This document shows positions 1 to 64,000 of a stretch of 64,000 nucleotides of DNA, piece by piece. Origin of the DNA: Venturia oleaginea. Lineage: Eukaryota > Ascomycota > Dothideomycetes > Venturiales > Venturiaceae. The stretch's first letter is position 1. The number at the start of each line of letters is the position of its first letter. The DNA lies in assembly GCA_013176395.1 (NCBI GenBank), contig JABMLP010000025.1, positions 62,001-126,000 on the forward strand. Reading direction: 5' to 3'. The notes below the pieces were generated by a model that saw only the letters and a list, made by a program, of their open reading frames with translations, had not been told where the DNA came from and searched no databases. A program made the position numbers and the translations under genes.

Positions 1-711
1 GACACCTCAGGCACATACACACTTCATTAATCTCCTCCGAATGGTGAACCTTGAGGCCGCAATCGAGGCCCTAAGCAAGCCCATTGACGCGGCAATCGAT
101 GGTAGAACCTCCTGAATTGCAATCAGTGTATCACGGAATCACTACCTTTCGTTCAATTTCAGTATGCTAGCCATTTGGCTATGTTTCATTCATTTCATAG
201 GCTCGGACCTCTACCATGTTGTCACATCTCTGCCAATCACCAGTCTCTTGGTACTTCATGTGCAGAATCAACACCTCAACGTGTCGTTTCTGAGAGGGTG
301 TGTTGCAATATGGCGGTAACACCAACGGTTTCAAAGTCGTTTCAAATCTGTTTGTTCTCACTCTTGTTTGCTCGGTATCTCTGCGGTGTCAGAACCTACG
401 TCAGTACACTCTCTTTGTATAGATAGCCCTCATTTTCCACTCAGTTCGAGGGTTATGCAGTCACTCATTGAATTCATACTTTGTGTTGTTCCACTTCAGA
501 TAATATCCTACGGATATATTAGTATCTAGGCCATATCTTTTAGAGGGTGAGAGGTAGTACATACGCAGCAGGGTCTGACTGTATTTTCAACATCAATAAA
601 TTCACATAGAACCTCACAGTGGTTCTAAGGCCTCCCACAGGAGTATTCCTATAATATCCTGTTAGCCTGAAAGTTTCCATATTTGAACTACAATAACCAG
701 GCGCCAAGAGC
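1..711. other. Left edge, no supported gene
   Basis: Only short overlapping open frames without domain-like content on either strand. I see no tRNA, no inverted repeat and no conserved protein segment. It may be 3' flank of the small secreted-protein candidate that follows on the minus strand. Confidence 0.5.
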
Positions 712-915
712 CTAGAAATGATTGGAGTAACGTACGATTGACATTAGCCCAACTTTCTTGCAAGTTCTGCATATTTCAAGGACCCACTTTCCTGGAGCAC
801 CTTGAGCACTTTCAGCACTAATGCTATTGGAAGACGATAGCTCCGGAAGAGCAGATGCAGTTACTTGCTGCAGGGCGGCAAGAATGACGGTTGAGAGGTA
901 GAGTAGTGAGCGCAT
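712..915 (-). CDS. Candidate small secreted protein (hypothetical)
   Basis: Not recognised as any family. The minus-strand frame opens with a convincing signal peptide: a basic residue after Met, a hydrophobic run (LLYLSTVILAALQQV) and an Ala-rich cleavage region near residue 21. A short Ser/Glu-rich mature part with a C-x2-C pair (CRTCKK) follows. A TATATAAT-like box lies on the minus strand at about 992-999, roughly 80 nt before the ATG at 915. The frame may be truncated by an unrecognised intron near the CRTCKK codons, so the true C-terminus is uncertain. It sits in gene-poor, repeat-rich DNA, where fungal effector candidates often lie. Chance ORF is the main alternative. Confidence 0.35.
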   Translation of the reverse strand: MRSLLYLSTVILAALQQVTASALPELSSSNSISAESAQGAPGKWVLEICRTCKKVGLMSIVRYSNHF

Positions 916-1324
916 ATTGAGAGTTGATTTGATTTTGGAAGTTTGGTTTAGGAGGTTTGAGCTTGGAAAGTTCCCTCGGGTCTATGTCAACATTATATAG
1001 AGAATCCAATTGAAGTCATAGGAAGCCAAGCTAAGAGGGCGATCGGACGATATTATCAAACATAGTGGTGGTCCCAAGATAATGAAAGATAAGCTTCGAA
1101 ATATGTTACGCCTAGGTCGAGGGGATTTAACTGGCTAAAACTAGAGTAACTCGTAGGCTTGTACCGTCCCTTTTGGCTCCTGATAACTTCAACTACTACA
1201 ATCTGTTGGATTAAACGTAGGTGGATCCTTCTTGTCCGATCCATGCTTCACAGCAAAAACACCCTTACGAAGATCTAGCCGCTATTAGACATTTATTACC
1301 ATAGTAGTAGATTCTGAGAGAATC

Positions 1325-1465
1325 ATCCTCGGTCCTACACGAGTCCTTAGCTACCAATGCATCGTTACCTTGGCGTAGATTAGAATTGCGGGCGTAACTC
1401 TCATTCAGTTAGTCAAAATCTAGAGAATGTCCACGTTGATGCACAAACCACACGTAGTATCTCGA
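1325..1465 (-). repeat. MITE-like element, partial copy (inverted)
   Basis: Read on the minus strand, this segment matches the outer end of the element at 25867-26180. It shares the terminal GTTGATGCACAA block, then the AGTC-rich stretch, then ATCTACGCCAAGG and TAGCTxAGGACT. The other terminus is not convincingly found upstream (about 1140-1250), so this is an incomplete or strongly diverged copy. No coding capacity. Confidence 0.5.
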
Positions 1466-2159
1466 TCTCGATCTCGATCGAGGGTTATAGAATTAGATCC
1501 TCGTGACACGCCCCCGCCCGATTTATATGGAATAATTAGGATCTACGAGGAGGGAATAGGGAGCATATATATTACTCGGAGCGGGCGACTTTTTGGCTAT
1601 TTTTGGGACCGTCTGAAACACAGATAGATCTACAACGTATTCAACGTACCATACCGTCGTGCATCAACCACCTTTACGCACCAGCTACCTTGCCGAAATT
1701 ATTTCAGCTTCTCTTCGCAAATATCCTCAGTCCTAAGAATCTAGATCACGCGTCTTTAAGGAAGAGAATCCGCGCCTCCCATAGATAGAACAGAGTCTTT
1801 AAATCTCCTAGCTCATAAATATACTTCTAATACGGAAAATACGTAGGGGAAAACTAAGAATTTACTGAGGGAAGCTGAGAAATTATTTCGGCGAGGGGCT
1901 TAGTACGTAACGATGGTTGGTGCAGCTAGCTGATGCGCAGTCGTATGGTACGTTGAATACTTTGCAGATTTATTTGGGTTTCAGACAAACCCCACAGTAG
2001 TAGTGCTGTACTACGTAGTAAGGTAATGGGCTGAAGCTTTGCCCACTTCCCGGCAATCCCGCGCGCCCCATAGCCAGCCCATACGATAGACCCTGACCCT
2101 CGAGCTCGTACCTCGCGAGTTCTCGAGCGCTAACGAGGGTCAGATCATATCTTGTGGCC

Positions 2160-3520
2160 CGACTACGCTCCACCCCAATCTCGTGCCTCCCGGAACGAAT
2201 GAATTTTGATATAATATTACATCAGAGTCAGAAAGTAGCTCCATGAACTCCTCGTGTATAGTATCGAGCATAGAACTGTCCAGTCCCAAATCCCTGATCA
2301 GTTCTTTATTGGACGTCTGTGGAGCTACACGACCGAGGTTGACTGCATTTACTCCCAAATCTGCGGTAGACTTCCAGATAAGGTGTTTCCAGGAAGATAA
2401 TGGCTTCGTCTGGGCTCGGCAGACTTCTGAATTGTGTAAAGCCTGTGTATTCAACGAGCGATGAACAAATTGTATCGTGGTTTGTGCATCAACGTGCAGA
2501 GGAGGGAGATTTTTTGACCGAGTGACTGGCCGACTGTAATGTCCGCAATTCTGATCTACGATGAGGTGATGCATTGACGGCTAAGGACTCGGATAGGACC
2601 GCTCAAGAGTCTTTTAAGATATACCAAGCCTTTTAAAAGGAGTTCTTACTATATTACTAGAGGGGTCGGAATTAGCTGATCTACGTGTTTTAGCTAGGCT
2701 TTGCTGTGGGGCAGAGCTCCCAGAATCACTCACTCAGTTACTCAAAGAGTCCCGCTCTTCTGCACGTTGATGCTCAAACCACAATACAAGAGACCCCTTG
2801 GAATTTCGACTTACATCTTTGACCAGGATTCCACCTAGACTGTGTGCAACAGATACGATCGGGAGTAAAGGACGATTACTATCAGTTGTGGATCTATATA
2901 GCCCTTAATATGGTGTACTTTTTTGTTGGGTTTTAGCGCTACATAACCGTCGGGCCGCTGTTAATCCTCAAGGAGTCCTGGTTGCTTGGAGATTGCCTAA
3001 ATACGGAGTACACTACTGCGAATACACTTGTTAGTACCTCAAGACTGACAATAGTGGTTGCGGATATACGCCCTACCACTTCAACGTGTGGATCAAAATT
3101 GTACAGGGCCCTACCCTGTCTAATAACTCTAAAGAAGCACAGAGGCCGAAAACCAGATAAGGGATTGCTTATGATGAAGACCAATACCTCGTTCTTAATT
3201 TCTCGCTCCAAGTGGTTGCAAAAATCGCGAGCATGTCCTTTCACACTGTTCGTGTTGTTGTCTCGAAACGCATTGCCAACGACGCCGACGTCATATCCGA
3301 AGGTCCAAATTTTAGCTCGAGGTATGTCCTCAACCACAAAATCCCTGGCCAGAAGACTGGCAATGAAGTTGATGCTTCCTCGGGTAGCGCATTGGTTTTT
3401 CTCGGGCTGGAGACTTCTGAATCTAGCGCGCAGGCCTCCTCTTTTTACCTTCCTTCGATGTGCTCTCTTCCACTTTGGAAGCTTCCCACGACTGGCGCGC
3501 GTGGCCCATCAAGCCGTGAA
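2160..3520 (-). pseudogene. Decayed alpha/beta-hydrolase (SERAC1/DUF676-like) gene
   Basis: Fragments in several minus-strand frames follow the order seen in fungal SERAC1/NACHT-associated hydrolases. First comes FIHGLMGHARQSW (about 3460-3510), the HG motif after strand 1. Next are IPRAKIWTFGYDVGVV and HARDFCNHL (3130-3340). Then come SNKELIRDLGLDSSMLDTIHEEF-type residues (about 2250-2340), matching the region after the catalytic core. Frameshifts, a damaged nucleophile region (expected HSLGG reads as NPLSG) and an inserted MITE-like element at 2468-2791 show it is dead. Such proteins are often linked to fungal NLR-like genes; no NACHT segment is visible here. Confidence 0.6.
2468..2791. repeat. 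MITE-like element, complete copy
   Basis: About 320 bp with imperfect terminal inverted repeats of some 50 nt. The left end reads TTGTATCGTGGTTTGTGCAT; the reverse complement of the right end reads CTTGTATTGTGGTTTGAGCA; both continue into CAACGTGCAGA. The interior is non-coding and matches the element at 25867-26180 over blocks such as AGGTGATGxATT and GATCxACGTGTTT. It separates two halves of the hydrolase pseudogene, so it probably inserted there. The target duplication is not certain. Confidence 0.7.
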
Positions 3521-4129
3521 TAAAAATGACACTGTCTGGCTAGCTAGTATGCCAGTCTTAAGCTGAATAATTCAACAGGGAGGACAGACAAGCTCGACAA
3601 GCAAATAGGAAGTGGCATCTAGCAAGCAGATAGCTAGACAAACTCCGTAGCTAAGTAAAATATCCCCAAACTGCCTTCGCTTTGTCGGGCACAAGGCGTC
3701 GTCCTCTTTATACACATGGTAGAGGTTACTCTGGTTTCTATTCCGCATAAAACTCGACGAGTTCTCAACAATGTAGTAGCCATCCCCCGTAAAGGATACC
3801 CGCATATGCACATGTCTGCAGGTCAATGTCAATTGCGGATCTTCGGTAAAAATCATCCCATTTTCAACATCAGCTCGGTTTACCTTACGCAATTGAGCCC
3901 TTCTATTCTATCCTTTGGCGGCGGAGGACGGGCAGATGATCGACCTCGCGGGTTGTAGGCTTTCGGCTTCAATGTAGATTGGCGGCCAGTTGAGGAGATG
4001 TGAGGTTTGCGAGGTCGAAAAGTTTGGTGGATGAGGATGACAGACATCTGATAAACAGACAACTCGGGATGTTTCGGAGATTGCAGTGCAATCTCCGAAG
4101 ATACACGCTCCCACTACTTCCTACAACCA
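3521..4129. other. No clear gene; possible remnant frame
   Basis: A minus-strand frame at 3572-3892 (106 codons) has a C-terminal segment, FGDILLSYGVCLAICLLDA, that faintly recalls the small helical region of fungal DUF7580/HeLo-type proteins. It would fit the accessory graveyard around it, but the resemblance is too weak for a gene call. Nothing else is visible. Confidence 0.25.
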
Positions 4130-4272
4130 CACACACACACATACACACACACTCTCTCTGTCCCTCCCTCTCTCTCTCTCTGTCCCTCCCTCTCTCTCTC
4201 TCTGTCCCTCCCTCTCTCTCTCTCTGTCCCTCCCTCTCTCTCTCTCTGTCCCTTCCTCTCTCTCTCTCTGTC

Positions 4273-4328
<56 letters not shown>

Positions 4329-4410
4329 TCTCTCTCTCCCTCTCTCCCTCTCTCTCTCTCCCTCTCTCCCTCTCTCTCTCTCCCTCTCCCCCCCCCTCTC
4401 TCTCTCTCGT
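4130..4410. repeat. Pyrimidine minisatellite and (TC)n tract
   Basis: Starts with (AC)n, then about six copies of a 22-nt unit, GTCCCTCC followed by a CT run, between roughly 4155 and 4290. A pure (TC)n tract and CCCTCTC-type units reach 4410. The plus strand is almost entirely pyrimidine. Long frames through it on both strands (Leu/Ser-rich, Arg/Glu-rich) are artefacts of the repeat. Confidence 0.95.
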
Positions 4411-4412
4411 AG

Positions 4413-5398
4413 AATCACTCTTCCACGTACTCAAATATCCTCAACGTCTTTCGATGCCATTATATTAACCCAACACGAACCATTAATAGAAAATTCAAGG
4501 TTCTACGAACATCCCAAGTTTATGAGCGGAGTAGAGCTGAGGACTTATTATTACAGTAGAAGCTAACATCACTAATTCTTCCTCCTTTTTCTAGCCAGTC
4601 TCTAGGTCTCTAGGTCTATATACCTACCCCAACGCCCATCTCTTATCTCCACCCTACCACCACAACCCCTCCACCATCTCCAAAAAAACCAAGAATCCTC
4701 AACTCTCGATATCGCAATTGCATAGCTCCTACCTCGAACTCCACCATGGTTCAAGCTCAATTCTTGTATATCCAAATATCCATCCAGCACGGTCTCTTTC
4801 ATCCACCGTTCATATTCCAAACATTTTCTAAGCCTAATCCTCTACCTCTCCTCCGCAATGCAGTCCAATTTCATCAGCTAATAAAAGTTTGGATACTAAA
4901 GCTTACGTGGGCCACTTGCGTCCTCCCGTTTCGAACAAATAATCAGAAGACACTTCCTATCGCCGATGCCATACTAGAATCCTTACCTGTCTATGAGATA
5001 GCATCACCACCAGCAATATACACGTCGTAGATTGTAATCTCTATGGTAAATTCAACTGCTCGCCAAGCCTGTAAAGTTTGCCACACCGGAAAGTAAGTTA
5101 CGATCGCAAGGGTGCAAAATTATGACATTCGATTCGGCGTAGGAAGTGGTTTAATCGCACAGAGACCTCGATGTACCTGATTTCAATACCTCCAATAATA
5201 CACAAACAAGACCCAATCTACCCAAGAAACCCAGCCATCCATTCGCAGTACTCCAGTTCTTGTTCCAAAACCAGAAACTGTTCCACATGCCTATCAAGCC
5301 CAAGAGGGAAAAACACCCGCTATGCATACAACTTGAGGAAGTACAATAAAAAGACAGAGCCAGAGGATCGCACGGCTTGTATGCAAAATTCCGCCCGG
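4413..5398. other. Intergenic, no supported gene
   Basis: Short unconnected frames only, with no conserved segment, signal peptide or splice-joinable coding block found. It forms the 3' flank of the VPS9-domain gene. Confidence 0.5.
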
Positions 5399-7730
5399 CT
5401 ACGAACTTACTGCCTTACTCATTAACACTGCCAGTCTCTGATATTCTTTTAGCAGCTCCTCCACCTCTCCCAATTTCAGGTCCTTCGCATCTTTGCATTC
5501 CACAAAGCGCTTACTGGGCGGTGTTGCCTTTTTCAGCTCTTCTACCGCCGCTGTCGCCTTAATATCCGCCGCGGTCCGTGGAGGAGGCGATCCGGGTATC
5601 ATTGGCAGTGTACTTTCCGATGCTGATGTAGTCAGAGGTGTCGGTGAAGGTGGAGGATGTGCAGCAGCAGCTGGAGTGGTTCGACCGAAAAGTCCGCTCA
5701 TGCGAGAAAATTGGTTAAGAGGATTGATCGTATTGCCGAAATTTCGCATCGACTCCACGGCTGGATTGGAGTCCCTGGACAATAATTGAGGTGGAAGCAT
5801 TGAGGTCGGCGCAGGAGACGGCGTCGTCCTTGCCTCGAAAGCTACTCGCTTACTGCTGGCTCCTGATCTATTGCTGTCTACACTTCTTTCTCGGAGCGAT
5901 CTTCTACCGGCAAACAGCTCTGTGAGCTTATCTTCAGAAGCTGATTTTGAAAGTGGGTCGTCCACGACAGCTTCCCTCTCCGATGCAGGAGAACTCGTCA
6001 TTCCAACGCTCACATCATCGGCTTCTTCGGGTGGTGGTGTAGGTGTACTGACCAATTTCCTTGCATCCTCGAGTGTTTTGGGGAGCACGACTCCCTGACC
6101 ACTTTCATTGCTGCTCTGTTCTTGATGCTCTCGCATACGGCCAAAGAGAAATTTGAAGCTGCTCTCTAGCGTGCTGTTGATGGTGTCGAAAGCAGAATCC
6201 GCACTTTCAAGGACGGCGCCCCTGATTGAATCGCTCGCTTCGTTGATCTTGTTTGATTGCATTTGTATCAAATTACTCAATCGACGCTGCTGCTTCACTG
6301 GCGACGGAGGGGGTTTAGATGGATCCAAGGCAAGATTCTCCGTGGACCCAGTAGCCGGGTCGTCGGCTGGTGTGATACCGAGACTCATTGGTATCGAATC
6401 CGCTCGAGTAGTCGATGGATGCAAGTGTTTTTGTGGGCCCTGGGGACTTTCGTCAGCGCGGAGAGAAGGCAAATCAACGGTCTCTAAAAAGGATGAAGCG
6501 GCCTCCAGATTCACAAGACAGTAAGCTGCTTCTCCGTCCACCTTGCCGGCCGCACGAAAGCGCTGGATAAATTTCAGGTTGCTTATAACGTTGACATGTT
6601 CCGGCGGTGAAGTTATCAAAGCATAGATCAAGGTCGGAAGGATTTCGTCGGCAGACGATGAGGATGGGAATAGCTTAGAGAGTGTCTCCACGATACTCTT
6701 GTGTGCTGCGCTTAAATGCTGCAGCTTTCCGAGTGGGTAGATCTCGTCGTCCATGTCTTGGATATTCTTTCTTGCCCCAGCAAGCAAATCTTTGATGTAA
6801 TCCTGCTCGTCCACAGTCTTCTTCCGGATTTCATCAGGAATCTCATCAGCACCAGCCAGCAGTTCTTTCAAGCCGATGCCAACAAGAGACAATGCCGCTA
6901 TCCGTGAACGCAGTTTTTGGTCTCTTTCTTCGTCATCGGCACTTCGATGCCTGAAGAGCCGGGCATATAGACGCCCAACAACGGCCTTTTCAACAGCTTC
7001 TTCCAAAGCAACCTTTTTGAGTTCGAGTAATCTTCTAGCCTTCTTCCTATCTGCTATTTCAGTAGCGGAGAGCATCTGTTGATCCCCGCTGGCCTTTCGC
7101 GATGGGGTCTCTTTACGGACGGCAGACTTGGAGGAGCTGGAGGTTCGGGAGGCCACTGAGGGGGTGGGCGACTTCTCTCGCCGAGAAATCCGTGAGGATA
7201 GGGTGGCAATATGTGTAGCGATATGGGAGTCCGCTTTGATGTAGAAGTCCTGGAACATGTCGGATAAGGCATCGATGGACAGAGGAGTTGGATGGATTTT
7301 GGCGCTGAGTGATTCGAGGAACCTAGAGAGATGTATTAGCATAGATAGAGAGTGTCATGATGAGATCGATGTACCTGTCTGTCAAACTCCGTATCTCAAC
7401 AGGCAGCTCTTCGAATGTTTCAGGCGCCCTCAGAGTTGGACTGGTCACTTCGGTGGGACTTGCAACAATGGGCTCATCGTCCTCGGCGGTCGAGAAGATG
7501 TCTCTCTTCTCCGCAAGGGGATCATCTGCATTTGCTTGCACTCCATTTTGGTTGAATTGAATCTCTGGGACGGAGCCTTGGATAGTAGAAGCGCGAGCTC
7601 GGCTTGTCTCTGTCGGAGTACGCGGGGGACTGGATAGACGGCTGAAGGACTTCGAATTCTGAACCTTGGGGCGTGAAGAGACGTCCCAGGAAGCGTTTCT
7701 CTGCATACTAGCAAGTTGGGTAAATGACAT
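5399..7730 (-). CDS. VPS9-domain protein, putative Rab5-type GEF
   Basis: Two exons, 7730-7375 and 7322-5399, joined across a 52-nt intron (donor GTACAT, acceptor CTCTAG), give 759 aa. A VPS9-like core lies at about residues 250-400, including DEILPTLIYALITSPPEHV near residue 343 and the following helix with AAYCLVNLEAASSFLE. VPS9 domains activate Rab5/Vps21-class GTPases in endosome and vacuole traffic. The rest is Ser/Pro-rich and probably disordered, with a short helical C-terminus (LKEYQRLAVLMSKAV). The upstream start (MSFTQLAS) was chosen as the first in-frame ATG of the exon; the MQRNASW methionine eight codons downstream, or a short extra 5' exon near 7820, are alternatives. Muk1/Vps9-like; exact orthology not resolved. 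Confidence 0.8.
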
Positions 7731-8280
7731 TAGAATGAGACATTCTTGTTAGGAATTGGGGTTTATGATAGTTGTGAAGATGAAACTCAGTACCAGAGAG
7801 CATCGAGGACGACATGGGTCTGTACGGGACAAGACGCCTGATAGCACTAGCCGCTATTATTGAGCGTATCAGCGTATCTTACCGCCCTCCAATCATCAGC
7901 CTTGCCGGAAATATATGGCCTTCTTCATTGGTTCGGCATTGCTGGATCTGTTTTGAGAGATCGGATTGAGATGGATACTCGGATTGAGCGGGGAGATGAT
8001 ACGTGACGGTGTGTGTATGAAGCACATTAATAGTAGTATAATACCAGGAATATAACGCCCTCGATCAGAAGGAAGGAAGGCTGTAAATCATGGTATAATT
8101 CCGCTCTGCTCCCCGCAAACACGCTACCCTATTAGACGAAGCACCTGCAACACAACGCCTGGGTCTACTGCATCATCATCACCTAGACCTATTAGTATAT
8201 CCTCCTGAACAACAACCATATCCCGTTACTTACACGCTGCAAGTCTGTTATGTCTGTTACCTTTACCCCGATTTAGAGAC
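7731..8280. promoter_or_regulatory. Divergent promoter region, VPS9 gene / ATG15
   Basis: About 550 bp between two head-to-head genes. No strong TATA box stands out. It contains a possible minus-strand upstream mini-exon (ATGTCGTCCTCG near 7815) for the VPS9 gene. No other gene seen. Confidence 0.5.
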
Positions 8281-10213
8281 ATGCGATCGACTACAATCAC
8301 AGCACTCCTCTCTGTCGCGTTCAGCATCGCCACCGCCGAGTACATCTCAAACCAGGAGCCTCTACGCGCTCAAGCACTACCGCCTATATTCATACCAGGC
8401 GGGAATGATGGTCTGGACAATCCAGCCGTGACAGGGAGGGAACATGTCTTTGTAAGGGACAATAAATGCTTGCGTCTTGGGACCATATGGACTAATATTC
8501 GTACAGACCTTGAGGCAGATGTTCCACCATGGAACCCATAAATATCCAAATCTACACAGGAAACTAGATGTTTCAAAAGATGCCTCTATTTTTTCAACTT
8601 CTGGCGATTCATCATCGCTGGAGCCCGTCCCAAAGTTGTTCGCGCGATCACATACCATGAACATACAACGCCTAGCAGACAGGCGGCATGAGACCATAGA
8701 TGCTATCCTGGATGCGAAACGGGAAACGGGACAAACAGTTGCACTAGATTCATCAGCATGGACTGTTGATGAGGTCTACGGCCCAAATGTCACGGATAAG
8801 GAGACTGTTTTGAGCATGGCAAGAGTGGCGGCCAACGCCTATGTTACAGGGCGCGATAACTCGGAATGGCTTGACGTTGGTGGAGGATTCAATTACACAG
8901 AAGACTTTGGTTGGGAAAACGATGGTCTCAGGGGGCATATCTTTGCCGACACAGAGAATTCAACCATCGTCATTGGTCTGAAAGGAACATCGCCCGCCGT
9001 GTTTGATGGCTCGGATACCACCACGAATGACAAGATCAACGACAACCTCTTCTTCAGCTGCTGCTGTGGCCAAGGTGGACAGTTGACATGGCATCAAGTC
9101 TGCGATTGTCAAACGTCGGCATACAAGTGCAACTCCACCTGCGTAACGGAAGCACTGAGGAACAAGAACCGCTACTATTATGCGGCTCAAGAGATCTACA
9201 GAAACGTGACTGCGCTCTATCCTGAGGCCGACATCTGGTTAGTGGGCCATTCTTTGGGCGGTTCCACGAGTAGCCTTGTCGCCCTCACGTATGGATTGCC
9301 GGCCGTCACGTTCGAAGCGCCCGGTGAAGCCATGCCGGCTGCACGTCTTGGACTTCCTACACCTCCTGGATATCGCATTGGCTCACATCAAGAGCGACCG
9401 CAAACGGGCGGATGGCATTTTGGCCATACAGCAGATCCTATATATATGGGATCTTGCAATACTTTCACCTCGGTCTGTACCATTGCTGGGTATGCGATGC
9501 AGAGTCAGTGCCACACTGGCTATACTTGCAGCTACGATACCGTGGGCGATCTAGGCTGGCGAAGTAGCAGCAGTACGCATCGTATTGTCAGCGTCATCAA
9601 AGATGTCATTGAGAAATACGACGAGCCAGCGAAGTGCGAGCTCAGGGCAAACTGCACTGATTGCTATGCTTGGAAATATTTTGACAGCAACCACACAGAT
9701 ACAACGACTTCATCATCGACGAGTCTTGCAACGTCGACTGCTACCAGGACAGCCACATGCAAAACGCCTGGATGGTGGGGCTGCTTGGATGAAAGCACAT
9801 CGTCCAATCCCACATCCACTATAACGACAACCACGACTTCAACAGACGTCAGCACCACAACTACTACCACGACGACAACCTCCACCTGCCTGACACCAGG
9901 CTGGTTCGGCTGCAAGGACGCACCCGTTACATCGACAAGCGCCTCCTCTGTGACCATAACCGTCGCACCCACAACATCAACCACGGCACCTAGCACGACT
10001 TGCGAATCGCCGGGGTGGTGGGGTTGCAATGATCCCATCGAGACTTCAACACATGTACATTCGAGTACACAGACTATTACCAAGGTTATCACCACGGTGA
10101 CGACGAGTAGTAGTATTGTCGCGACTCCAACGCCTACACAAGCGCATTGCGTGAAGAGGGGCTGGTTTGGACGGTGTAAGGAGTGGGACTGGGACGACGG
10201 GGATGGGGAGTGA
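8281..10213 (+). CDS. ATG15: Putative vacuolar lipase ATG15
   Basis: Exons 8281-8451 and 8507-10213 (55-nt intron, GTAAGG...ACAG) give 625 aa. The N-terminus has a hydrophobic signal-anchor (residues 4-20). The join restores TLRQMFHHGT, a conserved Atg15 block. The lipase class 3 nucleophile motif GHSLGG is at residues 304-309 (Ser306), and the cysteine-rich block CCCGQGG...CDCQ and the AFEAPGE-like segment (TFEAPGEA) fit the family. Atg15 degrades autophagic and Cvt body membranes in the vacuole after multivesicular-body delivery. The C-terminus is a Thr-rich linker carrying four spaced C-x-x-x-GW(W/F)G motifs (TPGWWGC, TPGWFGC, SPGWWGC, KRGWFGRC). It is divergent from the VPS9 gene and convergent with the UFD1-like gene. 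Confidence 0.93.
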
Positions 10214-10485
10214 AAGCTGGATCTTTAGTCTGGGATTTTCTATGAGAAGTACATATTTCTTCTTGAATTCAGTGGCGTTTTCTGGATTATAAGGATATGA
10301 GCATTGTGCTTTGATTTGGCATGGATGCATTATGAGATGATGGCGTTTGTGGTTTGGGCATAGGGATATACCATCTCTCTTGTGAAACACATGTAGGTAT
10401 ATCAATTGAGATCTTCTCACAGATATCAATAGTGCACAATTTCATTGGATTTGACTTCGGTATATGCACATGCACATGCACTTGC

Positions 10486-12822
10486 CTACGGACTAACAAC
10501 AGGCGCCCACCCCTTCAACCAAGCCCTCGCTTTATCAAGATCACCCCCCTCAGCCTCAAGAGCAGCAACACACCACTCAAACCCATAACTTCGACCCTTC
10601 AAATCGCGTTCCGCCGCCAACATCTCCGCCAACGTCCTCTTCTTCTGACTCACCTCATCAACACAAAAATGCAACGGCGTCGTCTCCCCCATCAACCTCT
10701 CCAAAAACGGTTTCACAATCGGCAACGCATCTTTCATCGTTACGTTCCCCTCTATCCCCGCGTTCTTCCGTCCATTCTTACAATATGTGTTTTTGCAGAA
10801 GGATTTACCGCAGCCCGTGACTAGTTGTTGGAGGTATCGGCGCTCGACGCGGCGGCGGAGGGCTTTATTTTCGGGGTCGTACATGGAGACGTATAGGGGA
10901 CCGAAACAATTTGAACAGAGACCGATTGCGTTGCCTGGACCGTTGCCCATTCTAGTGCCTGCTCGCGTGTCGCCGCTGTGGCTTGTACCGTCTAGTGTTC
11001 GGCCGCAGAGGACGTTGCGACAGATGCGTGGTGAAGGACGGGTTTTCTTCTCGTGTTCGTGGTTTGCTAAATGCACGCGCATATCGCGGAGACGAACGAT
11101 CTTGTTGCAGAGGTGGCAATCTGTTGTTCTGCCTCCATCGATGAGCTCGTGGGGTGTGAGGTTTGCAAGCATAGCTTCGGGATTGGGAGAGTCCGGATCA
11201 CCTTCTTGAGGGACTTCTAGATGGCAGAATTGACATAAGATCAGCTTTCCAGGGCAGACGGATGTGCGATGGGAGGCGAGTGTTTTCAGAGATGAGTAAG
11301 TCCTATCGCAGTATGCGCAGGTTTGGGGCGTGTGAGATTGGTGGTTGTGTTTCAGAAGGCCGAGGGGCGTGTGGCCAAATGCTGAGTCGTGAGGACAGTG
11401 CCAATGGTTTTGGTATTCTGGCGAGCGCTTCTGGAAGACTTGGCCGCAGCCTTGAGGACATAGGATATTATTTCGGAGACAGAAGTTTTCGTGGAGCATT
11501 AAGGAGCGTTCGGGCACCCATTGAAGACAGGTTTTGCACTGGACATCGCCTGGGTTGTGAGCGTCGTCTGCCGCAGGCGATTTGTCCGTCGCACCAGACT
11601 TGGAGGGATCGTATGGGCTTGCCCTTATCGTGAATTGTTTCGGCGATGGCGCGTCTTCTCCTGTGCTTTCCGATAGCTTGTAGGCATGAATTGATACCCA
11701 TAACGCTTCCGCACCTTCAAGCTCCACATTCGTTGGCTGTATTCGTATCCGCTTGGGATATCTGCTCGAGTTGTCGGCGAATATATACTCATCTTCCCGT
11801 GGGTGTGCTCGCTGTCGTGGAGCGTGCGGGCTAACATATAAATCCACCTCTTCATCCTCGTCGACGCCGCTCAACTCAATCTCGATGCCTTGAGTGCGAT
11901 CCCATGAGGGTATCTCAAAGTCAACATAGTCGCCGTCAACTACCTGCCCACTCTGTGAGCTGAGAAATTCAAGTATGCCACCTACCGAGCTGCCTTGGTC
12001 AGTCCCAGGTGCTCGTTGTGATTTGGTCACTATTCTTTTCAATGTCTCTCTTGCTTGCTCCTCGTTCAGCGGCTCGATGTCGACCTCAAGATCAGTGTCC
12101 ACGATACATATCGCTTCGCCTTCAGGTTTGAAGCCGTCTACCAAGAATCTGAACTCGTCCTTCTTGCCTCCTATCCCACGGCCCCCTGGAACCACGAGCA
12201 CTTCCTGATTTGTAAGAGTTGTGTAGTTGGAGCGCAAGTACTGCTCAAGTAGAGATTTCCAGTCGGCTGGATCGTAGCCAGCCTCCAAAGGCCGCAGTTT
12301 CACATACGTACCCTTTGCCAACTGCTTGGCCACAACTGTTATCCTGCCGAAGCTCTTCTCTTTTGTAGGTGCCACCTCGCCATTTACCATCTCCGTGTCC
12401 CTGCCATTCTCGGGACTCGGCTCTCTTGAATGTACAGGCGTGGGCTTTACACCAAGCGATTCCCTCAGCGACTCGCTCAACACCACTTCGCCATCCTCTG
12501 CCGAGAATTCTCGTATGCCTGCATATGTTACTCTCTCATTCTCCGGGTTGACAAGGCGGAAGGTAAGTGGATGTGGAAGGACTTGGGCACGTTCCTGGAA
12601 CTGTGATCTTGCTTGGCGCTCAGCAGCGAAGGTGTAGGGATTGAAAGGATCGAATGTGGAGGTGACTGGGCGGAGAGGATCGGATACGACAGTTGGGGCT
12701 GCTGCGAGCAGCTGTTCGAGTGCGGAGGGAGGTAGGAGTAGTTTATCGCCTTGTAGGTTTATGCTTCTCGAGGTAGGGGCTATGGCAAAGGAAGCCGACC
12801 ATTTCAGGCTTTCTTCAGACAT
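10486..12822 (-). CDS. UFD1-domain protein with AZUL zinc finger and UBA-like tail
   Basis: Single exon, 778 aa from MSEESLKW. The first 200 residues are UFD1-like (GDKLLLPPSALEQLL; HPLTFRL). A cysteine-rich middle follows with several C2H2/C2HC fingers (CKTCLQWVPERSLMLHENFC; CAYCDRTYSSLKTLASH). An AZUL-like zinc motif, CGKSFCKNTYCKN, begins at about residue 671 with a distal HFC. A UBA-like helix trio (YGFEWCVAALEAEGGDLDKA) closes the protein. UFD1 domains bind ubiquitin and work with Cdc48/Npl4, and AZUL domains are found in UBE3A-type ligases, so a ubiquitin-handling role is inferred. In-frame ATGs at 12873 and a non-ATG extension to 12951 exist; 12822 was chosen because family N-termini begin close to the (L)KWSASF block. 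Confidence 0.85.
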   Translation of the reverse strand: MSEESLKWSASFAIAPTSRSINLQGDKLLLPPSALEQLLAAAPTVVSDPLRPVTSTFDPFNPYTFAAERQARSQFQERAQVLPHPLTFRLVNPENERVTYAGIREFSAEDGEVVLSESLRESLGVKPTPVHSREPSPENGRDTEMVNGEVAPTKEKSFGRITVVAKQLAKGTYVKLRPLEAGYDPADWKSLLEQYLRSNYTTLTNQEVLVVPGGRGIGGKKDEFRFLVDGFKPEGEAICIVDTDLEVDIEPLNEEQARETLKRIVTKSQRAPGTDQGSSVGGILEFLSSQSGQVVDGDYVDFEIPSWDRTQGIEIELSGVDEDEEVDLYVSPHAPRQRAHPREDEYIFADNSSRYPKRIRIQPTNVELEGAEALWVSIHAYKLSESTGEDAPSPKQFTIRASPYDPSKSGATDKSPAADDAHNPGDVQCKTCLQWVPERSLMLHENFCLRNNILCPQGCGQVFQKRSPEYQNHWHCPHDSAFGHTPLGLLKHNHQSHTPQTCAYCDRTYSSLKTLASHRTSVCPGKLILCQFCHLEVPQEGDPDSPNPEAMLANLTPHELIDGGRTTDCHLCNKIVRLRDMRVHLANHEHEKKTRPSPRICRNVLCGRTLDGTSHSGDTRAGTRMGNGPGNAIGLCSNCFGPLYVSMYDPENKALRRRVERRYLQQLVTGCGKSFCKNTYCKNGRKNAGIEGNVTMKDALPIVKPFLERLMGETTPLHFCVDEVSQKKRTLAEMLAAERDLKGRSYGFEWCVAALEAEGGDLDKARAWLKGWAPVVSP

Positions 12823-13637
12823 GATGCTAGGAAGTTGAGGAAAGGAAAGTCTATATACAGTGACCTTCGCCATTGTGTTTATCAAGACGCGATCCAGGCG
12901 AATCTTGGATGCTTCCGTAATCAATCGTCTGCCTTCACCTTCCTTTCTCACCTTCCTTTCTCACCTCCCCTTCTCATCCTCATAGTTGTACAACGAGGTG
13001 CATCTCTCGGATAGTCTGGTGCCATATTCCGGTGCTTATGGGAGGCCTTGTTCGTATGGTGCGGCCATGTCGTGGGCAATATACGTACTACCTAACGTAC
13101 ACGTATGAATAATCAAAAGACGTCATCTCTCTCCTCCCACGAATCTCACAGCCGTACCGCTTCTCCCTCCTATCAACAGCCACTTCATCCGTACCATACA
13201 TCGACAGCTGGTATCAACCCGGCGGCGTATGGCGATCATCACCTCCCACACAGGCAGAGTCTCATCCAAGACTATACCAAGACCTGCTATTAAACGACTT
13301 ATACAGCCTGCTACACATCCACGTACTCACAAAGCCCCAAGATCTGGGCCTTGCGCCCATCTTCGCCATTTAACAAAGTACCAAGAGCCTTGTGATCTCC
13401 ACGCCATATGCCGCTTCCTTGCCTAGCGTGGACGCCCATGGACTCAACACCAAAGCTGCATCATATCAGAGTTCTTTTTCCCCACGATCAATAAACGCCA
13501 GCATCAATTAACAAACCTAATCCATACCAAGCCACCGATCATCCTGATAAGACCTCCAACATTCCCGAACCTCCATTCCCTCTCCCCAACTTTTCCCTCT
13601 TCGTTTTACCTCCGAATTGTTCTTTTTGTATACAAAC
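12823..13637. promoter_or_regulatory. Divergent promoter, UFD1-like gene / F-box gene
   Basis: About 800 bp between two head-to-head genes. Pyrimidine-rich stretches (CCTTCCTTTCTCACC) lie near 12945-12975 and just before the F-box ATG. No RNA gene or repeat seen. Confidence 0.45.
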
Positions 13638-15065
13638 ATGGCCGCTGCACTCGGATTCTTTGGCGTTCACACTCGACCTCCAGGACTTGCTACTGAGCTC
13701 GAGATCGATCATACGCCACAAGCCGAGGAACAAACACCTGCTCCTGCAACTATAGCTGACATACTTTCCGTCTCCATTGTCCTACGTCAGATTGCGCCTT
13801 ACATTCCCCCAGCCGCTGTCTTCGCCCTCGCGACTACAAACAAGGCAATCCATTCGATCCTGTACCAATCGCCTGACACCTTTCGATACCTCAATCTTTC
13901 GTCCGTCAAGTCCGCCACGTTTGAATCCGCGCCCGTCGACAAGGGGGCCATCAGCTGGCGCAGTCAGCGTATGGACGAGTCGCTGACTGAGGATGAATTC
14001 TACTCGGGTCCGCTCAGAGGCATCATGTCCAAGCTAGCGCGGCGGAATATACTGGGTCATGTTGCTACTATGATCCTCGACGGACTCACTGTGCCTGCAG
14101 ACGTCATTAGAGAAATCATATCCGAGGATCGCTTCAATGTTCGCATACTTTCCATTCGAGAGGCCAAGCATTTAAATGAGCGCAAGCTTATGCAGGTCCT
14201 GAAATACGCGGTCCGACCTTCAAGACCGGTAGGCACGCCGAAGCTCAAGGGACTGTATGTCTTTGGGGCAATGGATCCACGTCCTGCTCCTCCAGAACCA
14301 GTCAGCGGCCGGCGAAGATCACCCACGCGATACCCTGATTCCTCTCAACAAAGTGTTATGACCGCGCTGGGCGCTCAACTCGGAGCTGAGTGGAATCAGA
14401 AGTCACAACAGGCGCTCAATACAGAGCTGTGCGGGACAATGGATAAATGGTACCAGCCGGGCCGTATGTTCAAGAAGACATTGATCTCGGATTGGGCGGA
14501 GACTCTTCAGGCATGCGAAGGCATCATTCATTTTGATGCTGTTCTTTGCCGTGGACCTCGACACGATCCAAAGAACTTTGCTGGACATGATCCTACGACG
14601 GTGTCCCACCACAGTGATTATATTCCTCCTACTGTAGCTACCATAGCTCTAGGAACAGCAGGATGTGCCGGGTGTGGTTCATGCTCAGAAGGTCCGGCCA
14701 TCTTTGGACAATCTCCTTCTCATCACCTGCCTCTGCTGTCTCCTCCACCACTGCACTCTTCCTCTATCCGTGCTGCTCAGATCCCACATACCAAGGACGG
14801 ATATATTCCAAAACTGTTTGTACGATGCACTGAATGCTTGAAGAATCGATGGTGCGAGCGCTGCAATTCGTGGTGGGATGAGTCCTGCTACAACCCAAGA
14901 GGCACTTGCACAGAGCGTCAGAGCTCGGAATGGCTCACGCAACGGCAATCACAGGACGGAGATCAGCCAAAAGAAGAAATCAAGGTACATATGGGTCTCT
15001 GTGTTGAATCTTGCCTGGTTGGAGAGCTTATGGATGGCGCTGGCGAGGGTGGAATGTGGGGATGA
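13638..15065 (+). CDS. F-box-like protein with C-terminal cysteine motifs
   Basis: Single exon, 475 aa from MAAALGFF. Residues about 36-80 (ILSVSIVLRQIAPYIPP; ALATTNKAIHSILY) resemble an F-box, the Skp1-binding adaptor of SCF ubiquitin ligases, though divergent. The C-terminal third carries GCAGCGSC and paired cysteines (CTECLKNRWCERC; CYNPRGTC), suggesting a zinc site. It ends with GGMWG, after which the 59-aa cysteine gene starts 91 nt downstream on the same strand. ATG at 13638 was preferred because the upstream extension starts with a non-ATG codon. F-box assignment is moderate; family membership in fungi is likely conserved. Confidence 0.7.
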   Translation: MAAALGFFGVHTRPPGLATELEIDHTPQAEEQTPAPATIADILSVSIVLRQIAPYIPPAAVFALATTNKAIHSILYQSPDTFRYLNLSSVKSATFESAPVDKGAISWRSQRMDESLTEDEFYSGPLRGIMSKLARRNILGHVATMILDGLTVPADVIREIISEDRFNVRILSIREAKHLNERKLMQVLKYAVRPSRPVGTPKLKGLYVFGAMDPRPAPPEPVSGRRRSPTRYPDSSQQSVMTALGAQLGAEWNQKSQQALNTELCGTMDKWYQPGRMFKKTLISDWAETLQACEGIIHFDAVLCRGPRHDPKNFAGHDPTTVSHHSDYIPPTVATIALGTAGCAGCGSCSEGPAIFGQSPSHHLPLLSPPPLHSSSIRAAQIPHTKDGYIPKLFVRCTECLKNRWCERCNSWWDESCYNPRGTCTERQSSEWLTQRQSQDGDQPKEEIKVHMGLCVESCLVGELMDGAGEGGMWG

Positions 15066-15156
15066 CCAACCAGGCGAGGGAATTGAAAGGCAAATGGATG
15101 CCTGCACTTAATCTTTCACACACTGAAGAAATAGACTGACACAACTCGGGTAGAAG

Positions 15157-15471
15157 ATGGGATCGAAGAGGGACTGTTTCGGCTGCGGGCAAACTGTGAG
15201 TACTTCCTCGCCACTACTGTGTCATCGTCGCATGAAGATGGTCCATGGCTAACCAGTGATTCAGTGTGGTCCCTGCAAGGAACTATACATGCGTGCTTGC
15301 ACAAAGTGCCGTAACGAATATTGCGTTGTCGATAATGATGGATCGTCTGCTACGGCGGTATGTTGGGTCGATTTCCAATTACCACTGCTCAACGCGATAG
15401 TCTGAGGCTGACAATGACAACAGTGCGACTGGTGCAATTACAGTGGACGACGTACCCGAGAATTATACTAA
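15157..15471 (+). CDS. Nine-cysteine mini-protein, three exons
   Basis: Three exons, 15157-15195, 15265-15357 and 15424-15471, with introns of 69 and 66 nt (GTGAGT...TTCAG; GTATGT...AACAG), give 59 aa. Cysteines at 7, 10, 14, 17, 25, 28, 33, 45 and 48 form CxxC pairs (CFGCGQTCGPC; ACTKC; CDWC), typical of a compact structural zinc fold. The exons share one frame, and each intron has good splice sites. The pieces are too short to appear as long open frames. It may be an independent gene or a 3' part of the F-box transcript; a direct in-frame splice from the F-box exon was not found. Function unknown. Confidence 0.6.
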
Positions 15472-16133
15472 TCTTTATTATGAGAAAGGATACTCACGAC
15501 CATTGGATGGTAAAAGCTAGGCGTTTAAGGGAATACCTTTTTCAAATTCAAATTAGCGAGCGTGCGATGACCCGAATGTTTGCATAGCGAGTGCGGCTAT
15601 CTTTTCGGATGGTTTGACTATCTGACGGTTTGAAACTCTCGATTCCCCTTTTTGGTGTCCTGAAAATGCGACGACAAAAGATGATACCCTTCTCCTAGGT
15701 TTCATGGCTTGGCTTAGTTCTGTTGTGCTGGCGTTTTGGTGGGTATCAAGTATCCTACAATTGACCTCTTCCTTCTGCCATGAGTTTGGCGCTGCTATTC
15801 GCGTATGCATCTTGGCTCCTTATTCGAAGTGAAAGGAGTATTTACATGTCAATACTTAGATTGTGGTTTGGAATGTGGTGATGAATCTTTGAGGATGGAA
15901 TGTTGATACGAGGTTTTATCGTACGGATTAATGGATTGATGGCTTATGAATGGAGTTAAAAAGGGCTTGGTTACTTGAGTAGAATGTATGTATCCTGGGG
16001 AAAAACTCTATAAGTAGTGAAAAAGGACAATTTGAAAGTAATTAAATCATGAAAATCAATGGGAAGGACATTCGTGTGACGTAGGCCCGTACGGCTTCCG
16101 ATATAGGAAATTGGTTTTCGATGGATTCACTCT
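15472..16133. other. Intergenic, nothing recognised
   Basis: AT-leaning spacer. No coding block, tRNA or inverted repeat seen. Confidence 0.5.
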
Positions 16134-16383
16134 CCAACAACAACAACAACAACATCAACAACATCAACAACATCAACAACATCAACAACATCAACAACAT
16201 CAACAACATCAACAACATCACAACATCAACAACATCAACAACATCAACAACATCAACAACATCAACAACATCAACAACATCAACAACATCAACAACATCA
16301 ACAACATCAACAACATCAACAACATCAACAACATCAACAACAACATCAACAACATCAACAACATCAACAACATCAACAACATT
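16134..16383. repeat. (CAACAACAT)n minisatellite
   Basis: About 27 head-to-tail copies of a 9-nt unit, with one interruption near 16220 and another near 16340 that shift the phase. Because the unit is a multiple of three, all frames are open (Gln/His, Asn/Ile, Ser/Thr on plus; Leu/Met on minus). These are treated as repeat artefacts. It lies about 95 nt upstream of the HRI1 start, so it may be in its 5' UTR or promoter. Confidence 0.95.
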
Positions 16384-16476
16384 GCCTTTCTTCCAATCCC
16401 TTCATATAGCCGTCCTCGAGACTCATTCGATTTCAACACTGGATAGAAACGCGGTATCGTTCACAATACGGCAGCA

Positions 16477-17253
16477 ATGCCACAGTTCAAGGGTCACGTC
16501 TCGCATCGAGCTTCCATCCGCTGGCTACCTGAACCAGCTTCGGAGCCAACCTCAACATTGGTCCTCACTTCTTCTACCGGTTGGTTCGTAGACGTCCGAA
16601 TTCTTCTATCACGAGAGACTCCTCCGTCTTCACTGGAGGTAGACGGCGATGAATTACTCCGACCGTCCTCCGATCCGACGTCAAACTCCATGCCAGTGGA
16701 AAGAATAGACTGGGCATTCTCGGGCTCCTCGAAATCTACAGCAGGAGGAGATGATAAGTCCCACCACTCAGTATGGATTCATTGGGTTGACTCAAAAACA
16801 TTGTATCATGAACCTCCTATTGTCGATGCGGGGGATATGTATCCAGTCTCCCAAACACGAGATTTGGAGAAGGGAAGTATGCCCAATCCGGCCACGGGTA
16901 TCGATACCGAATACGAGGAAGTATGGGACGGGATGCCAGTCGATGTTCCGGAAAAGAGTGCGACCTGCTCCACTTTCCTGACGGAAGATGCGGAAAAGGA
17001 GACGAAAGGATGTATTATGAAGTTGGGCTGCTGGTGTCAGGGCGTTTTACGTGTGGGAAAAGACATAAGTGCTGAGAGGTGGAAGTTCATCGATGAAGAC
17101 AAAAGATGGGTTTTGGTGGCGCGAGTGGGGAAGAATAGCATTGGGTGTGAGATTGCTTTTGGGGACGATAAAAGCTTGGAGGTTGGTAAGACGGTTGAGG
17201 CTGAGGGACGAGAATGGAGCGTCAAGGAAGTCGACTGGTCCACGCGAAACTAA
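16477..17253 (+). CDS. HRI1: HRI1-family protein
   Basis: Single exon, 258 aa, close to the length of yeast Hri1 (about 244 aa). The N-terminal beta region (RASIRWLPE; STLVLTSSTGWFVDVRILL) and the C-terminal half (CIMKLGCWCQGVLRVGKD; RWVLVARVG) fit the two lipocalin-like halves of this fungal family. In yeast, Hri1 binds the kinase Hrr25 and interacts with the Sec63 complex; its biochemical role is unsettled. No signal peptide or membrane segment. The large minisatellite directly upstream is unusual for a small conserved gene. Confidence 0.72.
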   Translation: MPQFKGHVSHRASIRWLPEPASEPTSTLVLTSSTGWFVDVRILLSRETPPSSLEVDGDELLRPSSDPTSNSMPVERIDWAFSGSSKSTAGGDDKSHHSVWIHWVDSKTLYHEPPIVDAGDMYPVSQTRDLEKGSMPNPATGIDTEYEEVWDGMPVDVPEKSATCSTFLTEDAEKETKGCIMKLGCWCQGVLRVGKDISAERWKFIDEDKRWVLVARVGKNSIGCEIAFGDDKSLEVGKTVEAEGREWSVKEVDWSTRN

Positions 17254-19186
17254 GCGTGTTCTATGTCTTGCGGTGTTGACGATAGAGGGGCGACGAATGC
17301 TTCCAATTCGAAGGGCCGAGTTGTGTCTGTTTCTCTCCATAAGACCTGCTACCGGCTGGTGAATCGACGGTGAGTGATCACACAATCTCCGAAGAGTCTT
17401 GAAGAGCTTCGAGGTGAGATTTGGAATTTGTGGCTCAATCCTCAATGGATTCCTCACTGGGGGCTTACTATGCCTTGAACAAAAGCCCCCGCTTTTCTGC
17501 TACGCCCATGTGGTATCGGGCGATTCCCTCCGGTGCTCAGCGTGCTTTCCTCATGGTTTTTAAAATGGCAAGCTCTTTCCAGACAAGTCTAAACCTACTG
17601 GTAATACCGCTCCCCACGGCAATATTGTAGCAAGGCTGAGTACCAGAGTAGAATCCTCCAGGCTTTCTATCCATCCGCAGGAGACCAACTCGACATAGAA
17701 AGTCCAAAGTCTCCTCGGTTGCAATGATCTTGAATGTCTGACCACTTTCCCTCTATCCGTCGTTATCCTTTTGTCCTTGTCCCTGGACGATCTCATACAT
17801 ATGCGTGAATGAGAATCCCGATGCCTCGCATGTTTTCACATGTATCCATAGAACTAATCATCCCATCTCTCAACCACTGTATCACCGCTCCATCTTTGGC
17901 TTTAATCGTGGTCGCGGGGCGTAGGTTATCTATTGGGGGACGATTCGGTCCGATTAAGGGGATTCAAGGCTGATAGGTAGCCTTGCCGTAGATGATCCTG
18001 CTCTTACTCAGCTGTGCCATGTATCCTGCGAGTCCGCTTCAATCCCAGTCTTGCTGTAATCTTGACCCCTCGATTATAATCACTCAGTGAAGGAGCAAGG
18101 GTGACTAGCCCGCCGTGCCCGGTCAATTAGTCGCATCCGTGTGCTATCCAGGCAGTACTCGATCGACTACATCCCTTTCCCCTCTCTTCCTCTTTCCATG
18201 GTATGTATACCCCCCCTTCAACTCCTATTTGGTTCGATGATTCGAGCAGTAGTGGTGAGAGCCGCACTTTGGAGTAGTTGTGCGTTGTGGTCGTAGCAGA
18301 CGTGCGAGTCTCAGCCAGTCTCTGGCATGTAGGGGGGTTATTTAATACGTCTGATATCCTGTCTCCTCTATATCCGTAACATACATCTTCACATTCCAAT
18401 GCTGCTAGCCAAAAGTTCCCATGGCTATTGATACAGGTCATCTCGGTAGTCTACCACCTCTACTGAGTCTCTGTTAGTAGTTTAATAAGGCCACTCGTCG
18501 ATCTCAGGTATATATTCTCGCTAACACGATGTCAGTTCATCTCTCGAGCTGGCGAAAAACAAGTTGCGGGAAGAAAACAGGAGGTATTCATGTTCTTGCT
18601 GACTAGCGCTCGCCTCGTCTACGGACGGGAGTACCTAAGACCTCGCCACAGGTGAGGGGGAAACTCAAATATTGACTTGGCCACTGGGATATTTGGAGGT
18701 TTCGGGTGCTTACGCGGTGAAGAGGCTGTTGGATGCTAATTTGCATTTGACACCATCGTGCCTGCCCTTGATTGCGGACAAGGCATGCGCCCAGCCTCGT
18801 CAAGGAACAGCACAAGTGAGCTGTGGTTAAAGCGGTAAGTGTGTTGTCTTTCTAAATCATTCTAAATTACAGAAGGAGAAGTTGGCTACAATGAGACTAT
18901 CGTACAGAAGTGAATAGTGACACAGCCCCAGATGGGGCAACGAAAGTAAGGCCGTGCTGAGAATGAATGTTGTAAGTCGTCAAATCCCAAAGACAAACCC
19001 TAACCTCTAACGCGCCACTGAGATAAACCATCGTCTCTAAATCGAGATTAAAATTGGTAACCCCGTGGCAACGTATTTTTCAAAGTTGTCAGATTCAACG
19101 ATACCGATCTAATGTTGACGCACCGCTGTTCGACAGCTATCCACGCAGTCTCTGAAGAGGATAGGGGCACAGACCCAGTCAGATCT
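17254..19186. other. 1.9-kb gene-free stretch
   Basis: Contains only short, composition-driven frames on both strands. I found no domain fragment, no tRNA (no B-box-like GTTCGANTC in tRNA context) and no TIR pair. It separates HRI1 and bZIP, which converge. Confidence 0.5.
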
Positions 19187-19930
19187 CTATTCTCGTCTCC
19201 TTTGCACCCTCTGCTGCTGCTGCTCCTCCTCTTCTCCTTCGTCATCTTCCTCCTCATATTGTCCCCCGTACCCTCCTATCTGTGCATATGCATGACCCGT
19301 CCATGATTGAGCATGGCCGTACATGACCGGATCGACCGCAACTCTATAATCCAACCCCGGGTTCCTCATTGGCGTCGGATCGCTGATGGAAGAATGAGGG
19401 CTGTGGTAAAAGGCATCCGATTCGTCGTAGAAGCTCTGAGCGTGCTGGGTATATGGAGAGTAGCCCGCCGAAGCAGCCCAAGCTTCAGCCGATTGAGCGC
19501 CTCCCATTTGCTGGAGTCGCAGAAGCTCGTTTTGCTGCTCGACGGTGGTCAGATGATGGGATAGTTGTCTATTTTCGGTCGCTAGATGGCGTGTTTCTAG
19601 ACTTTTATGCAAGACTTGATGTTCTAGCTCTCGTACATGGGTTTCACGTCGCTGACGAAGAGCTCTTTGTGCAAGCCTGTTCTGTTCTCGTCGTCGCGAT
19701 TTGTCTGATGTGCTCGAACCAGCTCCTTGGGATATGCTTCGACTTTGATCCTCAGCATTTTGTCCAGTAGGATCGTAAGGATCCGTTTGATATGTGCCAC
19801 GACCCATGGCAGGATCGTATTGAGGCGTAGACGTGGACTGCGAGTACTGCTGCCGAGAGGATGTACTCCTATATTGGGAGTCTGGTGATTGACTTGCTTG
19901 ATAATGTCGGGAGTAATCGCGCTGTGCCAT
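19187..19930 (-). CDS. bZIP transcription factor (Yap/AP-1-like)
   Basis: Single exon, 247 aa. The basic region at residues 79-100 reads RREQNRLAQRALRQRRE, containing the fungal Yap signature Q-N-R-x-A-Q-R-x-x-R-x-R. It is followed by a leucine/hydrophobic heptad region to about residue 140. Flanks are Gln/Ser/Tyr-rich. The acidic, Gln-rich C-terminus (EEEDDEGEEEEQQQQ) ends with RRRE. The paired cysteine-rich redox domains of Yap1 are absent, so oxidative-stress sensing like Yap1 is unlikely. The target genes cannot be inferred. Confidence 0.85.
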   Translation of the reverse strand: MAQRDYSRHYQASQSPDSQYRSTSSRQQYSQSTSTPQYDPAMGRGTYQTDPYDPTGQNAEDQSRSISQGAGSSTSDKSRRREQNRLAQRALRQRRETHVRELEHQVLHKSLETRHLATENRQLSHHLTTVEQQNELLRLQQMGGAQSAEAWAASAGYSPYTQHAQSFYDESDAFYHSPHSSISDPTPMRNPGLDYRVAVDPVMYGHAQSWTGHAYAQIGGYGGQYEEEDDEGEEEEQQQQRVQRRRE

Positions 19931-21246
19931 GGTTCTTTTTGTTCGATGATGCTTTGAAAATGCAGGCTGATAAGTTTGACGCTAGTATGTCTGGTATTCG
20001 ATATATAGCCAAGCCGGACAGGATGTCAATGTCAACGAGGACGAACGCCTTTATACTGCTTAACAGAAATTCGTCGGACGAAGAAAAGACGGCTCCTCCC
20101 ACCACACGCTTCCTTTCTATGGTGACTGACATCACTAATCTCACAGCGTTCTCTAACAAAAGAACGGGTCATCCTCCGCTGTTGTTTAGAAGTAAGTGTC
20201 GAAAGATGATCTAATCGTGTTGGAAAGGTGAAGAGTCTCAGAGACTCGTGGCAAGATTGGCCCATACCATGCGCTTGGGGCTCACTATGCATGCCAATCC
20301 GGCTTACTAGGATTTCTCGTATCTGGACACCAGTACCCGTTAGTTGCTTCCAGAAGACACGAAGAAGGGCGGATGATGCCGCTCCTGGGGATTGGTTTTG
20401 GCTTATAAAGGCCTGTCAAATCGTCCAAAGTGGAAAGCCGTGGTCTTGCTGCGCGGTGACGAAGCCGCCGGATGATACGAACATTCGCCATATCAGGTGG
20501 TGAGCTAATGCATAACAGGTGGACGAGCTCGGGGCATCGATCTAGCATGAATGTTAAAAGTAGGTTAACGGCGTCTGCTGGTTCTGAGGATTTGGAAGCA
20601 CATGAGGCTTACTCACCCTTCTACCGTCCTTCTAGCGTCGACTTGGGTAGGTCTAAGGCTGCCAAGAGACCAATCAGATCATTCAGGGTCGAAGGTCGTA
20701 AGGCCATCCCCACCACTTCGATTTCAAGCCATCAACCAATCACTGTGGAGGCGCATTTCCGCGTCAATTGCCTCCAAGATCATAGGCCGACCTTGCTGGC
20801 GTCAGTTCCAGGATTCGGAAGCCTTTTGAAGGCTCTCGCTTCGTGGTGACTTTGTTGTTGATGGTCGGAGTGGTTTGTGAAGGTGAGAAGAGAGATGGCC
20901 GGAGATATTTTTAATCTCGGTGGAGCCTTAGCTAGGGAGGCCCTTAACAGATCTTCAACAATGACCTGATTATGGCACTCTCCATTGGGTTTGGGCGATT
21001 TCTACGGCATCTAAAGGTAGTTCTGCTCCCCATAATTCCCTTTATTCTTGATAGTGACCAGCGCCAATTCGTGTCATTGTCGTCTCATCCACCCTTCTCC
21101 CGCGCCGCGGCACTTTTGTCAAATAGTAAGTGCAGAACTTGTTTCTACTCTTGTTTATGGCATCTCTTCTCCCATGTCTATCCCTACCTTGTCTCGAATA
21201 GGATATATTTCAACTCAATGTCAATCCCATATTATATTTGTAGCTA
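19931..21246. other. bZIP upstream region
   Basis: About 1.3 kb between the bZIP start and the 3' end of the next minus-strand gene, so it should hold the bZIP promoter and 5' UTR. Short frames here show no recognisable content. Confidence 0.45.
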
Positions 21247-23234
21247 TCATCTAGCCATTGAGATCTCGTCCCACAACCTCATAGCCGCGTCATCCATAGC
21301 GGAGCTCAGCCATAAAAACGAATTGAGAATCTCTTTTACAATAACCCAATCATAGATGGCTTCAGACACTAACACCATTCTTAGTCTATCCACAAACCAC
21401 GCACGTTCTTCAGACATGCTTTCAGCCACAGACCCAGCCATGAATAGCATCCATATGCAGCTCGTTGCGCCATCGCCCAGCATGAAGTCAAGCCTCGTCG
21501 ATACTAAAGTTGACTGAGACATAGCTACCAATTTGGCTATAACTCTTGTGGATGGAGGAACCGGAAAGATGATTGACAAGTCATAGATCAATGCTGTCAC
21601 TCGACATGATTCATACACTGCTCTTTGATCCATTGTCAGCAGCTTCGTCTCGTCTTTTGTGGGAAGCGAGAAGAGCGCGTGATGCACCGAATTTCTCTTG
21701 CTGATTAATGCAAGGACATTGGGATATTGGAGTGCACCGTAAGTGTAAGCTTCAATAATCACGCTGACGTATTGCAGATCAAGCATGACCCTTAAAGCAT
21801 GTTCCGTGATCCCATAGTCGAGAAGGCTGGGAAGTGCTTGTCCGCGCTTTTCATCGGGACTGGTCAGTATGTTGAGCATTGGATCCTCTGAAAGCGCTAT
21901 GATGTCGGGAGCTTCGAAGAATGCGAAATTTGGTTTCCGGAGATCGAGAGCTGCTCCAAGGAGTTCATGGCTACGTAACACGATCAGCACGATCCGAAGT
22001 TCATCCCAATCACGACACACGATAACCAATTTGCCGTTTGTGGTTCGCTGAGAGACGGCGTGCAAGGGGTACTGACTGACTTATAGACTTCGCCAAGCAG
22101 ATATTCTTGATATTGTCTATGCTGCCGCCTCTCATCTTCAAAAGCGCATAGAGAGCAGCGTCATGGAACTTGGCGCTTCGTATGTTGCTGAATTGTCGCT
22201 CCCATTGCGCCGATATCAAAGCCGGCCTGAACAGACTTCTTGGCCGAGCACTCGTGACGACATTGGTTTCCAACAGCTCATCGTCCACTTCACTCGTCAT
22301 GGAAAGAATCGCCATCATGAGATGGTCAGACGGCATTCCTCCTTCCTTCTGCATCCTTGACAGCTCTTCATTTATCAGTCGGATAGCGATGGTCTTATGT
22401 TCCAGCGCCTCGGCTGTTCTTGTCAAGGAGGTGGTGGAACGAAGAGAATCTAAATGAGCAGCTGCCGAATGCGTGCTCGCATGGAATAAGATCGGGGATG
22501 AATGATACATCTGCCACCAGTCTGACACCAGTCAGCTCTCCACGTCAATCATGGCTAGAGAAAATCACGTACCTATTGCCATCGGGTTGGACTTCTCAGA
22601 TGAAGTGCCCGGCCAAAAGAGGGGCCAGATGACCTTCAGATTGTGATTCATCATCTCAAACGCAAACGGGGTCCAGCCTTTCGCATGCACAGAGTTCGAG
22701 TTTAGATCAGCTCCCATCCTCGACGAGCCCGAGTTATAGCTTGAATGGATGTTCTTCTGTAGCTGTTGTGAAAAGGCCTGGTCTGACTCGGCCCGCGCAG
22801 CTACTTGTAGGATCTCCTCATTCTCTTCGGAGAAGCTTCGTCGCCTCGGCGATCTGGCGACCAGGACCTCGGGGCTCGAATGACTGCTCCTTCGTCTGAT
22901 GGCCAGACTTGTGGCTCCTACGTCTGTTGACTTCCGCTGGCCTCTTCGGACGGTCTTCATGACATGCGATCGTGCAATCGTCCTATTCCGGCTTCGCTGC
23001 TCAGGAGTTTCATTCTGAGTAACATCTATAAACTGGAAACTGACCTGGGCCTTGGGAGGATTCAGGAGAGCACCGGCTGTCGATGGGGCTGTTGACCATC
23101 AGTACATCCTCCCAACAGCACTTCGGTATCCTTCACAATCTCCAGCAGCATTGACGAGGGAACTTACGGCCAATAATTGGTGGAATCTCGTCGGAATCTC
23201 GGCCAGCGCCATCTCCATGCTTTGTCCAGTCCAT
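21247..23234 (-). CDS. Fungal regulator, DUF3468-type, without zinc cluster
   Basis: Four exons: 23234-23168, 23088-22573, 22521-22077 and 21970-21247. Phases agree and total 1752 nt, giving 583 aa. The N-terminus has the VSFQFIDV...RTIARSHVMKTVRR block typical of fungal proteins that carry the transcription-factor-like C-terminal domain. The middle and C-terminal parts (DWWQMYHSSPILFHA; IRLINEEL; KMRGGSIDN; HHELLGAALDLRKP; FMAGSVAE; VKEILNSFLW) fit that domain. No Cys6 zinc cluster is encoded in the modelled exons, which is common in this subgroup. The third intron (21971-22076) uses a less certain donor (AGTCA|GTCAGT). A putative extra upstream exon near 23260-23457 was considered but not joined. 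Confidence 0.72.
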
Positions 23235-24839
23235 CAGACAGCTTCGGATGGCCGTCTGTTCATTCGGATGTTACCTGCGCTGTCGTAGTCGATAGAGTTT
23301 CGTCTCTGACATTCCAATTCCCCACAAGCACATTCGAATCCGCAAACAGTACGACCAACTCATTCGCCAATAGCGGCACCGGCTTGGACTCCGCCAGTAG
23401 AATCCTCTTCGCATCCAGCTTGCATCCCCAGCGCCAAAAACTACGCCCCACCATCACAAGGAATGTTAGAATAGATGCAGAACCGCCAACCCGCTATCAG
23501 TTAGACCACGTCAAAAGACCGAATCAGGCACTCCCAACTGTACCGCGCGCGCGCTACGGAACTGTGGACGAAAAGCTGGGAAAGCTGGGAATGGATGTAG
23601 CTCCGATGCAGGCAGGGCTCTTTGGCGTGTCGAAAACATTGTCGCCAGACATTTCAATCCTGACTAAGTGAGTGAACGTAGTGAAGACTTACGGCATCCG
23701 TAGAGGGAGGAGTGAGGTTTGCAAGACGAGATGACTAATGATGTATTTTTGCATGACTCGAGGGATCATCTTGATCTCTCCACGTATGTCCATCGGCTGG
23801 TGACATCCCAACAAGCACAAGCGAGATCCATCGTCCAGGATCCTCGGGTAAGGCTCTGGAGATATTGTGCTTTCAGAAAAGACGTGGATATTTAGCAGAA
23901 ATTCGCAAGGTCTCCTCTATCTTTTCATGGACGTAGATCTGATTTATGTACGCGCGATTTTGAGTACGGCCGTGCCCAGGTCCATGCGAGTAAGGACTAT
24001 TAAAATCGAGATTTCACTTCGGTGAGGGTATGAAATGTTCTACAGCAGTACCTAAGCTACAGGCAACTAGACTATTGATGAAAAACGCTAAGTGTCCACG
24101 TCTTTTCTGCAACACTGCGCAGTTGCACCACAATCGAGGAGTCCTTGTTAACGTTGAGATATTCCCATGAGAAAGAAGTACAAGGTCACTTATCCTTGCC
24201 CCGCTATTATTTTCACCTCGCAGTTGATTGTCCAACAACGCGGTACAACATCCGCGAGCCATCCCTATTTTGTGCACAAGAATCGGACCATATCGATCTT
24301 AATGGTTGGAATTCATCGAATGAGAAATGAGTTCGAGTCTAGACTCACCCGCTCTAACGGAAAGTCCCGGGCTCATGCTAAACTCATCGTAGAAACGACT
24401 AATTTGCTCCAAAGCAGGTGAGGGGCTATTTCGTTCGATGAGAACAAAGGCTGATCTTGATATATGCTGTAGGTACGTTCATTCGAGAACCTTTCTCAAC
24501 TTTCCGAAGCTTTATATGAATAGAAAAAAATAGGGCCTTTACTGAGAAGCAAAATGGCCTTGGAAGCGCCACATGATTGAGTATCGTTTGTGAAAGCCCA
24601 AAGCAACAGATATTGGAACGAGTAGTAGATTACGAAGATGCTTATTGCATCGTAGCTACATGACATTCGAGAACCAAATATGTGCTCTGATGGCAAACAA
24701 GCATAGACTCGCAAATCTGCAGTACCGTTCAACGTGGAACGCAGAAGCCGGAGTGGAAAAGAAGTGGAAGAGTGGCACAGTTTCTGTGAGAGTGGCCATA
24801 TTAAACCAAGAATTACACGACGAATTTACATCCATCCAT
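23235..24839. other. Intergenic, no supported gene
   Basis: A minus-strand frame at 23260-23457 (WRWGCKLDAKRILL...) looks mildly protein-like and could be an unrecognised 5' exon of the regulator gene or a remnant. Elsewhere I see only short frames. Confidence 0.35.
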
Positions 24840-25045
24840 CCCTCCATCCATCCATTCCGACCAATTTCCCAAGGGCCAAAACATCTCCATCAACGCCCCC
24901 CACATCTTCCACTTCCACTTCCTCTTCCACTTCCACTTCCATTTCTATTTCCATTCCATTTCCATTTCCACTTCCATTCCTATTTCCATTCCATTTCCAC
25001 TTCCATTTCCACTTCCCCTTCCACCTCCCAACCTCCGCCCACATC
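24840..25045. repeat. CCATTT/CCACTT pyrimidine-rich hexamer array
   Basis: Imperfect array of TCCACT, TCCATT and TTCCAT units starting with (CCAT)n. Pyrimidine-biased plus strand with interspersed A. It lies just past the stop codon of the secreted-protein gene (which reads leftwards), so it would be in its 3' UTR or just beyond. Confidence 0.9.
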
Positions 25046-25079
25046 CCCCATAACAGATACCATCCCCATCTTCCCCCTT

Positions 25080-25400
25080 CTAGATTGGAGCTACTGGCCA
25101 ATACATGGCGCAGACATTATAGGCAGCGATCTGCTGCTTTGGCTTTTTAGGTGCGGTGAGGACCGGATGGAATACTTTGTCGAAAAATGGAGGATATTGA
25201 GTTTCGGTAATGGGGAGGTAGCACCAGTTTTTTTCAGGCTGCCAGCGGCCCTTGCCATCTGCACAGTTTCTCACTCTGAACTGGTCGAAGGATTTCTTGT
25301 ATTCGCGGTCGAATATGGGGGGGACTACGTTGCAGATCCAGTCCGCTTGGGAGGGGAGCGCGAAGAGGGCGAGGGCTAGGGTGGATGGTAGGAGTTTCAC
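25080..25400 (-). CDS. Small secreted cysteine-containing protein (hypothetical)
   Basis: 106 aa, single exon. A clear signal peptide covers residues 1-19 (KLLPSTLALALFALPSQA, cleavage before DW). The mature part is about 87 aa, with four cysteines (ICNVV, RNCADG, NWCYLP, NVCAMYW) that could form two disulfides, and many aromatic residues. No known domain recognised. Size, secretion signal and nearby repeats make it an effector-like or extracellular candidate, but no function can be assigned. The frame ends with a normal stop and lies alone between repeat-rich DNA blocks. Confidence 0.5.
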   Translation of the reverse strand: MKLLPSTLALALFALPSQADWICNVVPPIFDREYKKSFDQFRVRNCADGKGRWQPEKNWCYLPITETQYPPFFDKVFHPVLTAPKKPKQQIAAYNVCAMYWPVAPI

Positions 25401-25866
25401 TGTGATCGGGTTTGTTAGGGGAGTTGGGAGTAGGGAGTATGGGGTGGGTTAGATGTTTACTTTTTGGTCTTTGAGATGGATATCGGGATCGGTTGAAGTG
25501 GTTTGGAGTTTGAGGTGGATATCGGGATAGGCTGGAGTGTCTTGAAGTTGGAGGTTGAGATGTCTTCGAGTTGAAGTGCCTTGGAATTGAACTGTCCTAG
25601 AATCGAAATCTCTTAGATTTGAAATGATTCGAGATACGGTAAGCTTTCCATAAATACCTTTCGCATGGTATAAGCATCGACAACCAAGCACCTAGCATTG
25701 GAGGGAAAATACCATTCTCGGCTATACCTGTGTAGATCTGGTAGAGTTCTACAAATACACGTGCTACTAGTATGCCGAAAATAGATACAATTATAGTAGT
25801 GAGCACTTTACTATAGGTTGTATAAATACCAACGTGGACGATCTCAAGTTTTTGACTGGCTGAGTG

Positions 25867-26180
25867 AGTATTGTCGTTTTGCATCAATATGGACATTCCC
25901 CCGGATTTTGGACTGACTGACTGACTGACGGAGTGACACCCGTATTTTCAATCTACGCCAAGGTGATGTATTAATAGCTCAGGACTTACCGACCGTTTAC
26001 GAGGCTTCTAAGCCTATTATAGAAGTTCTACTTACTTACTAGTAAAGGTCGAAATCAATTGATCAACGTGTTTCGGCCAGTCGCCGATGCCGTGCTGTGC
26101 GATAGAGCTGCTGGAAAAGAAGATCTGACCAGTCAAAGGATGTTAGAATATCCAAGTTGATGCACAATCCACAATAACTC
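25867..26180. repeat. MITE-like element, second complete copy
   Basis: About 314 bp. The left end reads AGTATTGTCGTTTTGCATCA and the right end reads TTGATGCACAATCCACAATA, which are imperfect inverted repeats. The interior is collinear with the copy at 2468-2791 (ATCTACGCCAAGGTGATG; TAGCTCAGGACTTA; GATCAACGTGTTTCGG). Non-coding. (GACT)n near 25915 is part of the left arm. Confidence 0.7.
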
Positions 26181-26345
26181 TGAGAGTAGGACGATCGTGG
26201 ATGTTTTCATTGCAAGTCGTTACCCAGTCCAGTGAGTAGAGAGAAGACAGGTGTAAGACACATCAAGAAAGAAAGCAAAAAGAAGGATATACACAAACGC
26301 CTCCGACCATAGAGACATCGTACAATCGACACCAACACCTAATCA

Positions 26346-27373
26346 TCATTTCTGTTCCGTAGCGGTAAAGATAGAAGCCTCGGCCGCAGCTTTGTCCCTC
26401 ACAACTCCACCGGTGCCTCGCCACCAGACATCACCTCCCCACCTCATCATTCGTGCAACTGCAGCCGTTGGCGTATCAACCGCAGGTCGGACGTCCAGGA
26501 AGAAAACAGGCTCTCCAGTCGGTTCCGGGGGCCCGGAGTAATAATCAATAACATATCTCACCTCCTCTTCTCGCCCACTCGGCAAGTGCCTCCTAACAAA
26601 CCAATCATGCCTGTCGAATGGTGGTTCTGTCCGAAATTTACTCGGCCAGACCCAGCCCATGGTCTGCAAAAATTGGGCCTTGGGCGTCAAATCTCCAGGT
26701 CTTCCCATAAATCTAACCAACGCTGGTGGTTTCCGTTCTTCATCGGTCCAAACTGTGCCCTGAACGGCGCTGCTTTCCGTACCATCCTCCCCTTTCAGTG
26801 AGGCTTTCCAGCCATAGACGAGACCTTTCCCGAACCGGCGTTCCCATTCTACGATTTCGGCCCAGGCTCCTTCGTTCAAAAAGTTGTGGACTGAGACCAT
26901 GGACTCGACGGCATCTTCGGGGGTATCGGTATAGCCTTTCCGGAGCATGGCGTTATACATCTGCTGTGGCGAGGGATACTCCCAATTTCCCTCGCCATCG
27001 CCTTTGGGAATCGTACTTGGTTCTCGTTCAAGTGGCAGATTTATCTTTTGTGTAGCGGATTTTTGGTTAGAGAGATTGGCTGGCATATAATTGAGTGGAT
27101 TCAGCTTTGATAAGGTCGTGCTCTTAGCGGGCGTCGAGTCTGGAGGGACGTATGGGCATGCGCTGGATTCTGAGGGTCCTGGAGAAGGTGCAGCTGGCTC
27201 TTCTGATGTTGCTTTGTGCATTGGACATGCTGGCTATTGCATATGTTAGATATCATTCTCGTATGATGGCGATATGGACGTACCGGAGGAGAGACATCTG
27301 ATCGGGGAAGAGGAAGAGGTGCAACTGGCCGTGAAGGCGTAGATGCAGCAGAATCAGCCCAGAACCAACCCAT
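26346..27373 (-). CDS. CYC3: Cytochrome c heme lyase (holocytochrome c synthase)
   Basis: Exons 27373-27284 and 27233-26346 (50-nt intron, GTACGT...ATAG) give 325 aa. Two heme-regulatory CP motifs are visible, ACPMHK (created at the exon junction) and ACPYVPP. The body matches the family: NPLNYMP, WEYPSPQQMYNAMLRKGY, VHNFLNEGAWAEI, and the C-terminal PFDRHDWFVRR...VRYVIDYY and FFLDVRPAVDT. The enzyme attaches heme covalently to apocytochrome c at the mitochondrial intermembrane face of the inner membrane. It is divergent from YIP1 with only 292 bp between starts. Confidence 0.95.
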
Positions 27374-27665
27374 TATGGCTGTACAAGAAATAACAAGTGA
27401 TTTGAAGGTTTTAGTGAGGAAGCAGGTGTAGATGGTTTCTTTATCGTTCGGCGGCGATGATGCTCTCTGTAAGTTTTCGAGCTACTCTAAGCGAATCCGT
27501 AAGGGTCTCCGAAAGCCATGTCTGTCGCCTGCCTACAACAAAGGCCAGCTATTCAAAACCACTCCCCAATACCGGAATACGCGTACATTCTGTCCTCCAT
27601 TATAACAAACTCGAAACCACCACTGCCCTGAGCATTGTGACGACAAAAACCTCGAATAGGCCAAA
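27374..27665. promoter_or_regulatory. Compact bidirectional promoter, CYC3 / YIP1
   Basis: 292 bp between the two start codons. No TATA box obvious. The compactness suggests shared regulatory sequence. Confidence 0.6.
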
Positions 27666-28675
27666 ATGGCTGGATACGGATACCCTCCACAGGGAAACGA
27701 ACCATACGGCGCACAAAACCTCAATTTCTACCCTTCCTCATATTCACAGCAACCTGTCTCTGGCCAGTCGACGCCCTTTCAAGCATATGGCTCAGGTTCG
27801 CAAGCAAGTGCCTTTGGCAACCAGGGCTTCAGTGGAGCTGGATTTGGCCAGCCAGGAGTCAGTGGGAGAATGGGAGAGTCGGGCGGTCTAAGAACAGGAT
27901 GGCTGGCTGCATTTGGAACTGAAGGCTATGATGGGGAACCGCCGTTAATAGAAGAGCTGGGCATCAACTTCATGCACATTCGATTGAAGGTTGGTGTAAC
28001 ACCGCCATTGGCGCATATAATTACTGACACGCAGATGAATAGACCCTCACAGTTCTCAACCCGCTAGCAAGAATAGACCAACATATAATGGATGATTCGG
28101 ATCTGGCAGGTCCAATACTCTTCTTTCTGGCCTTTGGTTTCTTCCTGCTTTTCGTAAGATGCTTCCGCCTATCCTAAGACAGTAATCAAATCTAAGCAGT
28201 AACTCTACAGTCAGGGAAACTCCACTTCGGGTATATCTACGGCCTCGCCCTTCTCGGCACAGTTATCATTCATACAATCCTCTCCCTAATGTCTCCACCC
28301 CTCTCCGCTGCCGAAGTTGCTCAAGCACAAGACGCCCACACTCCAGCTGGCTCCCGTCACTTCTCCTCGTCCCTCACAGTCGCTCGTTCCGCATCGGTGT
28401 TGGGCTATTGTCTCCTACCACTCGTCATCACATCACTCATCGGCATCGCTGTGCCTATGGACTCGCCGTTTGGATACATACTCACGGCTGCAGCTATAAG
28501 TTGGTGCACGTACAGCTCAAGTAGCATGTTCTGTGCTGTAGGCAGGATGAGTGACATGAGATTGTTAGTTGCGTACCCCTTGACGCTTTTCTACGTTGGT
28601 TTCGGTATCATGGCTATTTTCAGCAGCAGGGGCAGCGGAGCGCTTCAGGGCAAGGTGGCTGGTGGTCGAAGTTGA
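27666..28675 (+). CDS. YIP1: YIP1-family Golgi membrane protein
   Basis: Exons 27666-27989, 28043-28153 and 28211-28675 give 299 aa with consistent phases. The N-terminal cytosolic part is Gly/Gln/Tyr-rich. The conserved [15 protein letters not shown] block precedes [12 protein letters not shown]. About five hydrophobic helices follow: [87 protein letters not shown]. Yip1 binds Ypt1/Ypt31 Rab GTPases and Yif1, and acts in COPII vesicle formation and ER-Golgi traffic. The first intron has a GTTGGT donor, less usual but required for the frame. Confidence 0.92.
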
Positions 28676-30340
28676 GTTTTGAGTATGAAGATTTTCAGCG
28701 ACAGCGGAGTATGCTAGCGAAGAAAGAGCACATGTTTGATTAGGTCTTCGATAGTAGGGAGTCGATTCCAATCTTTGTGGAAGAAAGATCTGCGCCGAGA
28801 TATCTGTCGAATGATCCAGTCATGCTCATGAGGGGAAACGAAAGACGAAGATGAAGTACCACATTTGCAAAGAATGCATATGTTCTAGATCGTAGTGTAG
28901 TGTAGTGTAACTCACAAATAGCCCTCAAACTCATCCAGAAACTCGCTGTTTCTGCTCTCATTTACCATTTCCAGGAGATCTTGGATGAGATTTTACGAAC
29001 CAGGCCATACTCCAATTTTAGGCAGGTGATCTTGAGACCTCTGAATGCTTAAGAGTTAATCGGAATACTGGCTTTGATATGGTAAAGGTATCATAGAGTA
29101 GTCCGTCTCCTTTCTGAAAAGGTGTTTGAACTATTTTCAGGGTGATATTTGGATCATCCCAGATTCTGTCCATTTCTCGAGTGAGAGAGGTCGTAGAACT
29201 GCTAGTAGAGGTCCAGGATTCGCGCTTTCGAAGTAGTCTCCATTCGCACCCGACAAGTATGTCGTTGTTTCCCATGAAATCAATAACGATGAATATGGCA
29301 AAATAATTACGTTTAGTCATTGAAGATACCAAAGGATTCAAGCTGTTCAAAGGAAAGGATAATGGAACATGCTCTTACTGATCGATCCCGCCTTTCTATC
29401 CGATGGCACGAATTTGACGATACATCATTCTTTCACGCCATCTATTTTGACACGGCATTTTGAAGGGAGTTAATGAAAGATTCTTCGGAGGGGATCGCGA
29501 GGTAAGAAACGATTGAGCCATAATGAATACATCAGTACTTTCGGTCCATCCAACTGGCACCTCCAAATCAGCCGATACACGCCTTCGCTTCCAAATGGTC
29601 ATCAACCGTTTGGCACGTTCTCTCAGAGACGACGAGTACGCCAAGACTGAAAAGGGACAACAATCCAGCAAGTGGTTTGTGATGATGGGCACCATTGCTG
29701 ACGACACGGCACACGAGGCCCATATCTCACTGTAGAGTACTTGGCCAAGTTGGACAAGAGTGGACGAGCAGACATCAGAGAAGGCGGCAGCTGAGTCCTA
29801 CTCGCTCAAGAAGGAAGCCTTTGAGATGGAGCTTTGGTAGCGATCCATTCATTCATCGTCGACGAGCAGGGTTGCACCTTAAGATAAGTTGAGAAAGCAA
29901 CTCTAAGAAAGAGAATACGAGAAGAACAAACCTTTTCTTCTCCTTGAAACTGCCTGATTCTACATTTAACCACCATGAATGATTGTTCTCCTGACATTGA
30001 TTGAGCTTCATTCAGCCTTTAATATAGTGCACTGCACTACACTTCTATCCTAGCCTCACTTACACATCGTAATGTGCCGCACCATACATCACATACGTTA
30101 AGCCAAAACAACGTTTTGATAAATAGCATGGCTATAATGAATCGAAACGAAATGGAATAATATATTCACCCCTTCTAATTAGCAAATAAAGGTATAAATA
30201 TAAAGCGCTGAATCTAATACTCCGCCCCAATCCAATCTAAGAAAGTAGTATATCAACAGCGATTAACAAGAATGCTAACTAACTAACAAATAACTTAAAC
30301 TTTCCCATATCTCTTGTCTATTCCATTTATCTAAACCCGA
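28676..30340. other. Spacer before the retrotransposon
   Basis: Contains small unassigned frames (plus 29523-29735; minus 29018-29350), none with recognised content. The last part (30060-30340) is AT-rich. Confidence 0.4.
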
Positions 30341-30345
30341 TCTAG
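30341..30345 (+). repeat. Target-site duplication TCTAG (left)
   Basis: The five bases before the 5' LTR are repeated at 35924-35928 immediately after the 3' LTR, the expected footprint of integrase. Confidence 0.85.
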
Positions 30346-30521
30346 TGTTATGGGCATGGCCCATGGTTGGTATAGGCTAAGAGCCTAAGCCTGATTGAGC
30401 CTAGTATAGAGAAAGAACCTCATTGAGGTTCTCTGTTTGTAGATACCTTCACTCTTTAACTGAATCTAAACAATCTTTGGCTACGAGTATGCTGCGTCTT
30501 TCCAGCTACCGTCCCATAATA
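30346..30521 (+). repeat. 5' LTR of gypsy element
   Basis: 176 bp, begins TGTTATGGG and ends CCCATAATA (imperfect inverted ends). Differs from the 3' LTR (35748-35923) at one base only (A versus G in the terminal CCCRTAATA). A TATAGA box at 30405-30410 lies about 50 nt before the inferred RNA start at 30458. Confidence 0.97.
30458..30468 (+). promoter_or_regulatory. Inferred RNA 5' end / self-primer sequence
   Basis: AACTGAATCTA in the LTR is the exact reverse complement of the 11 nt after the LTR (30522-30532). By analogy with Tf1, this should be the first 11 nt of the transcript, folded back to prime reverse transcription. Confidence 0.65.
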
Positions 30522-30532
30522 TAGATTCAGTT
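30522..30532 (+). promoter_or_regulatory. Primer-binding site, self-priming type
   Basis: TAGATTCAGTT starts at the first base after the 5' LTR. It does not begin with TGG, as a tRNA-primed site would, but pairs perfectly with 30458-30468. Confidence 0.7.
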
Positions 30533-30546
30533 CTTTACAAACCTAG

Positions 30547-31650
30547 GTGTACTTGATGCGTAGCAACAGTACCCTATCGACTCCTACAACCTACACCCCT
30601 ACTACCGACGACGACCCAATCGCGAGCATTACGCAAGGAATCGACAAACTCTCAATGGCTCGAGCAAATTCGCCTGACACCGTACAACAATTGGTGGCAG
30701 CTCTGACCGCAGTCAGTGTTGATGGGAACACCGGTGCAAAAGCTATTGCATGGCCTAAATGGGACGGGAAAAGAGACAACTACACGCTGTTCAGATGGCA
30801 GATCAAGACAAAAATCACTGTTGAAAATGGGAAGCTTGGAAGCAATCAAGGAATATGCGCGAACATCTTCAACGGGCTTCCGACAGAGAAACAACAACGC
30901 GTCATCCAATGGCTAAGCAATGGAGAGCAACATGACAACTACGAACCCGAGTCCTTTATCAAGCATATGGACGACAAGTTCTTAGATCATGAAGCGGAAG
31001 CTAAAGCTCTCGACGAGCTGAACAAGATTAGCCAAGGCAGCAGACAACCGTTCGAAGACTTCCGCCAGCAGTTCGAACAACTGACATCGCAAGCTGGATC
31101 CCTAGCGCCGCAAAGAGCCTCAAAGATCACTATCATGAACAACGCGCTCAACTACTCCCTCCAACAGACCTTGAAATCAGTGCGATTGTCCAGGGACGAC
31201 TACGACACTTACGTAAAAGATGTACAGTACTTCGCGACGAAGACAGAGGCTCTATTCCACCAACGCCGCTATCCAAGTACGGATAAGGAGACGCCAACGA
31301 CTCGAGGGAGGCCACAATCACCCCAAACAGTCAGTCGTGACGCAGAAGGCGATGTCGAAATGACTGGCATCAACGCCCTTTCAGCGCAGATCGCAGCACT
31401 GATAGCTCGGGTCGATACACTCGGAAAGGATGCGAAGAAGGACCGACGACCTAGAGCGAAATGGCGATCCCAAACAGAGTTCTTGGCACTTATACAAGCG
31501 GGCAAATGCGGGCGCTGTAAGAAGCCCAAGCACCACCCGAACGTATGCGAATTCCGACCAGCAACACGTCCAAAGACTCAGGTCACTGCGGTAATCACAC
31601 AGCATACCGATGACTCCCTACAGGAAGCCTCATCAGAGTCGGAAAACTAG
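30547..31650 (+). CDS. Gag polyprotein of the chromovirus
   Basis: 367 aa at most by open frame. The first ATG in frame may be a few codons inside, since the open frame begins at a non-ATG codon; MARANSPD or an earlier Met is possible. It has a capsid-like helical region (FRWQIKTKI; QRVIQWLS; FIKHMDDKFLD) and one CCHC zinc knuckle of the form C-x2-C-x4-H-x4-C (CGRCKKPKHHPNVC) near the C-terminus. Ends with TAG at 31648-31650, preceded by GGAAAAC, a possible -1 slip site. Confidence 0.88.
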   Translation: MYLMRSNSTLSTPTTYTPTTDDDPIASITQGIDKLSMARANSPDTVQQLVAALTAVSVDGNTGAKAIAWPKWDGKRDNYTLFRWQIKTKITVENGKLGSNQGICANIFNGLPTEKQQRVIQWLSNGEQHDNYEPESFIKHMDDKFLDHEAEAKALDELNKISQGSRQPFEDFRQQFEQLTSQAGSLAPQRASKITIMNNALNYSLQQTLKSVRLSRDDYDTYVKDVQYFATKTEALFHQRRYPSTDKETPTTRGRPQSPQTVSRDAEGDVEMTGINALSAQIAALIARVDTLGKDAKKDRRPRAKWRSQTEFLALIQAGKCGRCKKPKHHPNVCEFRPATRPKTQVTAVITQHTDDSLQEASSESEN

Positions 31651-34600
31651 CTACCCTTGTGCATCGTCGCGCACGAGGGTCTGAAGTAGATGTACATGGC
31701 GAAGACATTACAAAGCTACCAGGCATAAGAGAAATCAAAGCAGCAAAGGATAGGATGGAAAGTACACCCTTCTTGATAGATACCTTGATCAATGGAACTT
31801 CTTTCACCGAATCCTTCTTTGATAACGGCTGCCTCCCTTATGCTGCTTTCAGCGAGAAGAGTGTCCAAACACATCGTCTACCGCGCATCCCAATTGACAC
31901 CAAACAATTGGCACTGGCTAAAGAGAGCCACGAGAACGGAGAAGACCTCCGTATTACGCACATGACCTACGCTACGATCGACATTGATGGTCGAGCAGAG
32001 CGAGTCTATGGGTATATAGTGAAAGGATTGAGCTTCCCTATTATCCTAGGCAAGGCATGGGCAGAGAGAAACTGGGTGCGATATATAGCAGCTAAGAGAA
32101 AGCTGCTTATTGGTCAAGGATCCCAGCGCATCACGGTAAGAGAAAAGGGGTGGCTAGAACAGAACACCAAAGCGCGAGACCGGCTCGCTCACGTGCGGGC
32201 GGCTTGTCTAGTGTCAGGATCTGTATTTGCAGCTATTGTTGGAAGGGCCCAGCGACGGTTGAGAAGAGATGGACCGGATGGTACACAAGTGCTGGCTATC
32301 TCGATGTCGGATATCAACAAGGCCCTAAGCAAGTTAGCAGAAAGAAAACAGAGAAAGACTGAGGAAGAAATCCGACAAGAGATACCAGAAGAAATAGCAG
32401 AGCATGCTGATGCCTTTCTCGACGACGAAGACGGAGAGATCGCGCCCCATCAAGAGGGTCGCGATCACGTTATCGAATTGATACGAGATGAACAAGGTCG
32501 CGAGGCAGAAGTTCCTTGGGGCCCATTATACGGCATGTCGAGGGAAGAGCTATTAGTCCTACGAAAAACACTTTCGGACTATATGGACAAGGGCTGGATA
32601 CGCGCCAGCAACTCACCAGCGGCAGCCCCAGTCTTATTTGTAAGGAAACCAGGTGGAGGTATTCGGATGTGTGTAGACTATCGGGCACTGAATCGAATCA
32701 CTCGATCGGACCGCTACCCATTGCCACTAATCCGAGAAACCCTACGAAATCTAGCAACAGCGCGTTGGTACACCAAACTTGACGTCAGAGCGGCATTTCA
32801 TCGGCTCCGCATCAAGCACGGCGATGAGTGGAAAACGGCTTTTCGCACTCGATTTGGACTATTCGAATGGCTAGTTACCCCCTTCGGACTAGCTGGCGCA
32901 CCCGCGAGCTTTCAACGATACATCAACGGAGTCCTACGGGAATCCCTAGATATCTGCTGTTCAGCCTACATGGACGATGTCTTGATATGGAGCGACGGCG
33001 ACTATCTGGATCACATGGTTAAGGTTAACCAAATTCTTGCCAAGCTCAAGACTGCTGGACTTCGGCTAGACTTAAGCAAGTGCGAGTTTGCTGTTCAGGA
33101 GGTCAAATATCTGGGGTTCATTATCACTGCAGGAGAAGGGATCAAAGTCGACCCAGAGAAAGTTGCCGCGATTAAAGAATGGGAGGCTCCAGTCAATGTC
33201 ACAGGCGTACGCTCCTTCCTAGGCTTTGCAAATTTCTACCGAGACTTCATCGACAACTTCTCAGAGCTCTCCGACCCCTTAATCAAGTTAACACGGAAGG
33301 CCGTCGCTTTTGTCTGGAACAAAGAACATGAGAACGCCTTTCAAGTCTTGAAGGAGCTATTCATCTCCGCCCCAATACTGGCTCACTGGAATCCAGACCT
33401 GGATACGGTACTCGAGTGCGACTGCTCTGGCTACGCGCTGGGAGGCACGTTGTCGCAGAAGGATATGAAAGGAAAACTACGACCAGTAGCATACTTCTCC
33501 CGCAAGCTCACTGCGGCTGAATGTAACTACGAGATCCACGATAAAGAATTACTGGCAGTAATCAAGTCCATTGAACACTGGAGAGGAGAACTACGCAGTG
33601 TTGCAGCACCTTTCAAAGTCCTTACCGATCACAAGAATCTCCGCTACTTTATGACAGCGCAGCGTTTGTCAGAGAGACAAGCAAGATGGTCGCTAATTCT
33701 ATCTGAGTACCAATTCCAGCTGGAATTTCGCGCCGGAAAACTAGCGCAAAGACCAGACGCACTATCAAGAAGACATCAAGATATGCCACATGACAAGAAC
33801 GACGAGAGACTACAAGGGCGAGTGGCCCAGTTGATCAAGGACGAATGGCTTCCTCCTCTTTCCGAGAGGACGACCGAAACAATCGCAATACAAGCCCTTA
33901 TCTGCCCAGTCAATACACCGAATACATCCAATAGTACATGGGACGTTATACGGGAGCCCCAGCAAAATACTGGACTGGACGGTCGACACCAGCTGACTGC
34001 CGAAAACGGTCAACACCGGTCCACTACTAGGTACGGTCAAAACCGGTCAGTTGCAAAAGGATGCGATCTTTTCGAGAAACCAGAGTTACAACTTCTCTGG
34101 GATCGCGCAATAGCAGAGGACCAATCCTACGAAGCTATTCATACGGCTATAGTTACTGGCGAACGTTCCTTTCCTCCAGAGCTCAAGTTGTCGGTACAGC
34201 TACCCGAATGCGAAGTAGACGACCACGGCGCGGTCACGAGAAGAGGGATCCTATGGGTACCAGATTGGGAACCGCTGCGAACAACGCTGGTCCAACAAAC
34301 TCACGATTCCCATGTTACTGGACACCCAGGGAGAGATAGCACGCTTGCGATTCTATCCAGAAGTTTCTTTTGGCCCCAACAATACAAGACAGTCCGGCAG
34401 TTTGTACGTAATTGCGACGTATGTGGGAGAACAGGAATATGGCGTGATAAGAAGCGAGGTCTTCTGAAACCACTTCCAATCCCGGCCCGCTTCCACAGCG
34501 AGCTATCAATCGATTTCATGACTGATTTGCCCGCGGAGGAAAACGGCCCAAAATACCTCATGGTTATCACAGATCGCCTCCTCAAAAGTGTTACGTTGGA

Positions 34601-35735
34601 GGCTATGACTACAATGAGCGCCAAAGAGTGCGCGAAAAGGTTCTTACAATGCCACTATCGCTACCACGGATTTCCCATGGCATTGACGTCGGACAGAGGC
34701 AGCAATTGGACAGGTCGTTTTTGGAGGAAGCTTTGCGAACTTACAAAGATTGAGCAGAGACTCTCTACAGCCTTTCATCCACAGACTGATGGCGCGACCG
34801 AGCGCATGAACCAGGAAGTTCTACGCTATCTCCGCGCCTTCATCGCATACTCCCAACTAGACTGGCCAACGCTACTACCTACGGCTATGTTAGCACTGAA
34901 CAATCGTGACTCTTCAGTCACAGGGATGAGTCCATTCTATCTAACCCACGGCTACCATGCGGAACCAATCCAGAAAGTACAACGAATCTCACCCAGTAAC
35001 TCACCAACAGCCGATGCCGAGACCTTTGTGCAACGAATAGAAGAGGCACAAGAATATGCACAGGCAGCGATGGCCTGGTCCCAGCAGAAGATGGAGAACG
35101 ACGCCAACAGGTCACGTCAAGCTGCCGAAACGTTAAAAAAGGGCGACAAAGTCTGGTTGAACCTTAGGAATATCAATACTCCGCAGCTATCAAAGAAACT
35201 GTCGTGGACGCAAGCCAAATACACTGTCGAGAACCAGATCTCCCCGATGGTATACGAGCTGGCTGACCTGCCAAGTGGTATCCATAACCGTTTCCACGTT
35301 GACCTACTCCGCCGAGCCGCAACCGACACACTGCCCTCACAAGAATCCGATGATACCCAGCCGCCACCATTAGTGCCTCAAACCGAAGAAACAGAGGCTG
35401 AGTTTGAAGTAGAACGTATACTTCGCGCAGAGAAGAAACGGGTTGGGCGAGGCTGGGTTCGTCAGTTATTAATCAAATGGAAAGGCTATGCAGATCCCGA
35501 TTGGCAGCCACGTTCATTATTCACAGAAGTCGAGGACTTAGACCGCTTCGAGGCAGAGTATGGCAAGGGCGACGGTGTCGGCGAAGATATAGGAGCTCAA
35601 ACAGGGGCCCGAAGAAACCGAGTAGCGGTGGCCAGCGCCTTCGAATCTGCTACAAGCTGGCAGAAGCGATGTATGGCGTTTGTCTGTTTGATTATCCCAC
35701 CTACCACACCCTCTTTAGTCCTGCACACCCGGTAA
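31614..35735 (+). CDS. Pol polyprotein with chromodomain
   Basis: Open from 31614 (after a TGA at 31611) with no early ATG, so expression by -1 frameshift from gag is likely. Domain order: aspartic protease-like segment with DNGC in place of the usual DTG/DSG; reverse transcriptase with YMDD at 32967-32978; RNase H (CDCSGYALGG, HDKELLAV, TDHKNLRYF); integrase HHCC zinc domain and D-D-E core (SIDFMTDLP; TSDRGSNWTG; NQEVLRY); and a chromodomain at about 35400-35560 (EVERILRAEKK; LIKWKGYADPDWQP). The chromodomain is expected to guide integration to modified chromatin. Confidence 0.93.
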   Translation, partial: LPTGSLIRVGKLATLVHRRARGSEVDVHGEDITKLPGIREIKAAKDRMESTPFLIDTLINGTSFTESFFDNGCLPYAAFSEKSVQTHRLPRIPIDTKQLALAKESHENGEDLRITHMTYATIDIDGRAERVYGYIVKGLSFPIILGKAWAERNWVRYIAAKRKLLIGQGSQRITVREKGWLEQNTKARDRLAHVRAACLVSGSVFAAIVGRAQRRLRRDGPDGTQVLAISMSDINKALSKLAERKQRKTEEEIRQEIPEEIAEHADAFLDDEDGEIAPHQEGRDHVIELIRDEQGREAEVPWGPLYGMSREELLVLRKTLSDYMDKGWIRASNSPAAAPVLFVRKPGGGIRMCVDYRALNRITRSDRYPLPLIRETLRNLATARWYTKLDVRAAFHRLRIKHGDEWKTAFRTRFGLFEWLVTPFGLAGAPASFQRYINGVLRESLDICCSAYMDDVLIWSDGDYLDHMVKVNQILAKLKTAGLRLDLSKCEFAVQEVKYLGFIITAGEGIKVDPEKVAAIKEWEAPVNVTGVRSFLGFANFYRDFIDNFSELSDPLIKLTRKAVAFVWNKEHENAFQVLKELFISAPILAHWNPDLDTVLECDCSGYALGGTLSQKDMKGKLRPVAYFSRKLTAAECNYEIHDKELLAVIKSIEHWRGELRSVAAPFKVLTDHKNLRYFMTAQRLSERQARWSLILSEYQFQLEFRAGKLAQRPDALSRRHQDMPHDKNDERLQGRVAQLIKDEWLPPLSERTTETIAIQALICPVNTPNTSNSTWDVIREPQQNTGLDGRHQLTAENGQHRSTTRYGQNRSVAKGCDLFEKPELQLLWDRAIAEDQSYEAIHTAIVTGERSFPPELKLSVQLPECEVDDHGAVTRRGILWVPDWEPLRTTLVQQTHDSHVTGHPGRDSTLAILSRSFFWPQQYKTVRQFVRNCDVCGRTGIWRDKKRGLLKPLPIPARFHSELSIDFMTDLPAEENGPKYLMVITDRLLKSVTLEAMTTMSAKECAKRFLQCHYRYHGFPMALTSDRGSNWTGRFWRKLCELTKIEQRLSTAFHPQTDGATERMNQEVLRYLRAFIAYSQLDWPTLLPTAMLALNNRDSSVTGMSPFYLTHGYHAEPIQKVQRISPSNSPTADAETFVQRIEEAQEYAQAAMAWSQQKMENDANRSRQAAETLKKGDKVWLNLRNINTPQLSKKLSWTQAKYTVENQISPMVYELADLPSGIHNRFHVDLLRRAATDTLPSQESDDTQPPPLVPQTEETEAEFEVERILRAEKKRVGRGWVRQLLIKWKGYADPDWQPRSLFTEVEDLDRFEAEYGKGDGVGEDIGAQTGARRNRVAVASAFESATSWQKRCMAFVCLIIPPTTPSLVLHTR

Positions 35736-35747
35736 GGAGGGGGGTAA
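35733..35747 (+). promoter_or_regulatory. Polypurine tract
   Basis: TAAGGAGGGGGGTAA just before the 3' LTR, the normal primer for plus-strand DNA synthesis. Confidence 0.75.
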
Positions 35748-35923
35748 TGTTATGGGCATGGCCCATGGTTGGTATAGGCTAAGAGCCTAAGCCTGATTGA
35801 GCCTAGTATAGAGAAAGAACCTCATTGAGGTTCTCTGTTTGTAGATACCTTCACTCTTTAACTGAATCTAAACAATCTTTGGCTACGAGTATGCTGCGTC
35901 TTTCCAGCTACCGTCCCGTAATA
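35748..35923 (+). repeat. 3' LTR of gypsy element
   Basis: 176 bp, one base different from the 5' LTR, followed by TCTAG at 35924-35928. Confidence 0.97.
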
Positions 35924-36056
35924 TCTAGAATCCAAAAATACCATGTAACAACTTAATCTTACTCCCCACCACACCTTTCTCAACTCACCAGACCAGAATA
36001 TATATTATTAAGAATCCCTGACCTATACTGAGAATCCCCCACGCTATATACTAAGA

Positions 36057-37097
36057 CTATGATAATTCCCATATACATCCCGATAACCGCTTTACTACCG
36101 TATTGATTAAGGGCTTGTCTGTTCTATTGTAGATATCTGCCACAACCACCGTTGAATGAACGTGCACCTCCAGAAGCGCGTGAGATACCTCCCTTTGTGA
36201 TGTAAGTGGCGATATCGACGGGAGTGACAGCACTGTTTGGAAGAATGGGAAGATGTCCATGGGTTTGATGGTATGGGTTAAGTGGTGAGGGAATGCAATA
36301 GGAGCATGATGGCTAATAGACTGATTGCCGAGATGGACATGTGGATATGGGTATGTGTCATTCCCGAATTGTACGTATTGGGTATTGACGTACTGTTGGA
36401 CAACCTGGGCAGCGGGTTGACTTTCACCACCGGTAGTGACGTCCAGTGAAGGATTCATGTTCCACGCCATATAGTTGGTTGGGGCTGAATATTGTGGTGT
36501 ATCGACAATATTGATGGCGTTCTCGTAGGTATTCCAAGTGACAGGTGCAGGGAGATTGGGTGGATACACCGGATGAGCGATTGAAGGATAAACCAGATGA
36601 GCGATTGGTGGATGGGCAGGATGAGTAGCTGGTGGTGGAGGATGAGCGACTGCTCGAAGTGGAGGTAATACCCACTCACACCGGGTCGGCAGAGTTTCAT
36701 GGGGCTGCGCAAGAGTCGAAGCTCCACGACTACGAGGTTCATTCGGTGTCTGTTGGTTCGAGGCCTGTCCAGGAGGACCATCAGGAGTGGCAGTCGTGGA
36801 GGGAACGAAAACAGCGGCGTTTGCATTCAACGGCGTCTTCATCTCTTTTGGGGGCTTTTCGGGCTCATCAGGTTGTGGCACCAGCTTTTGTTCAGGCTGT
36901 ACCGGCGAGAGTAATGGAGATTCACCAGGATACTAGAAGGCATCCTCGTATATGTCCCTACCAGACGTCCGGCCAGGCGTCGGGTAGTAAATACAACCTC
37001 TCTCATCTGGCTGATCGATCAAATTGTAATGTTCCGCACCAGGAATGTGATCAACGAGGTATGCCGGGAGCGAGCCTTTGAGGCGGACGTCGATCAT
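36057..37097 (-). pseudogene. PAM2-motif protein frame interrupted by one TAG
   Basis: An ATG at 37097 opens 54 codons (MIDVRLKG...IYEDAF), then TAG at 36935-36933. The same frame continues for 291 codons to 36057. Both halves look coding. After the stop comes YPGESP and then a PAM2-like motif (LNANAAVFVP; consensus L-N-x-x-A-x-x-F-x-P), the docking site for the MLLE domain of poly(A)-binding protein. The remainder is Pro/His/Tyr-rich low complexity. I found no in-frame GT-AG intron that removes the TAG. Possibilities are a recent nonsense mutation (one C-to-T from CAG), readthrough, an unusual intron or a sequence error. An RNA-regulatory role is inferred from PAM2 only. Confidence 0.5.
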
Positions 37098-37582
37098 GAT
37101 ATCAGATGGCTTAGGCGTCTAGTTCATACTATCAGGTCAACTGGTAAGCTGGCGAGTGGCGGGGCCAAAGGTCGTGCCTTTTTGATGTTTTGGCCGAGGA
37201 CGAATGTCGTCAGTGCGTGAGAAGCAAATCGATGGGTGGACAAGGAGAATTGACGTTGCCAAAGTAGCGCGCAAGTATAGGTGAAATAGAGAGTAATGGA
37301 TTTATAAAGACCGTAAAGAGTCTGAGCAGAGAACGAGGCTGGGGCAGACTTTTCATCCGTCAGATTGATTGGATGTTGTTGTGGGAGGAACTGGGGGTGT
37401 GAGTAAGCAGGAAATGATTTTATACCTCCACATAGTGTTGGAACACTCACAAGGCGGCCAGTATGACAACAGCCTGGAGAGCATTCATGCTCAGTTTATC
37501 AACTTGTGCATGGAGGCATATCCAGAACAACTCTCTGCGACTGCCAGCCCACGAGTTGTTCAACTCTTCATCACTCAGGACC
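37098..37582. other. Intergenic, possible 5' exon
   Basis: A minus-strand frame at 37124-37450 is open but has no recognised content. An acceptor-like CTAG at about 37119 lies in frame with the PAM2 gene's ATG, so an upstream exon cannot be excluded. Confidence 0.3.
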
Positions 37583-38607
37583 TCACCATCCCTCAATAGT
37601 AAAATCAAACCTCCTATCGCCATTCCCAGGCGAAATCTGCTTGCCAGCCTCGTCGATCAAGGTACGTTCGAAGAATGTCGTTTTCCCATCCTTGTGAACC
37701 AGTATGATGGTCTGCTTCTGCGTTCCATATACACCACTGGTCGGATTGAAGACAGCCATAGCGCTAGGTGTAACATTGGCATCATCGGCAGTCTTCTTGG
37801 CTTCCAGGTTGTCGCTGCCAATGGGCGGAATAAATACACTGTTGCGGAGCTGGCGAAGATAGACGTCCCATTCCTCTCCGACTTTCTGCTTTGGAAGAGT
37901 ATCTACGCTCAGCACGTCGAGTAGCCGGTCGATCAATTGTTCTTTAGTCTCCTTGTTGGCATAACTCTCCTTTACCCCGTCTTCAAGCATTTGTTCTCCA
38001 TGCACGACTTTCGGCCAAGTATTGTCTCCGTAGTGAGCATTACTCAAAGCATGTGTCTCTCCAGGCTCTTTACATGACCAGGATACATCGCGAATGCTTT
38101 CACTACGATTTGATACAATGGCTAGACCGACTCCTCCATGCTTTTCTCGTACAGTAGCAGGATTTCTCAATTGGCCAAAAAGAAGACTGAAACCACCAAT
38201 TCCGTCCAGGCCCTCGTCGATCAAGTTTTGGGCAACGTCCTCGGTGGTGACATGGGAATCTGGAGAGGTCTTGAGATAAGAATTGACAACGGCTCCTCTA
38301 CTTCTTCTGCCCTCAATGATCTTTGAGCCTTCTTCACGAAAATTGGTGAGACAGGCTATCCGGCCCTGTCTTGTCATTCCAAGCCAAGTTCCATGCTCTG
38401 CTCGGTGGTTGTCTCTGCCTCCTATGACATATTCGTTCGGCGGACTCCACCAGTCGGCCTGGGCAGTTGGTCGATGGAGGTATTCCTGTTCAGGTTGTCA
38501 ATATTTCAACCATCGCAGACTGGAAGCAGTTATCAACATACATCTCTGTTGTTGACGAGTATCAGGGGATAATCGGGATGACTGGTGGTTACGATGACGA
38601 TACACAT
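37583..38607 (-). CDS. TANGO2/NRDE-family protein
   Basis: Exons 38607-38542 and 38485-37583 (56-nt intron, GTATGT...AACAG) give 322 aa. The N-terminus MCIVIVTTSHPDYPLILVNN leads into the family's defining NRDE motif; Asn-Arg-Asp are encoded by exon 1 and Glu by exon 2. Typical conserved blocks follow: LHRPT, WWSP, GGRDNHRAEHGTWLG, RIACLTNFRE, SRG, NLIDEGLDGIGGFSLLFG. Family members have been linked to Golgi organisation, heme handling and mitochondrial lipid balance; the biochemical activity is disputed. The start is unambiguous because the NRDE family begins with Met-Cys at this distance. Confidence 0.93.
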
Positions 38608-38817
38608 TGACGTGGTGGTTTGCTTGTCTCGTGAGTAGCTTGTCCGGTGGCTTGTGCTTGTTGGTGATTACTCAAAGACAGTCGTATGAGAATCTTTCCT
38701 GATCCGGCACATCCCCGGCGGCTATGATGCTCCCATGTAATATGAAGCTGCCTTAGGGATCCAGACAAAGCTGCCTGAGGTTTCCATCACGAGCGGTGCA
38801 GGTCACGCTTCAGATTA

Positions 38818-39941
38818 ACGTTACTCACAAGCGAGTGACGCATACAAGCGAGTGACGCATAGAATCTTACATGTTATCTTTCCAAGGCTCTACACTACAA
38901 CATCATGACTTCTAAAGCCCAGCAAGAAGGGCGATTACTTCTCGCTCTTCAAGCCTACCGGAAAGGTCAATTTTCAAGTATTCGTCAAGCTGCATTATCA
39001 TATAATGTACCTCCAAGCAATCTCGAACACCGCCTCAAGGGACGCGTTGCACGCGTAGATTCGCGTGCAAATAATCATAAGCTTACTCCCACAGAAGAAG
39101 AAGCCCTTCTACAGTGGATTATTTCAATGGACGAACGTGGTTATCCTCCTACAATCTCTGCATTACGTGATGCAGCTAGATTATTGCTTCAGCAACGCGT
39201 CGGTTCTGAAGGCTCAATCGGTGTCAACTGGCCTCGCAACTTTGTCAAGCGTCAACCGATCTTACAAGCCAAGTATACACGTAAATACGACTACCAAAGA
39301 GCTTAATGCGAAGATCCGGACGTTGTTCAAAACTGGTTTCGACTCGTATGCAATACAATTCAGAAATACGGCATCGTAGATGAGGACATCTATAACTTCG
39401 ACGAAACTGGCTTTGCAATAGGAGTTGCAGGTACTTCGCGTGTTATTACCTCGTCAGATCGACGTAGTAAACCTCCTCAATTACAACCTGGCGATCGCAA
39501 GTGGATTACAGCTATTGAAGCGATCAGTACGCGTAGCTTTGCACAGCGCTGTTCTTCTTGCAAGTGAGAACGAGAAGTTACGGACGATGAACGAGAAGAG
39601 GAAGAGAAAAGGACAAGTACGAAGAGCTCAGATCTCTGAAAACTCCTCTCTTACAATTACTGAGGCGCAGAACTTGGTATTTCGGCCTACAGCTAATAAA
39701 ATACAAGTGGAGGCAGAGGCATCGAGGGCTGGATCTCGAGTGGAAAGGGCCGGGTTACCGAGCTATTTTATCTGTAAAGTCTTCGATCATGCAGCTGCTG
39801 AATGCCCTAAATATCAATAATTTATTGTATATTAGCTCATTTAAATATGTTACTCAAAGATTGATTTATGGTGTTGCAAAGATGAGATGTAAGATTCTAT
39901 ACGTCACTCGCTTGTATGCGTCACTCGCTTGTGAGTAACGT
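38818..39941 (+). mobile_element. Fot1/pogo-like transposon, internally deleted
   Basis: 1124 bp flanked by TA target duplications (38816-38817, 39942-39943). Terminal inverted repeats exceed 50 nt with a single mismatch; each contains the unit ACAAGCGAGTGACG twice as a direct repeat. A full-length Fot1-type element is nearer 1.9 kb. The interior retains the N-terminal and C-terminal parts of a DDE_1 transposase, but the middle of the catalytic domain is missing. Confidence 0.88.
38905..39820 (+). pseudogene. Fot1-like transposase remnant
   Basis: The first 133 codons (38905-39303) are the paired DNA-binding region: a psq-type helix-turn-helix (IRQAALSYNVPPSNLEHRLKG) and a CENP-B/Tc5-type domain (LTPTEEEALLQWI). 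A TAA at 39304-39306 interrupts the frame, which then resumes (CEDPDVVQNWF; YNFDETGFAIGV, with the first catalytic Asp). Near 39540-39565 sequence is lost, and the C-terminal tail continues in another frame (ENEKLRTMNEKRKRK). No functional transposase can be made. Confidence 0.85.
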
Positions 39942-40139
39942 TAGGACGCCCTTCTGCAGGTAGACCCTGCAGACACAGAATACTCCCCAGGCCCACCTCG
40001 CCATATCTCCCCGCCATATCTCCCCGCCCTCGTCATATCTTTCTGCCTACAACAGCAACAAGCTGTCCCCTATTCTCAAACACTACCCAGGTAGCAGGGC
40101 ATAATCATCTTTCTTTTAAATCCATCCAAATCAGCTGCA

Positions 40140-41225
40140 ATGTTCTCCCTCATCGCAGACCTCCTCACGTACGTACTCACAGAAGCTCTGCAGCATGATG
40201 GAGATCAAGTCACTCAGAAGAATCGCCTTTAGCTAACCATCTACAGCATTGTCACCACCGTCCTCTTCCCAATCTTCGCCTCCTACAAGGCTCTCCGCAC
40301 TGCCGACCCAGGCCAACTGACACCATGGCTCATGTACTGGGTTGTCCTCTCCATCGTCAGCACCTTCGAGTCCACCTTTAACTTCATCCTCACCTGGATC
40401 CCATTCTACTCCTGGATTCGTCTCGGCGGACACATGTACCTCGTCCTTCCCGGCAAACAAGGCGCAACCCAAATCTACCAATCCCACATTCATCCTTTCC
40501 TCTTCGAATACGAACAAGACATCGATGTCTTCATATCAAATGCTCATGAACGCGCAAAGGTAATGGGTCTCCAATACATGAAGCAATTGATCGAATGGGC
40601 AAAGGTGAATGTACTGGGCATGCAACCGCGACCACCAACCCCTCCACCCTCTCGTGGGGGACAAGGAACATACGCCCAGCAACTCTTCTCGCGCTTCAAC
40701 CTACCAAGCGCAAACCAAGGACTCGCAGCTCCAGCCGGAGACTTCTACGGCCTTATTGCGTCAGCTCTACAATACACAACCACATCGGGCTGTACAAGAG
40801 AAATGCAAGCAGAAGATCTCAGCGCGTCTGCAACTCTCATCCCGGACCACTTCGAATCAAACGAAGAACGCATGTCCTACGTATCCGCTCAACGCGAACG
40901 CCTCCGCGTTCTGCTCTCAGCATTCGATCGCGAGGCTGTCAATCTGGCAGCTGCACCACCAACAAACCTAGACGGACCTTCGTTGTCTCGTGGCAAATCC
41001 ACGGACGCGGGGTATGATTTGTCAAAGAGTCGCAGTGAGGCTGATTTCGACAGGATTGAGAAGGAAGAGGCACCAGCGAGTCCGTCGGCACAGAGTGGTT
41101 GGATGCCCTGGAATTGGCAGAAGGCGCAGAAGGGGCAGCAGGCTCAGGAACAGGCGCAGGCACAACAACCACAGCAGCAGCATGAAGAGCAACCCAGCGG
41201 TCGTTCAACAGGATTGGAGTTGTAG
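40140..41225 (+). CDS. TB2/DP1/HVA22-family membrane protein
   Basis: Exons 40140-40168 and 40247-41225 (78-nt intron with GCTAACC branch site and CTACAG acceptor) give 335 aa. The hydrophobic hairpin segments IVTTVLFPIFASYKAL and MYWVVLSIVSTFESTFNFIL, then WIPFYSWIRLGGHMYLVLPGKQGA and YQSHIHPFL, are hallmarks of this family. The group includes yeast Yop1 and plant HVA22, which shape tubular ER. This protein has a long cytosolic C-terminus (about 190 aa), ending in a Gln-rich tail, so it is closer to the longer fungal HVA22-like proteins than to Yop1 itself. Confidence 0.9.
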
Positions 41226-41664
41226 ATGATACCCACGATTCTTAGATCAGAGGCCGGATGTGCTTTTAGGGATGGATTTGGCAGGCGTTGGCATGGCATG
41301 GTAGAGTCGTGCAAGACCTGTTTACTTCGCTCAACGCTAAATCATATTATGGCAATGATGCCACTCTATCAGCAAGCTACCTAGTGTTAGGTGACGTTCG
41401 TCTTTTGTTGTACATGTCATGTCTATCCAGTTGAGATCTATACCTTCACAGGCTTGAACGCGTGTGATTGCAATTCTGGTCTCTTCTGCCTTGTTAACAG
41501 ATTCCCCCACCAGTGTCAATCCCTTCCTTCAGATCTGTCCTTCCCCGTTTCAGGCAACTGCACAAGACTGTCTTCCTCGTTCCCACCATAACGGAGATGG
41601 AGCAAAATGTCCAGAAGCTCTTCTCCTCCCTACCTATCATTGCCTACCATGAGACACAAACCAA
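41226..41664. other. Convergent intergenic region
   Basis: 3' flanks of the HVA22-like gene and MGM101. Nothing else seen. Confidence 0.5.
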
Positions 41665-42761
41665 TCACATTCCTGGTTTAGTCTCTTTCCAAGGATAATT
41701 CACGCCCGTCACATCTTTCCTCATGAAGATCTTCTTCTTGGTCTTCGTTTTGACATGCTCCACCCACACCTCCCTTACCTTCGCGGCCGTGAATTTGCGT
41801 ATGAAGACTGGATCCCAGAGTTCCGACGCAATGCCCAAGTCTTTGCAGCAGCGCATCAGGGCGTTGGATTTGCAGCCCTCGGTGGCGGTGGGGATACCTT
41901 CTGCATCGAAGTATTGTTGTTCACCGCGGGCTAAGGAGATTAATCTGCGATTACATCATTAGCTAAATATTCCACCTCCAATTGATTGATCGGCGATGCG
42001 CACCGTCCATGAACAACCAATCCATACTCTCTTGTGACACTCTTGGGCGTCACAATCGTCTCCCCTCTCGGCGCCATTCCCCATCCGCCCGGCCCAAACG
42101 CTCTATTCAAAATGCGCCGATATTTAATCTCTGGGAGATATAAAATGCCGTCTGGTTTTATCTCGACGTCGTCTTGGTCTATGGGTGCCATTAGGACTTC
42201 TGCCGCTTCTTTGCTGAAGGGGGCTGTGGAGAGGCCGTGGAATGACCGGGACCAGTCTACTGGATTGCCATTGGAGTCTTGGGAGGCGGCGAGGGGAGTG
42301 GGTGTTTCTGGGGGTGGGGTGGCGGAGGTGATTATTGGGGGTGGTTCGTCTGAGAGGCCGTTTTTTAGAGAGCGGATGTTTGATTGGGATGTTAAGTCGG
42401 TTCTGGCGGCGGGTTTTGTGGGTGTTGATGCTACGCGGACTGGTACTGCGGTTTTGGCTGGAGTGGTTGACGATGTTGATGATGTGGATGTGGATGTTGG
42501 TGGGGCTGTGGAAGAGGTGTTGGATGTAGAAGAGATGTTGGATATAGCTGTTCGATATGTAGGAGTGGGAGTAGTGGTCGTTCGTGTAATAGGTTTCGTA
42601 AGATTTACTGCTGCTGCTGTCGATGTCGGTGTCTTTGTATAACCTCGTACGCCATTGCGTCGAAGGTTGGTTGTTAAGAGACGTTGCAGACCTCGATATG
42701 ATGAGATGGAGGGTGAATCAAACAAGCTTCTACAAGCAGATCCGGCAACCGAAAAACTCAT
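41665..42761 (-). CDS. MGM101: Mitochondrial genome maintenance protein MGM101
   Basis: Exons 42761-42004 and 41944-41665 (59-nt intron) give 345 aa. The N-terminus is basic and Ser-rich (SRG and [10 protein letters not shown]), fitting a mitochondrial presequence. A long Thr/Ser/Pro-rich linker follows. The conserved core begins at about residue 160 ([37 protein letters not shown]). The exon join restores [17 protein letters not shown], then [13 protein letters not shown] and the C-terminal [17 protein letters not shown]. Mgm101 is a Rad52-related single-strand annealing protein needed to keep mitochondrial DNA. Confidence 0.95.
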
Positions 42762-43114
42762 GATCTTGAATATTGTATTGATTAGGATGGAGTACTGCGG
42801 AGGTAGAATGGCTGGATACGGAAATTCGAGTCCGAGTCCGAGTCACGAGACCGCGTGCACTAGCGCTGGTGCCTCTATTTACTTTGATACCAGAACACTT
42901 AGGCTTCGACTTCTCCACAACACAACAAACTACAAATTGATCCAGACAACTGGAAAGCTGTTCACAGTGTTGTCTCTTGAGAAGTTTTTCTCATTGAGGC
43001 GACGCTCACTACGATGGCAGGACAGCAACACTCAATCTCGAAATTGCGCCAATGGTTCCAGATCCGAAATATTGTCCCCATGGCTTTCGCGTTGATTATT
43101 TGTGCATCCAAATT

Positions 43115-44202
43115 GAATTATACTAATCATCAACAATGGCCATGTTTTAAAAGACACGCTCAATGCTCCGGCTGCTGTTCCCAAAATTTGAAATACGGAT
43201 CCCGAAGTCTTGATCGATGTTTCTCAAGCAACTTCCAATCACCATCAGGCGCCTCTTATATACCTCAGCGCGCACCAGGATCCTCGACAGATAGCTGAAC
43301 AGGAACCTCGATCGTCTTATAATGCGTACATTGCGGATCCTTGCTTTAACGAGTTGGTGGAGTCTTTGCCCATTCCCCCGCCTGGTTATGCTGGGGTGGG
43401 AAATGACAGTCCAACAGTCGATGATGGTTTGATACTATGCTATATATGCTTCACACGACACCAGCGAGTTCTCAGAAATTGCGAGTATCCACGCGGGATC
43501 AACAAGCCTTGGGATGATGTGCCTCCACCTCCTCCGATCAACGAGTTGCCTCCACCTCCTCCAATCAACGAGTTCGAATTCTTTCCGCAAATCAAAGCAG
43601 AACCTCGTTCGGCGTCTCTGTTATCACCAGCCAGAGTGTTCCAAGTCAAACAAGAACCCCAATCTCCTCGTGCATCATCAGAGCTACATGGTGCTCTACT
43701 GGAACAAGAGTTGTACGTGGGTTACTAACCTTCAATCCCTCGATGCACCTCTTTCTGGAAACCTGATGCTTATTGTCGTTTCGGTGCTGATAAATTCCTC
43801 GAAGTTTATTTTTCAAAAAATTTACCAAAAATTTATCGATATCGATCTCGTGTGAAAGAGTTCGAAAAAGATTGGCATATTATATGTTTCCAAAGTGAAA
43901 ACGATAAAAATCAACTGACCCGCCCGCCTTCAGCCCCAAGAGCTCAGCTTTCGAGACTCTGGTCCTTTCCACCGCTTTCCTAACCACGCGTGGCCACAGG
44001 CCTGCTCTCGTATAGGAACGGATCTTGTCGAGCAGTTCGAGAGAGCTTACCAAGCGAGACTACGCAACGACATCATCAACCATCTTAATCAAGCGGGAGT
44101 GAACTTGGATGGCCTGCATGTGATGGGTGCTTACGATCCAATTCTGAGTAGCATCATCAACAAGCTTCTGGAAGGAGGCCCACCAAGGCATTTTACTTGA
44201 GG
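43115..44202 (+). pseudogene. Unrecognised locus, coding-like but with in-frame stops
   Basis: One plus-strand frame reads through most of the region, including LKDTLNAPAAVPKI, NTDPEVLIDVSQ, SLPIPPPGYAGV and IKAEPRSAS. It is cut only by TGA at 43189-43191 and TAA at 43726-43728. Past the TAA it still reads as protein (RCTSFWKPDAYCRFGADKF; KEFEKDWHIICF). A last block in another frame (GTDLVEQFERAYQARLRND to 44202) also looks coding and may need an intron. Both stops could arise from one C-to-T each (CGA, CAA). Proline repeats (PPPPPINEL, PPPPPINEF) are present. No known domain. It may be a decayed gene, or a gene with an exon structure I could not resolve. Confidence 0.4.
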
Positions 44203-44995
44203 AGTAATGTTATGATGGTTATAGCCTCCTGGTATCATGTTTGTGTGCTCTTCCGGTGTCGGGTTCCAGGAAATCTGGTGGCGTTACGGTTTACCCCCTT
44301 TGCAGCGTTTATGGGATCGTATTGTTGAGTGACGTGCCGTACAAGATCAAGATAGATAGCCACTGTCCGAATGGATCAAATGAAACTTCACTCATTGACA
44401 TAGTTTCTAGGATGTGGGAATTTTTAACAATCATCTCTGATTGAGGTCACAACAAGCAAAATCTACTGCTCCATATCACCCCCCTAGCTCAGAATCGATA
44501 TTGCTAAATGTCTAGTCGTCTCAAAAACATCAATCGCCAGCAATCCAATATAAACAATCTTGCTTTAACACCAGTTCATCAACCCCAGCTGTCCGTTGCC
44601 CACCAATCCTGCCCGTCCGACTCCAAACAAGGCTGAAACTCCCCAGACCCCCTCCACTCAAAGAGAAGAAAAAAAAGAAAAAAAGAAAAAACCAACGAAA
44701 ACCCCACACCAAGACCCCCGGGCCCAAACCATCACAATCTCGATAAACTTACCACAGTAAATCAAAGCTACAAACCTCTCCCACCTCCCTACAACCTCAT
44801 CCCCTTTCAAACCTCCACCTCCAAATCCACATAACCACTCCGATCCCACCGGTTTTGCCACCCAATCCAACCTGCATACGATACGCCAATCACATCCCAC
44901 CTGATCCAGTACCGTTTATACCCCGCAACTACACTGCACATTTGCTACATGCACCGAAACCCCGGCTTGCCCCGTTCTATATGTCTGATAATACA
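44203..44995. other. Intergenic upstream of tRNA
   Basis: Includes an A-rich stretch near 44660-44690. No coding block recognised. Confidence 0.5.
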
Positions 44996-45136
44996 GGCCG
45001 GGTGGCCTAATGGTAGGATATTTATTCTCTCCAAGCTCAGCAACTATCGACTGACTGACTGACTGCTGACGATGCCCATAGGTAAGGCGTTGCTTTCCGG
45101 TGGCAAAGATTGCGGGTTCGAGTCCCGTCCTGGTCG
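44996..45136 (+). tRNA. tRNA-Arg(CCG) with a 69-nt insertion in the D-loop
   Basis: Removing 69 nt leaves a 72-nt cloverleaf. The acceptor stem pairs GGCCGGG with CCTGGTC (two G-T pairs). The D-stem pairs GCCT with AGGC around loop AATGGTA. The anticodon arm is TTGCT-TTCCGGT-GGCAA with anticodon CCG at 45097-45099. The variable loop is AGATT and the T arm is GCGGG-TTCGAGT-CCCGT; the discriminator is G. The A box (TGGCCTAATGG, 45003-45013) and B box (GGTTCGAGTCC) are intact, and a T6 run follows. No 37/38 intron is needed. Loss of function through the insertion is the alternative reading. Confidence 0.85.
45013..45081 (+). other. Spliceosomal-type intron candidate inside the tRNA D-loop
   Basis: 69 nt beginning GTAGGA and ending CCCATAG. 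A CTGAC branch-like site lies at 45066-45070, its A 12 nt before the 3' G, as in fungal mRNA introns. GGTA occurs at both edges (45012-45015 and 45081-45084), so the exact ends are ambiguous by up to four bases, but one placement gives GT-AG. The insert contains (GACT)n. The normal tRNA intron position, 37/38, is not used. Confidence 0.6.
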
Positions 45137-45142
45137 TGGCTC

Positions 45143-45148
45143 TTTTTT
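45143..45148 (+). terminator. Pol III terminator (T6)
   Basis: TTTTTT seven bases after the tRNA discriminator base, the normal RNA polymerase III stop signal. Confidence 0.8.
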
Positions 45149-45695
45149 GCTCTCTTCAGATATCTGTTTGTCAAATCGATTTCTCGATCGATCGAGCCAA
45201 GTAGCTCTCTATTTCTCCAATCCGTGTTACAATCTTAACATCTTTAACAGGCGGAAATGGGTCATCCTTCGAGATACAGAGACTGCAAAGGATGATAGAT
45301 AGCACAACATCCTTGAACCAAATATCTCTTTTCATTCTGAAAAAAATAATCAACCCACAAATCAAAGCCAGCCGTCGAGGCACCAAATCTCCAAAAACTC
45401 CACCCAAGCCCATCCAAAATGCTACAAACTTGTCTAGTTTGGCGTCTCATTGTGAAATAACAAACAAAGAATATCAATATCCAATGCTGCCCTACCACCC
45501 GCAAGGGTTTATCATGTCAATTCGTTATACAATCCAATCCAGATCCAAAGTTCCCACTATTCAAGCGGAAAAGACCCCCAACTCCAGATCAAGCAAGATC
45601 AAACATGCCATCTCAGCTACAAATACAAGCACAATGCTCCCAAGAACGGAAAATCCAAAGATTCAATCACTCAGCGTTTGAAATCCGTGGAATAA
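45149..45695. other. Intergenic, 3' side of the HSF gene
   Basis: Short frames only; nothing recognised. Confidence 0.5.
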
Positions 45696-47728
45696 CTACT
45701 CTCTCCTCCTCCTCTTATTCCTACCATCAGCATCTTGCTCATCCTCATCGCCCGCACCGGCAGGATTCAGAAGATTATGCACATTGCTAGCCATACTACT
45801 CCTCCTCGTCGCCGGCGCGGAATTGTCCTGGTTACGGAACGATCCCAAATTAAACTTGGGACCAGGTAAAGCCCATTGACTCTGTGGTAAATCGTCCCTT
45901 TGGCTGGACACGTCAGCACCCATAGGAGGCGGGGTATGTTGTCTCGATCCGTGTTGAGAGGGATCGCCACCAGGTAATCTATACGACGCGAGGCTGTTAC
46001 GTAATTCACGGTTTTCTTCGATACGGTCTATAGGACCGCGGTGGGGAGAACTGGGCCATTGGGTGCTATTTTGGCCAGATGCGTAGGGAGAGTGAGTGGG
46101 GCCTTGTTGGCCAGGCGGCCAGCCGTGCTGACGTATGTCAGCTGAGGTGTGGCGTCGAGAGAGATTCATTGGGGGTGATGATACGGTGGCGAGGGGATGT
46201 TGCATTGGTGGAGGGGGAGGTAGTGGCAATTGGGGCCCAAGAGTGCGGGCAGACGATGGCGAGTAGCCGTTACCGTTACCAGTAGAGCCATATCGTCGAG
46301 AAGATATGGAGAGGTGAGGTGCGTGAAGTGGCCGGAAAGAGGGCCGTGGGTCCATCATTAATGATGGTTGGGACGGCCGTCTTTGATCATTAACAGGCAT
46401 TTGACGAGGTGATATAGGGTGTCCGTTGTCTTGGAGATTAGAGAAGTACTGCTGTCTACTTCCACCAGAGCCAGAGCTTAATGGCTCTGGTGCATCGTCA
46501 AAACTTCTCAACATTTCCGTCTGTCTGACGATCTCTCCTCTCATCGCAAAGACTATCAAGGTCAGCAAGAATCCATGAAATCACGTGACATGTACGTACT
46601 GTCTTTATGGATCTGAGTATCCTGATCGGGCATCATTTGGAGCAAATAAGTGGCCAGCTCTTGGTTCCACTAGTCATGTATCAGCAGGTGTTGCAGATCA
46701 GGGGGCAAGTAGTACAAACCTGGTGGCACCTCATCAGGCCCTCGGAAAGGAACGTGCATTTGGAGTTTAGAAACGATGAAGTATCCTCCGATCGTGCAAG
46801 CCGGGCATCAAGATAATGGTAATTCTGCTCCATAGCATGGATTCGTGCTTCCAAGGGATCCGGTGGCATAGCTTCGACGGGAGCGCCAATCTGGGGCACG
46901 GCCGGCTTAGGCAGGTTGGCGTTGGGGAAAGAATCCCGATTTATGAGTGTATGCCGCGATGCGCGACGTTTGATTTCTCTCAATCCAGTGATGTCGCCGC
47001 GCTTGAAACTAGCATTACCATGCCTAAATTCCCAAAGTGGCGCATCTGGCGCCCCAGTGTGGAAGACATCGCTAACTACGTGGCGTTAGCATTTGCGCCT
47101 CGCGCATTCTAGATGCCGTCCTTACCTTTGTGGAAACCATACATATTCAATTGCCGGACGAAGGATGATATATTGGTATGTTTAAAATAGGATCTGGCGT
47201 GTAAGTATATCGTCCTGTAAACGATATGCAAGGGACACTTACGACAATACTTTGGAGAACTCTGTGGAGGGTGACATGACAAAACTTTCGTTCGTGTGCG
47301 ACCATGAAATCAAATGTTGGATAGTGGTATCTTCTAGCATACTGGCAATTGTTAATATGACATCCCTCTATACGTGAAGTTCAATTGACTTACTTGTAGA
47401 GCTTGTGGATGAACGCGGTTTGTACAACTTTTGGTTGTTGAGCTGCAGCTGCAGCGCCAATAGCAGGTGCAGAGCTTCCATTTATAGTGATGGTAGGCTC
47501 CGAGCTGCCATTCGTCGGCTGGCGTTCAGCGACAGGGCTGCTCAGTAGCGGTGGTCCCATTGTAGCAGTCGGGGCTGCTGGTGTAGTGTCCATGGAATCG
47601 GTAGATGACATATGTGGCGACGCAGACGAGGAGGGGAGTATGGGTATAGATTTATGCCTGCTGGCTGTGTAGTGATCTGAACCTGTATCAAAGGGACTGC
47701 GATGAAGGGACTCTGTCGCGGTGGCCAT
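45696..47728 (-). CDS. SFL1: SFL1-type heat-shock-factor family regulator
   Basis: Six exons: 47728-47394, 47341-47243, 47193-47126, 47075-46720, 46669-46600 and 46552-45696. Phases agree and total 1785 nt, giving 594 aa. The HSF DNA-binding domain spans about residues 103-208: TAFIHKLYNMLED, HLISWSHTNESFVM, FKHTNISSFVRQLNMYGFHKV, PLWEFRHGNASFKRGD, GLREIKRRASRH. The last two blocks are typical of Sfl1 rather than Hsf1. A helical region follows (MEQNYHYLDARLARSE; WNQELATYLLQMMPDQ), then a long Pro/Ser/Gln-rich tail with a basic end (KRRRR). Yeast and Candida Sfl1 repress flocculation and hyphal genes downstream of cAMP-PKA. The intron inside the DNA-binding helix is well supported by GCTAACG...GTAG. 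Confidence 0.93.
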
Positions 47729-49289
47729 TTCTATGAGAACCTAACCGACGCGCGATAGGATCGTACTGAGGGCTGCAGTATTAAAAACTGTATGCCAATA
47801 GCAAGGCACATCTGGCAATGCACCAATTGCTCTATTGTAAGCAGTCGATTCGGTAACCTCTGCTATTCTCAGGCTCTTAAACTACCATCCTCAGAATGGC
47901 AGCAACTCTTCACACAGTGTAGGAAGCTCAGCTAGACTAGAGCCAACCGATATTCGTGCCCTCGAATAGGTATCGAGAAACAGACGACGAAGTGCGTGGA
48001 TGGGAGGATCTGGTGGGTCGTTTCCGTACAGGGGAGTAGTAGGCGTCGAGAGTTATCTTTCGAAGTAGTTGACTATAAGACAATAGGAGCGAAAGAGTCG
48101 AGGTCGCGATGAGAGGCGAAAGAGGAGGGTATAGGTGCGCAGTGTATAGTGGTTGGGCGTTATGGAGGCAGATGGGTGGTACGCAGGTGTCGAGGAATGC
48201 CGTATGCGTCGTCTCAGAAGGGCAGTCGTTGCTTGGATGAATGAGTAGCTCTGATAGCAGGCAAGTGTCTTCGTGTCTTCCAGATGAGGAGGAGTCTCTA
48301 GAAGGAGAGATGGGCTTGATAGAGCCAAGGACTCAGCACATGCAGGAGCTGTTGGTGGATGTTTATGGCGGGAAGGTGAAGAGACGGGGGAGCCAATAGG
48401 AGTGGCCCAAGTTCCCTCGGATCAATGTGCAAGGAGAATTGTACTAGATTATTTCCCTTCTGTGTTACCAATCCAGGCTGTATCTCAACCATTTCTGGGG
48501 CCTAGTGGTTGTCTCGTCCAGCAAATAACCGACAGAAAACTAGCTACCCTGCTTCGAATCTTTCAAGCTTCCTCCTGCAACTTCCGCGCCGACAACAGCC
48601 TACAAAGCTGCTGCCTGGTCACCGGGCCCGGCTCCGGCATGGTGCTATGTATTGACAGCCCGAATCGAAGAGTGTGGCGGATTAAGTGTTTGACGATTCT
48701 CGACGTACCATGGATTGGAAACACTTCGACAGCTCAACTGTCATCAGGTTCATGTCTTTCTCCACCAATAATGTGTGTGAATTCTGGAACCGTCGCCATC
48801 ATCCAATGAAACCGAATCTGGGGCACATTACCGGTGGAATTAAATGCGTGAACGTAATCGGGTGTGTTGTCGTTCTAGATATATGAGTTGAGACGCTTCA
48901 AACGCCTTTTTTGCTCATCCAAGGTATACTACATGATAGATACATAAGGCCAGTGATGATAGGAATAGCCAATATCGTCTAACTGCTTCCACAGTTGGCG
49001 AATGAAGATTATGCGCTTGGACTGAACATACAATAATTGCGATGAGATGAAGGCACAGGATATGCTTTGAAGATGGTCATGTGCAAAATGGTAGATATTT
49101 TCAATCATTTATATTCCTCAGGAAACAAGGCTGTAGTAGTCATCGGAGGTTACCGATTTATTAGCGCGGCAGTTGATAATGAGGAAGGTTTCACGGATCT
49201 CGAGCTTTGGCGGGCAACACAATTTTCTTCTCGGTGTTGTCTCGCTCCATCTTAACTCCAACCTCCTACATCCCCACTACGAGGACAAA
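47729..49289. promoter_or_regulatory. Divergent upstream region, SFL1 / XPT1
   Basis: 1.56 kb between two head-to-head genes, long for this window and fitting a regulated transcription-factor promoter. Frames in it (for example 48402-48809) have no recognised content. Confidence 0.5.
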
Positions 49290-50275
49290 ATGGTCGAGAA
49301 AATCTACCTTACTTACAATGAGGCAAGTTGAACCCTTCCTCGATCGACTCCGATGCCGTGCAGATTCTGAAGCATCATATGCACCCCGCAAGATCCACTC
49401 CTGACATACCGAACTCATGTTGCTATCCGGAATTTCCTGACCGCTATCCTTTGTCCGAGACCTATCGCTTGTGTGACCCGACTGCGAACTTAAGCCCCTC
49501 ACGCCATCTTAGCTAACCATGTCAAGGTTCACCGTCTGTGCCAAACCTCTGCGCCAAAGATTCTCTCAGAATTCAAGCCAAACCTCATGATCGCGATTGG
49601 TGGTGGTGGTTATGTCCCAGCACGAATTCTGCGGTAAGTCCCGCACATTATCCCTGATATGACTGCAAAAAACGAAACAGGTCTGATGTATGTTCAGATC
49701 CTTCCTAAAGCAGCCTGGCTCCCCCAACATCCCAATCCAGGCCATTGGATTGTCTCTGTACGAATCACTTGGTGAAGATCCTGTGGAAGAACCAGGCACA
49801 AAGGTCACCCGTACACAATGGCTGGACCTGAGCTCCCTTGAGATGGCCAACCTTATCGGAAAGAAGATCTTGGTGGTCGACGAGGTCGATGATACACGAA
49901 CTACCCTCGACTACGCCATTCGGGAACTCCAGAAAGACGTTGAGACAGCAGCACGGGAACAGGGCAGGACCGATGAGCTTGCAAATACTCAATTCAGCAT
50001 CTTCGTGCTTCACGTATGTCCAGACAAGTATGATACTATGGATCCATGTACTGATGAATATCGCAGAACAAAAGCAAGCCGAAGAAAGGTAAGTTGCCAT
50101 CCGAAATGATGGACAACGGACGATACTTGGCGGCAGTGACTGTCGGGGACGAATGGATCTGCTACCCATGGGAGGCCACGTAAGTTCTGAATGCGCCGTC
50201 CTGGATCTTGAATCGCTAACGGATACTAGGGACATTGACGAGCATGACAAATTTGCGGCAGCTCAAAAGCAGTAG
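49290..50275 (+). CDS. XPT1: Xanthine phosphoribosyltransferase XPT1
   Basis: Five exons: 49290-49322, 49527-49633, 49698-50013, 50067-50179 and 50230-50275, giving 204 aa. The spliced N-terminus MVEKIYLTYNEVHRLCQ and the block LMIAIGGGGYVPARILRSFLK match the family. The PRPP-binding signature ILVVDEVDDTRTTL is at about residues 103-116. The C-terminus (VGDEWICYPWEATDIDEHD) is also typical. The enzyme makes XMP from xanthine and PRPP in purine salvage. Intron 1 is 204 nt and uses a GC donor (GAG|GCAAGT) with CTAACC branch and CAAG acceptor; using it keeps the conserved YNE-VH join. Confidence 0.92.
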
Positions 50276-50498
50276 AGGATGAAAATGCTGCGATAATCAC
50301 GATGAACGATTTAAATGCATAGAATTGGTGACATTAGGAGCAAAGCATTATGGCACCTTGTGGCCGGCTTGGAACTCCTTGGATAGATGAATCAAACTAT
50401 TGCTAATCCATTTCTTGTTTTACTGTTACAACTAGCAAACATTTTCCGTGCGGTCTTCGGGAGTCCATCGGCAGGGTGACTTTACTTCCTATATTTAG

Positions 50499-51960
50499 GG
50501 AGACACCTCACTTCACGAAGCTTCTCGCACTGGAAATTTGGCCGCAATCAGCGCGCTCATTAAAAACGGCGTTAACCTCGACGATGATAATTCTGGAAAT
50601 GGAACAGGCTTGATAGGTGCCGTGGATGCTGGGCAGGATGAAGCGGTTGAGCTTCTCCTCGAATATGGTGCTGCAATGACGAATGACGTTTAGGGCCTCG
50701 AAAGAGACACTGCCCTTCTTTTGGCAGCACGAATGGGTCATATGAATATACTACAAATACTACTGGACACGAATCCAAAACTGGGTGCTGAGTGCTGGTC
50801 TTGGGGAAATGGTGGTAGATGTTTTAATATTGCAGCCTGTGAAGGATATTTTGAGGTTGTGCGGTATTTTTTGATAACTGACCGTTTCTACGAAGAGTCA
50901 GGATGGAGCTCAGTAATTGTATGTGCGTCGTCGAAGTGTTTACACGAAAGATTGGACATGGTTCAGCTACTCTTCGAGTTTGGAGTGGATTAGGAAGTTT
51001 TGAACAACGCTGTAGTAGCACTCGCTGCATCGCCACCACACGCAAATTATGGAGAGTCACCAATTGCCACGGCAGAGCTCGAATATCTACTAATCACGAT
51101 AAAGTTCCTGGTCACAAATGGTGCTGACCCAGGCGTTGCAGGAGGTGACAACAAAAGCACATCTCTACATCATTTGGCGGTCAGGGAAAGTGTGAAAGCT
51201 GTTACAAACCACGGGAATCCACTCGACGCCGTAGACGAGGAATGTGGAACCACTGTTCTACTTAACGCAGGATAGCGACGGTATTGGTATCATCCAAGCT
51301 TTGCTCGAAAGAGGAGCCGACGTTTAAATCGCTAATAAAAATAGCTATAAACCTCTCTCTATGACGTCGCCAGTCACCGTTTTACTACAATAGCGCAATA
51401 CCCTTCTTCTTTTACAAATAATGGCGAGCAACCCGTCCATTCCGCCGCGTACATGTGCAACAGCGATATTCTGACTATATATGGAGATTTGGGAGACGAC
51501 CTCGATACATCCACCAATAGCGGATATACCCACCTTTTATGCGCGATATACTCACTATGTAGCGCAGACGTACGAATGACAACACTCGGATACCTTCTTA
51601 CTCAAGGTGCAGATACAACAGCTCACACAACGTGAAATCGGTCTGCCCTTCACATCGCCATCACCTCAGAAGCTAACTCAAGTAGAATTTGTCTCATATC
51701 TCATCGAGCACGGCGCTCGAATGACAAGAGTAGCTTTCTCTGGTCCTAGTCGTTTTTTCCCATCTGCATCTTCGACGAAGATATATTGCGTCTACTTCAA
51801 GAGTTTGCAGGCATGATTAGATGCGACGAGTTACCTATACATTGGGCAGTTTTTCTCCAGAATGCCGAAGACGTGAGGATTTTTTAGAGTCTGGTGTAGA
51901 TGTCCATGTAAGAGAGGGTAAAGGCGCCACTTTTTTCCCCAACTCATTAATCCATCTCGA
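50499..51960 (+). pseudogene. Ankyrin-repeat pseudogene
   Basis: At least six ankyrin-like blocks in order: DTSLHEASRTGNLAAISAL; AVDAGQDEAVELLLEYGA; ALLLAARMGHMNILQILLD; LLITIKFLVTNGADP; IIQALLERGADV; LGYLLTQGADTT. SALHIAITSEA, VSYLIEHGARM and IHWAVFLQNAEDV follow. Stops interrupt the main frame (TAG at 50691-50693 and 50991-50993), and several frameshifts occur after 51270. No start with upstream domain is visible, so the N-terminal part may be lost. It is a decayed member of the large, variable fungal ankyrin families. Confidence 0.8.
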
Positions 51961-53055
51961 GACCGAAGCCACGATGTTTCGCATTACTCTACCAACATCT
52001 ACACAATACAGAACAAAAATCACAACATCATTTCCGCATTATAGTCATACAATAGACACAGTCCCTATCCCAGTCTCCTTAATTCAATCAAGCTTACATC
52101 TTCAAACCAAAGCGCCAGACTCAATCACGGTACTTGAAAAGTATATAACCCACTCGACTCACCGCAGAGTCATAAAAAATGACTGATAATAGCGAGCGAG
52201 CGTGAGAGATCTGTTCTACCTACTCACAGAATAAATAAATATCATATCCAAAATGGCGGAGACTAACCAACCAACCAACCGCAAACCCACCCACCACCAT
52301 CCCAACAGATTGAACTGTCCCGGAGCCGTCGTGGCAAACTTCAACATCATCCAAGCCAAAGAATCAGGTACCATCGACATATCCGATAGTCGAGAGAAGA
52401 AGCATACGGGAGGAGAACGAGGTGGCAAGAATAAGAGGAAGAAGGATCAGGAGTTAGGTAAATGGGGAAGTAACTGGATGAGGTGATCACCTCATGATAC
52501 TGAAGCATGGTCAATCGATGGTGTCACGCCAGTAACTAGGCGTAGAATCTGTAATTATCATCGATCGATGGAGGGCAGCGCAGAGTCTCAACGAGAGATG
52601 AGATGAGATGATGCAACATTGAATTCCCTGAGAAAAGGAGAATGTGGTGGTTGAGTCTGCTGAAGATGTGAGTCTTTATCCAATATTGGATTTTGTGCTT
52701 GACTGGCTTGAGTTGTTTCTTAGTCATCGTGGCGAAAAGTGCTTGATTGAACTCGTTCGTAATACGAGAGGATGCGTCACTCATGGGTCGACGGCGTGAC
52801 TGAGAAACAGAGGTATCGGTTGATTCACCGTATTCGGAGGCTTCGATATGTCTGAAGGAAGGACATGTCGTCCGTACTCTCTCCTAAGCTTACCTGTAAG
52901 CAATGCGCTTCGATGAGCTCACAAATCACTAACCCGGACTTGGTAGAAGAAGTATGCTACAATAACGGCACACATACAATCAAATCGTGTCCAGCTCGAC
53001 AAATACATTTTATACAAATCTTTTTTCCTGCCTGCGCATAACCACCACCACCGTC
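51961..53055. other. Intergenic with one small unassigned frame
   Basis: A plus-strand ATG frame at 52253-52486 (77 codons, Asn/Lys/His-rich, MAETNQPTN start) could be a small gene, but has no recognised family, signal peptide or domain. Nothing else seen. Confidence 0.35.
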
Positions 53056-56000
53056 CTACCACAAATACTCCGCCCTAACCATCAACACCTGCTCCCCAAA
53101 TCCCCTCCCTTCCTGCCACTTCTTCATCGCTCTATCATGCCAGGGAAACGGCCTTCCATGCCATTGCAACGCAAACCTCTTCGCCTCCTCCACAGTCTCA
53201 AAGCTCAAAATCCACCTCTGCCCATACGTAGGCGTCTTAGCTCTATCCCGCACCGTCCTCTTCCTCTTACCGCTCTCAGCCTCCAACCCACTCAGCGCAT
53301 CCATCTCTTCATTCTCAAAGCCCCTGTCAAACAGCGGTGCCTCCACCTTCTGCTTCGGATTCCTCATATCAACCTTCCTGATCGCCGATTCACCCGGAAT
53401 CAATTTCCATTCCAGACCCCGTCGTGTGCCATCGAGATGGACGGCGTCGCCGATTTCGAAGTAAGAAGGTTGTCTGCCTTCCAAGAACACCAAGAGAACT
53501 TGCGCCACGCCCTCTCTGCCTCCACCCAAAATCTGCGCATAGCCACCGCGTGTGAAAATACTCTGCTGCAACGGTGTAAAAGGCGGCACCAGATATTGCA
53601 AGAACAATTTTTGCTGTGGTGGAATAAGAGCATAACTCTGAACTAGGCCTGACACATCCTCGCCATTGATGATGTAACCAGGTGGCGGTGCGATCTCAGA
53701 AGTCAAGGAGGTGGGTGTGTGTTGTTTAGCTAGATCGTGAACATGAGAGACGTGTTGCTTGTAAGCCTTGGCATCTTCCTCATTGTTGAAGACAATGTAA
53801 TAATTTCCAGTTTGTTCCAAAGTCCAGGGATCGCGTTTTGGGATGACTTTGACGAATTCACCTCGCTGCGTCCATTCTTGCATGTGAAGTCCACGAGGAA
53901 TGAGACAGCGGAAATCCTCTTCGCTTAATGATTTGCTTGCGTAGCGAAGCTCCAGGACAGTGGGCTTTGGTGTCAGATCCGAGCCTTTCGCTCTCACCCG
54001 TCTTACTAGGCCAAGCCCTGTTGACTGTCGCCGCTCTGCCCCAGTGTCATCGATCGGCGTCAGCGGTACATGAGGGATTGGAATACGTGCGGGCGACCCT
54101 GTATCTTCTATGAGCTCTTCCGCCATAACTCCCTTCGTCTCTTCGGGGAACAGCTCTGCCAGAAGTGACTGGGACGTTTGGTATTGCACAGCCTGAGGGG
54201 TTGCCTTGGAAGCATTATTTGGGGAATCTTTTTCAGGTGGGTACATTTCGTAAGAGATTTTGAGTGGCGCTTCAGGGACGTCGGGAGCTTCGGGCGGGGC
54301 AGTTTTGGTCATCTTTTCTGACTCATTTGGACTTGCCGAAGGTGTCTCTATTTCGGTTCCGGCGGTGGGCTTTTCGACAGGTGCTGCGGGTGCTGAACCA
54401 TCAGCAAGAAGGCCGGCTTTCATGGACGCTAGCATTGGAGGTCCGCAATATGTCCCAGGTATTGCCATTTGCTGAAAAATGAGGCCGCGTATCAGATCCT
54501 TCAATTCTATTACCTGTTTTCTCAAGTCGGAAATGGCTGCTGAATCCGAACTGACTGGCTGGTTGAATTGGCTTGCTGATACTTGAGAGCCGAGTATTGG
54601 GGATCCCGCGCTCTCAAAAGGTACACGACTCGTCTTTGATGGTATCATGTCTTCCACAACATCGCCCAGGTCCTGCCCGCTCCATTCAGACTCTCGAGCT
54701 CCTTTCATCTGGATGTGGCGGTCCAATGGCAAGGGCGGTTCGGGGACATTGAGGACTTTCCTGCTAATGACAGGCGAATGGGGTGATCTGACATCCGTTT
54801 GTGGTTGCGTAGAATTTCCCGTTTTATCAAGGCTCTGAGCTTCCTTCGATTGTAAATACTTGTCCTTTGCATCTTTTCTCCGCGCGTGGTCAATTAGTTG
54901 CTGGTCGTTGTTACCGTCGCAAATGACGGTTCTAATGAAACCATTGATGTGTCTGGGGAGATGATCATTTGCAATTTTGTCTTCCACACCCGCGCGTGCA
55001 GTTGAAGGCTGCGCATCGCTATCACCGGGGCCCTCCCGCACATGATGTTCATGAGAAAACGCAGCATTTTCTCTGCCAGAGTTTGTTGAATATGAAGAAG
55101 CCTTGAACGACTGCTCGAGCCTTTCTATTTCTTCTTCAATCATGTCACTAGATGTATCCCGGGACGCTTCAAACAATTTGCTTCGCAAAGCAGCAAGACG
55201 TTGATGTAGTGCATCGGCGTCTGAAGGCTGAAGGGATGATGAGGGGGTAGCTGACGCTCGCCCCGCAGCCTTCGCAGCATCGTGGGTGTTCGGTTCGAAT
55301 GATGCCGGGTTCTCAACGACTTGGAAAAACTCGTCAAGGGCCGCTACGCGTTGTGCATGCTTGGGATATTGGAGGGCCTTACTAGGTTCCAGTGATTGCC
55401 CTTTCAACTTGTTTCGTAGCTTGGATAGACTCATCAAAACGGAAGGGCTTATATCTCTCTCCCACTGCTCAGAGAGGTTCGATTTTAGGCGGTCGTAAGC
55501 TCTGCATATACGATCGTCCAAACCAATTTCCCATAAACGTCGAATATGACTCAGCAGAACAGACAGACCTACTACACGAATGCTGAGCTCAAGCTTCTCT
55601 TTGATAAGTGCCGAATGGTCAAGCTCATCTGTTGTACCCAAACCTTGCTCAATCAGCTCCAGTCTGTCGAGAGAGAGGCGACGTAGATCGTACATCGGCA
55701 CATGTTCCATCCATTGAATCTTTGCGGGAAGATGAGAGGAGAAGTCGGCGAAAAGGCCTTCATGAGTTGTGGCAAGTATCTGTGTCCGGTATGTAAGGTA
55801 TGACCGAGAAATGCTTTCCTGTGTTTTTGCAGACTGTCCTCGAAGCACTGCTTCCTTTGAAGTTCGATAGAATTCACTGATCTGGCTTATTTCCACAGCG
55901 CTGAGCCCGGAGAGTCGAGCTTGCCACTCGAGAATAGGTTGTTCAAGACTCCGACACCAGCTCTTGATGATAGCTCTCTTCGTTTTGGACAAAGATTTGG

Positions 56001-56833
56001 TAGATGTGATTGAATTGAACGTGTTCTGCACAGAATAAACGACACCACTTCTGGCCGAGCTGAAATGGAGCGGATCCATCCTGATAGGGTCCACCTTCGG
56101 CCATCTTGCTGCAATGAAAGCGACCTCCGTCCCTAACAGCAGTCTCCGGTATTCGGTATATGCGGCATGAATGTCGTTTTTAGCGGAAGGTCTGCAGGCT
56201 TTGAAATCGTTGATAATTTCTTGCACGCCCGGTGGGATATCAGTCTGCGGCGGCGACTGACCTCGACGATGAGAGACTGGCAACGTCTGTGACCAGTGTC
56301 AACAACAACATAAAACGGGTTACATTGAGGAGCATTTGGCTTACAAGGACTGTCTCTTCAGAGCCTGTATTGCGTCCCCCAGATGTGCGGTTTCTTAGAG
56401 ACAAATCATGACTTGCTTCCTCACTGTCTTTCTCGTTGACCTCTGGCTTCTTTGAATTCTCCATGCCCTCATGCTCAGCAGGTGTTTCATTTCGCATATC
56501 TTCTTGCCCATCAAATCTCTGGATGTCGAGCCCCTCGTCAATCCCCATCCCGTTCTCGATTCCAAGCTCTTTCCCACTCCCTCGGCCATGTCCCACCAAC
56601 AACGCAGAGGGTTTAATCACCCCTTGTAATGGAATCGTATGTTGTGAGGAACTCGTTGAAATCTGTTCCCATTGCGCGCGACAGGCTATGCTATGAAAGC
56701 TTTTAAAAGCAACAGGTCTCAGCTCCCCTGGAAGTTGAAGAATAGCGCGAAGGTAACGGGGCGGAAGCGGTTGCAAGGCCCATGATGTGTGTGTTCGGAA
56801 TGGCGGTATGGGAACCCGCGCTGGTGGCATCAA
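53056..56833 (-). CDS. Large conserved-looking protein of unknown function
   Basis: Exons 56833-56345 and 56286-53056 (58-nt intron, GTAAGC...CACAG) give 1239 aa. I do not recognise the family. The N-terminus is basic and Pro-rich without early acids (MPPARVPIPPFRTHTSWAL), compatible with a mitochondrial presequence. Residues about 190-470 look folded and helical (AYTEYRRLLLGTEVAFIAARWP; AIIKSWCRSLEQPILEW). A long disordered Ser/Pro/Glu region follows. The C-terminal 280 residues contain a possible RRM-like segment (LELRYASKSLSEEDFRCLI; NYYIVFNNEEDAKAYKQHV) and a second block (LEGRQPSYFEIGDAVHLDGT; RWILSFETVEEAKRFALQWH). The last may also be RRM-like, suggesting RNA binding. ATG at 56833 was chosen because the frame upstream begins with a non-ATG codon. 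Confidence 0.7.
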
Positions 56834-56946
56834 TTGAGTCGGTGGGAATGATGGCGACGATGTCTTCAATTCTTCAATTCTCTAGCAAAGATTGTTGATT
56901 AGAGAAATGCCATTACTCGGAGCTACTACTAATACGCCCTAATGCT

Positions 56947-58345
56947 CTCAAATCTGACTGCGCAGGGCGCTCGGACCCACCATCCCATCTCAATTTCCAC
57001 GTATACACACCAACTTATCGCTCAATTTACCACCACCATGGCGCCTAGAACACCCAAAAGAAAGACTGCAAGGCGAGAATATGGCACTACGAAGAGATTG
57101 CGATTTTTTCAGGCCTGGGATTGCAAGAATGAGGCCGACGGCGTCGGTACAATCGCATACCTCCCTGAAATCAATATACCAACTTCTACCGCACGTAGTT
57201 GGCTTAAACTACGAGAACTTATTGGTGATGCAGCATTCAGATCACAGAGAAAGAGCAGTTGCATCATAGGGCGGCCTACCAAAGTATCTGCTTCAGATCT
57301 TACCCGCCTTACGAACCAAGAAGACCCCATACACGAAAAAGGCTGGCAGGAACAAGCCAATTCCTGCCTCGGCAAGCCTTCCGCAAAGACATTACAGCGT
57401 CACGTATACAATGCAGGGGCTAGGCGGTTCAAGAAGCGTTATTAGAAGCAGATATCCCATGCAAATCGGCCAAAGAGGGTTGAATACGGTAAAGAACACG
57501 AGAAAAAGACCATACTAGGCTTCTGGAGTCGGATTTGGCTCACAGATGAAGCCCATTTTCAGTCCAAAGAACTCGCCAATGCACCTGAATATAAGCTACG
57601 CTTTCCAGGGCAAGAGAGAGGTGTTAATGAGGAGCTAGAAGGCGTTTTGGATGTTACTATTCACGTCGCCGGCGGCATCTCATACAACAAGAAAGGAAAC
57701 CTCATATTCTACAAGGATCCGGCTGAGCCATCAGAGAAGGTCCGTAGGCAAGTCAAGTAGCCTAAACAACTCAAATACGAGCTGGATTCAGTGTACCAAG
57801 CCCGACTGAAGGTCTGGCAAGACCTTAAGGCAAAGGAGGACGAAACACCAAAAGGAAACTGCATGACACAGGTTTTCTACGCCAAAAAGATACTGCCGCA
57901 ACACATTGAAGCTATTCAGGCCTTGGAGAAGCGTCACCAGCGCAAATACTGGCTTCCAGAGGATGGTGATCCTTCTCACGGAATCAAGTCACCTAACAGT
58001 GACCCTGCAGTCATAAAAAGAGAAGCAGACCTTCTATTACTTATTCACCCTCCTCAATCATGTGATCTCAATCCCATTGAGTCTTGTTGGAACATCATTA
58101 AGTCCAGATTAGCTGGCAGGAGGTGGTCGTCGGTGGCTCATTTCAAGGCTGAAATCCAGGCAGAATGGGACAAGATAACGCTCACAATGATACGGAAAGG
58201 GATCAGAGAGATGCCAGAGAGATGTAAGATAATTCAGCAAAAACTAGAGATCCATTGCAAGTCAAACGTGTGGTAAATAGCATAATACATTCAAGTTCAA
58301 AAGATGGGATGGTGGGTCCGAGCGCCCTGCGCAGTCAGATTTGAG
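56947..58345 (+). mobile_element. Tc1/mariner-like transposon, 44-bp perfect TIRs
   Basis: 56947-56990 and 58302-58345 are identical inverted repeats over 44 nt (CTCAAATCTGACTGCGCAGG, continuing to CATCCCATCT). About 1.4 kb in all. The target duplication is not clear next to these cores, so the true ends may extend a few bases outward. It encloses one transposase frame with two in-frame stops and lies between two genes without disrupting them. Confidence 0.85.
57038..58276 (+). pseudogene. Tc1/mariner-like transposase with two in-frame TAGs
   Basis: One frame from ATG 57038 to TAA 58276 (413 codons), interrupted only by TAG at 57443-57445 and 57758-57760. It has an N-terminal helix-turn-helix-like region (TARSWLKLRELIGD; KPSAKTLQRHVYNAG). 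The DDE_3-type catalytic motifs are RIWLTDEAHFQS (first Asp), LPEDGDPSHG (second Asp) and PPQSCDLNPIESCWNIIK (third acidic residue). Each TAG could come from CAG by one C-to-T change. No frameshift is seen, so inactivation appears recent. Confidence 0.85.
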
Positions 58346-58626
58346 GAACCCTGTGTTGGTCAGCCACGATTATGTCACCGGCTTCTTGTAGCACTTAAGT
58401 TAACTTAGAGACAATGGGGGCTGAATAATTCCTTACTACCAAATACAGGCTCTCAAAGCACCCTAAAGACTCTTTGTCCATATCCAAGTGCATATACATG
58501 CATCCAAAGTAACACACTTCCCCCGACAAATCTTCCTCCAATGCGCCCAGTCTGACCATCCACCATCTCATCTCTCCAGCCCCAAAACCAACACGGCAAC
58601 AACTCCACATCCACAGTGTCCACACC
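58346..58626. promoter_or_regulatory. Upstream region of the single-pass membrane gene
   Basis: About 280 bp between the transposon and the ATG at 58627. Pyrimidine-rich CCACCATCTCATCTCTCC lies just upstream of the start. No other feature. Confidence 0.4.
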
Positions 58627-59331
58627 ATGGTCGACCACGACAAAAACGAAAACGAACACGCCGGTTTAGGCGGCGGCTGGATCTTCCTAATAATCGTCAT
58701 AATCCTCCTCATCCTCTCCGTAGCCGTCTTCTTCCTCTACTTCCGCCTAACAAAGAACAAGCGCCAATCAGCACGAGAAGCAGGCGGCTTCACCTCCTCC
58801 TCCTCAAACCCACTCGTCGACTTCTTCCAAAAATCAATATCATCACTGAGGAACAAGCGATCGCAGACAGGCGCAGGTTATGAGGGAACCGGATACGGCG
58901 CTCCACGGGGCGGAGCAGGAACAGGACGAGCAGCCCACGGCGGCCCTCTAGACCCAGACGAAGCATGGGACTCGCGCGTCGGCAACGAAAGCGAAATATA
59001 CGGTCCGGGCGGTTACTACGAAGAAACGGAATTGGGATTACATCCGCAATCGACTGCGTACACGGGTGCTGCCTATGGGGGGCCGGCGGGACGGTTGAGT
59101 ACGGACGGTGCTGGGTTCGCACCCGCACCGGGATTATCTGCTGGTGGTGGGCAGGAGACGAGGGGGCGGACGTCGACGGGGGAGAATCCGTTTGGTGATC
59201 ATGCTGAGGAGAGTAGTTTGAGGAGTATTTCTCCTAGACCTTTTGAGCATGGACAGCATATCAAGCAGGCGTCGAGCAGGGCGAGTAGCCCGACGGGAAG
59301 GCGGAGTCTGTTCAAGGAGGATATATCGTGA
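58627..59331 (+). CDS. Single-pass membrane protein, unknown function
   Basis: Single exon, 234 aa. A short acidic, polar N-terminus precedes a strong transmembrane helix (WIFLIIVIILLILSVAVFFLYF, about residues 18-39). A basic stop-transfer segment (RLTKNKRQSAR) then leads to a long Gly/Ser-rich cytosolic tail, so type I-like/N-out topology is predicted. The tail ends in SPTGRRSLFKEDI, a motif pattern I have seen at the C-termini of fungal single-pass proteins; a specific family cannot be named with confidence. Phosphorylation-prone Ser/Arg sites (RRSLF) are present. Confidence 0.7.
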   Translation: MVDHDKNENEHAGLGGGWIFLIIVIILLILSVAVFFLYFRLTKNKRQSAREAGGFTSSSSNPLVDFFQKSISSLRNKRSQTGAGYEGTGYGAPRGGAGTGRAAHGGPLDPDEAWDSRVGNESEIYGPGGYYEETELGLHPQSTAYTGAAYGGPAGRLSTDGAGFAPAPGLSAGGGQETRGRTSTGENPFGDHAEESSLRSISPRPFEHGQHIKQASSRASSPTGRRSLFKEDIS

Positions 59332-60127
59332 GAGCAGCAGGCCTCTCTTTCACTTCTACGGCGGTTTTATTTTGGTCCGGATTGGCTTGTCTGGTCTGGC
59401 TGGCTGAGTTGGTCTCGTCTGGCTTCGTTGCTTTGAATTAGCACAGCCTACCATATGCCAAACTATTTGCATAGACACACGAAAAGTCACACAAATAGGG
59501 TGGGAACGGTGGTGTCTGTCTGTTTCTACGATGGTTTCTGTCTCATTTTGTGTTTATATCGAATCGGGATCGGGATTGTTCTGATAGGCGAGGGGAGCAT
59601 GCAAAGAGTAACGACGATCACGGATCACGAAGAGCTTTCTACTACAGTCTAGTATTGCATTGATTTCAAGTTGCAAGCAAGCAAGCAATTGAGCGAGTAC
59701 TGATCACCTGTCCATGGCAACCAATTCATTTTGACATCAGATCCTGCCATCCTTCTACCAGAGCCGTGACGGTAATGACAAATTAAGTTATTCAACCCCA
59801 TAAAACAACAACAAAAGTCTCACCAAACGGGTGCTCCTAAAAAACATTTCAAATCCTCAACAAAGTACCAATTCATTATTAGTCATCTCTACCATGCATG
59901 CCATGATGCATATTCAAATAATACAAAGCCTACAGATGGGTATAAAGTATGTACTCAAAATCGCTTAACAAAACATCCATATATCCAGTCCAATCGGACC
60001 TCCTCAAGGGCCAAACTACAGCAGCAAACAATAATGCGCACGCGCCCAGGACTCCCATTGTATTCATGAACATGCGTGCGGCCATATCCTCATCAACCAA
60101 GAAACCCTTACAATACAGCCAATTCAA
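59332..60127. other. Convergent intergenic region
   Basis: 3' flanks of the membrane-protein gene and the TBC gene. No recognisable gene; small frames only. Confidence 0.5.
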
Positions 60128-62908
60128 TTAAAAAGTGTCGGTAGGCAGCGGCGGCCTCTTCCCAGCATTGGGTCGGTGTTTTACAGCCCTACTCGCTGCT
60201 CTCCTTATCATTCCCTCTCGAGTCGTGGGCCTGGACATGCTTTCGGTGGATGACGGGAGTAGAAGGTTGTTGCTCCTCTGTCCGTTTTTCCGATCTCGTT
60301 CTACCTGCATGGCAGTTCTTCTCTCCTTCCTCCGTGCATCAATGGTTTCCTGGCTGAGGTGACCAAATCCGTTCCTTCTTTTGTAACAACTTTCCATCAA
60401 TGCATTGGCGTCCAGCAACCTCCTTGGAATGGCTTGCACAATCTGGAAAATCTCCATGTGCTCGCTGACTTTTCGAATCTCCCATTCGCCGCTCTTGAAG
60501 ATAGCAAGCGCGATTCTGAAAAGAGTCTTGCTCCCTTCGTAGAAAAAGGAATCCCAAACTCGCAGAACGGTCTCGATAGGCAGATTGCCGACGAAACACG
60601 ACATGAACCAAGCTGTTGTTGCTAGTGACACCGTAGGGAGACGGTTCGTACTAATGCGACCACGGCCGGCATCAATATCGTCGATTTTGGACCAAACAGC
60701 TGGCATGGATTCTTTGATACACGTCATCAGGACGCCGACATCCACGTTAGCCTCGAGCACTTTGGCGTGGGTACCGGGAAGATGTGTGGTGGTGACGATG
60801 TTGAGAAGAATGAATGCTTTCTCTTCATCTTCGTTGAGGAGTATGAGCAACAAACCAGCCAGGAAGTTGAGTGATTGACAGTATCCAATGTTGGGATTGT
60901 GGATAGAAAACGCTTGAAGAACCCTTCGTAGAGCCCTAATAATCGGTACCTCGCCTTTACTCGATGTTCGAGGCGGTCGAGCATTCCCTCCTGGGAAGTC
61001 TTGTGTCGGTTCCGGTGATGGGTCCGGCTTGAATCTGATGTTGTCAGGGAAAGTCCTGTTCAAATCTCGTTCAATAATTTCGCGATCGATCTCGCTCAGA
61101 AGTCCTTTTTCCACATCATTGACCAAATTCTGGTACAAACCTGGGTTCTGCGCGAGTTTGGCTGGGCCACCTGCATACCAGAACCAAGCTGCACCCCGCC
61201 ACTCTGGAGGAACGCCTTTGCGGATGTAGCGCTTGACCTTATCGGACTTTGGAGGGAAACGGATTGGGTTGTCGGTTGCAAGTCCCCACTGCTTCATCAA
61301 TGCGAACCACTTTTTGCGTCTCCGGTCAAGATATTCAGTGTAGCCAATATTCCATGCGTCGTACTCATCTTCCGTCACGTATTGGCTTATTTTTTTGAAG
61401 CCGTACCGATCGCGTGGCACGGGCTCGAAATTCTCAATCTCGACAGATCGCCGTGAGTCTTGCGAGCGGTCTAGAGGTGGAGCTTGCTCGTACTGATTCT
61501 CAGAGAGCTGTCTAGATGACTCTTCGTATTCGGGGTATGTTGGGGAGGTTGGAGCGGAATCTGGCGATGGTGGTAAGATGGGGTGGGCTTTCAATAGCGA
61601 CACCGGTAATTGCGGCGCTGAGGGAGATTTAGGAATGGTCATGTAGTCGCCGAATTTGCTATCGTATCGAGTGGCGATGCTTAGAGCCTCGTCAGACATG
61701 TTTAAAGGTCGGCGCTCGGATTCCATTTCCATTGGGTCGGGTAACGGTTTATCCTTGGAAAGATTTCGTCGATGTTGGTTTGATGGTAATGGAAAGGACA
61801 CTTCATCCTCTTCCTCCAATGGTGGTCGAAAGAATGACTCGATATCCTCAATACCTTTATCCAGCTTTTTCTCAAGCTCGTCGTCTGTGAAGCCGTTCAT
61901 GTACAGTGCAATAGCGTCGTCAACGCTCATGCCCTCGTCGTCCGCCAGCATCTGTGATTTGTGCTTCGAGTATAGGTCGCTGAATGAGCTTGCTCTGGTC
62001 ATGACGCTGTTCCTTTCGGTGTCGCTGGAGTCGAGAACACCGGACGATGCATATGTCACAAAAGAACCATTGGTCATGGCCGATCGATAACTGGAGCGGA
62101 CCTCTTCTTTTTCTATCCAGGGGACTGGGGGCGGACTCTTAAATTGTACGCTTGCATCGCGGCTGTTGGGACCCCTATCCGGGCGGTATGTGGAGGAAAC
62201 CTGGTTGCGAGCGGAATGTCGAAGGTCGGGAATGGAAGAATGCATTCGGAGGGTGTGCACGCCATTGGAGGATTTCGGCGAAGCTGATGTCATTCCTCTA
62301 GTTCTCCCCCATAATTTGGAAGCGGGCAAATATGCGTCGTTGTCTCTTGGCAGAGAATTCTCACTGCATGTTGATTCTGTTGGTGAGAGTGCATCCTGTC
62401 GACCTTGGTGTGTGCGCGGTGACGCTCGATAGGCATCTGAGTCGGCGATGGATCGTGTGGGAGATGTGGATTGCCTGCTGCCGTAATAATCATGCCCATT
62501 GGCAATGTGTGCTCTCAAGTCGCTCGCTGAGCTTTTGCGTAGTGGAAGATGAGGAGAAGGTATTGAATCTCGCGCAAAGGGACCGGAGCGGAGGGAGTCT
62601 GGGGATGTGCTGAGAGCATCGCCGTTTCGAGAGGAGAGGATCGAGGAGCCGTGAGGTCTTGTCGAGGAGATGGAAGAGGTGGTCGCTTCTTCTGGTCCAA
62701 AGTCGAGCTCTTGACCTGATTGGGGAGTGGTCGGGATGGGCGGTGGAGGGAGATCCTTCGTCATATCAGACAGATGAAGTTTGCGAGTGTGTCTTTGCTG
62801 AGCAGCAGTGCCAGCTCGCTTCATGAAGTCGTCGGCAGGACCTTGTCCATAACGCTCGTGGTGATGATATAGAGCCGCAGCATCACCGTCGTGAGCGACC
62901 TTGGTCAT
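60128..62908 (-). CDS. TBC-domain Rab GTPase-activating protein (Gyp3/Msb3-like)
   Basis: Single exon, 926 aa from MTKVAHDG. The N-terminal 500 residues are Ser/Pro-rich and disordered. The TBC domain covers about residues 560-830: YIRKGVPPEWRGAAWFWYAGG; the arginine finger motif IERDLNRTFPDN near 608-620; the glutamine finger motif IGYCQSLNFLAGLLL near 673-687. TAWFMSCFVGNLPIETVLRVWDSFF then completes the conserved third box. The dual Arg/Gln finger catalyses GTP hydrolysis on Rabs; the closest yeast proteins Gyp3/Msb3-Msb4 act on Sec4 and other exocytic Rabs. The frame is open upstream to 63040 but lacks an ATG there, so 62908 was chosen; an upstream exon is possible. Confidence 0.92.
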   Translation of the reverse strand: MTKVAHDGDAAALYHHHERYGQGPADDFMKRAGTAAQQRHTRKLHLSDMTKDLPPPPIPTTPQSGQELDFGPEEATTSSISSTRPHGSSILSSRNGDALSTSPDSLRSGPFARDSIPSPHLPLRKSSASDLRAHIANGHDYYGSRQSTSPTRSIADSDAYRASPRTHQGRQDALSPTESTCSENSLPRDNDAYLPASKLWGRTRGMTSASPKSSNGVHTLRMHSSIPDLRHSARNQVSSTYRPDRGPNSRDASVQFKSPPPVPWIEKEEVRSSYRSAMTNGSFVTYASSGVLDSSDTERNSVMTRASSFSDLYSKHKSQMLADDEGMSVDDAIALYMNGFTDDELEKKLDKGIEDIESFFRPPLEEEDEVSFPLPSNQHRRNLSKDKPLPDPMEMESERRPLNMSDEALSIATRYDSKFGDYMTIPKSPSAPQLPVSLLKAHPILPPSPDSAPTSPTYPEYEESSRQLSENQYEQAPPLDRSQDSRRSVEIENFEPVPRDRYGFKKISQYVTEDEYDAWNIGYTEYLDRRRKKWFALMKQWGLATDNPIRFPPKSDKVKRYIRKGVPPEWRGAAWFWYAGGPAKLAQNPGLYQNLVNDVEKGLLSEIDREIIERDLNRTFPDNIRFKPDPSPEPTQDFPGGNARPPRTSSKGEVPIIRALRRVLQAFSIHNPNIGYCQSLNFLAGLLLILLNEDEEKAFILLNIVTTTHLPGTHAKVLEANVDVGVLMTCIKESMPAVWSKIDDIDAGRGRISTNRLPTVSLATTAWFMSCFVGNLPIETVLRVWDSFFYEGSKTLFRIALAIFKSGEWEIRKVSEHMEIFQIVQAIPRRLLDANALMESCYKRRNGFGHLSQETIDARRKERRTAMQVERDRKNGQRSNNLLLPSSTESMSRPTTREGMIRRAASRAVKHRPNAGKRPPLPTDTF

Positions 62909-63897
62909 ATTTGCATCCGGATCCCATGCGGAGGAGACGGAGGACGGAATACCTGCTCTCAGCAAGCACCCAATGGCATGTCCGGGGAGTTCAGGTTTAG
63001 GTTCAATGTGAATATGTCGAGATGGATTACACGCGTGCAAACAAGCAGGCGGCTGAGATGCGCGTCTAGCACTTTCTTATGAGCGAGCGATCGCGAGCGA
63101 AGGAACAAGGTTCAACAGGGGAGCAGTGGTTGAGATTGAAGCGAGTAACGGGAGACAAGAAAGTGTTGTGGTTTTGTTGCACTGTCTCTTCTCGACCCTC
63201 GTTCTCTCTCATGCCCTGGTAGGGTTTAAACTTTCCATTTGACGCCGGGAACGTTTGATATTGCAATGGGGCCAGAAGAGGATAAGGGCCCGCCAAATAG
63301 ACGGCCACCAACTGGGAAGCCAATCGCCGGCTCTACTGGGTCAGCCCCTAGGTTGTATTAGGATAGTGCCCTGCGCGTCGGGAGTTGGCTGTGGCTGATG
63401 TGACGATACTGGTAGGCCGAATCTATCAATGGAACCTGCAGTGTCCCATCATGCCTACTCGTCAAGTCCCCGATCAAGACTCAAAACTCAAGACTCAAGT
63501 CTCAGGACTCGGTCGACTCGACGTGAGCTGAACTTTACACAAGACACATCGGCCGAAACTAGGTCAGGGCTGCTTCCCCAGTTATTCTGGAATACCCCTG
63601 CCGATCAAGCTCATGACGTTAATTGGAAGCGGCCATCTTTTGTGCGTGCATCGCAATATTCATTCAACCTCCCACCCAAGGTCCTGCTTTCGTAGTCTCC
63701 AGTCCACCATCTGCCATTCGTCCACTCGCCCAGATTCTTACCAACGAATATCTCGACCTGCAGCCAGAGTCAGGCACGCCAGAGTCAAGCGCGCCGGAGC
63801 ACAAAGAGGCACTCGACTCGTCGCGCGCGAAATGGGCACTGGAGGCGGGCCGCATCATCTTTTTGTCATACTGCCACACCATCACTGATTCAGAGCC
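62909..63897. promoter_or_regulatory. Divergent upstream region, TBC gene / XPG-like gene
   Basis: About 1 kb between two head-to-head starts. Frames at 63429-63695 and on the minus strand at 63664-63951 have no recognised content. Confidence 0.4.
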
Positions 63898-64000
63898 ATG
63901 GGCATCCCGAAGCTGGCTAGTATGCTTCAGCCATGGGCCGAGCGCCATCAATTGTCAAACACAAAGGAAGCCGGAGAAAACTCTGTCTTTTTACGACACC
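63898..64000 (+). CDS. XPG-N-like protein, 5' end only
   Basis: An ATG three bases before position 63901 opens MGIPKLASMLQPWAERHQLS, the characteristic N-terminus of XPG/FEN-like and Asteroid/Mkt1-type proteins, where Met-Gly-Ile sits at the nuclease active site. Only 34 codons lie in the window and the gene is cut by the edge, so the subtype and catalytic residues cannot be judged. Confidence 0.6.
   Translation, partial: MGIPKLASMLQPWAERHQLSNTKEAGENSVFLRH

Follow-up and report, generated by a model that had tools for sequence, protein, structure and literature searches.

A probable spliceosomal-type intron in the D-loop of a tRNA-Arg(CCG) gene of Venturia oleaginea, with comparable inserts in at least nine further tRNA genes of this fungus

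The stretch of DNA analysed here (the window, 64,000 nucleotides, C18:62001-126000) belongs to an assembly of 46.08 Mb in 61 contigs and holds a tRNA-Arg(CCG) gene that is interrupted in its D-loop (Table 1). The original prediction had placed a 69-nt insert in this gene, and its coordinates and sequence agree with our own reading. As it also proposed, taking out the 69 nt restores a tRNA of 72 nt, which ARAGORN calls as Arg(ccg) and in which 21 of 21 stem pairs (7 + 4 + 5 + 5) can form. The A and B boxes it described as intact are both readable, by eye and against the box consensuses, the A box being unbroken on the DNA because the intron starts with a G. The T6 terminator is present, and the insert does sit away from the canonical 37/38 site. 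With a cloverleaf, both boxes (read in the manner just given) and a terminator all found, the gene has the appearance of a complete cytosolic tRNA-Arg(CCG) gene.

Table 1. The interrupted tRNA-Arg(CCG) gene in window coordinates, and the tRNA positions of inserts found outside 37/38 across the genome.
Feature	Position	Strand	Remarks
tRNA-Arg(CCG) gene, exons and intron	44996-45136	+	141 nt, mature 72 nt; ARAGORN Arg(ccg) on joined exons
Exon 1	44996-45012	+	5' strands of acceptor and D stem, with positions 8-9 between them; D-loop through G18
A box TGGCCTAATGG	45003-45013	+	read by eye against the consensus TRGYNNARNGG
GT-AG intron, 69 nt, tRNA position 18/19	45013-45081	+	sole GT-AG of five equivalent placements
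5' splice site GTAGGA, weak	45013-45018	+	2.8 bits (PWM); first G doubles as A-box G19
Predicted branch site CTGAC	45066-45070	+	A at 45069, 12 nt from 3' end
3' splice site TAG	45079-45081	+	sequence
Exon 2	45082-45136	+	remaining D-loop, anticodon and T arms, 3' strand of the acceptor, discriminator G
Anticodon CCG	45097-45099	+	sequence, ARAGORN
B box GGTTCGAGTCC	45115-45125	+	read by eye against the consensus
T6, presumed Pol III terminator	45143-45148	+	sequence; longest T run of the intron is 3
Insert outside 37/38, Arg(CCG), window	tRNA 18/19
Insert outside 37/38, Ala(TGC) L112	tRNA 13/14
Inserts outside 37/38, Arg(TCT) L049 and L111	tRNA 53/54
Inserts outside 37/38, Ser(AGA) L050, L055 and L110; Ser(GCT) L052; Gly(CCC) L056	tRNA 52/53
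Insert outside 37/38, Ser(GCT) L058	tRNA 57/58

Shorter deletions in the D-loop also satisfy cloverleaf pairing, the top rows of the scan being of 66-67 nt, and the length of 69 nt is set by the D-loop AATGGTA, which is present in three other nuclear Arg genes. Of the 39 deletions of 60-74 nt in which the D stem is preserved and the loop measures 7-10 nt, a single one has GT-AG ends, and it is the 69-nt one. The GT...AG ends put forward in the original prediction therefore stand in one placement, but the 5' splice site is weak, its score lying at the low end of the 2.3-9.5 bits seen for mRNA introns of the same genome. The CTGAC that was named as a branch-like site is likewise present at the distance given for it, but it sits in a short CTGA tandem that yields four CTGAC copies, and since 27% of dinucleotide shuffles of this intron also produce a CTRAY at 9-19 nt, the branch site taken alone is weak evidence. 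The window feature exceeds chance because the same pattern recurs in nine further tRNA genes.

An ARAGORN scan of 4230 deletions returned many different tRNA calls and was too permissive to serve as a control, and strict pairing was used instead. Minimum-energy folding returned the cloverleaf for the joined Arg(TCT) exons and not for those of Arg(CCG), and was for that reason kept out of the evidence. For the unspliced gene ARAGORN offered a tRNA-Glu(ctc) with a 47-nt intron, a candidate that we rejected because its D stem is poor and its variable arm long; run with the bacterial code, it called no tRNA in the window. The Rfam scan of the window at gathering cut-offs gave a tRNA match only, to the 3' part of the gene (30.7 bits), and no group I or group II ribozyme core. 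Self-splicing introns of these two groups have known sizes far above 69 nt. Elsewhere in the window, LTR-retrotransposon-type ORFs occupy 30547-35735, with reverse transcriptase, RNase H and integrase domains in 31614-35735, a DDE transposase-type ORF (PF13358) lies at 57761-58276, and the ORF at 53056-56298 on the minus strand has a Venturia inaequalis homolog with 61% identity among the four homologs found.

An Rfam tRNA search of the assembly gave at least 62 places, with 63 of 1697 candidates scored. We set aside 15 clustered, organelle-like places on C38 (one of which, L021, is an Arg(TCT)), two on C58 and two Ile-like ones on C19 and C60, leaving at least 43 nuclear places, among which L041 and L048 are degenerate-looking Met genes. 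The two places on C58 (L022 and L023) are the same tRNA-Arg(TCG) twice in opposite orientation with AT-rich flanks, and this contig of 18,945 bases is perhaps an organelle plasmid or an inverted repeat. The two Ile-like tRNAs (L053 near the end of C19, and L054) are identical, as are their near flanks, and resemble part of a repeat. A DNA search with joined mature tRNAs gave at least 12 further places (40 of 72 candidates scored), three of which were read. Over the resulting 55 nuclear tRNA places this incomplete census resolved at least ten inserts of 49-89 nt outside 37/38. Isotypes missing among the nuclear places found include Pro, most Leu, Glu, Cys, Tyr and Trp, so the real total of tRNA genes, and perhaps of introns, is larger. 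Querying with yeast tRNAs produced no candidates, an uninformative outcome, and a B-box pattern matched 318 times as against 443 for its reversed control.

For each of the ten inserts, that of the window included, just one of the placements restoring the tRNA has GT-AG ends, an outcome with a chance of about 4e-20 if ends were random. All ten also contain a CTRAY whose A stands 10-18 nt from the 3' end, where dinucleotide shuffling expects 0.87 of ten at 9-19 nt; the same motif, with its A at 9-19 nt, is found in 13 of 13 mRNA introns of the genome. These 13 introns, from actin, beta-tubulin and two H4 genes with bounds set by the proteins, served as our reference and supplied the scoring matrix, each being left out in turn when it was itself scored. 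Matrix totals were 12.7-22.2 for the ten tRNA inserts and 14.3-23.2 for the mRNA introns, as opposed to -5.0 to -12.4 for the three canonical tRNA introns with a length of 25 nt or more. The window intron, at 15.3, is among the weaker scorers, and the lowest total, that of Ser(AGA) L050, falls under the lowest mRNA intron. At the 5' splice site, eight of the other nine inserts reach 6.4-9.7 bits and L050 has 1.5, while the 3' end is AAG in two of the ten (L052 and L055) as compared with YAG in every mRNA intron of the reference. None of 20 canonical 37/38 introns of the genome is GT-AG; one of these 20, a 3-nt "intron" in Leu(TAA) L025, is probably a length-prior artefact. The signal statistics were computed on the first nine inserts and repeated with ten (Ala added) and with eleven. 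What had been proposed for one gene, a spliceosomal-type intron away from the canonical tRNA site, is thus matched at the sequence level by ten GT-AG inserts with a branch motif outside 37/38.

Gly(CCC) L056 (C10:933823-934004) combines a 21-nt intron at 37/38 with an 89-nt GT-AG intron in the T arm, and Ala(TGC) L112 has a 37/38 intron besides its GT-AG insert. An eleventh case, kept outside the counts, is probable in the Arg(TCG) gene L057/L064 (C45:1547090), where a 56-nt GT-AG insert lies at 59/60 in the T-loop, again in addition to a 37/38 intron. It has a CTGAC 9 nt from the insert end and its removal would restore an Arg(tcg) cloverleaf; its exon 2 was chosen by pairing alone, G-U pairs make up four of the seven in the acceptor stem, a partner is found in 255 of 2000 shuffles of the downstream DNA, and its matrix score of 10.1 is the lowest of all.

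The longest T run across all ten inserts is 3, and Pol III termination inside them is unlikely for this reason. Most inserts lie between the A and B boxes, as canonical introns do. Judged by eye against the box consensuses, eight of the ten genes keep both boxes readable on the DNA; by the same reading the B box is split in L058 and the A box in L112. At 18/19 the G of the GT serves as G19, and at 52/53 and 53/54 the G of the AG serves as G52 or G53.

One could suppose that the inserts mark dead tRNA copies and are never removed from RNA, with intact copies elsewhere serving translation. Insert-free paralogs do exist: with its intron taken out, Ser(AGA) L050 is identical to the uninterrupted L014 at 81 of 81 positions, Ala(TGC) L112 equals L033 at 72 of 72 once all introns, the canonical ones too, are removed, Ser(AGA) L055 and L034 show 3 differences in 81, and for Ser(GCT) an insert-free gene, L019, was found. 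Some intron-bearing copies have one or few unusual exon changes, with stem mismatches in L110, one T-stem mismatch in L058 and, in the second Arg(TCT) gene L111 (C20:147032-147158), an A in place of the near-universal T at position 33, and some of these copies may be decaying. The census is moreover incomplete, as the shares of candidates scored indicate, and the DNA searches would pick up no more than close copies of Arg(TCT), Arg(CCG) and Gly(CCC). However, random insertion would not yield GT-AG ends and a branch site in ten of ten cases, and the close-copy DNA searches found no uninterrupted nuclear gene for any of these three tRNAs: for Arg(TCT) (2 candidates) they returned the split genes L049 and L111 and nothing else, and for Gly(CCC) (1 candidate) one gene. 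The original prediction had asked for a count of Arg(CCG) genes, and at this sensitivity the search of the assembly (1 candidate) returned the window gene alone. AGA and CGG codons are in use, since they occur 57 and 30 times among the 3855 codons of five window ORFs; CGG might also be decoded by Arg(TCG), whose sole representative among the nuclear places is L057, itself probably split.

The two Arg(TCT) genes also speak against dead copies. They share the insertion site, and their exons are identical at 71 of 72 positions, while their intron interiors show no likeness beyond that of shuffles (829 of 1000 shuffles reach an equal or higher score), which places the exons under constraint. Constrained exons, free interiors and kept signals together are the pattern that working introns would be expected to leave. 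The exact identity of exons between paralogs with and without an insert indicates, further, that introns were gained or lost precisely. We consider the dead-copy explanation improbable, and the reading of the inserts as working introns is retained.

Another way to remove such inserts would be that of archaea and red algae, in which the endonuclease cuts at a bulge-helix-bulge and tRNA ligase joins the exons. Non-canonical tRNA introns of this kind are described for Cyanidioschyzon merolae in the passages of PMC4090602 drawn on here, and canonical 37/38 introns are abundant in the present genome, hence the endonuclease is presumably present. Against this, none of the ten inserts can form a central helix of four pairs. 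The best reach three of four (L056 and L058), neither with both side helices, and the window insert reaches two of four. The test is a simple pairing rule that most canonical introns fail too, with four of four central pairs in those of L046 and L056 only. The GT-AG ends and the branch motif would also be left without explanation, and we regard endonuclease cleavage of these inserts as very unlikely.

About equally little weight falls on a mobile element or introner that left a short GGTA target duplication and has no splicing function of its own. The original prediction had noted a GGTA repeat at both edges of the window insert and allowed for a transposition-like insertion; the repeat is there, but the transposition-like reading seems hardly credible to us. 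It is true that short repeats flank most inserts, nine of the ten having two or more equivalent placements. Flanking repeats are, however, what insertion at AG/GT-like sites yields, and GGTA at both edges would be the expected product of insertion at a G/GT-type site. In a joined genome query, seven of seven introns, that of the window among them (L110, L111 and L112 left out), matched themselves only, so that at this sensitivity a recent family with many copies is absent. An origin of this sort would in any case still be compatible with removal by the spliceosome.

The U6 genes, which the original prediction had cited from some fungi as a precedent, provide one in the same genome. At least seven U6 places scored over the cut-off (47 of 2907 candidates scored), and each of the six full-length genes (L073-L078) has at least one spliceosomal-type intron, at three or more sites; the seventh place, L079, resembles a 3' fragment. 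L078 has two introns, and that of L075 is GC-AG with a CTRAY 32 nt from its end. The joined exons of L073-L076 and L078 give a U6-like RNA, L077 having been judged by eye, and matrix totals of the U6 introns are 15.3-22.5. For 5S rRNA, no intron-sized insert was found in at least 33 places over the cut-off, which span 106-121 nt (47 of 2145 candidates scored). It follows that introns are not general to Pol III genes, or that 5S does not tolerate them.

Taken together, we think it very probable that the insert in tRNA-Arg(CCG), a gene transcribed by Pol III, represents a U2-type spliceosomal intron, one of at least ten in tRNA genes here, and that it is removed by the spliceosome. The intact A and B boxes would recruit Pol III, with the first G of the intron replacing G19. 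In the primary transcript the D arm could not form properly before the intron is gone, and the spliceosome would excise it as a lariat through the branch A at 45069, joining G18 to G19. RNase P, RNase Z and CCA addition would then complete the tRNA. Because the D or T arms cannot form properly any earlier, removal by the spliceosome would probably precede end maturation. Gly(CCC) and Ala(TGC), each with a 37/38 intron and a GT-AG intron, would need two splicing machines, the tRNA endonuclease presumably removing the second, 37/38 intron as usual.

Spliceosomal introns in non-coding RNA genes are not without parallel. They reportedly occur in ascomycete rDNA and in the U2 snRNA of Rhodotorula, which are other genes than those considered here and are transcribed by polymerases different from that of tRNA genes. 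The canonical nuclear tRNA introns resemble the present inserts in lying between the A and B boxes and differ from them in position, ends and size. The U6 introns of S. pombe and other fungi share with ours a small Pol III RNA as host, GT-AG ends and a fungal-type branch site, although U6 is the spliceosome's own catalytic RNA and tRNAs stand outside the spliceosome. Passages of PMC10484740 state that the mRNA-type intron of fission yeast U6 is spliced and relate a proposal that it was inserted by reverse splicing near catalytic nucleotides. The introns of fungal U3 snoRNA, in the portion of PMC5832005 used here, have GT-AG ends, RCTRAY and a branch-to-acceptor distance of 6-36 nt; their host too is a small structured RNA, but not a tRNA. 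The same portion of that 2017 paper names U3 and U6 as the sole small structured RNAs known to be often interrupted. Non-canonical introns of archaea and C. merolae also lie outside 37/38 and are, in the case of C. merolae, tied to bulge-helix-bulge motifs (passages of PMC4090602 and PMC8450103), which by our simple test are absent here, spliceosomal signals being found instead. Passages of PMC8450103 limit eukaryotic tRNA genes to one intron and describe the search for non-canonical introns for archaea. We found no report of spliceosomal introns in tRNA genes in the open-access papers searched, a scope that excludes subscription papers and preprints.

The prevailing view is that nuclear tRNA introns are the business of the endonuclease, at one site and one per gene. 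Judging from the sequences, it is likely that in this fungus the spliceosome acts as a second general tRNA-processing machine, required before several cytosolic tRNAs can exist. Among these would be Arg(TCT) and Arg(CCG), for which the nuclear genes found are all split, and decoding of AGA would consequently depend on mRNA splicing. It is part of the same reading that Pol III genes (tRNA and U6, apparently not 5S) have been colonised repeatedly, often where the terminal G of the intron rebuilds an A or B box. If this is true, tRNA supply is coupled to mRNA splicing, and the substrates of splicing can include a Pol III transcript of about 140 nt. Annotation that seeks non-canonical tRNA introns with archaeal models, as in the passages of PMC8450103 used here, would then be blind to them in fungi. 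The pairs of paralogs with identical exons that differ in having or lacking the intron, together with U6 copies whose introns lie at differing sites, offer a test bed for intron gain.
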